DNA of 35,119 bases from a virus. The notes beneath the pieces are model-generated. The model saw only the letters and a program-made list of their open reading frames with translations, had not been told where the DNA came from and made no database searches. Both the position numbers and the translations under genes were made by a program. Shown here piece after piece: positions 1 to 35,119 of the stretch; position 1 is the first letter of the stretch, and every line of letters starts with the position of its first letter. Where the stretch lies: IMG/VR virus record IMGVR_UViG_3300024354_000035, positions 1 through 35,119 of that record. One strand, written 5' to 3'.

Positions 1-17
1 TAAGTTCCTCAAGGGAA
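1..17. repeat. Direct terminal repeat, left copy
   Basis: The 17 bases taagttcctcaagggaa open the window and recur exactly as its last 17 bases. Overlapping the copies restores one open reading frame across the join (M15 peptidase), so the repeat marks a circular or circularly permuted assembly rather than a biological long terminal repeat. Confidence 0.95.
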
Positions 18-37
18 AAGTGTTCTGTGAGTTGCAT
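1..37 (-). CDS. First codons of the M15 peptidase gene (continues at 35102)
   Basis: Reading leftward from the ATG at 37-35 gives MQLTEHFSLEEL. After the two 17-bp repeats are merged, the frame continues at 35102 without a break into the peptidase at the right edge. The start overlaps the stop of the holin-like gene (TGATG). An ATG directly before it (40-38) is an alternative start. The N-terminal pattern EHFSLEELTHTDH is typical of short phage M15A endopeptidases, which independently supports the circular join. Confidence 0.88.
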   Translation of the reverse strand, partial: MQLTEHFSLEEL

Positions 38-447
38 CATTTGTCCTTTTTCATGTCCATGATTTTTTCAAGGGTGCGACCACCGAAATAAAACGACATG
101 ATCAACATCCCCCATTGCCCAAGAAGCTCCACGTAGTTCCCGCGAGTCTCAAGGTCAAACGCACTCATCATCGCAAAGATGAAATACGCAGCGAGAATGA
201 AAATCAGCGTCAATGGTCTGATGTTCTTAGACAACCAAGAGTCAGAAGCCATGTCGGCTTTGAGTCGGTCAGTGAGGTTGTTCTGCTCGGTCTTGTAGTA
301 TTCCAAGTCAACATTCAACTCGGCAAGCCGACCCTCTTGTTCAATCTGTTTGAGTTTGGCTAAAGCCTCACTCTTGGCTTGTTCGTTTGGCAAGACCCTA
401 TCAAGAATCTTGCCCCCAACCTCAAGCAGTGCTGGCAGTGGAATCAT
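37..447 (-). CDS. Holin of the 3TM (GTA-type) family, putative
   Basis: The product is a 136-aa inner-membrane protein. An amphipathic, charged N-terminal half (residues 1-70, rich in E, K, Q) is followed by two clear hydrophobic segments at about 77-97 and 108-123, a glycine pair and a lysine-rich tail ending KKDK. This fits the phage/gene-transfer-agent 3TM holin family, which lets the muralytic enzyme reach the cell wall. The next gene downstream across the contig junction is the M15 peptidase, sharing a TGATG junction, as expected for a lysis cassette. The family call rests on my recognition of the sequence, not on a search. Confidence 0.75.
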   Translation of the reverse strand: MIPLPALLEVGGKILDRVLPNEQAKSEALAKLKQIEQEGRLAELNVDLEYYKTEQNNLTDRLKADMASDSWLSKNIRPLTLIFILAAYFIFAMMSAFDLETRGNYVELLGQWGMLIMSFYFGGRTLEKIMDMKKDK

Positions 448-718
448 CTTTCTTTTCCTTTTCGGGTTCGGATTTGTTGCTCAGGACATCTTTACCTTTG
501 ATCGCCAGCAACGTGGCAAGAGAACCAAGAATGTATTTGCTCATGTCATTGAGCAGATAGAAGAAGTTTTTGTCGGCAGGGGCAATGCCGTTCATGGGCT
601 GAGTGACAAAAATCACCGAGTAGAGCGACAACACCACCATGGCAAAAACAGTGAGTGAGAACACAATCCCAATCACAAACCGCAGCCAAGCGTCCAATTG
701 TTCTGGTGATTTATTCAT
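422..718 (-). CDS. Small membrane protein of the lysis cassette
   Basis: A 98-aa protein starting at the ATG at 718-716; the longer reading from a TTG at 769 is less likely because a tiny upstream gene ends on this ATG (ATGA overlap). It has two hydrophobic segments (about residues 12-33 and 55-70) separated by a polar loop, then a highly charged tail (KSEPEKEKKDD). Topology and position, directly before the holin-like gene and overlapping it by 26 bp, suggest a second holin or antiholin, but no motif proves this. Confidence 0.7.
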   Translation of the reverse strand: MNKSPEQLDAWLRFVIGIVFSLTVFAMVVLSLYSVIFVTQPMNGIAPADKNFFYLLNDMSKYILGSLATLLAIKGKDVLSNKSEPEKEKKDDSTASTA

Positions 719-789
719 AGTCCAAACAATGCCCCCAAAAAATAACAAGTTGCTCCAAACACAAGCCAAGCCAAGGTTTCGTAGATCAT
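715..789 (-). CDS. 24-aa membrane microprotein
   Basis: A tiny frame beginning MIYETLAWLVFGATCYFLGA is one hydrophobic helix. Its ATG overlaps the stop of the lipoprotein gene (ATGA, 789-786), and its own TGA overlaps the ATG of the next membrane gene (ATGA, 718-715). Two such junctions and a membrane-helix composition make chance unlikely. The function is unknown; a holin-modulating peptide is possible. It is too short for ordinary gene callers. Confidence 0.6.
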   Translation of the reverse strand: MIYETLAWLVFGATCYFLGALFGL

Positions 790-968
790 TTTTCCTCCCG
801 ATCTTCAGGCCGAGTGAGTTGGTCAGGACAGGTTGAAGTCACCGCACAAATGGGACGCTTGCAGTCTGGCTTGTCCCAGTTGCGAGGGTCTTGGCAGGGA
901 TAGCGAAACTGATCACTGCACCCATATAGTGAAGTTATCAAAGTTATCAAAAGAACATAAACCTTCAC
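786..968 (-). CDS. Outer-membrane lipoprotein, o-spanin-like (Rz1 type)
   Basis: A 60-aa product with a GTG start, an N-terminal hydrophobic stretch VYVLLITLITSLYGC and a lipobox ending at Cys17 (L-Y-G-C). The mature part is short, polar and rich in Pro and Cys. Its GTG overlaps the stop of the upstream TM/coiled-coil gene (GTGA), implying translational coupling. A short lipoprotein coupled to a TM-coil protein is the hallmark of a two-component spanin, which fuses inner and outer membranes in the last step of lysis of Gram-negative hosts. The spanin role is inferred from architecture. Confidence 0.7.
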   Translation of the reverse strand: MKVYVLLITLITSLYGCSDQFRYPCQDPRNWDKPDCKRPICAVTSTCPDQLTRPEDREEK

Positions 969-1147
969 TCTTTGTCCTCTATTTCTTTCCGAATCTTTTC
1001 CACCTTGACCCGCTCCTCATGGACTTTGCGAATCTCAATCTTGACCTGCTTGGTGAGGGTAGAGATCTCAATGTACAACATCAAAATCAAAGGCAACAGA
1101 ATGGCAAAGATCACCGCTCCAATGAGCGCGGTCACCAGCCAGACCAT
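965..1147 (-). CDS. TM plus coiled-coil protein, i-spanin-like (Rz type)
   Basis: The ATG at 1147-1145 follows AAGGGA at good spacing and gives 60 aa. A longer reading from 1270 adds a Gly/Ala/Ser-rich leader lying inside the upstream gene and looks spurious. Residues 2-27 form a transmembrane helix; the remaining 33 residues are a charged heptad-like helix (E/K/V/I). This is the layout of an inner-membrane spanin subunit, unusually short. It overlaps the end of the upstream gene by 16 bp and is coupled to the lipoprotein gene by GTGA. Confidence 0.65.
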   Translation of the reverse strand: MVWLVTALIGAVIFAILLPLILMLYIEISTLTKQVKIEIRKVHEERVKVEKIRKEIEDKE

Positions 1148-1824
1148 TGATCCCTTCTGTGCAGACTGATCGCCCACAGAAGCCCCCACATTTCCAGAAG
1201 CACCACGCCCAGGCCCACCAGCCACAGAATTCGGTTTTGCAGAACGTCCTTGCGTTGATCGCGTTGCCATGATTCAAGTGCGTCCTGCTTTTCTTTCTCT
1301 GCCCTAGCGATCCTCTGTTCTTGTGTGATCTGCTCTCGCATTTCCTCAAACCGCGTCCACAAGTCACCAAGTTCTGTCGGTGAGTGATAGACCATGGTTT
1401 CTCGCATTTCTTTCTGCATTGCCTCAAGTCGAGTGCGGATCATCACCCGTTGCAATGCCCTCCTCTTGAGCGAGACATTGCCCGAGTAAACCCTCTTTGA
1501 TTCACGCTCCTCTTGCCAGAAAAGCTCCTCAATCTTGTCAACGGCATCGAAAAAATCACCAAGCTGGTCGCTGACCTTTGCATAAACATCATTCGGGTCT
1601 GACTTTGCAACCTCTTGGACTCTCTTGCGCTCCTCGTTGTACTGAACGATCTCGGCTTTACTTGGAGGCTTGTCCTTGTGCTTAGTCTTAAAGGTTTTTT
1701 CAAGGTCATCCAGTACTTCTTTGACTTGACCAGCCGCGCCCTTAATTTCTTTGTAAAGCGCGCAACCCTTCTTGACTGCATTGACTGCGGAACTGGCAAG
1801 AGCAAGAAGCGTGAATGGATCAAT
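1132..1824 (-). CDS. Coiled-coil/TM phage protein with apparent ATT start
   Basis: One open frame runs from just after the stop of the XhlA-like gene (TGA 1830-1828) to 1132, about 230 codons. It has no ATG, GTG or TTG in its first 123 codons. The only start placed sensibly is ATT at 1824-1822, behind AGAGGTGA. The product begins (M)DPFTLLALASSAVNAVKKG, continues as a charged helical protein (EEREQ-rich from residue 60 to 190) and ends in a membrane helix at about 199-220 followed by HRRDQWSGW. The N-terminus resembles a phage family that begins with Met-Ile-Asp-Pro. A TTG one base upstream opens another frame, but that reading is Arg/Ser-rich and not protein-like. A point error ATG to ATT is the alternative. 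Confidence 0.65.
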   Translation of the reverse strand: MDPFTLLALASSAVNAVKKGCALYKEIKGAAGQVKEVLDDLEKTFKTKHKDKPPSKAEIVQYNEERKRVQEVAKSDPNDVYAKVSDQLGDFFDAVDKIEELFWQEERESKRVYSGNVSLKRRALQRVMIRTRLEAMQKEMRETMVYHSPTELGDLWTRFEEMREQITQEQRIARAEKEKQDALESWQRDQRKDVLQNRILWLVGLGVVLLEMWGLLWAISLHRRDQWSGW

Positions 1825-1827
1825 GGC

Positions 1828-2049
1828 TCACCTCTTTATCCAAGCAATCAAAAAGCCAACTGCGCTTGAGATGAGCGACACAAAAGCCATGCCCGCCCAG
1901 AATCCACCTCGACCCTGATTGGCAAGAGCCACCAATCGATCCACCTGATCTTCCAAGCGGTCAATCTTCTTGTCTAAGGCATCAAACCTGCGCTCATAGT
2001 CCTCAACCTTTTGCCAAAGAGTGCCATATTTGACGGGGTCAATTTCCAT
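1828..2049 (-). CDS. XhlA-like membrane-anchored coiled-coil protein
   Basis: A 73-aa protein: residues 8-45 form a heptad-rich coil (VEDYERRFDALDKKIDRLED), then Gly-rich GRGG and a C-terminal membrane helix (about 51-70) ending WIKR. The haemolysin XhlA family has this layout and acts with holins and endolysins. The gene sits between the collar protein and the spanin-like pair, consistent with a lysis accessory role. Assignment is by architecture. Confidence 0.65.
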   Translation of the reverse strand: MEIDPVKYGTLWQKVEDYERRFDALDKKIDRLEDQVDRLVALANQGRGGFWAGMAFVSLISSAVGFLIAWIKR

Positions 2050-2051
2050 GA

Positions 2052-2795
2052 TTAGCTCTTCATCACGTACGCCAAAGCGTAATAAGGAGGAATGTTGGTA
2101 AATGCTGCACCAGAGCCAGTGGTGCTGTTCGCCACACTGATACCCGTGGTCGCGGAGTTGGTGCTGCTGACAGTGCCCGTGCCACCGTAATAAATGCTCC
2201 CAGAAGTTGCATTCGTGTTTTGAGCAGCAATCGCAGGGCTGAAAGTGTGCGAGTGACCAGGATCAGTCACGGTTGCCGTGTGCGTGTGGGCGGGCAGTTC
2301 GTTCGTGGTCAACGTGTTTGTCGCAGTTCCACCTGTTGCACCCACCGCGTAAGAAGACCCAGCAGCAATCACAAACCTGTCGCGCAGGTCAGGTGTGCCG
2401 TTCGTCCCATCGCACAAATACCAACCCACAGGGATGCTTCCAAGCGATCCATACCACAGCGAAATCATGCCAGCAGGAATGGTCGTGCCAACTGCAGACT
2501 GCACACCCACAATGCCATAAATGTTGTCATACGTCCCAATGGTCACACCAGCGGAAGTCTTGAGGACAAACTTGTAGTTGTACCCATACGTCAGCCAGAC
2601 CTCGCTCATCAACCTACCAGAGGTATCAAGCACAATCGGATTGGTGTTGGCAATCGTCCCGCCAATGTCCGTGTAGGTGGTCAGCGGAGTGGTTGAACCT
2701 GCTTGGTAGGTGTAGAGCAAGCCAGCATTCAGGGGCAAGCCCGTGTTGTCAAAGAATTGCTGACCGTTGCCAATAGGCGAGAGATTGACTGCCAT
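2052..2795 (-). CDS. Tail-collar/fibre-tip protein
   Basis: A 247-aa protein. Residues 1-95 match a recurrent fibre N-terminal module (GQQFFDNTGLPLNAGLLYTY, then TNPIVLDTSGR). Residues about 105-150 are a phage tail-collar domain: IPAGMI, PVGWYLCDGTNGTPDLRDRF, GATGG. Two His-X-His motifs follow (HTH at 170-172, HSH at 181-183), as in metal-binding fibre tips such as T4 gp12. The C-terminus ends IPPYYALAYVMKS, usual for collar-domain fibres. It is likely exposed on the virion and involved in host recognition. Confidence 0.85.
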   Translation of the reverse strand: MAVNLSPIGNGQQFFDNTGLPLNAGLLYTYQAGSTTPLTTYTDIGGTIANTNPIVLDTSGRLMSEVWLTYGYNYKFVLKTSAGVTIGTYDNIYGIVGVQSAVGTTIPAGMISLWYGSLGSIPVGWYLCDGTNGTPDLRDRFVIAAGSSYAVGATGGTATNTLTTNELPAHTHTATVTDPGHSHTFSPAIAAQNTNATSGSIYYGGTGTVSSTNSATTGISVANSTTGSGAAFTNIPPYYALAYVMKS

Positions 2796-2797
2796 GA

Positions 2798-4849
2798 TTA
2801 TTCCTTAGTGATTCCTGCGAAAGGATCGGTGGCTTGTTTTGCAAAACCTTCTTTGTTCATTTTGCCCAAAAACTGTCGCGCCAATCCAGTGGCTGGCAAT
2901 GAAGCCCCACCCGTCAATGCTGCAAGTTTGGCCTCAGTCGCGCTCACAGCGCCTTGCTTTGCCATATCAGACAACATAGAACTGTAAGTGTTGGAATAGT
3001 TGAACGTCCCTGTCTTTGGCATCCCAATTTTGCTGGTCAACGCACCAAGCTCAACCAAGTCTTGCATTGCGCCAGGAGACACAGCGTCCCTCAACTTGCT
3101 GGCGTTGTCTCTCAAGAATTTGGCGTACTGCTCAGGAGTCAGATTGCGCTCACTTGCATTGACCGCTGCGTTCTTAGCGCGATTGAGTTCTCCAAACGTG
3201 ATAGCCTGATGTGCAATGTCACTATCAGGGATTTCTGCCTTCATGCGACGAATGGACTCAGGCGTTCCATTGGCAACATATTTCTGATGAAACTTGGCAG
3301 CGTTTAGGCTTTCACCTTGGGATGCCGCATCCTTGAGCGAACCAAACTCATTGACAGCCGCCTTATATGCGGGGTTGCTGTTCAAGACCGAATAGCGTTC
3401 TTTCACAAGTGCGCGGGCATCATCAGCCAAAGCCTTTAATTGCTTGGCTTGAGGAGAACCCGTTTTTTCCCCAAAGATCGGCAACTTTTCCAACTGATCG
3501 CGCACGATGTAAGCAGCAGCTCTTGCGTTTCCGTTGGAGTTGGAACGCATTTCGTTGGCAAGGTTCGTCCTCAAAGCCTCATAAGCCTCAAAAGTCGGGT
3601 TCTTGGTGAAGTCAGCAAGATCAGACGCGATTGACCCAGGCAAGTGGTTTGTCTTGAGATTGCGAGACAACTCAGAGGTGATGTTCTGGTTGAGCGCAGA
3701 CACATCAATTGGGAAATTACCCCCAGCCGCATCAGTCAGTTTTTGGTAGGCATCACGGATTGCGTCAGTGCGGAGTTTATCTTTAGCCGCCAAAGCATTG
3801 ATCTGCAACTGCCCCAACTCTGAAGCATCCGCAGTGGACGGAATGTCAGGGGCGTGACGTTCTTTGGCACGTTCAAATGCCGTGGAAATCTGGACAGGTT
3901 GCTCATTGAAATGATCTCCCAAGGTCTTAGTCTCACCGCGATTGTTCCATTCCTGAGAATAGAGTTGGGTGTCGCCAGTTCTTTGACCCCGAGACAGATT
4001 CACGCCATGCTTTTCTTCCAAAGCGCGAGTCTCCAATGCTTGCAGATTGACAGACCTTGGATTCTTAGAGGCAATGTGTGCCTGTAGTTCTGGCGAAGCG
4101 TTTGTCAGAGCAGCCTCAATGTTTCCGCGAATTACGCTCTCAGGCAATGCCGCTGCCGCGCCCGCGCTCTGCATCCCCGCTTGAGTCGGTGCAACTTCAC
4201 CAGTTTTGAGTTCCTTTGCCCATGCTGGGGTTTCAGCAAGGGTTCTGCCAGCCATCTTGCCGACTTTAAGACCGCCAGCCAAAAGCAAGGGCGCATTGAC
4301 CACAAGTTGCTGGGCATCAGTCGGGTTCATGCCCTGCTTGACCAAAAGCTCAACCGCTGGCTGTGCGCCATACTGATCAATCAAACCCATAATGCGCGAC
4401 ATGAAGCTCATGTCATAGGCTTTGCTTCCCTGACCAATTCCCGCCTGGGGATTCATGGCGGTAGCCAATTTTCCAGGCTCAAGATATGACAGGGGCGTTG
4501 CCACGCCCTCAGACAATTGCTGCGCTCTACCTGGTTCGGCGCCAAACAGACGGGTCACGCCATAGGTCAACCCACTTGCAACCTGCTTGGGAAGACCCGC
4601 CACCATGTCAGCGAGTGACATACCCGTGGCCTGAGTGCCCTGCCTAGCTTCTAAAGCGTTCTTAATGATGTTCTGGCTCAACGTCAACTTGGGTGCTGGC
4701 TTTGACGGAGTGACAGGCAAAGGCTTGTTTGAGAAAGCCGCAATCAGAGGGTCATTCTCGTAAGCATCTTGAGGCGCTGGTTGAGTCGCACCAAAAGCAG
4801 AAATCAAAGGGTCTTGCGAGTAATCAGCAGGTGTGCGTGATGTTGACAT
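2798..4849 (-). CDS. Large internal virion / DNA-ejection protein, putative
   Basis: A 683-aa, mostly helical protein rich in Ala, Lys and Glu without an enzyme motif I recognise. The N-terminus carries a duplicated motif, DPLISAF (13-19) and DPLIAAF (33-39). Residues about 75-130 contain a Gly/Ala-rich, possibly membrane-active stretch. Size, helical composition and position as the last of three consecutive genes after the neck proteins fit P22/T7-type ejection proteins carried inside the capsid. It starts on a TGATG overlap with the gene before it. Confidence 0.55.
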   Translation of the reverse strand: MSTSRTPADYSQDPLISAFGATQPAPQDAYENDPLIAAFSNKPLPVTPSKPAPKLTLSQNIIKNALEARQGTQATGMSLADMVAGLPKQVASGLTYGVTRLFGAEPGRAQQLSEGVATPLSYLEPGKLATAMNPQAGIGQGSKAYDMSFMSRIMGLIDQYGAQPAVELLVKQGMNPTDAQQLVVNAPLLLAGGLKVGKMAGRTLAETPAWAKELKTGEVAPTQAGMQSAGAAAALPESVIRGNIEAALTNASPELQAHIASKNPRSVNLQALETRALEEKHGVNLSRGQRTGDTQLYSQEWNNRGETKTLGDHFNEQPVQISTAFERAKERHAPDIPSTADASELGQLQINALAAKDKLRTDAIRDAYQKLTDAAGGNFPIDVSALNQNITSELSRNLKTNHLPGSIASDLADFTKNPTFEAYEALRTNLANEMRSNSNGNARAAAYIVRDQLEKLPIFGEKTGSPQAKQLKALADDARALVKERYSVLNSNPAYKAAVNEFGSLKDAASQGESLNAAKFHQKYVANGTPESIRRMKAEIPDSDIAHQAITFGELNRAKNAAVNASERNLTPEQYAKFLRDNASKLRDAVSPGAMQDLVELGALTSKIGMPKTGTFNYSNTYSSMLSDMAKQGAVSATEAKLAALTGGASLPATGLARQFLGKMNKEGFAKQATDPFAGITKE

Positions 4850-6417
4850 CAGAAATCACCCCTTTGAAGTTTGCGTAGATTGGTTGCCTTCTCACGCAGT
4901 TTAGCCAACTCCTGCTCTGTTGCAATCCCAAGAATGCGCTTAATGTCTTTTTGCTTTTCTTCAGGCTTGAGGTTGGAATTGTTGATGTTCTCAACCATAA
5001 ATATTCTGGGATCGTAGTTGTCTTTCCAAGCCTGTTGGAATCGATCAGCATGAATCGCAGAATTCAATGGGTCGCGGGTCTTGTACTTGGACAAGCCTTC
5101 GTTGTACATCTGCACGGCAAGGCGTGTGGCATCCGCACGTTCCACAATCTTTGCCAATGCCCGTGGATCAATGTCGGCTGAACCGTTTGCAGTCTCAACG
5201 GTTTTTTGGGCGTTGACAGTATCAGCGCCCATCAGTTTTGCTTGTGCGAGTTGGTTTTGTGCCAAGTCTTTCAGCAGAGTGTCCAACTCTTCACTGCCCG
5301 CGACAAATTTGCCAGCCTGTCGGATCAACTGCCCAGGTCGGCTGCCTTGAGCTTGTGCAATGTTTTTCTTGATGCTGTCAAGAATGGTTTTTTGCTGGGC
5401 TGCTGCCTCATTGAGGTCTGATGCCTGAGCAAAAATTGCTTGACCTTGGTCGTATCGCTTTCTCTGCTGTTCGTTCATCTGGCGCAAATTACCAGGGGCA
5501 ACAGGCATATCCTCCTGAACCAATTTTGATGGCTCAACCAACGGTTGATTGGGGTTGTACTGGCTCAGAGGCGAAGGCCCAGGCAGAGCGGAAGGCTGTG
5601 CGGGTTGTGCAGCAGGTTGTGCGGGTTGTGCAGGTTGAGGCGCAGAACCAGCAGGAGTCAAGATAGGAGCGCCACCAGCTTGTCTTGGAGGGTTGACAAA
5701 ATATGTCACCCCATTGATTACCACCGTAGTTGGCGCAGGAGTCACACCGCCAGGGGTTTCATAACTTACTTTGGGTGGCTGACCATAAGTTTGAGGCGTA
5801 ATGCGGATAACCTGACCAACAGGAGTGGCTTCAACTTTCTGAAGACCTGCTGCGCGTTTTTCAGACGCAGACATTCCGATGGCGATCATGTTCTGCATAT
5901 ACGCAGGAAAAGCCTCAGGGTTTCGCATAGCCGCAGCCAAAGCAGGAGCGGTGATCATGTCCACTTTCTTGGAGTCCATGCCTCGCGCTATCGCTTGCTC
6001 TTTGATCTCATGCAACACATCAACGGCGTTTGAGCCGTTTTTCTTCAAAGCCTCAGGAGACAGTCGCGGGTCATAAGCAAACCCCGACAGAATTTTCGTG
6101 AAGTCATCCTGTTGAGTCGCGTCAAGACCATACTGAGCTTGTAATTTTTGAATGAGCGCAGTTTCAGATTGCGTTTTTGCTTGGGTAATCCTTGGGTCTG
6201 CGGTTTCTCTTGAGACTCGCGTTTCAATCCCAGCTCTCTCAATATCAAGCGGTGTAATTTCAGTCAGCTTTTGCAGTTCCAACTGCTTTTGCCTCAACAG
6301 CATGGGGTTCATCTGTTGAGCTTGTTGCAATTGAGTGGCAGCGTTCGCCATGTTGAGCATATCGCCCAACGTCATAGACGGTGCTGGTTTAATTTGGAGT
6401 GCTACTGGTTCAGCCAT
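4849..6417 (-). CDS. Internal virion / ejection protein, putative
   Basis: A 522-aa protein with Gln/Ala-rich helices at the N-terminus (residues 20-60), a central Pro-rich linker with repeated PAQP units (about 256-280) and a charged helical C-terminal half ending LRKLQRGDF. No catalytic motif is visible. Its place between two other candidate ejection proteins and its composition suggest a structural or DNA-delivery protein. The linker should be flexible. A tail or scaffold-like role cannot be excluded. Confidence 0.5.
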   Translation of the reverse strand: MAEPVALQIKPAPSMTLGDMLNMANAATQLQQAQQMNPMLLRQKQLELQKLTEITPLDIERAGIETRVSRETADPRITQAKTQSETALIQKLQAQYGLDATQQDDFTKILSGFAYDPRLSPEALKKNGSNAVDVLHEIKEQAIARGMDSKKVDMITAPALAAAMRNPEAFPAYMQNMIAIGMSASEKRAAGLQKVEATPVGQVIRITPQTYGQPPKVSYETPGGVTPAPTTVVINGVTYFVNPPRQAGGAPILTPAGSAPQPAQPAQPAAQPAQPSALPGPSPLSQYNPNQPLVEPSKLVQEDMPVAPGNLRQMNEQQRKRYDQGQAIFAQASDLNEAAAQQKTILDSIKKNIAQAQGSRPGQLIRQAGKFVAGSEELDTLLKDLAQNQLAQAKLMGADTVNAQKTVETANGSADIDPRALAKIVERADATRLAVQMYNEGLSKYKTRDPLNSAIHADRFQQAWKDNYDPRIFMVENINNSNLKPEEKQKDIKRILGIATEQELAKLREKATNLRKLQRGDF

Positions 6418-6426
6418 GATGACTCC

Positions 6427-7170
6427 TTACCCAGGAATGTAATATTCAATGTTTGCAGGATAAACGCTGTTCATTGCGCCACCATAAGAACCACCAGTAA
6501 CTGCTGGCACACCCATGCTAGAAGTTTTTGGTGCAAGCAATTGCGAAAGCATATATTGATTGGCAGCACTTGAACCTGCATTCGTGAGCGCATTACCCTG
6601 CGCCACTTGACCAGCACCCAACGCAGAACCCGCATTAGAAATTGCGTTTCCGATGTTCGCTCCAGCCGTTGTGGAAGCGTTTGTGGTCTGACCGAGAGAG
6701 GTTTGACCCAAACCAGCAATTGAAGCCAAGGTGTTGTAGATGTTGCCTCGTTGAGTCTGGAATCGATTAAACGCATTCTGATACTCTTGGCTTGCTTGGC
6801 CTTGGGTGTAGTCCTGCATCGCAGCAAGCGCATTTCCACCAATCAGACCGCCCGCTCGGTTCTGCTGGGCTTCCAATGCCCGCTGACCTTGAGCCAAACG
6901 GAACGCATACCCAGGGTCAATGTTCTGTTGGAAGTCTTGAGGGCTATATTGCTGGGTGAGGTAAGGCTTCATCCCCGCAATGTCAGACAGCGCAGAATAC
7001 CCCGCCTCGCGGTATGGGGCTTGTTGAGCGTTCTGGATGTCAAACATCTGCTTTTGCAGTTGGGCAGATTCCCGTGCTGCATCAGCCTGAGTACGCGCAC
7101 CTTGCGCTCCCAAAAGCCCACCAAGAATGCTTCCACCAGCAGAAATTAAACTAGCAGTCATCCAAGGCAT
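6427..7170 (-). CDS. DNA-transfer (ejection) protein, Gly/Ala/Gln-rich
   Basis: A 247-aa protein beginning MPWMTASLISAGGSILGGLL, a Gly-rich hydrophobic N-terminus followed by Q-rich helices (AARESAQLQKQMFDIQNAQQ) and low-complexity Ala/Gly/Ser/Asn repeats to residue 210. This pattern is typical of phage proteins annotated as DNA-transfer or ejectosome components in short-tailed phages. It starts 1 base after the cupin stop, with an AAGGGGAAC Shine-Dalgarno. It is probably packaged and injected with DNA. Confidence 0.6.
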   Translation of the reverse strand: MPWMTASLISAGGSILGGLLGAQGARTQADAARESAQLQKQMFDIQNAQQAPYREAGYSALSDIAGMKPYLTQQYSPQDFQQNIDPGYAFRLAQGQRALEAQQNRAGGLIGGNALAAMQDYTQGQASQEYQNAFNRFQTQRGNIYNTLASIAGLGQTSLGQTTNASTTAGANIGNAISNAGSALGAGQVAQGNALTNAGSSAANQYMLSQLLAPKTSSMGVPAVTGGSYGGAMNSVYPANIEYYIPG

Positions 7171-7171
7171 A

Positions 7172-7468
7172 TCAGTTCCCCTTAATCAAAACTTCATCCA
7201 CTTTTGACGGGTCTTTCTCGTCAGTCGCATGGATGCAATACCAAACACAATCAGTCAAGGCTTTCACGCCATGATTCAGCCCCGCCTTGATCTCAATACA
7301 GGCTGGGGCTTCAATGATTTGACTTTCGCCAGCGTTCGCAAGAATCACCTTCCCTTTTGCCAACACACCAAAATGACTGTAGGTGTGCTGATGTTGCACT
7401 AATGTCTGCCCCTCGGAAATGTGCGTTTCCTTGGCATAAAGCTGGTCAGCAAAATGGTGGATGATCAT
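7172..7468 (-). CDS. Small cupin-fold protein
   Basis: A 98-aa protein from the ATG at 7468-7466, just after the stop of the preceding gene; a longer start at 7507 would run into that gene. It is one cupin barrel: the first motif has QHQHTYSH (metal-ligand-like His triad), then GVLAKGKV, then a second motif with GLNHGVKAL. Cupins bind small ligands or act as metal enzymes. Here it lies among virion-assembly genes, so a structural or host-glycan-related role is possible. The substrate is unknown. Confidence 0.7.
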   Translation of the reverse strand: MIIHHFADQLYAKETHISEGQTLVQHQHTYSHFGVLAKGKVILANAGESQIIEAPACIEIKAGLNHGVKALTDCVWYCIHATDEKDPSKVDEVLIKGN

Positions 7469-7469
7469 G

Positions 7470-7706
7470 TCATTGATTGTAATAAGGGACTTTGAAATTC
7501 TGACCATTCACCGTGACATTGATGAACCCCACAGGGTTGGCGGGCAAGGTCGCAGACCCAGCCGTTGCCGAGGTCGCGGAAGAGAAGTTGATCAGGTTCA
7601 GGAAAAACTGCTGCCATGCCCGAGTCGGACGGTTCGTGGTCTTGTCCAGAAACTCCGCTTGCGGATACGGGTTGGTTTGGCTTGCGCCATAGAGTCCAGT
7701 TGCCAT
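7470..7706 (-). CDS. Small conserved structural-module protein
   Basis: A 78-aa protein with a polar N-terminus, an aromatic helix (RAWQQFFLNLINF) and a C-terminal beta-like stretch (GFINVTVNGQNFKVPYYNQ). It starts on a TGATG overlap with the gp10-like gene. I do not know its role. Position and size suggest a neck or tail accessory protein. Confidence 0.6.
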   Translation of the reverse strand: MATGLYGASQTNPYPQAEFLDKTTNRPTRAWQQFFLNLINFSSATSATAGSATLPANPVGFINVTVNGQNFKVPYYNQ

Positions 7707-9694
7707 CAGTTATCTCCCACGCTTGCCTTGAGGTTTGCCGACACAATCACAGCGTTCACAGGATCGGTCACCACGACCTCAAAAACCCTGTCGCGGGCCA
7801 TGCCCAAACGCCTCCAAATGGCTCGATTCTTGTACCGACCCTGCTGACCAATCGTCACCCAATGCTCATTTGACCAAGTAGACCCTCCATCGTTTGACCA
7901 GCGAAGCATCGCCTGGGGGTAGGTCGTGGGGGTGGTGGGCAGAAGTTGCGCTGCCGAACCAATTGTGTAGGTTTCATAAGGGCCAATCGTGAAAGTCGCA
8001 TCTGACGCAATCACATAAATTGACCCCAAAAACATCCCGTTTGAGTAGTCCTGAAGGACTCCCGTAGTCCCAACCCCAGGCTGGAATTGAATCTGCAACT
8101 CGTCAAAATACCCGCGCTGGAGGTCGCTCACCAAATGGGGCGCTCTCCTCAATCTGCGGATTTTTTGACCAGAATCAGTGTAGTTTTGCTTGTCCAACTT
8201 GTAGATCGTGCCGTTGGCGTAGTCACCCACCAAAACCAACCCCTGGAAGACCGCACAGCAGTTCCCACGATGGCGCTCGTATTGGTTCATGTTGTTGCAA
8301 TACAACCACTTATGCCACATATTTGAGGCGATATCGTATGCCCAAGTCAGGTTCAGGGTGGGGAACGAAATCACATAAACCTCATGCCCTTCCAGTTGAT
8401 ACGTCCAGGCAATCGCATCGTCCACGTACTGCCCCGTCAGGGTGTATTCAACCGCATGGTTTGAGATTCGCTGGGGGATGTACCCGTTCATCTGCATGAT
8501 TTCAGCCTGACCTCGGTTGTTTCGGGACAGGTAGGCAAACGAATTCCCAAGGCGGGACACTGAGAAAGCCGCAGCAATGCCGTGCTGAGTGGAAGTCCCT
8601 GGGATGCGCTGGAATGGAAACTGAGCCGCGCCCACATCCACCCACACCTCAGAAGATGCCTCACCCAACAGGTAGACCTCGCGGTGATCCACGATCAGCG
8701 CCACCAAATTGTCAGGTGAGCCGTCCTTTGAGGAATACGAAGTCCCCACCGAAATGGGAGAGAGAGCGTTGCTTGACCCCCACTGTTGGGAGTTCGGACG
8801 GTTGTAGACGAAATAGTTGTCCACAATGTCCACGGTGTTTGCACCCGTGAACGCACCGTCCGTGCTGGGCATGATCGCAAAATTCAGCCCATAGAGCGTT
8901 CTGGAGGTCACAGTCTGGGAAGTGCTCACCGTGTAAGTTCCAGCGCCTCCTGTGCCTGTTCCGAGGGCTGTGATCATGGTGTTCGCGGTGACCGTTGACC
9001 CTTGAATCGTCTGACCCACGTAAAGAGTGCCAGAAGTGACCGAAGTCACGGTCAAAGTCGTGCCAGAAATCGATCCCGTCACTACCGCGCCCACGTTGAC
9101 CGAGTTCATGAGTTCACTGCCCACGGTCATGGACTGATTGAGGGTGTACGTCCCAACCCCGCCAGTGCCTGTGCCCAAAGCGGTGATGACCGTCTCCGAT
9201 GTAATCCCGACCCCGAAAAGCGCCTGATTGATGGCGATAGTCCCGTTGGTCACAGCCGTGACGGTCAGGGTTGTCCCAGAAATTGAACCCGTGAAAACTG
9301 CCGACGAAGGGCTGGAAATGCGCCATGTGTAGCGGTTTGTGCCGTCCACGATGTAGGCGTTGATGCCGTTGTCGGTGATGCCCACCCGCCCCGTGGAGGT
9401 CGCAAGCTGACCCACAATCGTGGGAGTAAGGGTTGAGGTCAGCGAGTAGACGTAAGGCCCGCATACTGCCATCATCTGAGTTCCACCCGAAAGGGTACGC
9501 ATTCCGCGCACCTCTTGGGAGTTCTGGAACACAACTTGTGGAGTCAACCCAGGAGTCGGGTAAAGCGCCACCACGCCCCGATCACCTGGTTGCTTGTAAG
9601 GATCGATTTCAGGGTAGAAATTGATGCACTCTTGAGCGTCCTGGTAGCCAGACTGCGCGGTGTAGCTTGGGCCAACAAAACCAAAATCAGGCAT
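7706..9694 (-). CDS. Packaged-DNA stabilisation protein, P22 gp10-like, with two inserted repeat domains
   Basis: A 662-aa protein. The N-terminus ([20 protein letters not shown], then LYPTPGL) and the long beta-rich body ([47 protein letters not shown]) match the gp10-type tail hub/plug protein that closes the portal after packaging. Two copies of a roughly 60-residue beta domain are inserted at about 133-190 and 204-264 (each [13 protein letters not shown]-like to [12 protein letters not shown]). The gp4-like protein carries a related copy. The Shine-Dalgarno AAGGA lies in the last codons of the HNH gene. Confidence 0.85.
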
Positions 9695-9696
9695 AC

Positions 9697-10290
9697 CTAT
9701 TCCTTTGGCACATACGACTTGCCAGCCAGAAGCGTTTTGATTGATGGTAGGCTAATCCCATACTGTTTAGCAAGTTCTCTGGCTGAAATGCCTTGTTTGC
9801 GTTTTTCTCGTATTTCTGTGGCTTGTGACATTGAGAGTTTGCACCGTGGAGCTTTGCCACCTGTGTAGTCTGGCGACCTTCCTTTTGCCGCTTTGTCTGC
9901 CATGTTGTCAGCATGAGTCCCAACAAATAAATGCTTAGGATTGCAGCACGAAGGGTTGTCGCAAGTGTGGAGCAAAAAGCCTTTCTCAGAAGAGTTCCGA
10001 GGCGCATTAAGTTCAATTTGATTTGGGTAAACAAGATTGAAAATAACGCGATGGGCATAGTAAGAATATTCATTGATTTGCACTCTTCCATACCCTTGTA
10101 TGTTTTTGAGTCCAAGCCAAGGCCAACATTCGTCCTCACCTTTTTTATCGACTTTGCTCCACAAGACTTCTGACGTGTTGGCTGGCCTTCCTGGAGGGCG
10201 AGGAGCTTCTCCATTTTTCCTTCTCCAGTAATAAGCCTTTGCATATTCACGTTGTTTCCTGCGCTTTTCTTCAGAAATTTCCTTGTTCAT
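9697..10290 (-). CDS. HNH homing endonuclease
   Basis: A 197-aa protein with a basic N-terminus ([17 protein letters not shown]), a W-P-W recognition-type segment ([15 protein letters not shown]), an HNH_3-like core ([20 protein letters not shown]) ending in [10 protein letters not shown], and a C-terminal helix-turn-helix ([20 protein letters not shown]). It lies between two neck genes that are normally adjacent and is visibly more A+T-rich than its neighbours, as expected for a mobile free-standing nuclease gene. It has its own AAAGGAG Shine-Dalgarno and ends just before the gp10-like gene. An overlapping 187-aa frame is a shadow. Confidence 0.88.
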
Positions 10291-10333
10291 GGTTGCTCCT
10301 TTGTTAGAACAACCTCAATTTATCACAAAACCG

Positions 10334-11305
10334 TCAACGGAAGAAACCCCCCGAGAGTATCCAACCAGCATCCTTGGCTTTGCCCACTAGGAGGCTGTCG
10401 GGATAACGGGCAGCTTGGACAGGGCGCATATTCGTGCGCTTTACAGTCGCTTTACCTTGGGCGGCAAAGCCCTGAATCATGGCGATCTGGGTCGGTGAGT
10501 TCTTGCCGTACATTGGCATCAGACGTTCAGCCAAACACCAGCGAAGCGCCATTGTGAAGCCCTGAGGAAGGACAATCGGGTCATAGATGGAGGTGTACTG
10601 CCTGAAAATTGTGTCGCAGAACAGGTGCATCTCACCCTGGCTGGGGTTGGGCCACACAAAGATGTTCCCCAAAACTTCAGTGGGTTGGTAGTAGATCGCC
10701 TTGGGCCACGGGCCTGACAGGGTTTTCAACCCGATCATCTCGTATTCCTCAATGTTCAAGATTGCCACGGGGTAGTCAAGGCCACCATTGACAATCGGCT
10801 GACCGTTGGAATTGGTGTTGATCCGCACAAACGCAGAATTGATCACCAACGGGCGCTGATAGTAGGCATTCATCGTGGTGGACGCGACACTCTGGCTGAT
10901 GTTGACCGTGTACGTGCCCGCCTCGTTGACGTTCCCGCCCGCGCCAGAACCAAAAGCCGTGATGGTTGTCCCTGCGGTGATGCCCGTCCCACTTAGGGTC
11001 TGACCAAGCGCAATCGCGCCCGAGTTGATGGAGGTCACCGTCAGGACGTTGCCAGAAATGCTGCCGACAAAGTTTGCGCCAATCTGCCCACCAGGGCCGA
11101 TGGTGTATTGGGTCTGACCAGAAACGATGGGAAACACAACCTCGGTCTTGTAGTAGACCATCATGTCTTCATTTGACCATTGGTCAAGAAGATCGTTCAG
11201 CATTTCAAAAGCGTCTTGAGCAGCATCAGCGGTGGGCACTTCCCCAGCTTCCAATGCTCCGATATCCTTCAAAGCTCTGCTGATGATGTCAATCGGTGTT
11301 GCCAT
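10334..11305 (-). CDS. Head-to-tail adaptor, P22 gp4-like, with inserted repeat domain
   Basis: A 323-aa protein. The N-terminus ([33 protein letters not shown]) is characteristic of the gp4-type neck protein that sits on the portal and starts tail assembly. The C-terminal half ([20 protein letters not shown]) also fits. A beta-rich insert at about residues 79-145 ([18 protein letters not shown] to [10 protein letters not shown]) is related to the two inserts in the gp10-like protein. The start has AGAGGG upstream. Confidence 0.85.
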
Positions 11306-11314
11306 GAAACCCTC

Positions 11315-11635
11315 TTATAAATTTGGCGTGAAAATCTGCGGTAGCCAAGGGGCGACAACAACTCGATTCTTCTTCAGATACGCTAGTTGTTCCTCAAGTC
11401 TGGATTCTATTAAATTCTCCCCGTATTGGGTAGTCTCTTCCTTGATCCACTTGGCAACATCATCCTGGGTCACCTCTGCAAACGGCTTGATGATCTCCTT
11501 GCCGTTGAACCACCAGTTCCCCTCAGTCTCCACGGTTGTGCCGTCTTCATCCTCGGCAATCACATGATATTTGGCGTGGGTGATCAACTCACCATCGGCA
11601 GATACCTCTAGGATTTTCCAAGTAAAGCCAGCCAT
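11315..11635 (-). CDS. Conserved phage protein of unknown function
   Basis: A 106-aa protein from the ATG at 11635, 1 base after the upstream stop; 26 upstream in-frame residues overlap the preceding gene and are rejected. It has a beta-rich N-terminus (MAGFTWKILEVSADGELITH, YHVIAEDEDGTTVETEGNWW) and an amphipathic helical C-terminus. I recognise it as a recurrent small phage protein next to fibre genes, but its function is unknown. A fibre-chaperone partner is possible from context. Confidence 0.65.
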   Translation of the reverse strand: MAGFTWKILEVSADGELITHAKYHVIAEDEDGTTVETEGNWWFNGKEIIKPFAEVTQDDVAKWIKEETTQYGENLIESRLEEQLAYLKKNRVVVAPWLPQIFTPNL

Positions 11636-11636
11636 C

Positions 11637-12077
11637 TCACACCACCGAAGGGTCTGCTGCCCACTGCACCGTAATGGCTTGCTGAAGGGTCGGAATGTCC
11701 GTGGAAGCCGCAATCGCCTGTTTCACGGTCTTGGCCTGGGCACGAATGGCAGAGCGCCATGCCAGCCAATCAGCGGGAGGCGTGTACTCAGGGTCATTGG
11801 CCTTGCGCGAGTCCATGTAGTCGGTCTTCTGAAGCATCAGCCACACGGTGTCATCCACCCAACCTGTCCACTGTTTCTTGAGTTGGTCAAGGTCTTTGGG
11901 ATTGTCAACGCCCCAATAGAATCGATCATCGTATGGTTCTGGATCAGGCACTTCAGTGATGCCAATGGCTTGCTTTTCTTCCAAGCTAGTGAGCCTGAGC
12001 CAATTGCTTGGGTAATGAGTTCCATCCACCTCAAATGGGGTGTCAATGGGGAGAGGGTTTCCGTTGAGCATGAACAT
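11637..12077 (-). CDS. Tail-fibre-associated / assembly-type protein
   Basis: A 146-aa protein. The N-terminal part (MFMLNGNPLPIDTPFEVDGT, YPSNWLRLTSLEEKQAIGIT, EVPDPEPYDDRFYW) is a widespread module of small proteins encoded beside phage fibre genes. The C-terminal half is helical (LAWRSAIRAQAKTVKQAIAA). Similar genes are annotated as tail-fibre assembly or tail chaperone proteins. It lies directly after the lectin-domain fibre, with 3 nt between the genes. Confidence 0.6.
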   Translation of the reverse strand: MFMLNGNPLPIDTPFEVDGTHYPSNWLRLTSLEEKQAIGITEVPDPEPYDDRFYWGVDNPKDLDQLKKQWTGWVDDTVWLMLQKTDYMDSRKANDPEYTPPADWLAWRSAIRAQAKTVKQAIAASTDIPTLQQAITVQWAADPSVV

Positions 12078-12080
12078 GAG

Positions 12081-14453
12081 TTACCTCGCAAGGGAAAGTT
12101 TGAATGGATTTTCGGCAAAGGCAGCGTAGATGATTGTCTGCGCTGGGTTGATTGACCCGCTTGAGTCGCCTCTAATTTTGAATCCGTTTGAAAGAAAATC
12201 CAAATTATTGGCGGTCTGAGAACCCTCTGCGTCAGACAAGTCTGGCCTTAAATTAAGGTTTGTCACGTTGTATGTGTTGCGAGATGAATCGTACAAAAGC
12301 CAATCAAATCCAGCCGCACTTGAAACTTTCAGTAGGAGCCACCGTGGCCTAAATCCCAAATACACAAAAGGCCCGTCACTGCTTCCATTGCCCGTGTATG
12401 ACCCAAATGCAGAGTAGCCACGAACTGCGCTGAAGCAGTAGGCGATGATGTTGTTGCTTGCGGTAAATGTGTAACCTGACTCAAAACTGAAGACGGTTGA
12501 GGTTGGAGCCGTGTTTGCCCATTGGCGTGAATCATTGGTCACTGCACCAGTGCCGTTCAAAAGCAAATAGCCTTGTGCCGTGTTGGAGAAACTTGAACTC
12601 CAAACCGCCCAAGAAGCCACGCCATCTCGGTTTTTGGTGATGATGAGGGAAGGTGCTACTCCAAGACCATGCCCAACAGTTTTGTTGCCAGCAGTGCCAG
12701 AATTGAAGCTCACCACACTGAACCCAGCAGTTGCATTGACGCTCACCGTGCTGGTGATTGAGCCACTGGTGTTGGATGAGGTTGTGCCAGCGCCTGCTTG
12801 CCATTGCCATGAAACGTAAGACTGACCATTTTGGTTTGTTGCAATGTCAGATGATGTGAAACTCTCTCCATTACTATTGAACGTCATGTAACCAGGAGCA
12901 GAAGCATCAGCACTTGTTGAGTTCGGGATCAAATAAAGTGATCCACCACGAACACTATCAACAAGAATGTGATTTGCCGCAGAACTTCTGTTTTTCTGCC
13001 AAACCAAATCAGGTTTGAAAGACACCCCATTCACTGAATTGACCAAGTTTGTGGTTGTCCCATTACCAGTGTACAGCGTAGCCGCCATGTACAACGCACC
13101 ATTGCTGATGGTCGGTGCTGGCAGGTTCTGAGTGTTCAGTGCGACAAAGCCACTGGGCGGGGTGTAAGAGAATGGTTGTTGACCGAAGTTGGCTGCGATT
13201 TGTGATGATCCATAGTTATAAATGGATGGATACACGTTTGCTTGATATTGCGTTGACGATAACGTGTCAGATGGATTTGTACCAGTTGCGGGGTCGCCAC
13301 TACCTGTCCAAGTTCCGTTTTTGCCATACCAAACTTTTCCATTGGATGAATCATAAGCAACCATAATGACATCATTGGTCGTATATGTTCCATGCCCACT
13401 AGAGTTAGTTCCATTAGCAAAATAGAAATAACCATCTGACCCATAGCCAGCAATACCAACACCACTAATAGAACCAGCATCAGTCCACAAACCAATTACA
13501 GGAGCGCCAACAGCATCGGTTGCCTGACAAACTACTTCATAATAAATCTTTATACCTGTTGCACTTTGTGTTGCAAGTACCGTTTTTGCAACACCCGCTG
13601 TTGAATATGCACGAAGATTGCCGTTATCAACAATCACACTTGTTTTTAACGGATTCAGCACCGCATAGTTGCCGCGCCCATTCCCACCATCAGCCCACAT
13701 CGTCGGCACATCAATCATGGAGTCATAGGTCACCCCACTGGTCACGCTGATGTTGTTCGGTGTCCAGTTGTTGCCGTTGCCAGAGTAATCTTTGCCAATG
13801 GTCGTGGCGGTGTTTGAACTGTTGTCCGAGAAGTTCAGATAGAAGCCATTTGTGCCGTATGTGCCAGCGTACTTCTTTGGCTTCCATACACCAGTGACTG
13901 CATCGGTTTCACCGAATGATGCGGGCGTCAGGGCTTGACCGTCAATGAAGTTGATTTCGGTGAGGTAACCGTCAACGAATTCAGCACTACCTGTACCACC
14001 AATTCTATTTGACGAGCTTGCGGCATTAAAAATTGTTGCGGCATTTTGTGATGGATTTGTTCTACTTGAAAACGCAGTTACTTGAGAACCATTAACATAG
14101 AACTTAACTCGATTGTCAGCAGTTGCATTTGTTGTATCAGCGACAACCAAAAAATGATACCAAGCACTAGGGTCACGAAAAACTTGTGATGTTTCTAAAA
14201 CTGCGCCACTAACAGCTTTAATTACAAGAGTTGCTCCACCAAAATAAATAAAATCTCCACCAGCACTAAAGATTTGTGCATTTGCTGTCAAGTTTCCTCG
14301 TTTTACCCACCAACTTAAACTCCATGTTGTAGTGCTTGTTGGTGTTCCAAATGTGCGATTGAAATAAGCAGACGCAGATGAGCGCAACCGCACAGAGCGG
14401 CTGATCGTGTAGCCACTTGGACGGGTGAAAAGTTCGTTCTTTGCGGCAAACAT
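12081..14453 (-). CDS. Large fibre/receptor-binding protein with lectin-like and SPRY-like domains
   Basis: A 790-aa protein starting at the ATG sharing one base with the upstream stop (TAATG). Residues about 20-180 form a LamG/concanavalin-like domain (TWSLSWWVKRGN, WYHFLVVADTTN, RVKFYVNGSQV, DGYLTEINFIDG). Residues about 265-420 resemble a SPRY domain (DVIMVAYDSSNGKVWYGKNG). The C-terminal part has three related modules: FKPDLVWQKNRSS..., VAPSLIITKNRDG... and FRPRWLLLKVSSA..., two of them ending in a DS.R motif. It is probably a carbohydrate-binding adsorption protein on the virion surface. Confidence 0.75.
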   Translation of the reverse strand: MFAAKNELFTRPSGYTISRSVRLRSSASAYFNRTFGTPTSTTTWSLSWWVKRGNLTANAQIFSAGGDFIYFGGATLVIKAVSGAVLETSQVFRDPSAWYHFLVVADTTNATADNRVKFYVNGSQVTAFSSRTNPSQNAATIFNAASSSNRIGGTGSAEFVDGYLTEINFIDGQALTPASFGETDAVTGVWKPKKYAGTYGTNGFYLNFSDNSSNTATTIGKDYSGNGNNWTPNNISVTSGVTYDSMIDVPTMWADGGNGRGNYAVLNPLKTSVIVDNGNLRAYSTAGVAKTVLATQSATGIKIYYEVVCQATDAVGAPVIGLWTDAGSISGVGIAGYGSDGYFYFANGTNSSGHGTYTTNDVIMVAYDSSNGKVWYGKNGTWTGSGDPATGTNPSDTLSSTQYQANVYPSIYNYGSSQIAANFGQQPFSYTPPSGFVALNTQNLPAPTISNGALYMAATLYTGNGTTTNLVNSVNGVSFKPDLVWQKNRSSAANHILVDSVRGGSLYLIPNSTSADASAPGYMTFNSNGESFTSSDIATNQNGQSYVSWQWQAGAGTTSSNTSGSITSTVSVNATAGFSVVSFNSGTAGNKTVGHGLGVAPSLIITKNRDGVASWAVWSSSFSNTAQGYLLLNGTGAVTNDSRQWANTAPTSTVFSFESGYTFTASNNIIAYCFSAVRGYSAFGSYTGNGSSDGPFVYLGFRPRWLLLKVSSAAGFDWLLYDSSRNTYNVTNLNLRPDLSDAEGSQTANNLDFLSNGFKIRGDSSGSINPAQTIIYAAFAENPFKLSLAR

Positions 14454-15121
14454 TATGAGAAGTTCTGAGCAAAAGTACCGTACCAATTCGTGCCATCTGC
14501 CACAAACGTCAGAATGTCACGCCCCGTGGTTGCAGTCGTGGTGATCGTTGGCGCAGTGCCATTAGGCCACTTCACCGAGGTGAACGTAGCAGTCCTACCA
14601 CCCGTGCCGTCTTGCACCACAATCAAAATGAAAGACTTGCCAGCCGTGGCAGTGGGCATCGTGAACGTGCAGTTCCCCGTCAGAGTCACCGTCTGCACCG
14701 TGCCACTCGTCAACGAAAGGGTCTGGGTCGTGCCTGAGTTGCCAATCGCCACCACCGATTCGGTGTAGTTGGTCACCGTGGGATTGTTGACCGTGGGTGA
14801 TGTTCCAAGCACCACAGAACCAGATCCCGTGCTGGTTGTGACCCCAGTCCCACCGTTGGCAACAGGCAATGTGCCTGTCACGCCCGTGGTGAGAGGCAGA
14901 CCCGTGACGTTGGTCATCACACCCGCACTCGGAGTTCCCAGGTTCGGGGTGGTGAGGCTCAGACTCGCCGCCAACATCGTGCTGGTGACCGTTGCCGTGT
15001 CGCCAGAAGTGATCATGTTGCCCGTCACCGCAGGAACGGTGATGGTGTAAGTTGCGGCAGTGTTTGCACCCACTAGGCTGATTTGCCCACCAGATGCTGC
15101 CTGTAAAACCAGTGTACTCAT
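14453..15121 (-). CDS. Fibre-like protein, Gly/Thr/Ser-rich
   Basis: A 222-aa low-complexity beta protein: N-terminal QAASGGQISLVGANTAATYT, a middle piece with LPVANGGTGVT, a signature of phage fibre shafts, and a C-terminal globular part (TFTMPTATAGKSFILIVVQD, FTSVKWPNGTAPTIT, DGTNWYGTFAQNF). It is followed by the lectin fibre through a TAATG junction. It is probably a fibre segment or short tail fibre. Confidence 0.65.
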   Translation of the reverse strand: MSTLVLQAASGGQISLVGANTAATYTITVPAVTGNMITSGDTATVTSTMLAASLSLTTPNLGTPSAGVMTNVTGLPLTTGVTGTLPVANGGTGVTTSTGSGSVVLGTSPTVNNPTVTNYTESVVAIGNSGTTQTLSLTSGTVQTVTLTGNCTFTMPTATAGKSFILIVVQDGTGGRTATFTSVKWPNGTAPTITTTATTGRDILTFVADGTNWYGTFAQNFS

Positions 15122-15123
15122 GA

Positions 15124-15453
15124 TTAACCCACCCTATACCAAGTTGTGTCAGCCGCCCTGTAAAGGTAGGAAGCAGCGCCCCCAGCCAACAGAGTTGTGA
15201 TTGCGTTGCTCACACTCTGCCCTGTGTTGGGACTGAGCGTCAGCGCAGTAATCGTTTGCGTTGTTGAAATCGTGACCGTCATCCCGTCCGATGGCGAGAG
15301 AGGCATCGTCACAGTGCCAGCCGCCAAAAGCGCAAGAGGCTTGAGAATGACAACCTGAATCCCAGAGGCCACCGTGTAACTGAAGCCAGTTGTGGGGGTT
15401 TGGTAGTCAACATTCCTCAGAATGCCATCTTGACCGCTGATTGCTACCGTCAC
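15124..15453 (-). CDS. Small fibre-like structural protein
   Basis: A 109-aa protein starting at GTG 15453-15451, which overlaps the stop of the 886-aa fibre gene (GTGA); the TTG four codons upstream is less likely. It is beta-rich and ends in LYRAADTTWYRVG, an ending often found at the C-terminal knob of phage fibres. It could serve as a separate tip or cap on the large fibre. The function is inferred only from composition and linkage. Confidence 0.55.
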   Translation of the reverse strand: MTVAISGQDGILRNVDYQTPTTGFSYTVASGIQVVILKPLALLAAGTVTMPLSPSDGMTVTISTTQTITALTLSPNTGQSVSNAITTLLAGGAASYLYRAADTTWYRVG

Positions 15454-18110
15454 AACACCCTCCAAACAGATGAACTGCCAATGGTGACCGACACACTTGA
15501 ATTCACAGTGATCGGGCCAACTGAAATGCCGTTTGTCCCCGAGATTATCGTGTAATTTGAGGCAACTGTGGCTGAATTTACCGCAATGCCGTTGGAGGAA
15601 ACCATCTCGTAAGAGGACAGTTCACCGTTGCTCGGGTTGTATTGCAGCTTGGTTGAGCTTGTGTATTCCGTGCTGACCGTGCCCGAGGTCGCATTGGCAA
15701 ACAGCGGATATCGAGTCGCGTTCGTCGTGGTGTCATCAGAAATCGTGACCGCAGTTCCCGCTGTCGCCCAAGTGAAGGCAGACCCGTTCCAAGTCAAACT
15801 GGTGCTGGCAATGGTCGGAGCGGTGATAAACCCTGTCGCGCCCGCGCCCGTCTGATAGACGATCTGGTTGACCGCCCCGCCACCCACATTGGTTGCGGTG
15901 GTCGCGGTGGTTGCCGTGGCAGCATTCCCACCAATGGACAGGCCAGAAGCCGTCCCCGTCAGCCCCGTGCCAGCCCCGCTGAACGCTGTTGCGGTCAGAG
16001 TCCCCGTGGAGGGCACATATTGGAGCTTGGTGGAGCTGGTGTATTCGGTGGTCAGGTTGCCCGTGGTCTGATTCGCAAAAAGCGGGTATCGGGCGCTGGC
16101 AGTCGTTGTGTCATCCGTCACCGTGGCGTAAGCCGTGGGAGTCACCCAGGTGGGGGCGCTTGTCCCGTTGGACTGCAAAACCTGCCCCGTTGTCCCTGCT
16201 GAGGTGAAGGCGTAGGCAGTGCCCGTCCCATACGCCACCGCACCCGCTGTGGGCGTTGCCGTGCCGTTTGTGCCACCTTGAGCAATCGCCACCTGACCGA
16301 TGATGTAGCCAGAGTCAATTGATTTGTTGTCAGGAACAATCAGCAATTTGCCGTTGTTGGTGTTGGAGTAAAGGCACACCCCCATGTGAACCGCATAGTC
16401 TGGGGTAGATGGCTCAGTCTGGGTCAGCGCACCAGGGGTGGTGGCAGACAGGTAAATGTTCTGCCCTGCCGTGAGTCCGCTGGTGTTGATGTTCTCCACC
16501 GTCCCATAAATCACGACATAGCCATTGGTGTTGTTCGGGATGTCCTGAACAGTGATACCAATCACCTGCGAGGTGTTGTAAGCATTGGCCTGAGCCAGAA
16601 TGATGTTGCCAATCTGCCCTGTTGAGCCAGAGATGTAGACAACCTGACCCTTGGTGATGGTTGATCCCGTCGAGTTTCTGACCTGCTGCTGAAGTTGTGC
16701 GCCAACCCGAACGATATTGCTGGTGGTGTCGTTGTAATAGGAGAGCGTGGCAGTCCCGCTGTCGTACCAGGTCGCGCCAACCGCATAGGTGGGGGCAGAA
16801 GATGGCGTAAACGCCACGTAATTGCTGACCGTGGGGTTGTTGAGGGTTGGCCCAGTAGCCAGTGCCAAAACCGTTCCAGACCCCGTGGTGCTGTAGCTCG
16901 TATTCCAGGCAGTCCCCGTGGAACTTGGAATCCCCGAGGGCGGGTAGACCATTGGGCTTGTGTTGGTGATGGTGACCGCTGCCGATCCGTTGTAGCTTGT
17001 CCCCGAAAGCCCCGACCCAATCGTCAGAGAAAACAGATTTGACCCAAGCGAAACACCAGAAATCGTGCTGTTTTGCAGTTGGGCGTTGGTGATTTGCCCG
17101 CTCAGGTCAGTCGTGGGGATCGTGGTGGAAGCCGTGAATGCGCTTGTCCCACTGCCCTTGACGTATCCCGTGAGAGAGATCGCCCCAGTGCCCCCATAAG
17201 CCACGCCCACGGTGCTTGCGTTCCAAGTGCCTGCGGTGAGCGTCCCGACCCCTGTAATCCCCGTGTAAGACCCCGAAATGAGGCTTGAAGAGATCGTCCC
17301 CGAGGTGATTTGACTCGCACCGATAGCGATATTTTGGGCAGAAAGTGCCGTCAGTTGACCTTGGGCGTTGACCGTGGCAGTCAAGGACTGAGAAGCCGAT
17401 CCATACGACCCAGCGGTCACGCCAGTGTTGGCAATGCTGAAGGTGTTCGCGGCAAGGTTCAGCCCCGTGCCCGCAAAATAGACCGAATTCCCCGAAAACT
17501 GCACCCAAGGCATGGCGGTAACGCCAATCGTGCCTGTGTCGGAGGCGGTACACACCCATGAGGTGTTTGCATTTGCAGAGCCGTACAGGATGACCGTGTA
17601 AGCGCCTGGGACTTCCGACCAGACATCCATGTCCGTGGAGCGCGTCCACGCCCCAGAACCAGCGATATAGATGCCGTTTTCGGCTGTGTTGGTCTGGTTT
17701 TTCACCAATACCCTGTCACCCGCCAAAGTCGTGTATGTGTCAATGGTCTGAAGGCCAGAAAGCGTGATATTCGCAGTCGTGGCGCACTTGACAGCCTGTT
17801 TCGGACTCAGCCCTTGGGCGATTGAGTCCACATACAGCTTGTTGACGATATCGGTGTTGCCCACGGGCGAGGTCGTGATTTGACCCGTGGTGGTCAGAAT
17901 ATTGGTGAAAACCCCAGTGGACGGGGTGATTGACCCAATCGGGCTTGAGTCAAGGGTTGAATTGGTGATTTGCAGACCCGACTGAATCGGGTTCACCGTG
18001 GCATAAAAAGGCTGACCCTGCCCAATGAAAGTTTGGAACGTGCCGTCCAGTGCGAAATACGCCTGAACAGGCAGTAAGTTCTGGTAATTCGATTGAGCAG
18101 GGTTTGCCAT
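15450..18110 (-). CDS. Long tail fibre protein
   Basis: An 886-aa protein, rich in Thr, Ser, Gly and Asn. Fibre signatures: STGVFTNILTTTGQI, NKLYVDSIAQGLSPKQAVKC (a domain common at fibre N-termini), VAYGGTGAISLTGYVKG, and IAQGGTNGTATPTAGAVAYG. The C-terminal third has two copies of a motif RYPLFAN.T.G...TEYTSS followed by TKLQY.PS.G. No chaperone/peptidase domain is visible. It starts on a TGATG overlap and probably forms a trimeric shaft. Confidence 0.8.
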   Translation of the reverse strand: MANPAQSNYQNLLPVQAYFALDGTFQTFIGQGQPFYATVNPIQSGLQITNSTLDSSPIGSITPSTGVFTNILTTTGQITTSPVGNTDIVNKLYVDSIAQGLSPKQAVKCATTANITLSGLQTIDTYTTLAGDRVLVKNQTNTAENGIYIAGSGAWTRSTDMDVWSEVPGAYTVILYGSANANTSWVCTASDTGTIGVTAMPWVQFSGNSVYFAGTGLNLAANTFSIANTGVTAGSYGSASQSLTATVNAQGQLTALSAQNIAIGASQITSGTISSSLISGSYTGITGVGTLTAGTWNASTVGVAYGGTGAISLTGYVKGSGTSAFTASTTIPTTDLSGQITNAQLQNSTISGVSLGSNLFSLTIGSGLSGTSYNGSAAVTITNTSPMVYPPSGIPSSTGTAWNTSYSTTGSGTVLALATGPTLNNPTVSNYVAFTPSSAPTYAVGATWYDSGTATLSYYNDTTSNIVRVGAQLQQQVRNSTGSTITKGQVVYISGSTGQIGNIILAQANAYNTSQVIGITVQDIPNNTNGYVVIYGTVENINTSGLTAGQNIYLSATTPGALTQTEPSTPDYAVHMGVCLYSNTNNGKLLIVPDNKSIDSGYIIGQVAIAQGGTNGTATPTAGAVAYGTGTAYAFTSAGTTGQVLQSNGTSAPTWVTPTAYATVTDDTTTASARYPLFANQTTGNLTTEYTSSTKLQYVPSTGTLTATAFSGAGTGLTGTASGLSIGGNAATATTATTATNVGGGAVNQIVYQTGAGATGFITAPTIASTSLTWNGSAFTWATAGTAVTISDDTTTNATRYPLFANATSGTVSTEYTSSTKLQYNPSNGELSSYEMVSSNGIAVNSATVASNYTIISGTNGISVGPITVNSSVSVTIGSSSVWRVL

Positions 18111-18454
18111 CAGCTTTGATCAGCCGCAGGAGTCACATACAACACGCCAGCCGTTGCCGAATTGGACTTGGCTGTCAGGTAGTAAGGAGTGGTGGGAGTC
18201 GCCACGATCATGGGCAATGTCATGTTGGGGGGCAACACGAAATCACCGTTTGTACCGTCCGTGGGGAAAGTGGGCGCTCCAGGATCAGTCGTTCCCCATC
18301 GAACCGCAATCGGGGCAGCGCCCAGGTTGAGGAATGATGTGTAGTTGATCTGGTCGTTGGTGCTGTCATCAATCAAAACAGCCGCATGAGCGGTGTTTGT
18401 GACCGATAGAGCTACTGTCGGGCCAGCGTTACGCTGAACAGATGAGCTTGCCAT
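18110..18454 (-). CDS. Small virion-type protein, unknown
   Basis: A 114-aa beta-rich protein (ALSVTNTAHAAVLIDDSTND, APIAVRWGTTDPGAPTFP, TTPYYLTAKSNSATAGVLYV). No motif is recognised. The fold-like pattern of hydrophobic strands and its place between decoration-like and fibre genes suggest a virion surface or fibre-base protein. Its stop overlaps the fibre start (TGATG). Confidence 0.6.
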   Translation of the reverse strand: MASSSVQRNAGPTVALSVTNTAHAAVLIDDSTNDQINYTSFLNLGAAPIAVRWGTTDPGAPTFPTDGTNGDFVLPPNMTLPMIVATPTTPYYLTAKSNSATAGVLYVTPAADQS

Positions 18455-18456
18455 GA

Positions 18457-18783
18457 TTACACCGCAGTGACGGGTGCTGGGCCTTCCAAGCGCACGATCT
18501 GAAGGGTGTAAACACCAGCAGCAGGAGTGGCAGAGGAAGCCGTCAAGTTGCCGAACTGAATGCTCAACACGTTGGCGGTCAAGCAGTCAGCCTCGGCAAC
18601 AACGATCCCGGTGGTTTGCGCACCGTTCAAACCGACAACCAAAACAATGTCCGTGGTCTGAAGACCAGGAAGAGCAAAGGTTTGGGCAGCGGTGGTGTTG
18701 GCAGCGACTGCAACGGGAGTCAGGCTAGGCTGAATGTAGAAGGTTTCGTGGGAGTTGCCACGGGTGACAGTCGTAGAAGACAT
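18457..18783 (-). CDS. Small virion-type protein, unknown
   Basis: A 108-aa beta-rich protein with no Lys and few charges (TTDIVLVVGLNGAQTTGIVV, GVYTLQIVRLEGPAP). It has a clear AGGAG Shine-Dalgarno and is the first gene after the terminator at 18816-18852. Such proteins recur after the coat genes in aquatic phages; a decoration or tail-knob role is plausible but not shown. Confidence 0.6.
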   Translation of the reverse strand: MSSTTVTRGNSHETFYIQPSLTPVAVAANTTAAQTFALPGLQTTDIVLVVGLNGAQTTGIVVAEADCLTANVLSIQFGNLTASSATPAAGVYTLQIVRLEGPAPVTAV

Positions 18784-18804
18784 GATTTCTCCTAGTTTGA
18801 GGAA

Positions 18805-18810
18805 ATTGTA
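18805..18810 (-). promoter_or_regulatory. Possible -10 box (TACAAT) after the terminator
   Basis: Leftward reading gives TACAAT, one mismatch from TATAAT, 22 bp before the start of the 18457-18783 gene. No good -35 is present at 16-18 bp spacing because the terminator stem lies there, so this is only a weak candidate for restarting transcription of the tail genes. Confidence 0.2.
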
Positions 18811-18815
18811 CTTTG

Positions 18816-18852
18816 AAAAAAAAGAAAAGCCACCCCTTGTGAGAGTGGCTTT
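18816..18852 (-). terminator. Rho-independent terminator after the coat/decoration genes
   Basis: Read leftward, AAAGCCAC (18852-18845) pairs perfectly with GTGGCTTT (18833-18826) across an 11-nt loop and is followed by TCTTTTTTTT (18825-18816). This is a textbook intrinsic terminator. It lies between the decoration-like gene and the fibre genes, so it probably limits fibre expression relative to coat protein. Confidence 0.85.
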
Positions 18853-18870
18853 CCCTCGGTTTACATGAAA

Positions 18871-19296
18871 TCAGGAATAGGTGCTGAAGTCATAGCCGTA
18901 GACGTAAACGTCCATCGTTGCGGCAGCGCCTTGTGCCGTGCCCACGTTCACATACAGGTTTTGACCCGATTGTGTAGCGGTAGCGGCAACAGTGCGCTGA
19001 GAAACAACGGTTGAACCCGTCAGTGCGGACAAAGCGGCGTTTGCCACGATAGCCGTACCACCTGCGCTAGGAGCGGTGAAAACACCAGCAGCGGCAGTGG
19101 TCAGGCTCGTCGAGGCGTTGGTAAACACCACGTTTGACACTGAGTAGTTCGTCGAGTTGATGATCTGCAAAACTGCTTGATCACCAGTAGCGTTCACGTT
19201 CACACCAGTTGCGGAAGCCAACAGACGGATCGCCTGATTGGATGCCACGTTCTGCGGGTGAATCGTGGTAGTTGATGCTGGTCCAGGATTTGCCAT
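18871..19296 (-). CDS. Putative head decoration protein
   Basis: A 141-aa protein, Ala/Thr/Val-rich with few charges, beginning MANPGPASTTTIHPQNVASN and ending VYVYGYDFSTYS. It follows the coat gene by 19 nt and precedes the terminator, so it should be made at coat-like levels. Location and beta-rich composition fit a capsid decoration or stabilising protein. No family motif was recognised. Confidence 0.6.
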   Translation of the reverse strand: MANPGPASTTTIHPQNVASNQAIRLLASATGVNVNATGDQAVLQIINSTNYSVSNVVFTNASTSLTTAAAGVFTAPSAGGTAIVANAALSALTGSTVVSQRTVAATATQSGQNLYVNVGTAQGAAATMDVYVYGYDFSTYS

Positions 19297-19315
19297 GATT
19301 TTTTCCTTTCAATGA

Positions 19316-20572
19316 TTAGGCTGCGACACGGCAAGCCAGTTCGGGGTACAGGGGCGCCCAGCCATACAGCACATCAAGGCGAGTCGGGATCGAATCGTTG
19401 TTGATGGTGTACTGACGAACGACACGCATGGACAGACCGATTTCCTTGTCGGAAGCACGACCTGCGAAATGCACACCCTCAGGCAACTCAAGATCAGCCA
19501 CAGCCAAGGTGAAGGCGTTGCGATGCATGATGATGTTCTGGGGCGACACAGTACCAGTGCTGTTGAACTGGGTCACAGCGGCAGAACTGGAGGTGGTGGG
19601 GATCGTCACGTTCTGGAACTGACCAGCGGTGATCACGGCAGGAGACACAACCACGCTACCAGACGAGCCAGAAGCAATGGAGGTGGTCTGCTTCACAACA
19701 AAGTTGCGGAGCTTGTTCGAGCCGTAAGCCTGACGGTTCTGGGGGTTGACAGCGTACACACCAGCGATGGTGATCACATCACCAGCGTTCAGGTTCATCG
19801 TGCCAGTGTTGGCAGCAGTGAGCGTGATGGTGGAGGACGATGCCCAGCCAGAGGTCAGGAAACCAGAGGCAGTCGTGGTGTTCACAGAAGCGGTCACAGT
19901 CGTGGTGGTATTGCTACCAAACGTCTGCGAAACCACGTTCTGATCCATCTTCCAGTTCATGCCAGCGGAATCACGACCCATCAGACCCTTGCGGTACTGT
20001 TCACCGATGGCCTCTTGGGGAACGAACAAACCTTTCAGGCTGTCCACGATGGTGGCAGAGGTGAAGGGTTCAACGATACAAGAGCGACGACCATCGCGGG
20101 GTGCGCCTTCAGCGTCCAGATATGCGCCTGCGGTGAGGTAGGTAATCAGGCCAGTGGGAGGCGTGCCAGCAGTACCAACAATGTTGGCGGTCTGGAGGGT
20201 TGCCATTGACATACCGTCACGGTCAATCTTGTTCGCGATTGCAGCGACAGCGGGCTTCAGGACGCGATCCGAGAACATATCCAGCGACAGAGCCAGGTCT
20301 TGGGTGGTGAACTGGGTGTCAACGTGGAATTGCGTCGAAAGGGTCACGGGCACGGAAGTTTCGTTGAAGTCTTCAACATTCAGTGCAGGGCCAGTCGTGC
20401 CGATGAAACGGCCAGGGCGACGAACGTTCACGGTGTTGCCGATTTTTGCGCCAACGACTGCGAATTGATCGTCATAGTTGCGGTCAACCTCCGAAGTGAA
20501 GGTCAGTTCGTTTTCCAAGACCATCAACGCTTCGTTGGTGATCTTGGAGATAGTTAGCAATTGGTTTGCCAT
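19316..20572 (-). CDS. Major capsid protein, P22 coat (gp5) type
   Basis: A 418-aa protein. The N-terminus (TNEALMVLENELTFTSEVDR, YDDQFAVVGAKIGNTVNVRR, PGRF) is the hallmark of the P22-type HK97-fold coat protein. The middle region (about 210-330) is Thr/Ser-rich and probably corresponds to the inserted domain of P22 coat. The C-terminus (SMRVVRQYTINNDSIPTRLD, VLYGW) matches the family end. It forms the icosahedral shell around the scaffold. Confidence 0.93.
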   Translation of the reverse strand: MANQLLTISKITNEALMVLENELTFTSEVDRNYDDQFAVVGAKIGNTVNVRRPGRFIGTTGPALNVEDFNETSVPVTLSTQFHVDTQFTTQDLALSLDMFSDRVLKPAVAAIANKIDRDGMSMATLQTANIVGTAGTPPTGLITYLTAGAYLDAEGAPRDGRRSCIVEPFTSATIVDSLKGLFVPQEAIGEQYRKGLMGRDSAGMNWKMDQNVVSQTFGSNTTTTVTASVNTTTASGFLTSGWASSSTITLTAANTGTMNLNAGDVITIAGVYAVNPQNRQAYGSNKLRNFVVKQTTSIASGSSGSVVVSPAVITAGQFQNVTIPTTSSSAAVTQFNSTGTVSPQNIIMHRNAFTLAVADLELPEGVHFAGRASDKEIGLSMRVVRQYTINNDSIPTRLDVLYGWAPLYPELACRVAA

Positions 20573-20596
20573 TTGATTTCTCCAAAAAGATTAGGT

Positions 20597-21490
20597 TTAC
20601 CTGATCTTCCCCGCTTTGCGGTTGGCCTTCCACTGGGCATAAGTTCCGTGGAACTCCCCATCTGAATTGATGGGCAAGTCCAGTGGTGCAGACCCGCCAC
20701 GAATCGGATTGATCGGTGCTGGTGCTCTACTTTTGACCACAGGATCGGTTTTTACCTCTGGCTTTGCGCTCAGGCGCTCTTCCAGTTTCCCAATTTCTCG
20801 CAGAGCAGCCTTGGTGGACATACCTGAGATTTTCTTGGCGAGTTCGTCGTTTTCAGCTAGGTGATACAGCACTTGCGGGCCAACATCACTCTCCAGAATC
20901 GCATCGCGCACGTCATCATTCACGACAACATCGCTGGATGCCACGACCTCATCAAAATCAGGCAAATTCGCCTTGGCTGTCTGCACCTTACTCGCCCAAG
21001 ATTCAATGACCTTTTGGCGTTCTTGTGCAGCACGTTCCTCTGCCTCTTGCTTTTTCATCTCAGCGATTCGTTTGTCAGCCGTGTACTCTGCGAGTGCTTT
21101 GGCATATTCAAACGCATCCTGAAACTGGCTGGGTTGGGGTTCTTGATCTTCCTCCACCACGGTGGGCTTTGGTTGCTCAAGCGCCTTGATCCTGGCTTCT
21201 AAGGCTTCCCTAGCTTCGCGCTCTCGCCTTGCTTCCGCTCTGGCTTCTTCACGTTGCTTGGTGATCTCAGAAAACCGCCTTTCAAGTTTGGGGTTCGGTT
21301 TCTTCTCTTCTGTGGTCTTGGCTTCTTCCTGCTCTTCAGGTTCACTCTGTTGTGCCTCTTGAACTGGCTCGGCTGGAGTTTCCTCTACCGCCACAGTCTC
21401 GTTTGCACGATCAGCTAAACCCAATCTCTCTGCATAAAATTCAGCCGCGTTTTCGCTGGTCAAAACTTGACCTGCTTCTTTTTCGGACAT
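20597..21490 (-). CDS. Scaffolding protein
   Basis: A 297-aa acidic, helical protein with Glu/Gln/Pro-rich residues 35-70, a long charged coil (about 75-110: EITKQREEARAEARREREAR) and a basic C-terminus (AQWKANRKAGKIR), the part that binds coat protein in P22-like scaffolds. It lies directly upstream of the coat gene and downstream of portal. It should be absent from mature virions. Confidence 0.82.
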   Translation of the reverse strand: MSEKEAGQVLTSENAAEFYAERLGLADRANETVAVEETPAEPVQEAQQSEPEEQEEAKTTEEKKPNPKLERRFSEITKQREEARAEARREREAREALEARIKALEQPKPTVVEEDQEPQPSQFQDAFEYAKALAEYTADKRIAEMKKQEAEERAAQERQKVIESWASKVQTAKANLPDFDEVVASSDVVVNDDVRDAILESDVGPQVLYHLAENDELAKKISGMSTKAALREIGKLEERLSAKPEVKTDPVVKSRAPAPINPIRGGSAPLDLPINSDGEFHGTYAQWKANRKAGKIR

Positions 21491-21510
21491 ACGTATCCCT
21501 ACGATTGTGC

Positions 21511-21550
21511 CCCGTGAGCCTCACGGGTAAGGTTTTGTGGTTTTTACCAC
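21511..21550 (-). other. Two tandem hairpins in the leader of the scaffold gene
   Basis: Positions 21511-21527 form CCCGTGAG-C-CTCACGGG, an 8+8 perfect palindrome. Positions 21537-21550 form GTGGT-TTTT-ACCAC. Both lie in the 65-nt gap between the portal stop and the scaffold start. No U-run follows in the leftward direction, so they are not classic terminators. They could be RNA processing or stability elements setting scaffold/coat levels. Confidence 0.45.
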
Positions 21551-21555
21551 GAAAT

Positions 21556-23658
21556 TCACTGTTGCGTCAACGGATTCGCGCCCGACTCAATGTCAGAGGC
21601 TGCGAACTCCATCGTGGCACGTTGCTCTTTGTCCCGCTTGGCGATTTCCTGATTCAGGCGGGCAGTGTCCATGTGGTGGAGCAACAATTCCATAATTGCT
21701 TCAATTTCCATCTTGTTTTGCGAGGTGATGGCACGGGTGTTCTGGTCGTTGACCTTGACCTCTGCCATTGTCTCGGTATTGTGCGCCTTGGCGGTCTGAC
21801 GGAGCAGTTCGCGCTTGGTTTCGGCATCCTGCTTGACCGACTCAATGTCCTGGCGCTGTTTGATGACCATCTGAAGCTGCTGAATCTGTTGAGCCATCTT
21901 CTGCATTTGGTCTTCGCTTTGCGCGAGTTGCATCTGCACTTGAGGCGGGATCGGGCTTTTCTCGTCCACTTTGGACAGCGGATTGAGGGTCGCCAGACGG
22001 TCAGCAATGATGTCAGCCCCAGGGAAATCCATGTTCCTGAAGATGAGGTCACCAGCAGTCTGCATGAGGGTCGGGTCTGCCTTGAGCATCCCAAGCATGG
22101 AGTCCACAGCCTCCTGACGCTTGGAGTTGTAGCCAGGGCCAGTTTCCATCACCACATCGTATTCGCCCACGGTGACATCGTTCAACACCTTATCTACAGC
22201 AATTCGCTCGTTCAGGGTGATCATTTCTGGTTTCCCATCGTCACCAATGATTCGCATCGCCCGCTGGGAGTCGTAAATTTTGGGGATTAGGTCGAGAATG
22301 ATCTTGCCCGTGTGACTGATTGACCTTGTAAGGTTGTCGTAATAATCAAAGTTGGTCATGTCGATCTGCTGCTGCTGACCGTTCAATGCCTTCCCTGAAA
22401 TGTTGCCCGTGGGCAGTTGGTTGGGGTCAAAAATCCCCATGATCGCCTGTAAATCCTGATTGATCGCACCAGCGGCAGTGATCACGCCAGCAGGAGGCGG
22501 TTCAGGCTGGAGGCGCTGGGGAGGAGGCGCAGGTTGCCCATCAATGTCGCGTTGCTTGTACCGCAGATAGGGTGTGGACTTGATGTTGGCCTGTGCCCAC
22601 TCGTTCTCATGACCCTCGTCTTGACCCTCTGCCATGAGCCATTTGGCCTTTGGAGCGAGTGCAATCGACTCGGTGAGCGAGGTTTGCCAGAAGTTATACA
22701 TCCGCTGAGGGTCTTTGGCGTGACGGATCATGCCGAATTTCTTGGTGCGGTTGCCCACTACCACCTTGCGCCCATAAACGGGAACGATGGGGATGTAGCG
22801 CCCAGGCCAATCGCGCTCCTCAATCACCTCAATCGCGGTCATTTTTTTCCACTTGACCGTCTTTTTGTAGGACTGACGCTCATTGATCACGGTCAGCCCA
22901 GAAGCCTCCACCCGCTCAAAGAATCCCGCGCCATCAGCGAATCGGGCAGTCCCGTCTGACAGCAGGTAAAGCATGGCGGGTTCGCGCACCGTGTAGAAAT
23001 ACTCGGCAAGACGGATGTCCTCTTTGGTGATCCACTCGGATTGGCTGTCGCCTGTCCCGCGCTGGGTGAAGCTTGTCCCATCGTCAAAGCCTGGATACAT
23101 ACTGCGGAACACATCTTTGGGCAGCATGGTGGTAATCAGGCACTTTTCAGCGTCTGAGCCATCAGGGGCGATTGAGTTCGGATCAAAGTAGACCGTGAAC
23201 GGGTTATCCACAGGGTCAATGAAAATTTCCTGGTCGAAACTGTCATCACGGACGTATTTCGTATTGACCCGCCAGTACCCCCAGCCCATCCGCACGGCAT
23301 AGTCAAAGCCGTTGTCGTAGGCATGGTCAGCGTTGGAATTGACCTCGATGTGCCGAATCAGCCCCGAAATGACCTGTGCGGTTTTGGCATCAGCTTGGGT
23401 GTTAGTGGCGTGGACTTTGATGCGGGGACGCTGTTGGCGTTGCTGGTTCGTGACCTGCCGACAGTAGGTGTCGAGCTTGTTGATGGTCAGAACAGGGCGA
23501 GATTCAAGGTTGCGGGAGTTCTGGAGTTCAACGGGCCACTGGTCACCGTTCACAAACTTGAGATCTTCAAGTGCCTCCTGGCGGTTGTTTGTGTCTGCGT
23601 CATTGCAGAACTTCAGAAAGCCTACTGCCTCTTCAATAATCGGATCGTAATCGTCCAT
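21556..23658 (-). CDS. Portal protein, P22 type
   Basis: About 700 aa from the ATG at 23658, two bases after the terminase stop; a TTG five codons earlier overlaps terminase. Family features: GDQWPVELQNSRN near the N-terminus, RPVLTINKLDTYCRQVTNQQ, RPRIKVHATN, and YAVRMGWGYWRVNTKY. The C-terminal 150 residues are a Gln/Lys/Glu-rich helix, equivalent to the barrel of P22-like portals. The dodecamer forms the packaging and ejection channel. Confidence 0.93.
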   Translation of the reverse strand: MDDYDPIIEEAVGFLKFCNDADTNNRQEALEDLKFVNGDQWPVELQNSRNLESRPVLTINKLDTYCRQVTNQQRQQRPRIKVHATNTQADAKTAQVISGLIRHIEVNSNADHAYDNGFDYAVRMGWGYWRVNTKYVRDDSFDQEIFIDPVDNPFTVYFDPNSIAPDGSDAEKCLITTMLPKDVFRSMYPGFDDGTSFTQRGTGDSQSEWITKEDIRLAEYFYTVREPAMLYLLSDGTARFADGAGFFERVEASGLTVINERQSYKKTVKWKKMTAIEVIEERDWPGRYIPIVPVYGRKVVVGNRTKKFGMIRHAKDPQRMYNFWQTSLTESIALAPKAKWLMAEGQDEGHENEWAQANIKSTPYLRYKQRDIDGQPAPPPQRLQPEPPPAGVITAAGAINQDLQAIMGIFDPNQLPTGNISGKALNGQQQQIDMTNFDYYDNLTRSISHTGKIILDLIPKIYDSQRAMRIIGDDGKPEMITLNERIAVDKVLNDVTVGEYDVVMETGPGYNSKRQEAVDSMLGMLKADPTLMQTAGDLIFRNMDFPGADIIADRLATLNPLSKVDEKSPIPPQVQMQLAQSEDQMQKMAQQIQQLQMVIKQRQDIESVKQDAETKRELLRQTAKAHNTETMAEVKVNDQNTRAITSQNKMEIEAIMELLLHHMDTARLNQEIAKRDKEQRATMEFAASDIESGANPLTQQ

Positions 23659-23660
23659 GT

Positions 23661-24932
23661 TCACCCCATCCAACTGTTTGCCGAGCCATAAGACAGGATC
23701 GGTTTGGGTTTTCTGCGCTCTCGCGGCTCGTTCACCATCAGCCCGATGTACCGAAACGCATCAGCGCCATGCGAGAACTGGTCATGAAGCGGTTTCCTGC
23801 TGAACTGACCTGTCTCTGGGTCTGTTTCGTACCGATAGTGTCTGAGGCATTGTAGCCCTTCATGGCAATTTTCGGCATCAAAATAACACGACCTGAAGAT
23901 GGTTCGGGCAGCATTGATTGAATCCAGGATCGGCACACGCTCCAAGACCCTCGTCTTGTACCCAGCCGCCCGCACAATCTCCTCAATGCTCCTGCCTTGG
24001 CTGGCAAGCGTCTTGTTCTGGGCATCATGGGGAAGCCAGAGAGTGTCGTAGACGTAGCCAAACCCCTGCATTTTGGCGAGGTAGTGGCTGATGGTCTGCT
24101 GGTTGTCCTCAATGTAGCGGATGAGGCGGGTTTCCATCCCGATAAATTGCACAAACCAGATGGCGGTGGCATCAGCCCAACCCAGGTCAAAGACCGCGTG
24201 AACGGGTTTATTTGCGTCATAGGGAACACGGGTGATGCGCCCCTCCATCTCGGCAAGCTGCATTTCCTTGGCAAAGATTGCCCCGTCCACCGTTTGACGG
24301 CAGAACCCTTCCCAGACCGTCCTGTGCGCTTCGGGGTCGCGGGCTTTGAGGGATTCCATCTCCAGCTTGAGGGTTTCAGGAAACCACGGGTTGTCCGACC
24401 AGTTGATTTTGGTCACCACAGCGTTTTCAGGGCGATGGAGAACGAATCGTTGGTAAGTCTCGTCCGACTCCAGTTCAGGGTTGAAGGTCACCCAGATTTC
24501 GCTGTTTTCCTTGCGGATGGTCGGGATCAGCACGTTCCAGGACAGCCTGGACACGGTTTGGGCTTCCTCCACCCAGCAGATGTCCACCCCTTCATAAGAC
24601 TTGACGTTCGCCACGTTGTTCTTCAGGCCAACAAATGAGAACTCCGACCCGTTTTTGCCCCGAATCTGGGATTGGGTGATTTCGTAAAAGTCGGTGAGTT
24701 TGAGGTCAACGATCTGGTCACACAGGAGCTTGTGGACGGAATCTTTCATGGAAGTCATAAATTCCCGCGCACAGAGGATACGAAGCGGGTCTTTGGCTGC
24801 TTTGATGAGGAGCGCCCTGGCGACCCCCCAACTCTTTGCCCCGCCTCGCCCACCGTAAAGAACTCGGTATCGACTGCTTGGCGGGTTGAACAGACACTCC
24901 AGTTTTGCTGGAAACTGAGCGTTTGCGATCAT
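23661..24932 (-). CDS. terL: Terminase large subunit (PBSX/Terminase_3 type)
   Basis: A 423-aa ATPase-nuclease packaging motor. Walker A is GGRGGAKS (27-34), Walker B VDICWVEEA (116-124) and the coupling motif WVTFNP (147-152). Nuclease acidic residues lie in VFDLGWAD (248-254), LPHDA (300-304) and SHGADAFRY (387-395). It starts inside the small-subunit gene (ATGA). Length and motifs are complete. Confidence 0.95.
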   Translation of the reverse strand: MIANAQFPAKLECLFNPPSSRYRVLYGGRGGAKSWGVARALLIKAAKDPLRILCAREFMTSMKDSVHKLLCDQIVDLKLTDFYEITQSQIRGKNGSEFSFVGLKNNVANVKSYEGVDICWVEEAQTVSRLSWNVLIPTIRKENSEIWVTFNPELESDETYQRFVLHRPENAVVTKINWSDNPWFPETLKLEMESLKARDPEAHRTVWEGFCRQTVDGAIFAKEMQLAEMEGRITRVPYDANKPVHAVFDLGWADATAIWFVQFIGMETRLIRYIEDNQQTISHYLAKMQGFGYVYDTLWLPHDAQNKTLASQGRSIEEIVRAAGYKTRVLERVPILDSINAARTIFRSCYFDAENCHEGLQCLRHYRYETDPETGQFSRKPLHDQFSHGADAFRYIGLMVNEPRERRKPKPILSYGSANSWMG

Positions 24933-25267
24933 TCTGGCTTCACGAAACTCACATTGATCCCAGTAATCAGGGGCGAACCTTCAGCGCCTGTCAATTCCTG
25001 TTTGACGGTTTCCGACCATTTCATCTGGGTTTTCGTCCACCAAATGAGGCTTGTTGTATCGCCAGAAATGGCTTTTGAATACAGCGTCTTGGCGATCTGC
25101 CCGTTGGCCTTTGCCTTTCCCGCATCCAGTTCTTTGCGGTAATGCAGCCTCAAGGTCTTTTCGTCAATGTCCACAAGAATGGCAATTTGTTCCTGCGGCA
25201 AGCCCAGACCGCTGGTCGATTCAACCAATCGGCGCTGCTCATCGGTGGGAATATGTTTGTCAGTCAT
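24929..25267 (-). CDS. terS: Terminase small subunit, putative
   Basis: A 112-aa protein with an N-terminal helix-turn-helix (GLPQEQIAILVDIDEKTLRL), a helical middle (GKAKANGQIAKTLYSKAISG) and a C-terminal tail. Similar proteins precede the large terminase in many phages and select the DNA to be packaged. The 4-bp overlap with terL supports the pairing. The Shine-Dalgarno is weak. It lies 27 bp after the methyltransferase. Confidence 0.7.
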   Translation of the reverse strand: MTDKHIPTDEQRRLVESTSGLGLPQEQIAILVDIDEKTLRLHYRKELDAGKAKANGQIAKTLYSKAISGDTTSLIWWTKTQMKWSETVKQELTGAEGSPLITGINVSFVKPE

Positions 25268-25294
25268 TTTATAATCGGGAAGTGTTACATAAGT

Positions 25295-26455
25295 TTACAC
25301 AGTTTCGGGTTCTGCGGTCAAGAGGGTGGCTTTCTTGCCTGTGAAGTCTTCCCAGCGTTTGACAATTACATCGCAATACTTTGGTTCCAGTTCCATCAAT
25401 CTTGCGCGTTTACCGACCTTCTCGCAAGCAATAAGGGTGCTGCCGCTACCACCGAATGCGTCATAAACAATCTTTTTTGTCGGGTGATCGTTTAGCGCAA
25501 GTTCAATCAATTCAACAGGCTTCATAGTCGGGTGTACGGTGTTGCGCTGGCGCTTGACCTGCCAGATATCGCCACGCTGCGTCTTTTGTCCACCAAACGG
25601 GCCGTGATAGAAGATAATTTCGTGCTGTTTAAAGTAAAGGTCTAGATTTTGCGCTGGGTTGACTTTATCCCAAACAATCATCGCCTTTGCGGGTTTATCC
25701 AGTTCAGCCATCACCTGCTTGAATAGGTGCGCGTACTGCCAAGAACAGCATACATACATGATGTCGCAGGGCATGATGGTGGAACGCAGAAAATCCAAGA
25801 ATTCATCGTCGTCCATCTTGTCATTTTTGATAGCGTCGTGAACTCCATTCATGTCTTTATAGCCAATGTTGTAAGGCGGGTCTGTGAACACCATGTCGGC
25901 TTTCTGCCCATCCATCAGCCTGTCCACAGCATCGATGCTGGTGCTGTCCCCGCACATCAGACGATGGTTGCCCAGTTGGTAGATATCCCCAGGTTTTGTT
26001 TTAGGTTCTTCAGGGATCGGTGGGGTTTCGTCCTCGTCCGTCAATCCCTCAATCTGTTCTGGCTCAAGCAGCGCGTTCAACTCTTTCGGGTCAAACCCCA
26101 GCAATTCCAGCGCAAACCCATCAGCCAACAGGTCGTTTAGCTCAATCGTGAGCATTTCATTGTCCCAGCCAGCATTCAGCGCTAGGCGGTTGTCGGCAAT
26201 GATGTATGCCTTCTTTTGGGTTTCAGTGAGGTCTTTTAATTCAATCGTTGGGACTTTTTCATAGCCCAGTTTGCGAGCAGCCATTAACCTGCCATGCCCA
26301 GCAATGATGCCGTTTTGACCGTCTATAAGGATCGGGTTTGTCCAGCCAAATTCCTTGATGCTTGCCGCAATCTGTGCCACCTGCTCGTCAGAATGGGTGC
26401 GGCTGTTCTTGACATAAGGAATAAGCTCTGAAACTAGCTTATCCTGAATTTTCAT
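25295..26455 (-). CDS. ParB-domain / N6-adenine or N4-cytosine DNA methyltransferase fusion
   Basis: A 386-aa protein. Residues 1-135 are a ParB/Srx-like domain ([37 protein letters not shown]). Residues 155-386 are an amino-methyltransferase: [17 protein letters not shown], the catalytic TDPPY at 191-195, HPTMKP at 308-313 and the AdoMet motif DAFGGSGST (332-340), an order placing it in the beta class. No restriction partner is nearby, so it probably protects phage DNA from host restriction or marks sites for packaging. Confidence 0.9.
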
Positions 26456-26589
26456 TTTTTCTTCTTCTTGGCCTCGCGCTGGACGGAGTAGGCAATGGCT
26501 ACCGCTTGTTTGGGCGGTTTTCCTGCCTTGATCTCGGCAGCAATGTTCTTTTCCTTGGCCTTTTCAGTCGGCTTTTTGATCAGCGGCAT
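26452..26589 (-). CDS. Small Lys-rich conserved phage protein
   Basis: A 45-aa protein ([20 protein letters not shown]... ending [13 protein letters not shown]), below the usual gene-calling cutoff. Its TGA overlaps the methyltransferase ATG (ATGA), and its start lies inside the preceding gene. The pattern KNIA.E...[11 protein letters not shown] is one I recognise from many phages. The function is unknown. Its composition suggests nucleic-acid binding or processing with DNA packaging. Confidence 0.7.
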
Positions 26590-26722
26590 CTTTTGCCTCC
26601 ATTTCGTTCAGAATCCACTGGCACTGCTGGAGAGCGCCATTGATCTGGTGCAGTTGTACCTCAAGCTCCTTGCCCTTGGCAATCAGGTCTTGAATTCGCA
26701 ATTGAATTGTCTCTTTGTCCAT
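26564..26722 (-). CDS. Small helical coiled-coil protein
   Basis: A 52-aa frame beginning [20 protein letters not shown] with regularly spaced Leu/Ile in a Gln/Glu/Lys-rich helix and ending AADQKAD. The start shares a base with the previous stop (TGATG) and the end overlaps the next gene by 26 bp. No function is known. The ordinary codon composition and coupled start support a real gene. Confidence 0.6.
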
Positions 26723-26994
26723 CAGCAGTTCCAGTTCTTCAATGATGCCTTTGCCCGTTCTGCTGGGCCTTTGGCGTTCTTCACAACCCCTTCCATCCTG
26801 GCGCAGAAAGAGGCTTTCCTGCCCTCGTCCTTCTTGGTCTTGGGGTTGGGTGCAGGAGGCTTCAGATTGGCGTTGTTCTTGGCGTTGTATTCAGCCCGAC
26901 CCTTGGCAGTCATCCCAGCACCCTTGTCTGTAGGGTTGTAGGTCTTGTCCTTGCCAGTGGTCTTATGAGGAATCGGTTTGTCGTGCTTTGCCAT
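26722..26994 (-). CDS. Small basic conserved phage protein (DUF6321-like)
   Basis: A 90-aa protein from the ATG at 26994; a GTG two codons upstream overlaps the previous stop and is also possible. Motifs: GMTAKGRAEYNAKNNANLKP, PAPNPKTKKDEGRKASFCAR, GPAERAKASLKNWNC. I recognise this as a recurrent phage family of unknown function. It is strongly basic with one conserved-looking Cys near residue 65 and one at the C-terminus. It may bind nucleic acid. Confidence 0.7.
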   Translation of the reverse strand: MAKHDKPIPHKTTGKDKTYNPTDKGAGMTAKGRAEYNAKNNANLKPPAPNPKTKKDEGRKASFCARMEGVVKNAKGPAERAKASLKNWNC

Positions 26995-26996
26995 GA

Positions 26997-27155
26997 TCAC
27001 TTCTTCGCGGTTTTTGCAGATTCTTTGAACGCTTTCGCAGTGGGCGCTCCCTTTTCCCCAGGCTTACGCATCTTTTCTACGGGTTTACCCTTGGCTTTTT
27101 CCCGCTTGATCCGCTCCTGCTTGGCGTGGATGTTCGCATAAAGTCCTGATTTCAT
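26997..27155 (-). CDS. Small Lys-rich protein
   Basis: A 52-aa frame starting MKSGLYANIHAKQERIKREK and ending KESAKTAKK. Its ATG overlaps the GroES-like stop (ATGA, 27155-27152). It is highly basic, like its two neighbours. The N-terminal motif K.GLYANIHAK.ERI is recurrent in phages. The function is unknown. Confidence 0.65.
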   Translation of the reverse strand: MKSGLYANIHAKQERIKREKAKGKPVEKMRKPGEKGAPTAKAFKESAKTAKK

Positions 27156-27412
27156 GTTTCCTCCACCACCGCGCAGATGTCGGCTTCTTGGATGATTTGA
27201 TAGTCCTGCCCATCGATTGTGTGGACAGGCCAGTTCAGATAGTCACCGTTCCCGTATTTAATGAAATCCCCAACCTGGGTTTGCTGCACCTCTGGGCCAA
27301 TCGCAACGACCGTCCCTTCGTTGAACGGTTCTTTGTTGTTGACCAGGATGATCTCGGAAATGGTTCTGACCCGTGGTTTAACTACAACACGGTCACGCAG
27401 AGGTCGAATCAT
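27152..27412 (-). CDS. GroES-like co-chaperonin
   Basis: An 86-aa protein beginning MIRPLRDRVVVKPRVR, followed by GTVVAIGPEVQQTQVGDFIK and a C-terminal strand (QEADICAVVEE), the Cpn10 pattern. The mobile loop region (ISEIILVNNKEPFNEG) is present but shorter than in bacterial GroES (about 97 aa). Phage co-chaperonins such as T4 gp31 work with host GroEL to fold coat protein. The start has the best Shine-Dalgarno in the window, AAGGAGGTGA. Confidence 0.82.
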   Translation of the reverse strand: MIRPLRDRVVVKPRVRTISEIILVNNKEPFNEGTVVAIGPEVQQTQVGDFIKYGNGDYLNWPVHTIDGQDYQIIQEADICAVVEET

Positions 27413-27572
27413 TTTTCACCTCCTTTTTCTTGCGCTGGTCGGGCAATTTATGCTCACCGCACCACTCAGACGTTGATCGAGTCTGAAAAACGGGGAATCG
27501 GCGGCATGACCCCATCCGATCCCCAAAACCGATCACGAAGTATCGGCAACTGCTACAGTTCGGTTCAGCCAT
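27393..27572 (-). CDS. Small Cys-rich (zinc-binding-like) protein
   Basis: A 59-aa frame with C6-S-S-C9 (NCSSCRYF), Cys23 (SCRRFP) and Cys38 (EWCGEH), a pattern common in small phage proteins and likely to bind one zinc ion. It has a good Shine-Dalgarno (AAAGGAGC) and overlaps the GroES-like start by 20 bp. The function is unknown. Confidence 0.7.
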   Translation of the reverse strand: MAEPNCSSCRYFVIGFGDRMGSCRRFPVFQTRSTSEWCGEHKLPDQRKKKEVKNDSTSA

Positions 27573-27599
27573 TCAAAGCTCCTTTCTTTGCTTGGTCAG

Positions 27600-27633
27600 A
27601 AACGCCCTTTGGTCTGATCACCATTGGGCGTTT
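27600..27633 (-). terminator. Terminator-like hairpin, weak U-run
   Basis: AAACGCCC (27600-27607) pairs with GGGCGTTT (27626-27633), with an inner GGT/ACC pairing. Read leftward, it ends GGGCGTTTCTGACC, so the T-run is only three bases and lies in the stem. It could be a leaky terminator or mRNA end between the Gly-rich gene and the small operon downstream. Confidence 0.4.
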
Positions 27634-27637
27634 CGCT

Positions 27638-27979
27638 TTACATACCGTCTTGTTCGTGGGCGGTGCGCTTGTGCTCGTACACAACCTTCTCGCCCATGTG
27701 ACCCTTCATCTCACCCAGGCGACCATCGTTTTTGCCAGCATGACCACCGTCACGCAAGCCCAAACCGTCAGCCTTGCCCATGCCCACGCCACCACGGATG
27801 GGGGCTTTGCGCTCACCCGAAGTGTCGCTAGACAGTGCGCCCTTGGGAGGAGTTGCACCAGTGCGGCTGGGAACACCCATGCCTTCACGGTCAACGCGAC
27901 TTGCGCCAACCATCTTTTCACCCGTGCGGTCACTGGATTTCACGCCCTTGGGGGCGACTTCTTTGCCGTAATAGCCCAT
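27638..27979 (-). CDS. Gly/Lys-rich conserved phage protein
   Basis: A 113-aa basic, low-complexity protein (MGYYGKEVAPKGVKSSDRTG, then repeated KGALSSDTSGERKAP and GGVGMGKADGLGLRDGGHAG). No hydrophobic core is apparent, so it is probably disordered. AAGGGAAAAAAC precedes the ATG. A 270-aa frame on the other strand is a shadow. The function is unknown; possibly DNA- or membrane-associated. Confidence 0.6.
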   Translation of the reverse strand: MGYYGKEVAPKGVKSSDRTGEKMVGASRVDREGMGVPSRTGATPPKGALSSDTSGERKAPIRGGVGMGKADGLGLRDGGHAGKNDGRLGEMKGHMGEKVVYEHKRTAHEQDGM

Positions 27980-28014
27980 GTTTTTTCCCTTGCAAGGTAA
28001 ATGGAGATTTCATT

Positions 28015-28116
28015 CTACACATCGTTTTGGAAGTGCGTCAAGATCATCAGAAAAAGCGCCAAAAACCCAATTCCCAAGACCGCGCCCAGGAACAAAAGCA
28101 GAATGATTTCAATCAT
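28015..28116 (-). CDS. 33-aa membrane microprotein
   Basis: Begins MIEIILLLFLGAVLGIGFLA and ends THFQNDV: a single hydrophobic helix with a short polar tail. The ATG overlaps the previous stop (ATGA, 28116-28113). The function is unknown. Confidence 0.6.
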   Translation of the reverse strand: MIEIILLLFLGAVLGIGFLALFLMILTHFQNDV

Positions 28117-28349
28117 GTGTTCTTCTCTGGCAGTGAACAAGTGTGAACATCCCAAGCATTTTTCCCTGCCCTCTTGCCGCACCTTGGACAAAAGTTGCGC
28201 TCCTCTGGTGGTTGTGCCAAGACTTCTTTGATGGCATCCATCGCTGTATCAATTTCTGCTGGCAGACAAATAGCGTTTTCACCAACGCTCAACTTGTTAA
28301 TGTCTTCCAACACCTCAAGCGCCAGCTTCAATGCTTTGTCTTTAGTCAT
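28113..28349 (-). CDS. Small zinc-ribbon-like protein
   Basis: A 78-aa protein from the ATG at 28349 (Shine-Dalgarno GGAGG), not from an upstream TTG-type start inside the previous gene. The N-terminal half is helical (DKALKLALEVLEDINKL). The C-terminal part has CPRCGK and a later HTC, a probable single zinc site. It overlaps the preceding stop by 8 bp. Function unknown; a regulatory or DNA-binding role is plausible. Confidence 0.65.
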   Translation of the reverse strand: MTKDKALKLALEVLEDINKLSVGENAICLPAEIDTAMDAIKEVLAQPPEERNFCPRCGKRAGKNAWDVHTCSLPEKNT

Positions 28350-28557
28350 TTGCGTCCTCCTCAACCTTCTTGTCAATGTAGCGGTAGTCACTCTTGTTCA
28401 GTTCTTGAATAATATCGCGTGATTCACCGTTGATGGTCAAGGTGACAGTAAAGTCAATGCCATCTGTGTCCTCTTCCCAATCGACCACAATCTCGTAATC
28501 CACCTCGGGAAGGGTGTACTCAAAATCCAATTCGCCCAAAATATAAAGCTGATTCAT
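28342..28557 (-). CDS. Small acidic protein, unknown
   Basis: A 71-aa frame from the ATG at 28557, which overlaps the preceding stop (ATGA). It is acidic and beta-like (GELDFEYTLPEVDYEIVVDW, TDGIDFTVTLTINGESRDII) with a charged C-terminus (EEDAND). Upstream in-frame residues in the 108-aa reading are poor coding sequence and are rejected. The function is unknown. Confidence 0.6.
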   Translation of the reverse strand: MNQLYILGELDFEYTLPEVDYEIVVDWEEDTDGIDFTVTLTINGESRDIIQELNKSDYRYIDKKVEEDAND

Positions 28558-28652
28558 TTGCACATCCCCGCCAAAGTCATGATCCCGTGTTCTGCAATCT
28601 GAATCGCAGCTACGGTCACAATTGCCAGCAGCACAAAGAGTGCGACCTTCAT
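28554..28652 (-). CDS. 32-aa membrane microprotein
   Basis: Starts MKVALFVLLAIVTVAAIQIA and ends AGMCK: one hydrophobic helix. It is linked at both ends by ATGA overlaps (28652-28649 and 28557-28554), which strongly suggests translation. The function is unknown; it may be a membrane peptide or a coupling ORF. Confidence 0.55.
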   Translation of the reverse strand: MKVALFVLLAIVTVAAIQIAEHGIMTLAGMCK

Positions 28653-28957
28653 ACCACCGCCCATTCACGCTCTGATCTGCCAGACTTTGAGCGAACTCTG
28701 CGACCCGTCAGTCGGATGAAGCCCATTTGTTCAAGCTCAGATAGCCTCCGAGCCACCTGATTGCTGTCTAAGCCCGTGAAAGCGGCTATCCCATCCTTAC
28801 CCATGTCTCCATGTTTAAGCGCCTCCACGATCATTTTGTGGTGCTTGGAGGCCAATTCCTTGGCAGACTCAGCAGCCTCAAATGATGTGACGGGATCAGA
28901 TGCCCTGACTCTTGGGAATTCCAGGTCAGGAAAGAAAAGGTTTTTGAAAAGTCCCAT
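28649..28957 (-). CDS. Winged-helix DNA-binding protein
   Basis: A 102-aa protein from the ATG at 28957 (GAGGTG upstream). Residues about 20-60 contain DPVTSFEAAESAKELASKHH, and about 50-95 form a helix-turn-helix plus wing (DGIAAFTGLDSNQVARRLSE, LEQMGFIRLTGRRVRSKSGR). This MarR/winged-helix pattern occurs in phage regulatory genes beside SSB-like genes. It could regulate the leftward operon. Confidence 0.68.
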   Translation of the reverse strand: MGLFKNLFFPDLEFPRVRASDPVTSFEAAESAKELASKHHKMIVEALKHGDMGKDGIAAFTGLDSNQVARRLSELEQMGFIRLTGRRVRSKSGRSEREWAVV

Positions 28958-28965
28958 GTTGCACC

Positions 28966-29211
28966 TCAAAAAGGAATGTCGCTTGGGTTGTCATCAAACC
29001 TAGGCTTTTTTTCTTGTTTTTCTTCAATATCGTAGCAATTCGCCCAGCCAGACCAACCACCATCAACCAGGGGAATGGTGTCAATCTTGAGTTTGAGGTT
29101 GTCATCCTTGTCCAGGAATACCGTGCCGATGGTTTGGTAGCGTTTTTTCTCTTCACCAGTTTTGTTGGTGTAAGTTCCAGTGACCACAACGATGTTTTTA
29201 AATTTCTGCAT
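28966..29211 (-). CDS. Putative single-stranded DNA-binding protein
   Basis: An 81-aa protein with a beta-rich body (MQKFKNIVVVTGTYTNKTGE, KKRYQTIGTVFLDKDDNLKL) and an acidic C-terminal tip DDNPSDIPF, which mimics the D-D-x-I-P-F tail by which bacterial SSBs recruit partners. It sits between the YqaJ-like exonuclease and a winged-helix gene, as expected for a recombination/replication module. It is shorter than bacterial SSB (about 110-170 aa) and lacks recognised aromatic ssDNA-binding motifs, so the call is moderate. Confidence 0.55.
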   Translation of the reverse strand: MQKFKNIVVVTGTYTNKTGEEKKRYQTIGTVFLDKDDNLKLKIDTIPLVDGGWSGWANCYDIEEKQEKKPRFDDNPSDIPF

Positions 29212-29212
29212 T

Positions 29213-29824
29213 TCAGGCTTTCAGTTGGTTGAGTTGTTCAATTTTGTTGTCAAGCTCTTGTAGAAAGAGAATGACCTCTTTCTCCAGCATGGAGACATAT
29301 TCGGGATCAAATTCCACACGCTTGATGAAAAGCTGTAACCCTTCAGCCATGCGCGGGTCAAAGCTCACGAAATCACACCACCGACGATCCGTGCAGCACA
29401 TCTGCCACTGCATCTGCGTGATGTACTTCTCGGGGATTTTTTGATCTAGGAGCGTCTGAATGTGGGTTGAAGTGTTGGGGCACTTGATCTCCACCAATCC
29501 AAACTCGCCCACCAATCCGTCAGGGCTTGCGCCTGAGTTCTGAATGATTGGATGAGGGATGAATCCCACCTCCTCAACCAGAACGTCCTTTGCGGATTCG
29601 TAGGCAGCACGTGCAAACGGTTCTTGTTCTGTCCCCCACTGCATCGCGGAGTTGGTAAATGACTCAGCGGGCGTATCCGTCATGCGCTCACAAACAAGTT
29701 GCGCCATGTAGTTGTCTCGGCTTGCGCTGTAGCCAGACTTGGTTCTTGCAATGATGTCCGCAACGCGAGAGGCAGTGACCTTGCCAGCGCGGGCTTTGAA
29801 CCAATCTTCTGTTCGTTGTTCCAT
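29213..29824 (-). CDS. YqaJ-family (lambda exonuclease type) recombination nuclease
   Basis: A 203-aa protein with the three family blocks: early R..DWFKARAGKVTASR (4-20), GASPDG (98-103) and VEIKCP (111-116), carrying the catalytic Asp and E-x-K, then Q-M-Q-W-Q-M (137-142). It degrades 5' strands of dsDNA so the annealing protein can act. Erf and the SSB-like gene are close by. TAATG joins it to the upstream gene. Confidence 0.88.
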   Translation of the reverse strand: MEQRTEDWFKARAGKVTASRVADIIARTKSGYSASRDNYMAQLVCERMTDTPAESFTNSAMQWGTEQEPFARAAYESAKDVLVEEVGFIPHPIIQNSGASPDGLVGEFGLVEIKCPNTSTHIQTLLDQKIPEKYITQMQWQMCCTDRRWCDFVSFDPRMAEGLQLFIKRVEFDPEYVSMLEKEVILFLQELDNKIEQLNQLKA

Positions 29825-30066
29825 TATTCTTCCTTTTGTGCTTTAAAAATGGCGTAATCGGCTGTGGTTTTTGCACCCACTTCAATTGTGATTCTCATAA
29901 CTGGATTACCGTCAATCCATACAGGCAAGGTAATTTGATTAGGCACAGGCACTTCAGCGCTTTTGTATGCCTGGACTGTCCTGGCAACAATGTCTGATGC
30001 TGCTTCATACAGCTTGTGCATGGGATGCTCTGTTGTGACCTTAGAGCGCAATCTTGTGGATTTCAT
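29824..30066 (-). CDS. Small phage protein, unknown
   Basis: An 80-aa protein with a basic N-terminus (MKSTRLRSKVTTEHPMHKLY), a helical middle and a C-terminal part with ITLPVWIDGNPVMRITIEVG and AKTTADYAIFKAQKEE. Both ends are coupled (ATGA before, TAATG after). Its place between Erf and the exonuclease suggests a recombination accessory, but nothing in the sequence proves it. Confidence 0.55.
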   Translation of the reverse strand: MKSTRLRSKVTTEHPMHKLYEAASDIVARTVQAYKSAEVPVPNQITLPVWIDGNPVMRITIEVGAKTTADYAIFKAQKEE

Positions 30067-30284
30067 ACATTTACTCCTAGTTGTTCAGCAATTCTTTCAA
30101 TAGCATCTGCACAGTTAATGCTCAATGCTTTGTAAATCAATCGCAAAGATTCATTGATAATTTCGTCATGCGTCCCTGGATCAGCGTCCTTGATTGCTTG
30201 AAGGGTAAACCGAGCGTCTTCCAATGCCTCAATATCTGCGCTGTTCAATTTAAAAAGCAAATCAATGTCTGATTGGTTACTCAT
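30063..30284 (-). CDS. Small helical protein, unknown
   Basis: A 73-aa protein from the ATG at 30284 (AAGGA upstream), overlapping the Erf stop by 8 bp. It is acidic and helical (DIDLLFKLNSADIEALEDAR, NESLRLIYKALSINCADAIE). No motif is recognised. It is in the recombination block. Confidence 0.55.
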   Translation of the reverse strand: MSNQSDIDLLFKLNSADIEALEDARFTLQAIKDADPGTHDEIINESLRLIYKALSINCADAIERIAEQLGVNV

Positions 30285-30858
30285 TGCTGAGTCCTTTCTT
30301 GATCTGGTCTTTCTTGGCAATCACCTTTTTCTGCCAGCCTGGGTCGCCATTACAAGCAGCGTATGCAAGTTTGTAGGTTTTCTGAAGTTCCTCAAGGCTC
30401 TGGCATTCGTCCATCGCAATAATGAGGTCAGCAAGCTGGCTTTCATTGACCGACGATTTGATTTCAGTCTTACGTGAGGCCAGATTACCGTCATCGTCCT
30501 CTGGTGCAATACCGCAAGCCGCCATGAGCGAATATCGACGTGCGTAAGTCATCGCAGACCCAAACCCTTGCGGGTCGTGTTTGGCAGCAGGTACGTGCAG
30601 AAGTCCACAATCGATCACCTCGCCAGACTCATGGAGAAACACAGTCTCAACCATCACACCGTCCTGGCACTCATACGTCTTCTGCATGAGCGCAATACCG
30701 TTGGCGTTGAGTGCGTCAATCACAGCCTCCACACACGCACTGAGGTCTGCGTATCGTGACTTGAAGTGCGGGTTCGTTGATGACTTGAGCGCAGGGCCGA
30801 ATGCCTTCTGAGCTTTGACAAATGCTTGGGCAACTTTTGCCCCAATAACTGCTTCCAT
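30277..30858 (-). CDS. erf: Erf-type single-strand annealing protein
   Basis: A 193-aa protein. Family blocks: AFVKAQKAFGPALKSSTNPH, FKSRYADLSACVEAV (32-46), the loop DPQGFGSAMTYARRYSLMAA (95-114) and GIAPEDDDGN. P22 Erf forms rings that anneal complementary single strands during recombination and genome circularisation. It is upstream of the YqaJ-type exonuclease, forming an exonuclease-annealase pair like lambda Red. The start is the ATG right after the previous stop. Confidence 0.88.
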   Translation of the reverse strand: MEAVIGAKVAQAFVKAQKAFGPALKSSTNPHFKSRYADLSACVEAVIDALNANGIALMQKTYECQDGVMVETVFLHESGEVIDCGLLHVPAAKHDPQGFGSAMTYARRYSLMAACGIAPEDDDGNLASRKTEIKSSVNESQLADLIIAMDECQSLEELQKTYKLAYAACNGDPGWQKKVIAKKDQIKKGLSNE

Positions 30859-30975
30859 TTATGGTCTCCAGATGAATGTGTCAAGAACCACCACAATGAG
30901 AGCGGTGAGTGAAACAACCCAAAGCGCAATGCGCTCCCAGTTGGTGGGTTTTTTGTAGTGTTCAATTTCAAACAT
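30859..30975 (-). CDS. 38-aa membrane protein
   Basis: From the ATG at 30975: MFEIEHYKKPTNWERIALWV... then a membrane helix (WVVSLTALIVVVLDTFIW). It overlaps the preceding stop by 8 bp and ends right before the Erf start. The function is unknown. The longer 65-aa reading lies inside the upstream gene and is rejected. Confidence 0.6.
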   Translation of the reverse strand: MFEIEHYKKPTNWERIALWVVSLTALIVVVLDTFIWRP

Positions 30976-31150
30976 GAGTTGCCTCCACGAACTTGGACAG
31001 TTGTTGAATGAGTTCTTTGAGTTGAGATTGTGTGAGATAGGTGGATGCGTGACCACCTGACTTCCAGATGCCGATGATCACTTCACCTGGATCGACACTC
31101 GTCTGCATGAGAATCGTGTCGTTGCCGTTGACATTGATTTGTGCTTCCAT
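30968..31150 (-). CDS. Small early protein, unknown
   Basis: A 60-aa protein: MEAQINVNGNDTILMQTSVD, PGEVIIGIWKSGGHASTYLT and a C-terminal helix (QSQLKELIQQLSKFVEATHV). AAGGAGC precedes the ATG. No family is recognised. It is one of the first genes of the leftward operon. Confidence 0.6.
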   Translation of the reverse strand: MEAQINVNGNDTILMQTSVDPGEVIIGIWKSGGHASTYLTQSQLKELIQQLSKFVEATHV

Positions 31151-31165
31151 GATTGCTCCTTAAAG

Positions 31166-31181
31166 AGGGGCATACGCCCCT
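31166..31181 (-). other. Compact hairpin upstream of an early gene
   Basis: AGGGGC-ATAC-GCCCCT is a perfect 6-bp stem with a 4-nt loop, just upstream of the Shine-Dalgarno of the 30968-31150 gene. On the leftward transcript it is followed by CTTTAAGG, so it may be a weak terminator or a structure near the ribosome site. Confidence 0.4.
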
Positions 31182-31186
31182 GTGAA

Positions 31187-31441
31187 TTAAATGTATGCGT
31201 CTGATTTTTTGTGACCGTTGCCTTGTGTAAACATGGCTTGTGCTTCGTCAGCATAGTGACCATATTTTTTGCAGAAGGCTAGTAATTTTTTGCGGACGGC
31301 TGTTGGATGCCAGTATTCATGTTCTGCATGGAGATCAAGCTCATGCAAACACAACCAACAAAGGTCTTCAATAGTTTTGTGTGAATAAAAATCGTACCCG
31401 CACACATCAGGCAATTCGTTGAGTGCTTTGTCAAATGTCAT
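31187..31441 (-). CDS. First gene of the leftward operon, unknown
   Basis: An 84-aa protein rich in Cys, His and aromatic residues (LPDVCGYDFYSHKTIEDLCW, LCLHELDLHAEHEYWHPTAV), possibly metal-binding. It has a strong Shine-Dalgarno (AAGGAG) and begins right at the divergent control region. It does not look like a CI-type repressor: no helix-turn-helix is evident. Confidence 0.65.
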   Translation of the reverse strand: MTFDKALNELPDVCGYDFYSHKTIEDLCWLCLHELDLHAEHEYWHPTAVRKKLLAFCKKYGHYADEAQAMFTQGNGHKKSDAYI

Positions 31442-31489
31442 TTGGTTTCTCCTTAAAGACCGCTTGCAAAACGCTACGGCATGGAGAGG

Positions 31490-31519
31490 ATGTTAACCTA
31501 TCTTTGCAGTCTTTGTCTA
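31490..31519 (-). promoter_or_regulatory. Candidate leftward promoter
   Basis: Read leftward, TAGACA (31519-31514; 5 of 6 to TTGACA) is followed after 18 bp by TAACAT (31495-31490; 4 of 6 to TATAAT). Its -35 lies inside the 17-bp palindrome, so binding there would block it. The -10 is weak. It is the best sigma70-like site seen before the leftward operon. Confidence 0.35.
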
Positions 31520-31533
31520 GGGACTTTCCCTAG
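31517..31533. promoter_or_regulatory. 17-bp palindromic operator candidate
   Basis: CTAGGGA-CTT-TCCCTAG is a perfect 7+7 inverted repeat with a 3-bp centre, the same length as lambda-type operators. It lies between the divergent first genes, 37 bp before the Cro-like start, and overlaps the leftward -35 candidate. It is the likely target of the Cro-like protein. Only one clear copy was seen. Confidence 0.55.
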
Positions 31534-31569
31534 TGTCTCTTTTTTGCTAATTTACCTTATCATTCGGGG

Positions 31570-31740
31570 ATGACAAAAGATCAACTCGTCCAACTCGCTG
31601 GCTCACAAGCCAAACTCGCCAGGATTCTCGGGATCAGTCGAACTGCCGTGAACTACTGGAAACAGAAAATCCCACCGCTCAGGATGTACCAGCTAAAAGA
31701 ATTGCGTCCTGAGTGGTTTAAGGCCAAATCTGATGTATGA
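31570..31740 (+). CDS. Cro-like helix-turn-helix repressor
   Basis: A 56-aa frame missed by a 60-codon cutoff: MTKDQLVQLAGSQAKLARIL, then GISRTAVNYWKQKIPPLRMY and QLKELRPEWFKAKSDV. The helix-turn-helix is SQAKLARILGISRTAVNYWK (12-31), and the PLRMYQLKEL..EW ending is typical of Cro/YdaS-type proteins. It is the first rightward gene. The Shine-Dalgarno is poor, and a TATCAT box (31558-31563) lies so close that the mRNA may be nearly leaderless. Confidence 0.82.
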   Translation: MTKDQLVQLAGSQAKLARILGISRTAVNYWKQKIPPLRMYQLKELRPEWFKAKSDV

Positions 31741-32110
31741 TGCGAACCGTCTAGAGTGGCATCTAGGCGCTGAAAGTTGTCAACGAAACCCCGCAGGGTA
31801 CTGTGTGGTCTTGTCGTGTAGCAAGCGAGTCTTTTGGACAACTTTCAATCGCCTTGCTGCTGTTCTCGCCAAGAACCAAGACCACAGAGCATCTTGCGGG
31901 GTTTTTGTTTTTGGCCTAGACCGTCAGGGCGCGATAGCTGATGGCCTGAATGGGCTGAACCCAAGAAACACCGACACTGCGACACACCCCGCAGCTTGCC
32001 GACCAGCGTTGATCAAGCGACTGGTAAAGCACAGGATACATGGTGGAAACAAGGTCTTGTGTATAAGCGAATTGATCCGTCCAGCGCACTTGGTCGCTTT
32101 TGTTTTTTAA
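31733..32110 (+). CDS. Icd/Ash-like overlapping reading frame, doubtful
   Basis: A 125-codon open frame starting on the cro stop and crossing the structured RNA. Its middle (CGVFVFGLDRQGAIADGLNG, LNPRNTDTATHPAACRPALI) resembles frames annotated as Icd/Ash-type proteins near RNA-immunity loci of phages; the VFVF is encoded by a T-run that could be a terminator. The first 55 codons coincide with paired RNA, so if a protein is made its start is probably further in. Coding status is uncertain. Confidence 0.3.
   Translation: MYDANRLEWHLGAESCQRNPAGYCVVLSCSKRVFWTTFNRLAAVLAKNQDHRASCGVFVFGLDRQGAIADGLNGLNPRNTDTATHPAACRPALIKRLVKHRIHGGNKVLCISELIRPAHLVAFVF
31748..31912 (+). ncRNA. Structured regulatory RNA with pseudoknot and terminator-like 3' end
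   Basis: Pairings seen: an 8-bp hairpin at 31748-31769 (loop GTGGCA); AAACCCCGCA (31786-31795) with TGCGGGGTTT (31895-31904); nested inside it TGTGGTCTTG (31804-31813) with CAAGACCACA (31877-31886); and GCAAGCGA (31821-31828) with TCGCCTTGC (31849-31857, one bulge). GAAAGTTGTC (31772-31781), outside the main stem, is perfectly complementary to GACAACTTTC (31837-31846) in its loop, giving a pseudoknot or alternative fold. The 3' end is a GC stem plus TTTTTGTTTTT. Function by analogy (P4 CI, P1/P7 C4 antisense RNAs) is inferred. Confidence 0.7.
31986..31994 (+). repeat. Second copy of ACCCCGCAG (first at 31788-31796)
   Basis: This 9-nt direct repeat lets the segment TGCGGGG (31895-31901) pair either upstream or downstream. 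A second repeated element, GGTCTTGT (31807-31814 and 32053-32060), follows in the same order and is complementary to 31877-31883. The layout resembles seqA/seqB/seqC of P4 immunity. Confidence 0.6.
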
Positions 32111-32187
32111 GGCAATTTAAGGTGAATGAAGATGAACAAAACGATGGAGCAAGGTGGTCTATCCACCCTTGGAGAACCTATGTCTAA
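31996..32187 (+). CDS. Possible small gene before the replication gene
   Basis: A 63-codon frame (TTG start) reading QDTWWKQGLVYKRIDPSSAL, then GRFCFLRQFKVNEDEQNDGA and ending HPWRTYV. Its stop overlaps the ATG at 32180 by 8 bp, the same junction seen elsewhere in this genome, which favours a real gene. The frame is open upstream to a stop at 31940 but has no better start. A terminator-like hairpin lies within it. It conflicts with the overlapping 31733-32110 frame. Confidence 0.35.
   Translation: MPTSVDQATGKAQDTWWKQGLVYKRIDPSSALGRFCFLRQFKVNEDEQNDGARWSIHPWRTYV
32065..32108 (+). terminator. Terminator-like hairpin with competing 5' arms
   Basis: AAGCGA (32065-32070) pairs with TCGCTT (32094-32099), with an inner CCA/TGG pairing, followed by TTTTGTTTTTT. 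A second upstream arm, AAGCGAC (32015-32021), can pair with the same GTCGCTT (32093-32099). Two alternative arms for one terminator suggest regulated termination before the replication gene. Confidence 0.55.
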
Positions 32188-32656
32188 AACATTTCAATGT
32201 AAACATTGCGTTGGGTTTTTTTCCAAATACCAATGTTCAGCAACTTTGTTTGGGGAATGCGATTGTCCAAAGTGTCAAGGTTTCTGCAAATGCAATCAGG
32301 TAGAAAAATTTGACGATTTTTGGCAAGCATGGCCTAAAAGCAATCGCAAAGGCGCAAAGTCTGAATGCAAAAAAAGATGGCTCAAAGGTTTTTATGACCA
32401 TTGCGCTGATCAGATCATCAAACACGTGGAATGGATGAAAACCACCGATCAATGGCGTAAAGACAACGGTGCGTTTATCCCCGCTCCATTGGTCTACCTC
32501 AACCAACAACGCTGGGATGGCGCAGAAGTGCCTGAGATGCCTTCAAAAACCGCTGTTGACCCCGTACTCACCAGGATGGCTGAAGAACGCTCTAAAGCCG
32601 TTCCTATGCCCGACCACATCCGTGAGAAATTGGCTCAGATTCGGGGCAAAGTGTGA
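32180..32656 (+). CDS. Replication organiser-like protein (lambda O / DnaT-type C-terminal domain)
   Basis: The preferred start is the ATG at 32180 (GGAG upstream); 32126 is an alternative adding 18 residues. The product is 158 aa. The N-terminal 40 residues are Cys-rich (CKHC, then CDCPKCQGFCKC), a probable zinc module. The rest has DDFWQAWPKSNRKGAKSECK, KHVEWMKTTDQWRKDNGAFI and PAPLVYLNQQRWDG, a module common at the C-terminus of phage replication proteins that load host helicase. No polymerase or helicase is encoded, so this is the likely initiator. Confidence 0.68.
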   Translation: MSKTFQCKHCVGFFSKYQCSATLFGECDCPKCQGFCKCNQVEKFDDFWQAWPKSNRKGAKSECKKRWLKGFYDHCADQIIKHVEWMKTTDQWRKDNGAFIPAPLVYLNQQRWDGAEVPEMPSKTAVDPVLTRMAEERSKAVPMPDHIREKLAQIRGKV

Positions 32657-32781
32657 CAGGCTGGCGCAAAAAGCAAATTGAAAACCTTGAACAGGAGGCA
32701 ACCATGTCTATCTGGCAAAAGATAAACCGCTGGGCAATCCGTCAGGTCGTGAAGTTCTACAAGAGGAAACATGGACGATAG
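32653..32781 (+). CDS. Small basic protein, unknown
   Basis: A 42-aa frame from a GTG overlapping the previous stop (GTGA): MTGWRKKQIENLEQEATMSI... and a basic, Trp-rich helix ending KFYKRKHGR. An internal ATG at 32704 has a perfect AGGAGG and could give a 25-aa product instead. Both starts may be used. The function is unknown. Confidence 0.5.
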   Translation: MTGWRKKQIENLEQEATMSIWQKINRWAIRQVVKFYKRKHGR

Positions 32782-32992
32782 ACTTTGGCACGAAGCCTGG
32801 AGGCAGGAATGCGAAGCCAGAGAATGGCTGAGGCGCTTTGACGAACAGAAAAAGCTCAGAGGGGTTGCCAAAGCAAATCAATGGTGGGTGATGACCATTA
32901 AAGACATTGAAAGACGCAGGGGGATTGAGGCAGCAGATACCCTGCGTAAAAACATGAACAGGATCAGGGATGCGGTACGCGGCAAGGGTTGA
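32771..32992 (+). CDS. Small charged phage protein
   Basis: A 73-aa protein with GAGGA before the ATG. It is Arg/Trp/Glu-rich and helical (LWHEAWRQECEAREWLRRFD, EQKKLRGVAKANQWWVMTIK). I recognise the type as a recurrent small gene in the replication/nuclease operons of such phages, but its function is unknown. It overlaps the next gene by 23 bp. Confidence 0.6.
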   Translation: MDDRLWHEAWRQECEAREWLRRFDEQKKLRGVAKANQWWVMTIKDIERRRGIEAADTLRKNMNRIRDAVRGKG

Positions 32993-33236
32993 TCAAAACA
33001 AAGACCAGATCGTGTCGGCACTGCGGGCAGCTGGGGCTTATGTGTGGGACTTGAAACTCCCCGTTGATCTTTTGGTGGGATACGCTGGTCACACTTTCCT
33101 GGTTGAGATCAAACGGGACAACAAAGCCCGTTTAACGACCTTACAGCGTGAATTCTTTGCGCGGTGGACGGGTGGCACTCTCGCCAGGATTGACAGCCCT
33201 GAAGCCGCTTTACGCATGATTGGGGTTGTCAAATGA
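32970..33236 (+). CDS. VRR-NUC / PD-(D/E)XK-like nuclease
   Basis: An 88-aa protein with the minimal core: DQIVSALRAAGAYVWDL, Asp in LPVDLLVGYAGHTFLV, then E-I-K (EIKRDNKARLT), a D-x(n)-E-x-K arrangement, and a helix with LQREFFARWTGG. It resembles stand-alone VRR-NUC domains that cut branched DNA such as Holliday junctions. A resolvase-like job before packaging is plausible. Confidence 0.72.
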   Translation: MRYAARVDQNKDQIVSALRAAGAYVWDLKLPVDLLVGYAGHTFLVEIKRDNKARLTTLQREFFARWTGGTLARIDSPEAALRMIGVVK

Positions 33237-33406
33237 CCTGTGGTCACGAATCCTGCGAGGGTTGCGTCAAACAACTCAGCCGAAAGGAACTTGAGGACGC
33301 TCAAGCTGAAGACGAAGCATTTGCCATGATCCCCAAGACCTGCGACCAACTTGGTGTTTGCCAGAGTCGCAACCCACCCTGCCAAAACTGCCCGAGGCTC
33401 AAATGA
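33233..33406 (+). CDS. Small Cys-rich protein
   Basis: A 57-aa frame joined to the nuclease gene by ATGA. Eight Cys lie at two ends: MTCGHESCEGCV and TCDQLGVCQSRNPPCQNCPR, flanking an acidic helix. It probably binds metal ions. It is below common length cutoffs and has no known function. Confidence 0.6.
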   Translation: MTCGHESCEGCVKQLSRKELEDAQAEDEAFAMIPKTCDQLGVCQSRNPPCQNCPRLK

Positions 33407-33416
33407 AAGGCTCGTC

Positions 33417-33722
33417 ATGAAAAAACTTCTTTTAGGGTTGCTTTTCTGCGGAATGGCACACGCAGATTCAATCGCTACGCTGAACAACAAAGCGGGCGGG
33501 ATGATTGTTCTAACTGATGTGCCGTGCAAAAACGACATGGGGTTTTATTCCTATACGTCGAGTCAAACCTCATCCACCCAGTTTGGCTGTTGGTGGTCTG
33601 ATGACACCATGATTCACATTGTCTGGCTGGCTGACAAGGATTTACGCTCCTACCCGATCAGCGCTTTTACCGTCAACATTGAGAAAGCCACCAAGCTCAA
33701 AAAGAACCAGGAGCGGTATTGA
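33417..33722 (+). CDS. Exported (periplasmic) protein, unknown
   Basis: A 101-aa product from the ATG at 33417; the longer frame from 33351 lies in the Cys-rich gene. It has a signal peptide MKKLLLGLLFCGMAHA with an A-H-A/D cleavage site. The mature part is about 85 aa with two Cys (about residues 37 and 57) that may form a disulphide, and the stretch SIATLNNKAGGMIVLTD. Related phage proteins exist but are of unknown role. An envelope role such as superinfection exclusion or lysis timing is inference. Confidence 0.65.
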   Translation: MKKLLLGLLFCGMAHADSIATLNNKAGGMIVLTDVPCKNDMGFYSYTSSQTSSTQFGCWWSDDTMIHIVWLADKDLRSYPISAFTVNIEKATKLKKNQERY

Positions 33723-34051
33723 TGAACCCAGAAGACCACGCAGAAGCCATCCGAGAACTCTCACCCCACTATGGCGAGGCAAAAGCCCAGCGCATCTACC
33801 TTGAGGAGTTCCGCAAGTCCAAAAAGGCCATGCTCATGCGTGATGCTCTTCTCAACGGGATTGAGGCCGCGAACCATCAGGAGCGTGAAGCCTACTCAAA
33901 CCCTGAGTACCTGTCCCTTCTAAAAGGTCTGGCAACCGCGATTGAGAAAGAGGAAACCTTGCGCTGGCAACTTGAAAGCCACAGGCTGGAGATTGAAATT
34001 TGGCGCACCCGTGAAGCAACCAACAGACAAACGGACAATGCACACCGATGA
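33722..34051 (+). CDS. Helical phage protein, unknown
   Basis: A 109-aa protein from the ATG sharing a base with the previous stop (TGATG). It is highly charged and helical: ELSPHYGEAKAQRIYLEEFR, KSKKAMLMRDALLNGIEAAN, then a heptad-like C-terminus (KEETLRWQLESHRLEIEIWR). It is a recurrent small protein of phage nuclease operons, possibly DNA- or nuclease-associated. Confidence 0.62.
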   Translation: MNPEDHAEAIRELSPHYGEAKAQRIYLEEFRKSKKAMLMRDALLNGIEAANHQEREAYSNPEYLSLLKGLATAIEKEETLRWQLESHRLEIEIWRTREATNRQTDNAHR

Positions 34052-34284
34052 AATGCCCTCGCTGTAACACCCAAGCCAAGTCCCTTGAAACCCGCACCCG
34101 CACAGACGGTGTGGTGCGAAGGCGCTACCAGTGCGCCAATTCACACAAATTTACAACCCTGGAGACATTCGTACATGATTCCGAAACACAAGTACATACG
34201 GAGTCCGAAGCTCCTCAAGCTCGTAGCAGGATTGGACTGTCAGAACTGTGGTTTGGGAGGAATGAGTCAAGCCGCCCATACTAA
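34048..34284 (+). CDS. NrdR-like zinc-ribbon protein
   Basis: A 78-aa frame beginning MKCPRCNTQAKSLETRTRTD, then VVRRRYQCANSHKFTTLETF: CxxC plus a later C-x4-H, like the zinc ribbon of NrdR. ATGA joins it to the previous gene. Its last 37 codons overlap the nuclease gene by 110 bp, a long overlap for this genome, and look less conserved, so the C-terminus may be a run-on. Confidence 0.6.
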   Translation: MKCPRCNTQAKSLETRTRTDGVVRRRYQCANSHKFTTLETFVHDSETQVHTESEAPQARSRIGLSELWFGRNESSRPY

Positions 34285-34489
34285 TTGGGGCGGGGGAAAA
34301 GGGCGAGGGATCAAGGCTGATGATAACCTTGTCGCTGCCCTTTGCTTACGATGCCATTACGCCATTGATCAGGGCAAAGACCTGACCAAAGAAGAACGCC
34401 AGAAGCTGTGGGAGCAAGCCCACCGCAGGACGGTAGAGACATTGGTTTCTATGGGCGCATGGCCCGCCAATGTCCCGTTGCCTCAGTAA
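34175..34489 (+). CDS. YbcO/DUF1364-like HNH-type nuclease
   Basis: A 104-aa protein from the ATG at 34175 (GGAG, 9 nt upstream). Features: RSPKLLKLVAGLDCQNCG, SQAAHTNWGGGKGRGIKADD, NLVAALCLRCHYAIDQGKDL, the CxxC / AAH / N / CxxCH pattern of the YbcO family, nucleases near lambdoid nin regions. It is probably an endonuclease in recombination. It is the last rightward gene. Confidence 0.78.
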   Translation: MIPKHKYIRSPKLLKLVAGLDCQNCGLGGMSQAAHTNWGGGKGRGIKADDNLVAALCLRCHYAIDQGKDLTKEERQKLWEQAHRRTVETLVSMGAWPANVPLPQ

Positions 34490-34509
34490 GACCGCATATT
34501 GGGCAGCGG
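34475..34509. terminator. Candidate terminator between converging genes
   Basis: CCGTTGCC (34475-34482) pairs with GGCAGCGG (34502-34509), 8 bp with one G-U. It lies where the rightward nuclease gene and the leftward 34483-34704 gene meet. On the + strand the T-rich tract is separated (34514 onward), so it is only a candidate bidirectional stop. Confidence 0.4.
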
Positions 34510-34704
34510 TGCGTCTTTCTGGCTTTTTTGCTCATGGCTGCGGGGCGGGTGTGCCTGTTCCATGCTGGACTTCTCATGGGCTTTGAGTTCCTTTTCTAGA
34601 GCCGCCACTTTACGGGCCTCCTTCTTGAACTCACGCTCCACCACGTAGTGCTTGGGTTCTGAACACTTGCCCGATTCACGGGTGATTTTGAAGTTGGTTG
34701 CCAT
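34483..34704 (-). CDS. Small charged protein after the peptidase, unknown
   Basis: A 73-aa protein with a strong GAGGAG Shine-Dalgarno. N-terminus ATNFKITRESGKCSEPKHYV, then a charged helix (EFKKEARKVAALEKELKAHE) and a polar tail. It is the last gene of the leftward operon after the circle is closed, 9 nt after the M15 gene, and its end overlaps the nuclease gene end by 7 bp. The function is unknown. Confidence 0.6.
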   Translation of the reverse strand: MATNFKITRESGKCSEPKHYVVEREFKKEARKVAALEKELKAHEKSSMEQAHPPRSHEQKSQKDAPLPNMRSY

Positions 34705-34713
34705 GATTTCTCC

Positions 34714-35119
34714 TCAGTAAGGGCGTGTACCCTGCTTGTCAATGATAAGGGCTTGTCTGCGGGGCTTGCCAGCAGAATCGTTGGGGATTGAGATGTGCGT
34801 CCAGCGGTCAAATTCTCGGATCACCTGATCAAACGGAAGACTGCTGTTAATGACTGCCTTCACAACTTGGTCAGGGGTCATGCCAGGAACGCGAATGTCA
34901 GCAGCGCACCCAACCCGATGTTGGGACGAATCCTTGCTCCCCACCGCATCGTTGACCTGCTTACAGCGGAAAGCCGAGTTCACCATGATGGGCTTCCCGT
35001 CCAACAGGTCTTTGACCTCCTCTAGGAACTCAGCCAAGCGGCGCAGGTTCGCAAGCTCTTGATCGTTGGGCGTGTTGTCAAACTCACGGTGATCGGTATG
35101 CGTAAGTTCCTCAAGGGAA
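34714..35119 (-). CDS. M15A-type peptidase (phage endolysin), 5' end continues at 37-1
   Basis: After joining the ends, the product is 141 aa starting at 37. It has the zinc site of D-Ala-D-Ala carboxypeptidase-like M15 enzymes: S-S-Q-H-R-V-G-C-A-A-D (His74 and Asp81) and W-T-H (His115), and VNSAFRCKQVN (the S.FR motif). The N-terminal HFSLEELTHTDHREFDNTPN is typical of this endolysin type. It cleaves peptide cross-links of the host wall and acts after the adjacent holin-like protein. A TTG at 35037 would give 107 aa but loses the domain start. Confidence 0.9.
   Translation of the reverse strand, partial: SLEELTHTDHREFDNTPNDQELANLRRLAEFLEEVKDLLDGKPIMVNSAFRCKQVNDAVGSKDSSQHRVGCAADIRVPGMTPDQVVKAVINSSLPFDQVIREFDRWTHISIPNDSAGKPRRQALIIDKQGTRPY
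35103..35119. repeat. Direct terminal repeat, right copy
   Basis: Exact copy of positions 1-17; see the left copy. The non-redundant unit is 35,102 bp. Confidence 0.95.

Follow-up and report, generated by a model that had tools for sequence, protein, structure and literature searches.

The sequence analysed here, which we call the window, is the complete 35,119-bp IMG/VR virus record IMGVR_UViG_3300024354_000035. Its two ends have 17 bp in common and a near relative, L002, reads through the junction, so the genome appears to be circularly closed. Pfam and PHROG scans identified P22-like head genes, a terminase, Erf, an exonuclease, a replication-initiation gene, a holin and an endolysin. A leftward run of genes begins at 31,441, with the lysis genes likewise leftward, across the join, and the rightward arm is short, reaching from cro to about 34,489. 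The intergenic region ahead of cro is therefore the sole divergent point of the gene map: recognisable genes diverge only here, as expected from an earlier note on this DNA, which had suggested that the whole genome is controlled from one divergent spot. The features discussed below are collected in Table 1.

The ORF that begins 36 bp past the end of the palindrome in this region encodes a 56-aa protein which scores 41.9 bits against Pfam P22_Cro (PF14549; cut-off 30.2 bits), confirming that a Cro-like gene lies beside the palindrome. P22_Cro is also above cut-off in 22/22 long records. The earlier note had seen neither a CI-type repressor nor an integrase, and Pfam and PHROG scans of the main ORFs together with six-frame searches likewise found none in the window. 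Tyrosine integrases, serine recombinases and S24 domains (CI/c2-type repressors) were each found in 0/22 of the long records, absences that are provisional because these records have no completeness estimate and may be incomplete. Neither of the marks of a lambda/P22-type lysis-lysogeny switch, an S24 repressor and an integrase, was thus seen across the 22 records. When 84,980 species genomes, among which freshwater hosts are perhaps thinly represented, were searched with the Cro alignment for a prophage home, a single weak MAG match was obtained. In tblastn searches with Cro and TerL, the only isolates retrieved were distant ones, besides uncultured Manatee Spring genomes. The accessible portions of the literature on Cro in virulent phages, and on Polynucleobacter phages (including PMC5964084), yielded nothing about a switch of the kind described here. 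The virus belongs to a widespread freshwater phage group in which lysogeny genes were not found.

Table 1. Features of the divergent region and of the RNA behind cro (window coordinates).
Feature	Position	Strand	Remark
First leftward ORF, 84 aa	31187..31441	-	No family match
Leader hairpin of leftward transcript	31460..31480	-	Precedes conserved GGTCTTT
Leftward -10, TAACAT	31490..31495	-	TAACAT also in L002
Candidate left Cro operator OL, TGTTAACCTATCTTTGCA	31491..31508		Covers leftward -10; family support
Leftward -35-like hexamer, TAGACA	31514..31519	-	Overlaps palindrome by 3 bp
Palindrome, central element (OM, a label coined here), CTAGGGACTTTCCCTAG	31517..31533		Predicted upstream element of early promoters
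Candidate right Cro operator OR, TGCTAATTTACCTTATCA	31545..31562		Covers rightward -10
Rightward (cro) -10, TATCAT	31558..31563	+	Ends 6 nt before ATG
P22-Cro-family protein, 56 aa	31570..31740	+	Start codon at predicted transcription start (leaderless)
Conserved pseudoknotted RNA	31748..31912	+	Ends in terminator-like hairpin and U-run
Pseudoknot strand P2 5'	31771..31781	+	Pairs with 31837-31847
Long helix P3 5' arm	31786..31813	+	Pairs with 31877-31904
Pseudoknot strand P2 3'	31837..31847	+	Pairs with 31771-31781
Long helix P3 3' arm	31877..31904	+	U-rich tail after

The 17-bp palindrome described as perfect in the earlier note is present, but it is not unbroken: two 7-bp arms enclose a 3-bp unpaired centre, and its core, TAGGG-N5-CCCTA, occupies 31518-31532. 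When the 128-bp intergenic region is dinucleotide-shuffled, 5.1% of the shuffles contain arms of at least 7 bp with a gap of at most 10, and the window contains 8 palindromes with arms of at least 7 bp and a gap of at most 4. Taken alone, the palindrome is weak evidence and could be chance. The search for it elsewhere in the genome, which had been proposed as a check, returned a single copy even with up to 3 mismatches allowed, and no second TAGGG-N5-CCCTA with 1 mismatch was found in the window; a genome-wide regulon of such palindromes is ruled out by this single copy.

Chance is ruled out by the conservation of the palindrome at a fixed place in relatives, which carry an element of the form TARGK-N5-CCCTA 34-38 bp before cro. 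A scan found TAGGG-N5-CCCTA at a distance of 25-42 bp ahead of ATGACNAAR in at least 119 stretches, against 14 for a control of the same composition with the arms swapped. Of the 80 matches listed, 67 open a complete P22-Cro-like protein and a further two a truncated one, and the gaps between element and cro concentrate at 35, 37 and 38 bp. In a set of loci fetched by protein, for which the motif was not used, the 15-bp form TARGK-N5-CCCTA precedes cro in 59 of 71 distinct upstreams; in a second protein-fetched set the figure is 9 of 31, and the rate in letter-shuffled sequence is 0.0002. The 22 upstreams of the second set that are without the element belong mostly to more distant Cro relatives, and groups without it (e.g. 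L016-L042) carry other sequence at that place. We conclude that the palindrome is real, because it is conserved in relatives.

The earlier note had taken the palindrome for the operator of Cro, and it could be pictured that bound Cro blocks the leftward promoter, whose -35 overlaps it. The palindrome is of a size for a dimer and stands beside the Cro gene, and PY54 Cro binds a single 16-bp palindrome, according to the accessible part of the paper on that phage (PMC4488713). We nevertheless consider this reading unlikely. The arms are nearly constant in relatives whose Cro recognition helices are many and vary widely, the element also occurs in promoters without cro, the overlap with the -35 is absent in L002, and most relatives have a separate look-alike pair of sites over the -10 boxes. 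Since the arms do not change with the recognition helix of Cro, the palindrome is probably not Cro's own site.

This flanking pair, OL and OR, offers better candidates. Look-alike 18-mers over both -10 boxes (p<=0.05) were found in 74 of 102 upstreams (e.g. L018, L003, L023), although in the window alone the resemblance falls short of significance, being reached in 54 of 400 shuffles. The pattern TGNWAA-N6-TTWNCA, drawn up post hoc, matches just OL and OR in the 35 kb, where 0.19 matches are expected. Given the rest of Cro, the recognition helix shows a partial correlation of 0.36 with the OR region (0/500 permutations) and of 0.03 with the OM arms, in a pool of 100 upstreams that was partly motif-selected and in which the right OM arm is constant by selection. 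Judged from these comparisons, OL and OR are likelier Cro operators than the palindrome, and the Cro sites probably flank the central element. The Cro-type operator candidates cover both promoters, not only the one arm for which repression was first envisaged.

We then considered where the transcription of cro would start. In 134 of 135 upstreams the cro ATG follows 4-7 nt after the end of a -10-like hexamer (0.146 for random four-position windows), and in 108 of the 135 such a hexamer has the same offset as in the window. A Shine-Dalgarno-like sequence before cro was found in 0/135. From this spacing and the missing Shine-Dalgarno sequence the cro mRNA is predicted to lack a leader, and it looks leaderless. 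The accessible part of the PY54 paper (PMC4488713) describes such a case, a leaderless cro mRNA that begins at AUG. Measured from the predicted leaderless starts, the centre of the OM dyad falls at -42.5 to -45.5, and at about -44.5 in the window; a class II activator has its dyad close to -42 and beside a weak -35. Lambda CI is likewise positioned near -42 at PRM, and the location of OM would therefore suit an array of three operators, with Cro on OL, OM and OR at different affinities and OM giving a CI-like self-activation at about -42. We regard this array as quite unlikely: OM has the half-site TAGGG, unlike OL and OR, whose half-sites in the window read TGNWAA, and OM does not track the recognition helix.

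The element is also found upstream of sigma-70-like promoters away from cro. L191 carries further copies, ahead of other leftward genes, of one unit made up of the element, a TTGAC -35, a TATAAT -10 and a leader hairpin. This leftward promoter unit is seen three times, before different leftward genes, in L191 (5170-6280) and L204. Scanning for the element together with a promoter yielded 80 listed loci, in which 75 modules are distinct. A divergent cro-like ORF accompanies 18 of the 75 listed modules by a loose rule and 14 by a strict one, leaving 57 and 61, respectively, with no divergent cro; in the reversed-arm control (72 listed modules) there was no cro. The gap from element to TTGAC is exactly 11 nt in 46/75 listed modules versus 11/72 in the control, and an A-tract lies between the two in 53/75 versus 7/72. 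The yields of scan and control are both lower bounds, and the two are compared here by spacing, A-tract and cro counts alone. Some of the 75 modules are surely chance, because the control pattern also yields many matches. Most probably the palindrome serves early promoters as an on-switch element that can be reused, rather than Cro as a docking site. That it is an extended promoter or UP-type signal read by RNA polymerase itself, and no site for a protein dimer, would agree with the fixed 11-nt gap and the A-tract between element and -35, but is very unlikely, as an A/T-rich UP element would not usually have GGG and CCC arms in dyad symmetry, and the window keeps both arms without an A-tract.

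A complete module was not found in the window, whose leftward promoter has neither the 11-nt gap nor the A-tract. In L002, the closest relative, the leftward -35 is TTGACG, 10 bp from the element; with respect to L002, about 10 bp of the leftward promoter have been lost in the window, so that the element now overlaps the -35. The overlap pointed out in the earlier note thus exists, but L002, with its -35 10 bp away, lends no support to its being meaningful. Since the leftward promoter of the window departs from the module, the role of the element there may differ from that in relatives. The leader of the leftward transcript is itself recurrent: 68 distinct leader segments have a hairpin followed by GGTCTTT, and the letters of the stem covary (e.g. 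CCGC/GCGG, CCAC/GTGG).

The stretch of RNA behind cro folds far better than its shuffles (z -5.2). A 19-base pattern taken from it detected 52 contigs besides the window, and 41 distinct sequences align. In the proposed structure 98.0% of cells are paired, and the alignment holds 92 both-sided changes, compared with 20.2 in shuffles, 52 of the 92 falling in helix P2. A cro-like gene lies within 1.5 kb ahead of the RNA at 29 of 53 places. The RNA ends in a predicted intrinsic terminator by sequence, a CCCCGC/GCGGGG stem followed by UUUUUG. No Rfam family matches the RNA of the window, which does not reach the gathering score of the covariance model for the int-alpA RNA (RF02996). The RNA device that had been proposed for the arm opposite to the repressed one is therefore real as a covarying structured RNA, but it adjoins cro downstream, on the rightward arm. 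Its terminator-like end and its position, with cro before it and the replication gene after it, suggest that it may gate the right arm.

The int-alpA RNA was itself observed directly behind cro in L016, L023, L311, L323, L332 and others, the same place as the RNA of the window. Relatives that lack the RNA of the window may thus carry this one close to cro: it is above the gathering score in 4/15 loci of one set and 5/20 of another; in L018 and L010 a match occurs also or only farther from cro. By this position, the orphan motif belongs to an early operon headed by Cro. The accessible literature on the int-alpA RNA held nothing about it beyond the entry in one paper's table.

The region is genuinely a centre of regulation, with the promoter element central and the RNA on cro's arm. 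Resting on the sites, their conservation, the module away from cro, the leaderless layout and the RNA structure, all of which are properties of the sequence, the reading that we think probable is that of a divergent early control region of a phage without detectable lysogeny genes, with three DNA sites, OL, OM and OR, in a row. Cro would probably bind OL and OR, over both -10 boxes, and turn down both arms. OM would be the upstream promoter element for a dimeric activator other than Cro, either host-encoded or a phage protein kept group-wide, acting from about -44.5 of the predicted cro start and, in relatives, from 11 bp upstream of the leftward -35. The cro transcript, predicted to be leaderless, would then meet the pseudoknotted, terminator-like RNA, which could gate entry into the replication arm. 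The pairing of each protein with its site, the direction of each effect and the gating by the RNA are what we infer from this arrangement.

A wider version of this proposal is possible, and we offer it tentatively: one host transcription factor may serve many freshwater phage lineages through a conserved dyad, TAGGG-N5-MYYTA, that stands 11 nt ahead of the early promoters. Lineages bearing Cro would have the dyad between divergent promoters, the host factor turning them on and Cro turning them off, a timing circuit without lysogeny in which the pseudoknotted RNA would gate the replication arm.

Several known systems resemble this arrangement in part. In lambda the early arms diverge, Cro operators (OL/OR) lie over the promoters, and a terminator, tR1, follows cro. 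The window shares the divergent arms, candidate Cro operators over the promoters and a terminator-like RNA behind cro, but has no CI, PRM or integrase, has an extra central element, and carries a pseudoknotted RNA in place of nutR/tR1. The profile of the relatives matches P22 Cro (PF14549; structure 1rzs) over positions 1-51 (E 1.6e-9), and, as in the P22 Cro family, the gene is divergent and beside early operators, here candidate ones; unlike in that family, the protein of the window has 56 aa, a CI/c2 partner was not detected, and the candidate operators are one per -10 with an unrelated element between them. The PY54/N15 immB switch, in the accessible part of its description (PMC4488713), also has a small Cro, a palindromic site and a leaderless cro mRNA, a feature predicted here; PY54, however, is temperate with a CI, which was not found here, and in it Cro has one binding site, which lies upstream of cI, whereas the palindrome here is probably not a Cro site. 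Pantoea phage PdC23 (OL396571) likewise has just one Cro-like gene, which diverges from a left arm with Erf, and replication genes on the right, but its Cro is 50% identical and its upstream has no such element.

A lambda-like early switch can thus be kept by a phage group without detectable CI or integrase, and an RNA family outside Rfam is indicated. The conserved promoter element offers a direct route to its binder and, if a host factor reads it, would reveal the physiological signal that starts the early genes of widespread freshwater phages. In the left arm, a 106-aa winged-helix-like protein (28649-28969, minus strand), with weak Pfam matches that are all below cut-off, is a possible second regulator, and a GroES-like co-chaperonin gene lies at 27152-27412, also on the minus strand.

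Follow-up and report, generated by a model that had tools for sequence, protein, structure and literature searches.

What occupies the interval between a Cro-like regulator gene and a replication gene in this phage, if not another gene? The window is the whole stretch of 35,119 nucleotides that was analysed, an IMG/VR phage contig (IMGVR_UViG_3300024354_000035) with P22-like portal and coat, Terminase_3, ERF and YqaJ genes. The interval is bordered by two genes:

31570-31740 (+): Cro-like regulator gene, 56 aa, directly 5' of the RNA described below (Pfam P22_Cro, E 8e-11)
32180-32656 (+): replication-initiator-like gene, probable start ATG 32180 (PHROG 9474, E 1.5e-13)

An earlier note on this DNA had described the interval as a gene-free, RNA-centred control region with a replication gene behind it, and the PHROG match agrees with the latter claim. 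The absence of a gene also holds. A 125-aa frame is open across 31733-32110; however, it has no Pfam match and no significant PHROG match, and the core lengths of 86 relatives are evenly spread modulo 3 (30/26/30), so that the coding reading was dropped and we regard a protein product as next to impossible.

A conserved structured RNA

The sequence comparisons indicate that positions 31744-31914, hereafter module A, form a real, conserved and previously uncatalogued structured RNA of a freshwater phage, flanked by two early genes. It is present in at least 100 other lake-phage sequences, and the literature searched, the coverage of which was incomplete, holds no description of the family. Module A consists of the following parts:

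31736-31741 (+): extended -10 box TG.TATGAT, putatively the RNA's own promoter, with a predicted transcription start at ~31747-31749 (sequence)
31748-31769 (+): hairpin P1, stem 31748-31755/31762-31769, loop GUGGCA nearly invariant (covariation)
31771-31781 (+): S1, hypervariable pseudoknot strand, partner of S2 (own versus cross pairing)
31787-31813 (+): 5' arm of the long helix P2+P3 (covariation, exact 27-mer)
31820-31858 (+): stem-loop P4, with S2 in its loop (covariation)
31837-31847 (+): S2, partner of S1, crossing P2/P3 (own versus cross pairing, sequence check)
31862-31876 (+): hairpin P5 (99.1% of cells paired, double changes)
31877-31904 (+): 3' arm of P3+P2 (covariation, complementarity)
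31902-31914 (+): U-tract UUUUUGUUUUUGG 3' of the P2 GGGG, where module A probably ends in an intrinsic terminator or an attenuator (relatives)

All the pairings named in the earlier note are present where it had placed them. Folding the region, one of the checks that it had suggested, gave z = -4.35 and z = -3.39 with no shuffle as good, the main arms and the crossing helix being far beyond chance. Relatives were collected in three ways: an exact 27-mer of the upstream arm was found in 66 IMG/VR viral stretches, a replication-protein search, blind to the RNA, yielded 80 loci with module A present in many of them, and a third, more degenerate pattern brought in diverged members. Among the 59 distinct copies in the resulting alignment, RNAalifold found 44 consensus pairs, 32 of them with compensatory changes, which bears out the covariation that the note had said to look for. 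In the named structure, double changes occur in 34 of 51 pairs and 90% of cells are paired, as against 33-45% in slid versions, and none of 500 shuffles attained any of five covariation measures. It should be noted that these covariation counts take in related sequences, that all the evidence is sequence, and that many contigs are fragmentary and the loci are not independent. The + strand tolerates G-U pairs (e.g., GU 22, UG 31 and GU 17 cells), suggesting that the conserved element is RNA rather than DNA, and RNA of the + strand.

A covariance model built from the alignment picks up diverged members, with E values of 2e-27 for locus L052 and 3e-27 for L026 (both in the training alignment) and of 1e-14 for L063, which lies outside it and is a true distant member of module A. 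Antisense-strand hits of the model are a palindromic shadow of the same element. The nearest annotated phages by terminase, MW202674 and MW202520, gave no hit to the module A model.

The order of the RNA is P1, the S1 linker, the basal helix P2/P3 with branches P4 and P5, GGGG and the U-tract. Essentially every one of the 86 distinct relatives has a TAnnnT motif, read as a sigma-70 -10 box, 18-20 nt 5' of the GUGGCA loop (counts 14+15+58); with this box at a fixed distance, transcripts should start with hairpin P1. In P1, all eight pairs show double changes and 98.5% of cells are paired; the corresponding values for P4 are seven of nine pairs and 92.5%. The long-range pairing that the earlier note had proposed between a central segment and upstream elements is confirmed by arms of 28 nt (31786-31813 and 31877-31904) that are 86% complementary, far beyond chance, and covary. 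Two T-rich stretches had also been pointed out; both are in the sequence, and the first follows GGG(G) in all relatives parsed.

A hypervariable, matched pseudoknot

A third pairing in the earlier note crossed the main stem; its strands are S1 and S2. S1 and S2 are complementary at 11 of 11 positions in the window. Over 68 S1/S2 alleles, the mean own pairing is 9.0 bp as against 4.0 bp for mismatched combinations, and a pairing of at least 8 bp is reached by 90% of own pairs and 2% of cross pairs; this test compares alleles. Where two copies agree to at least 99.5% in the rest of P2-P5, their S1+S2 are just 74% identical, with more than half of such copy pairs below 70%. Loci L091 and L144, for example, are 94-95% identical around the locus, yet their S1/S2 differ. 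No partner of S1 or S2 was found elsewhere in the flanks from -400 to +500 nt, where own and cross values are equal. We conclude from these comparisons that the crossing helix is a true pseudoknot, the strands of which change together while the rest of the RNA is nearly fixed.

No part of the RNA is more invariant than the P2/P3 arms, on which the earlier note had laid its stress and which would determine specificity under its model. By the same allele comparisons, the variable, specificity-like element is the pseudoknot and not these arms. When a single contact of an otherwise near-invariant RNA is hypervariable and yet perfectly matched, this is the signature of a specificity code, and whether a phage RNA recognizes its own kind thereby becomes a question that can be put directly in the tube.

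A second structured RNA downstream

Module A is nearly always followed by a second conserved segment, module B, or by other structured-looking sequence. In the window, module B is of type I:

31915-32103 (+): module B type I, the second structured RNA (compensatory changes in 21 of 32 consensus pairs, from 19 relatives)
31978-31981/31990-31993, 32002-32025 and 32029-32037/32054-32062 (+): hairpin arms of module B (module B alignment)
32098-32110 (+): T-rich end of module B, partly conserved (sequence, alignment)

The earlier note had read two short motifs here as downstream copies of the upstream arm. The matches exist, as 31895-31902 and 31986-31993 are complementary at eight of eight positions and GGTCTTG is present at 32053-32059. 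However, when the central arm is compared with the 260 nt that follow, its longest match measures 6.1 bp at its own locus, 6.2 bp at other loci and 5.9 bp in shuffled sequence (56 distinct loci). In relatives, CCCCGCA (31987) and GGTCTTG (32053) vary freely; each belongs to an arm of a different local hairpin of module B. The supposed copies are thus chance 7-8-mers that are not conserved, and downstream copies of the seqC type were rejected statistically, since the complementarity equals that of the cross-locus and shuffled controls.

At ~60 loci a type II module B stands in place of type I, and at a few there are other downstream sequences. In 47 of 56 cases at type II loci (e.g., L037, L041, L085 and L113), no more than 34 nt separate module B from the next ORF, regardless of which gene that is. 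Such spacing is more in keeping with a leader than with a separate gene. Conservation of module B beyond the supposed terminator implies either that the U-tract cannot always stop transcription or that modules A and B form one long RNA. At L086 and L146 a short ORF-like insert lies between the modules, indicating that the two can be parted. At L149 (MW202484.1, 33533-33892), the deposited "hypothetical protein" CDS UOF77725.1 overlies the RNA region, with module B at 33624-33803; this CDS is probably a spurious gene call.

Genomic context and exchange

A replication-type gene lies within four downstream ORFs at 47 of the 64 loci in the 27-mer set; ten loci lack one and seven contigs end too soon. 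Module A also occurs 3' of the terminase large-subunit gene (L089, L113), in L146 between terminase and a portal of another type, and in regions with RuvC-like or VRR-NUC-like genes (L103, L109, L112, L119), these last names being assigned by eye from translations. The gene downstream is therefore not constant, which weakens a role tied to replication. Identical modules are found in unrelated genomic places or with unrelated flanks, and L119 and L147 are ~97% identical over ~10 kb but carry different module A sequences.

No integrase was found in the window or in the other carrying phages: a tyrosine integrase turned up in 0 of 37 records and a serine recombinase in 0 of 26, records that may be incomplete; a portal search used as a control was positive in 15 of 26. 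Module A core patterns had no copy in ~85,000 cellular genomes, and a plasmid search for the element returned nothing.

Unrelated RNAs of the same plan

Module B occurs without module A at the sequence level at 34 loci. In place of module A, the inspected loci carry a promoter, a 5' hairpin or linker strand and a hairpin of 67-136 nt ending in a U-tract; the hairpin loop and the 5' strand share a pairing of 7-9 bp (17 distinct loci among 25 listed). This pairing is 7.5 for own combinations and 5.3 for both cross and shuffled ones. One other family has 72 distinct copies in only three alleles, with the 7-bp match in 71, although the search pattern itself fixed part of the loop, and a T run in 71. 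Most of these families have no or only a weak match to the module A model, the exception being the distant member L063. One such RNA precedes a type I module B in the phage record MW202484 (Manatee Spring). The same design, a promoter and a 5' strand that pairs with the loop of a terminator hairpin, is thus repeated in RNAs unrelated by sequence, and with module A freshwater phages gain a structured RNA family that is widespread and was so far uncatalogued.

Proposed role and alternatives

As far as sequence comparison reaches, the layout of the transcription unit, the fold, the covarying pseudoknot, its hypervariability, cassette exchange and the second RNA downstream are established. The self-pairing code of S1/S2 stands on the same footing; its regulatory role is inferred. 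We propose, at about even confidence, that the locus encodes a small RNA of phages, portable and ended by a terminator, together with a leader RNA, and that it acts as a self-specific attenuator or small RNA exchanged as a cassette. Most transcripts would end in the U-tract and yield an RNA of ~160 nt in abundance, and those reading through would extend across module B to the operon behind it, here that of the replication gene. The S1-S2 contact, either a pseudoknot within one molecule (in cis) or a pairing of two same-allele copies (in trans), might set how often RNA polymerase stops or mediate recognition of the RNA's own kind, and phages would swap the unit as a cassette. This proposal draws on the covariation, G-U tolerance, fixed-distance promoter and U-tract of the relatives, on the own versus cross pairing of S1/S2 without a flanking partner, and on the unrelated RNAs of the same plan and the independent variation of A modules and flanks. 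The proposal is further supported by loci where another gene follows (L103, L109, L112 and L119), as this gene has its own promoter-like sequence, as judged by eye. More tentatively, we speculate that phages without integrase genes share a pool of alike-built RNA cassettes from several unrelated families. The matched S1/S2 strands of these cassettes would be a code by which an allele recognizes itself; selection would maintain the diversity, and phages would swap the cassettes. Such a code might let an RNA control its own termination, keep out phages with the same allele or restrict RNA assembly to one allele.

The main alternatives are an oligomeric RNA and a leader of the λ 6S/put kind. The first is suggested by ROOL (J6/8-L8) and GOLLD (L20-J13/15), where a linker-to-loop covariation of the same topology as S1-S2 proved to be intermolecular (PMC12286853). 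Modules A and B would then be one self-assembling structural RNA of ~365 nt, and hypervariability of the contact would keep assembly allele-specific. Like GOLLD and ROOL, module A is an ornate, phage-only RNA with its own promoter and a covarying linker-to-loop contact, and its conserved part is nearly always followed by a varied 3' domain. However, it is much smaller, has no Rfam match and carries a U-tract in the middle of the would-be RNA, and the 11 loci scanned had no tRNA genes, whereas GOLLD and ROOL often lie near tRNA islands. We consider this alternative rather unlikely.

The λ PR' 6S RNA and HK022 put are short promoter-to-terminator RNAs preceding an operon. An element of this kind (PR'-6S/tR' or put) would be a constitutive short RNA acting in cis on RNA polymerase, with read-through only by a phage or RNA antitermination function. 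The promoter-to-terminator units of 100-165 nt, in several unrelated sequences 5' of operons, resemble this arrangement, but an antiterminator gene was not identified, module A differs in its elaborate covarying fold and hypervariable self-pairing, and the need for S1/S2 to vary is left unexplained; such a leader is an unlikely account of module A.

A DNA-level element for replication, an origin or cruciform, would suit the frequent position near a replication gene, but is very improbable given the G-U tolerance on one strand, the promoter at a fixed distance and the copies far from replication genes.

The earlier note had interpreted the region as antisense immunity of the P4 CI or P1 C4 type, in which a central arm pairs with one or the other of its flanking copies and, in the lysogen, keeps transcription from reaching replication genes. 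The RNA-centred region before a replication gene and its crossing pseudoknot have strong comparative support, but immunity and the choice between upstream and downstream arms do not, and this model is already largely refuted; we assign it hardly any probability. The features used for comparison (seqA/seqB/seqC, a'/b' loops, and RNase P processing of C4 antisense RNA to about 77 nt) are those described previously (PMC4825925, PMC5320573). Module A does resemble P4 CI in its site before a replication gene, in a strand that pairs with an upstream copy (31786-31813/31877-31904) and in probable transcription termination. However, it has no seqC, the seqA-like pairing is a structural helix that is invariant between phages, and it is not tied to replication genes in all phages. 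P4 CI is also carried by an element able to lysogenize, whereas no integrase was found in the records of module A carriers, which may be incomplete, and no copy in cellular genomes. C4 of P1/P7 (RF01695; c4-a1b1) is likewise a phage RNA, comparable in size and with variable segments that are specificity-like; those of module A pair mutually rather than with a flanking target, and the complementarity of the central arm and of S1/S2 to nearby flanking targets was the same for own and cross combinations and at chance level. The Rfam search with the C4 model that the note had recommended found nothing: cmscan gave no hit at gathering thresholds or at E<=10, with C4, GOLLD and ROOL included. Also unlike C4, module A probably has its own terminator.

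Further elements at these loci

At 32153-32182 of the window and at the same site in relatives, a conserved hairpin GGTGG..CCACC followed by CTTGGAGAACCTATG lies 5' of the replication gene. In some relatives an ATG at the equivalent site opens a very short frame only, and a coupled leader peptide or a ribosome-binding-site hairpin is possible there. An RNA-like repeat with closing arms CCAACACGCATGGGG/CCCCAGCCGTGTTGG and core GGGTTAGCGCC lies just 5' of module A in L103, L112, L119 and L147, and the same repeat lies 3' of the second RNA family in L176, L186, L193, L196, L200 and L214. With one or more copies per phage, it looks like a further uncatalogued structured RNA.
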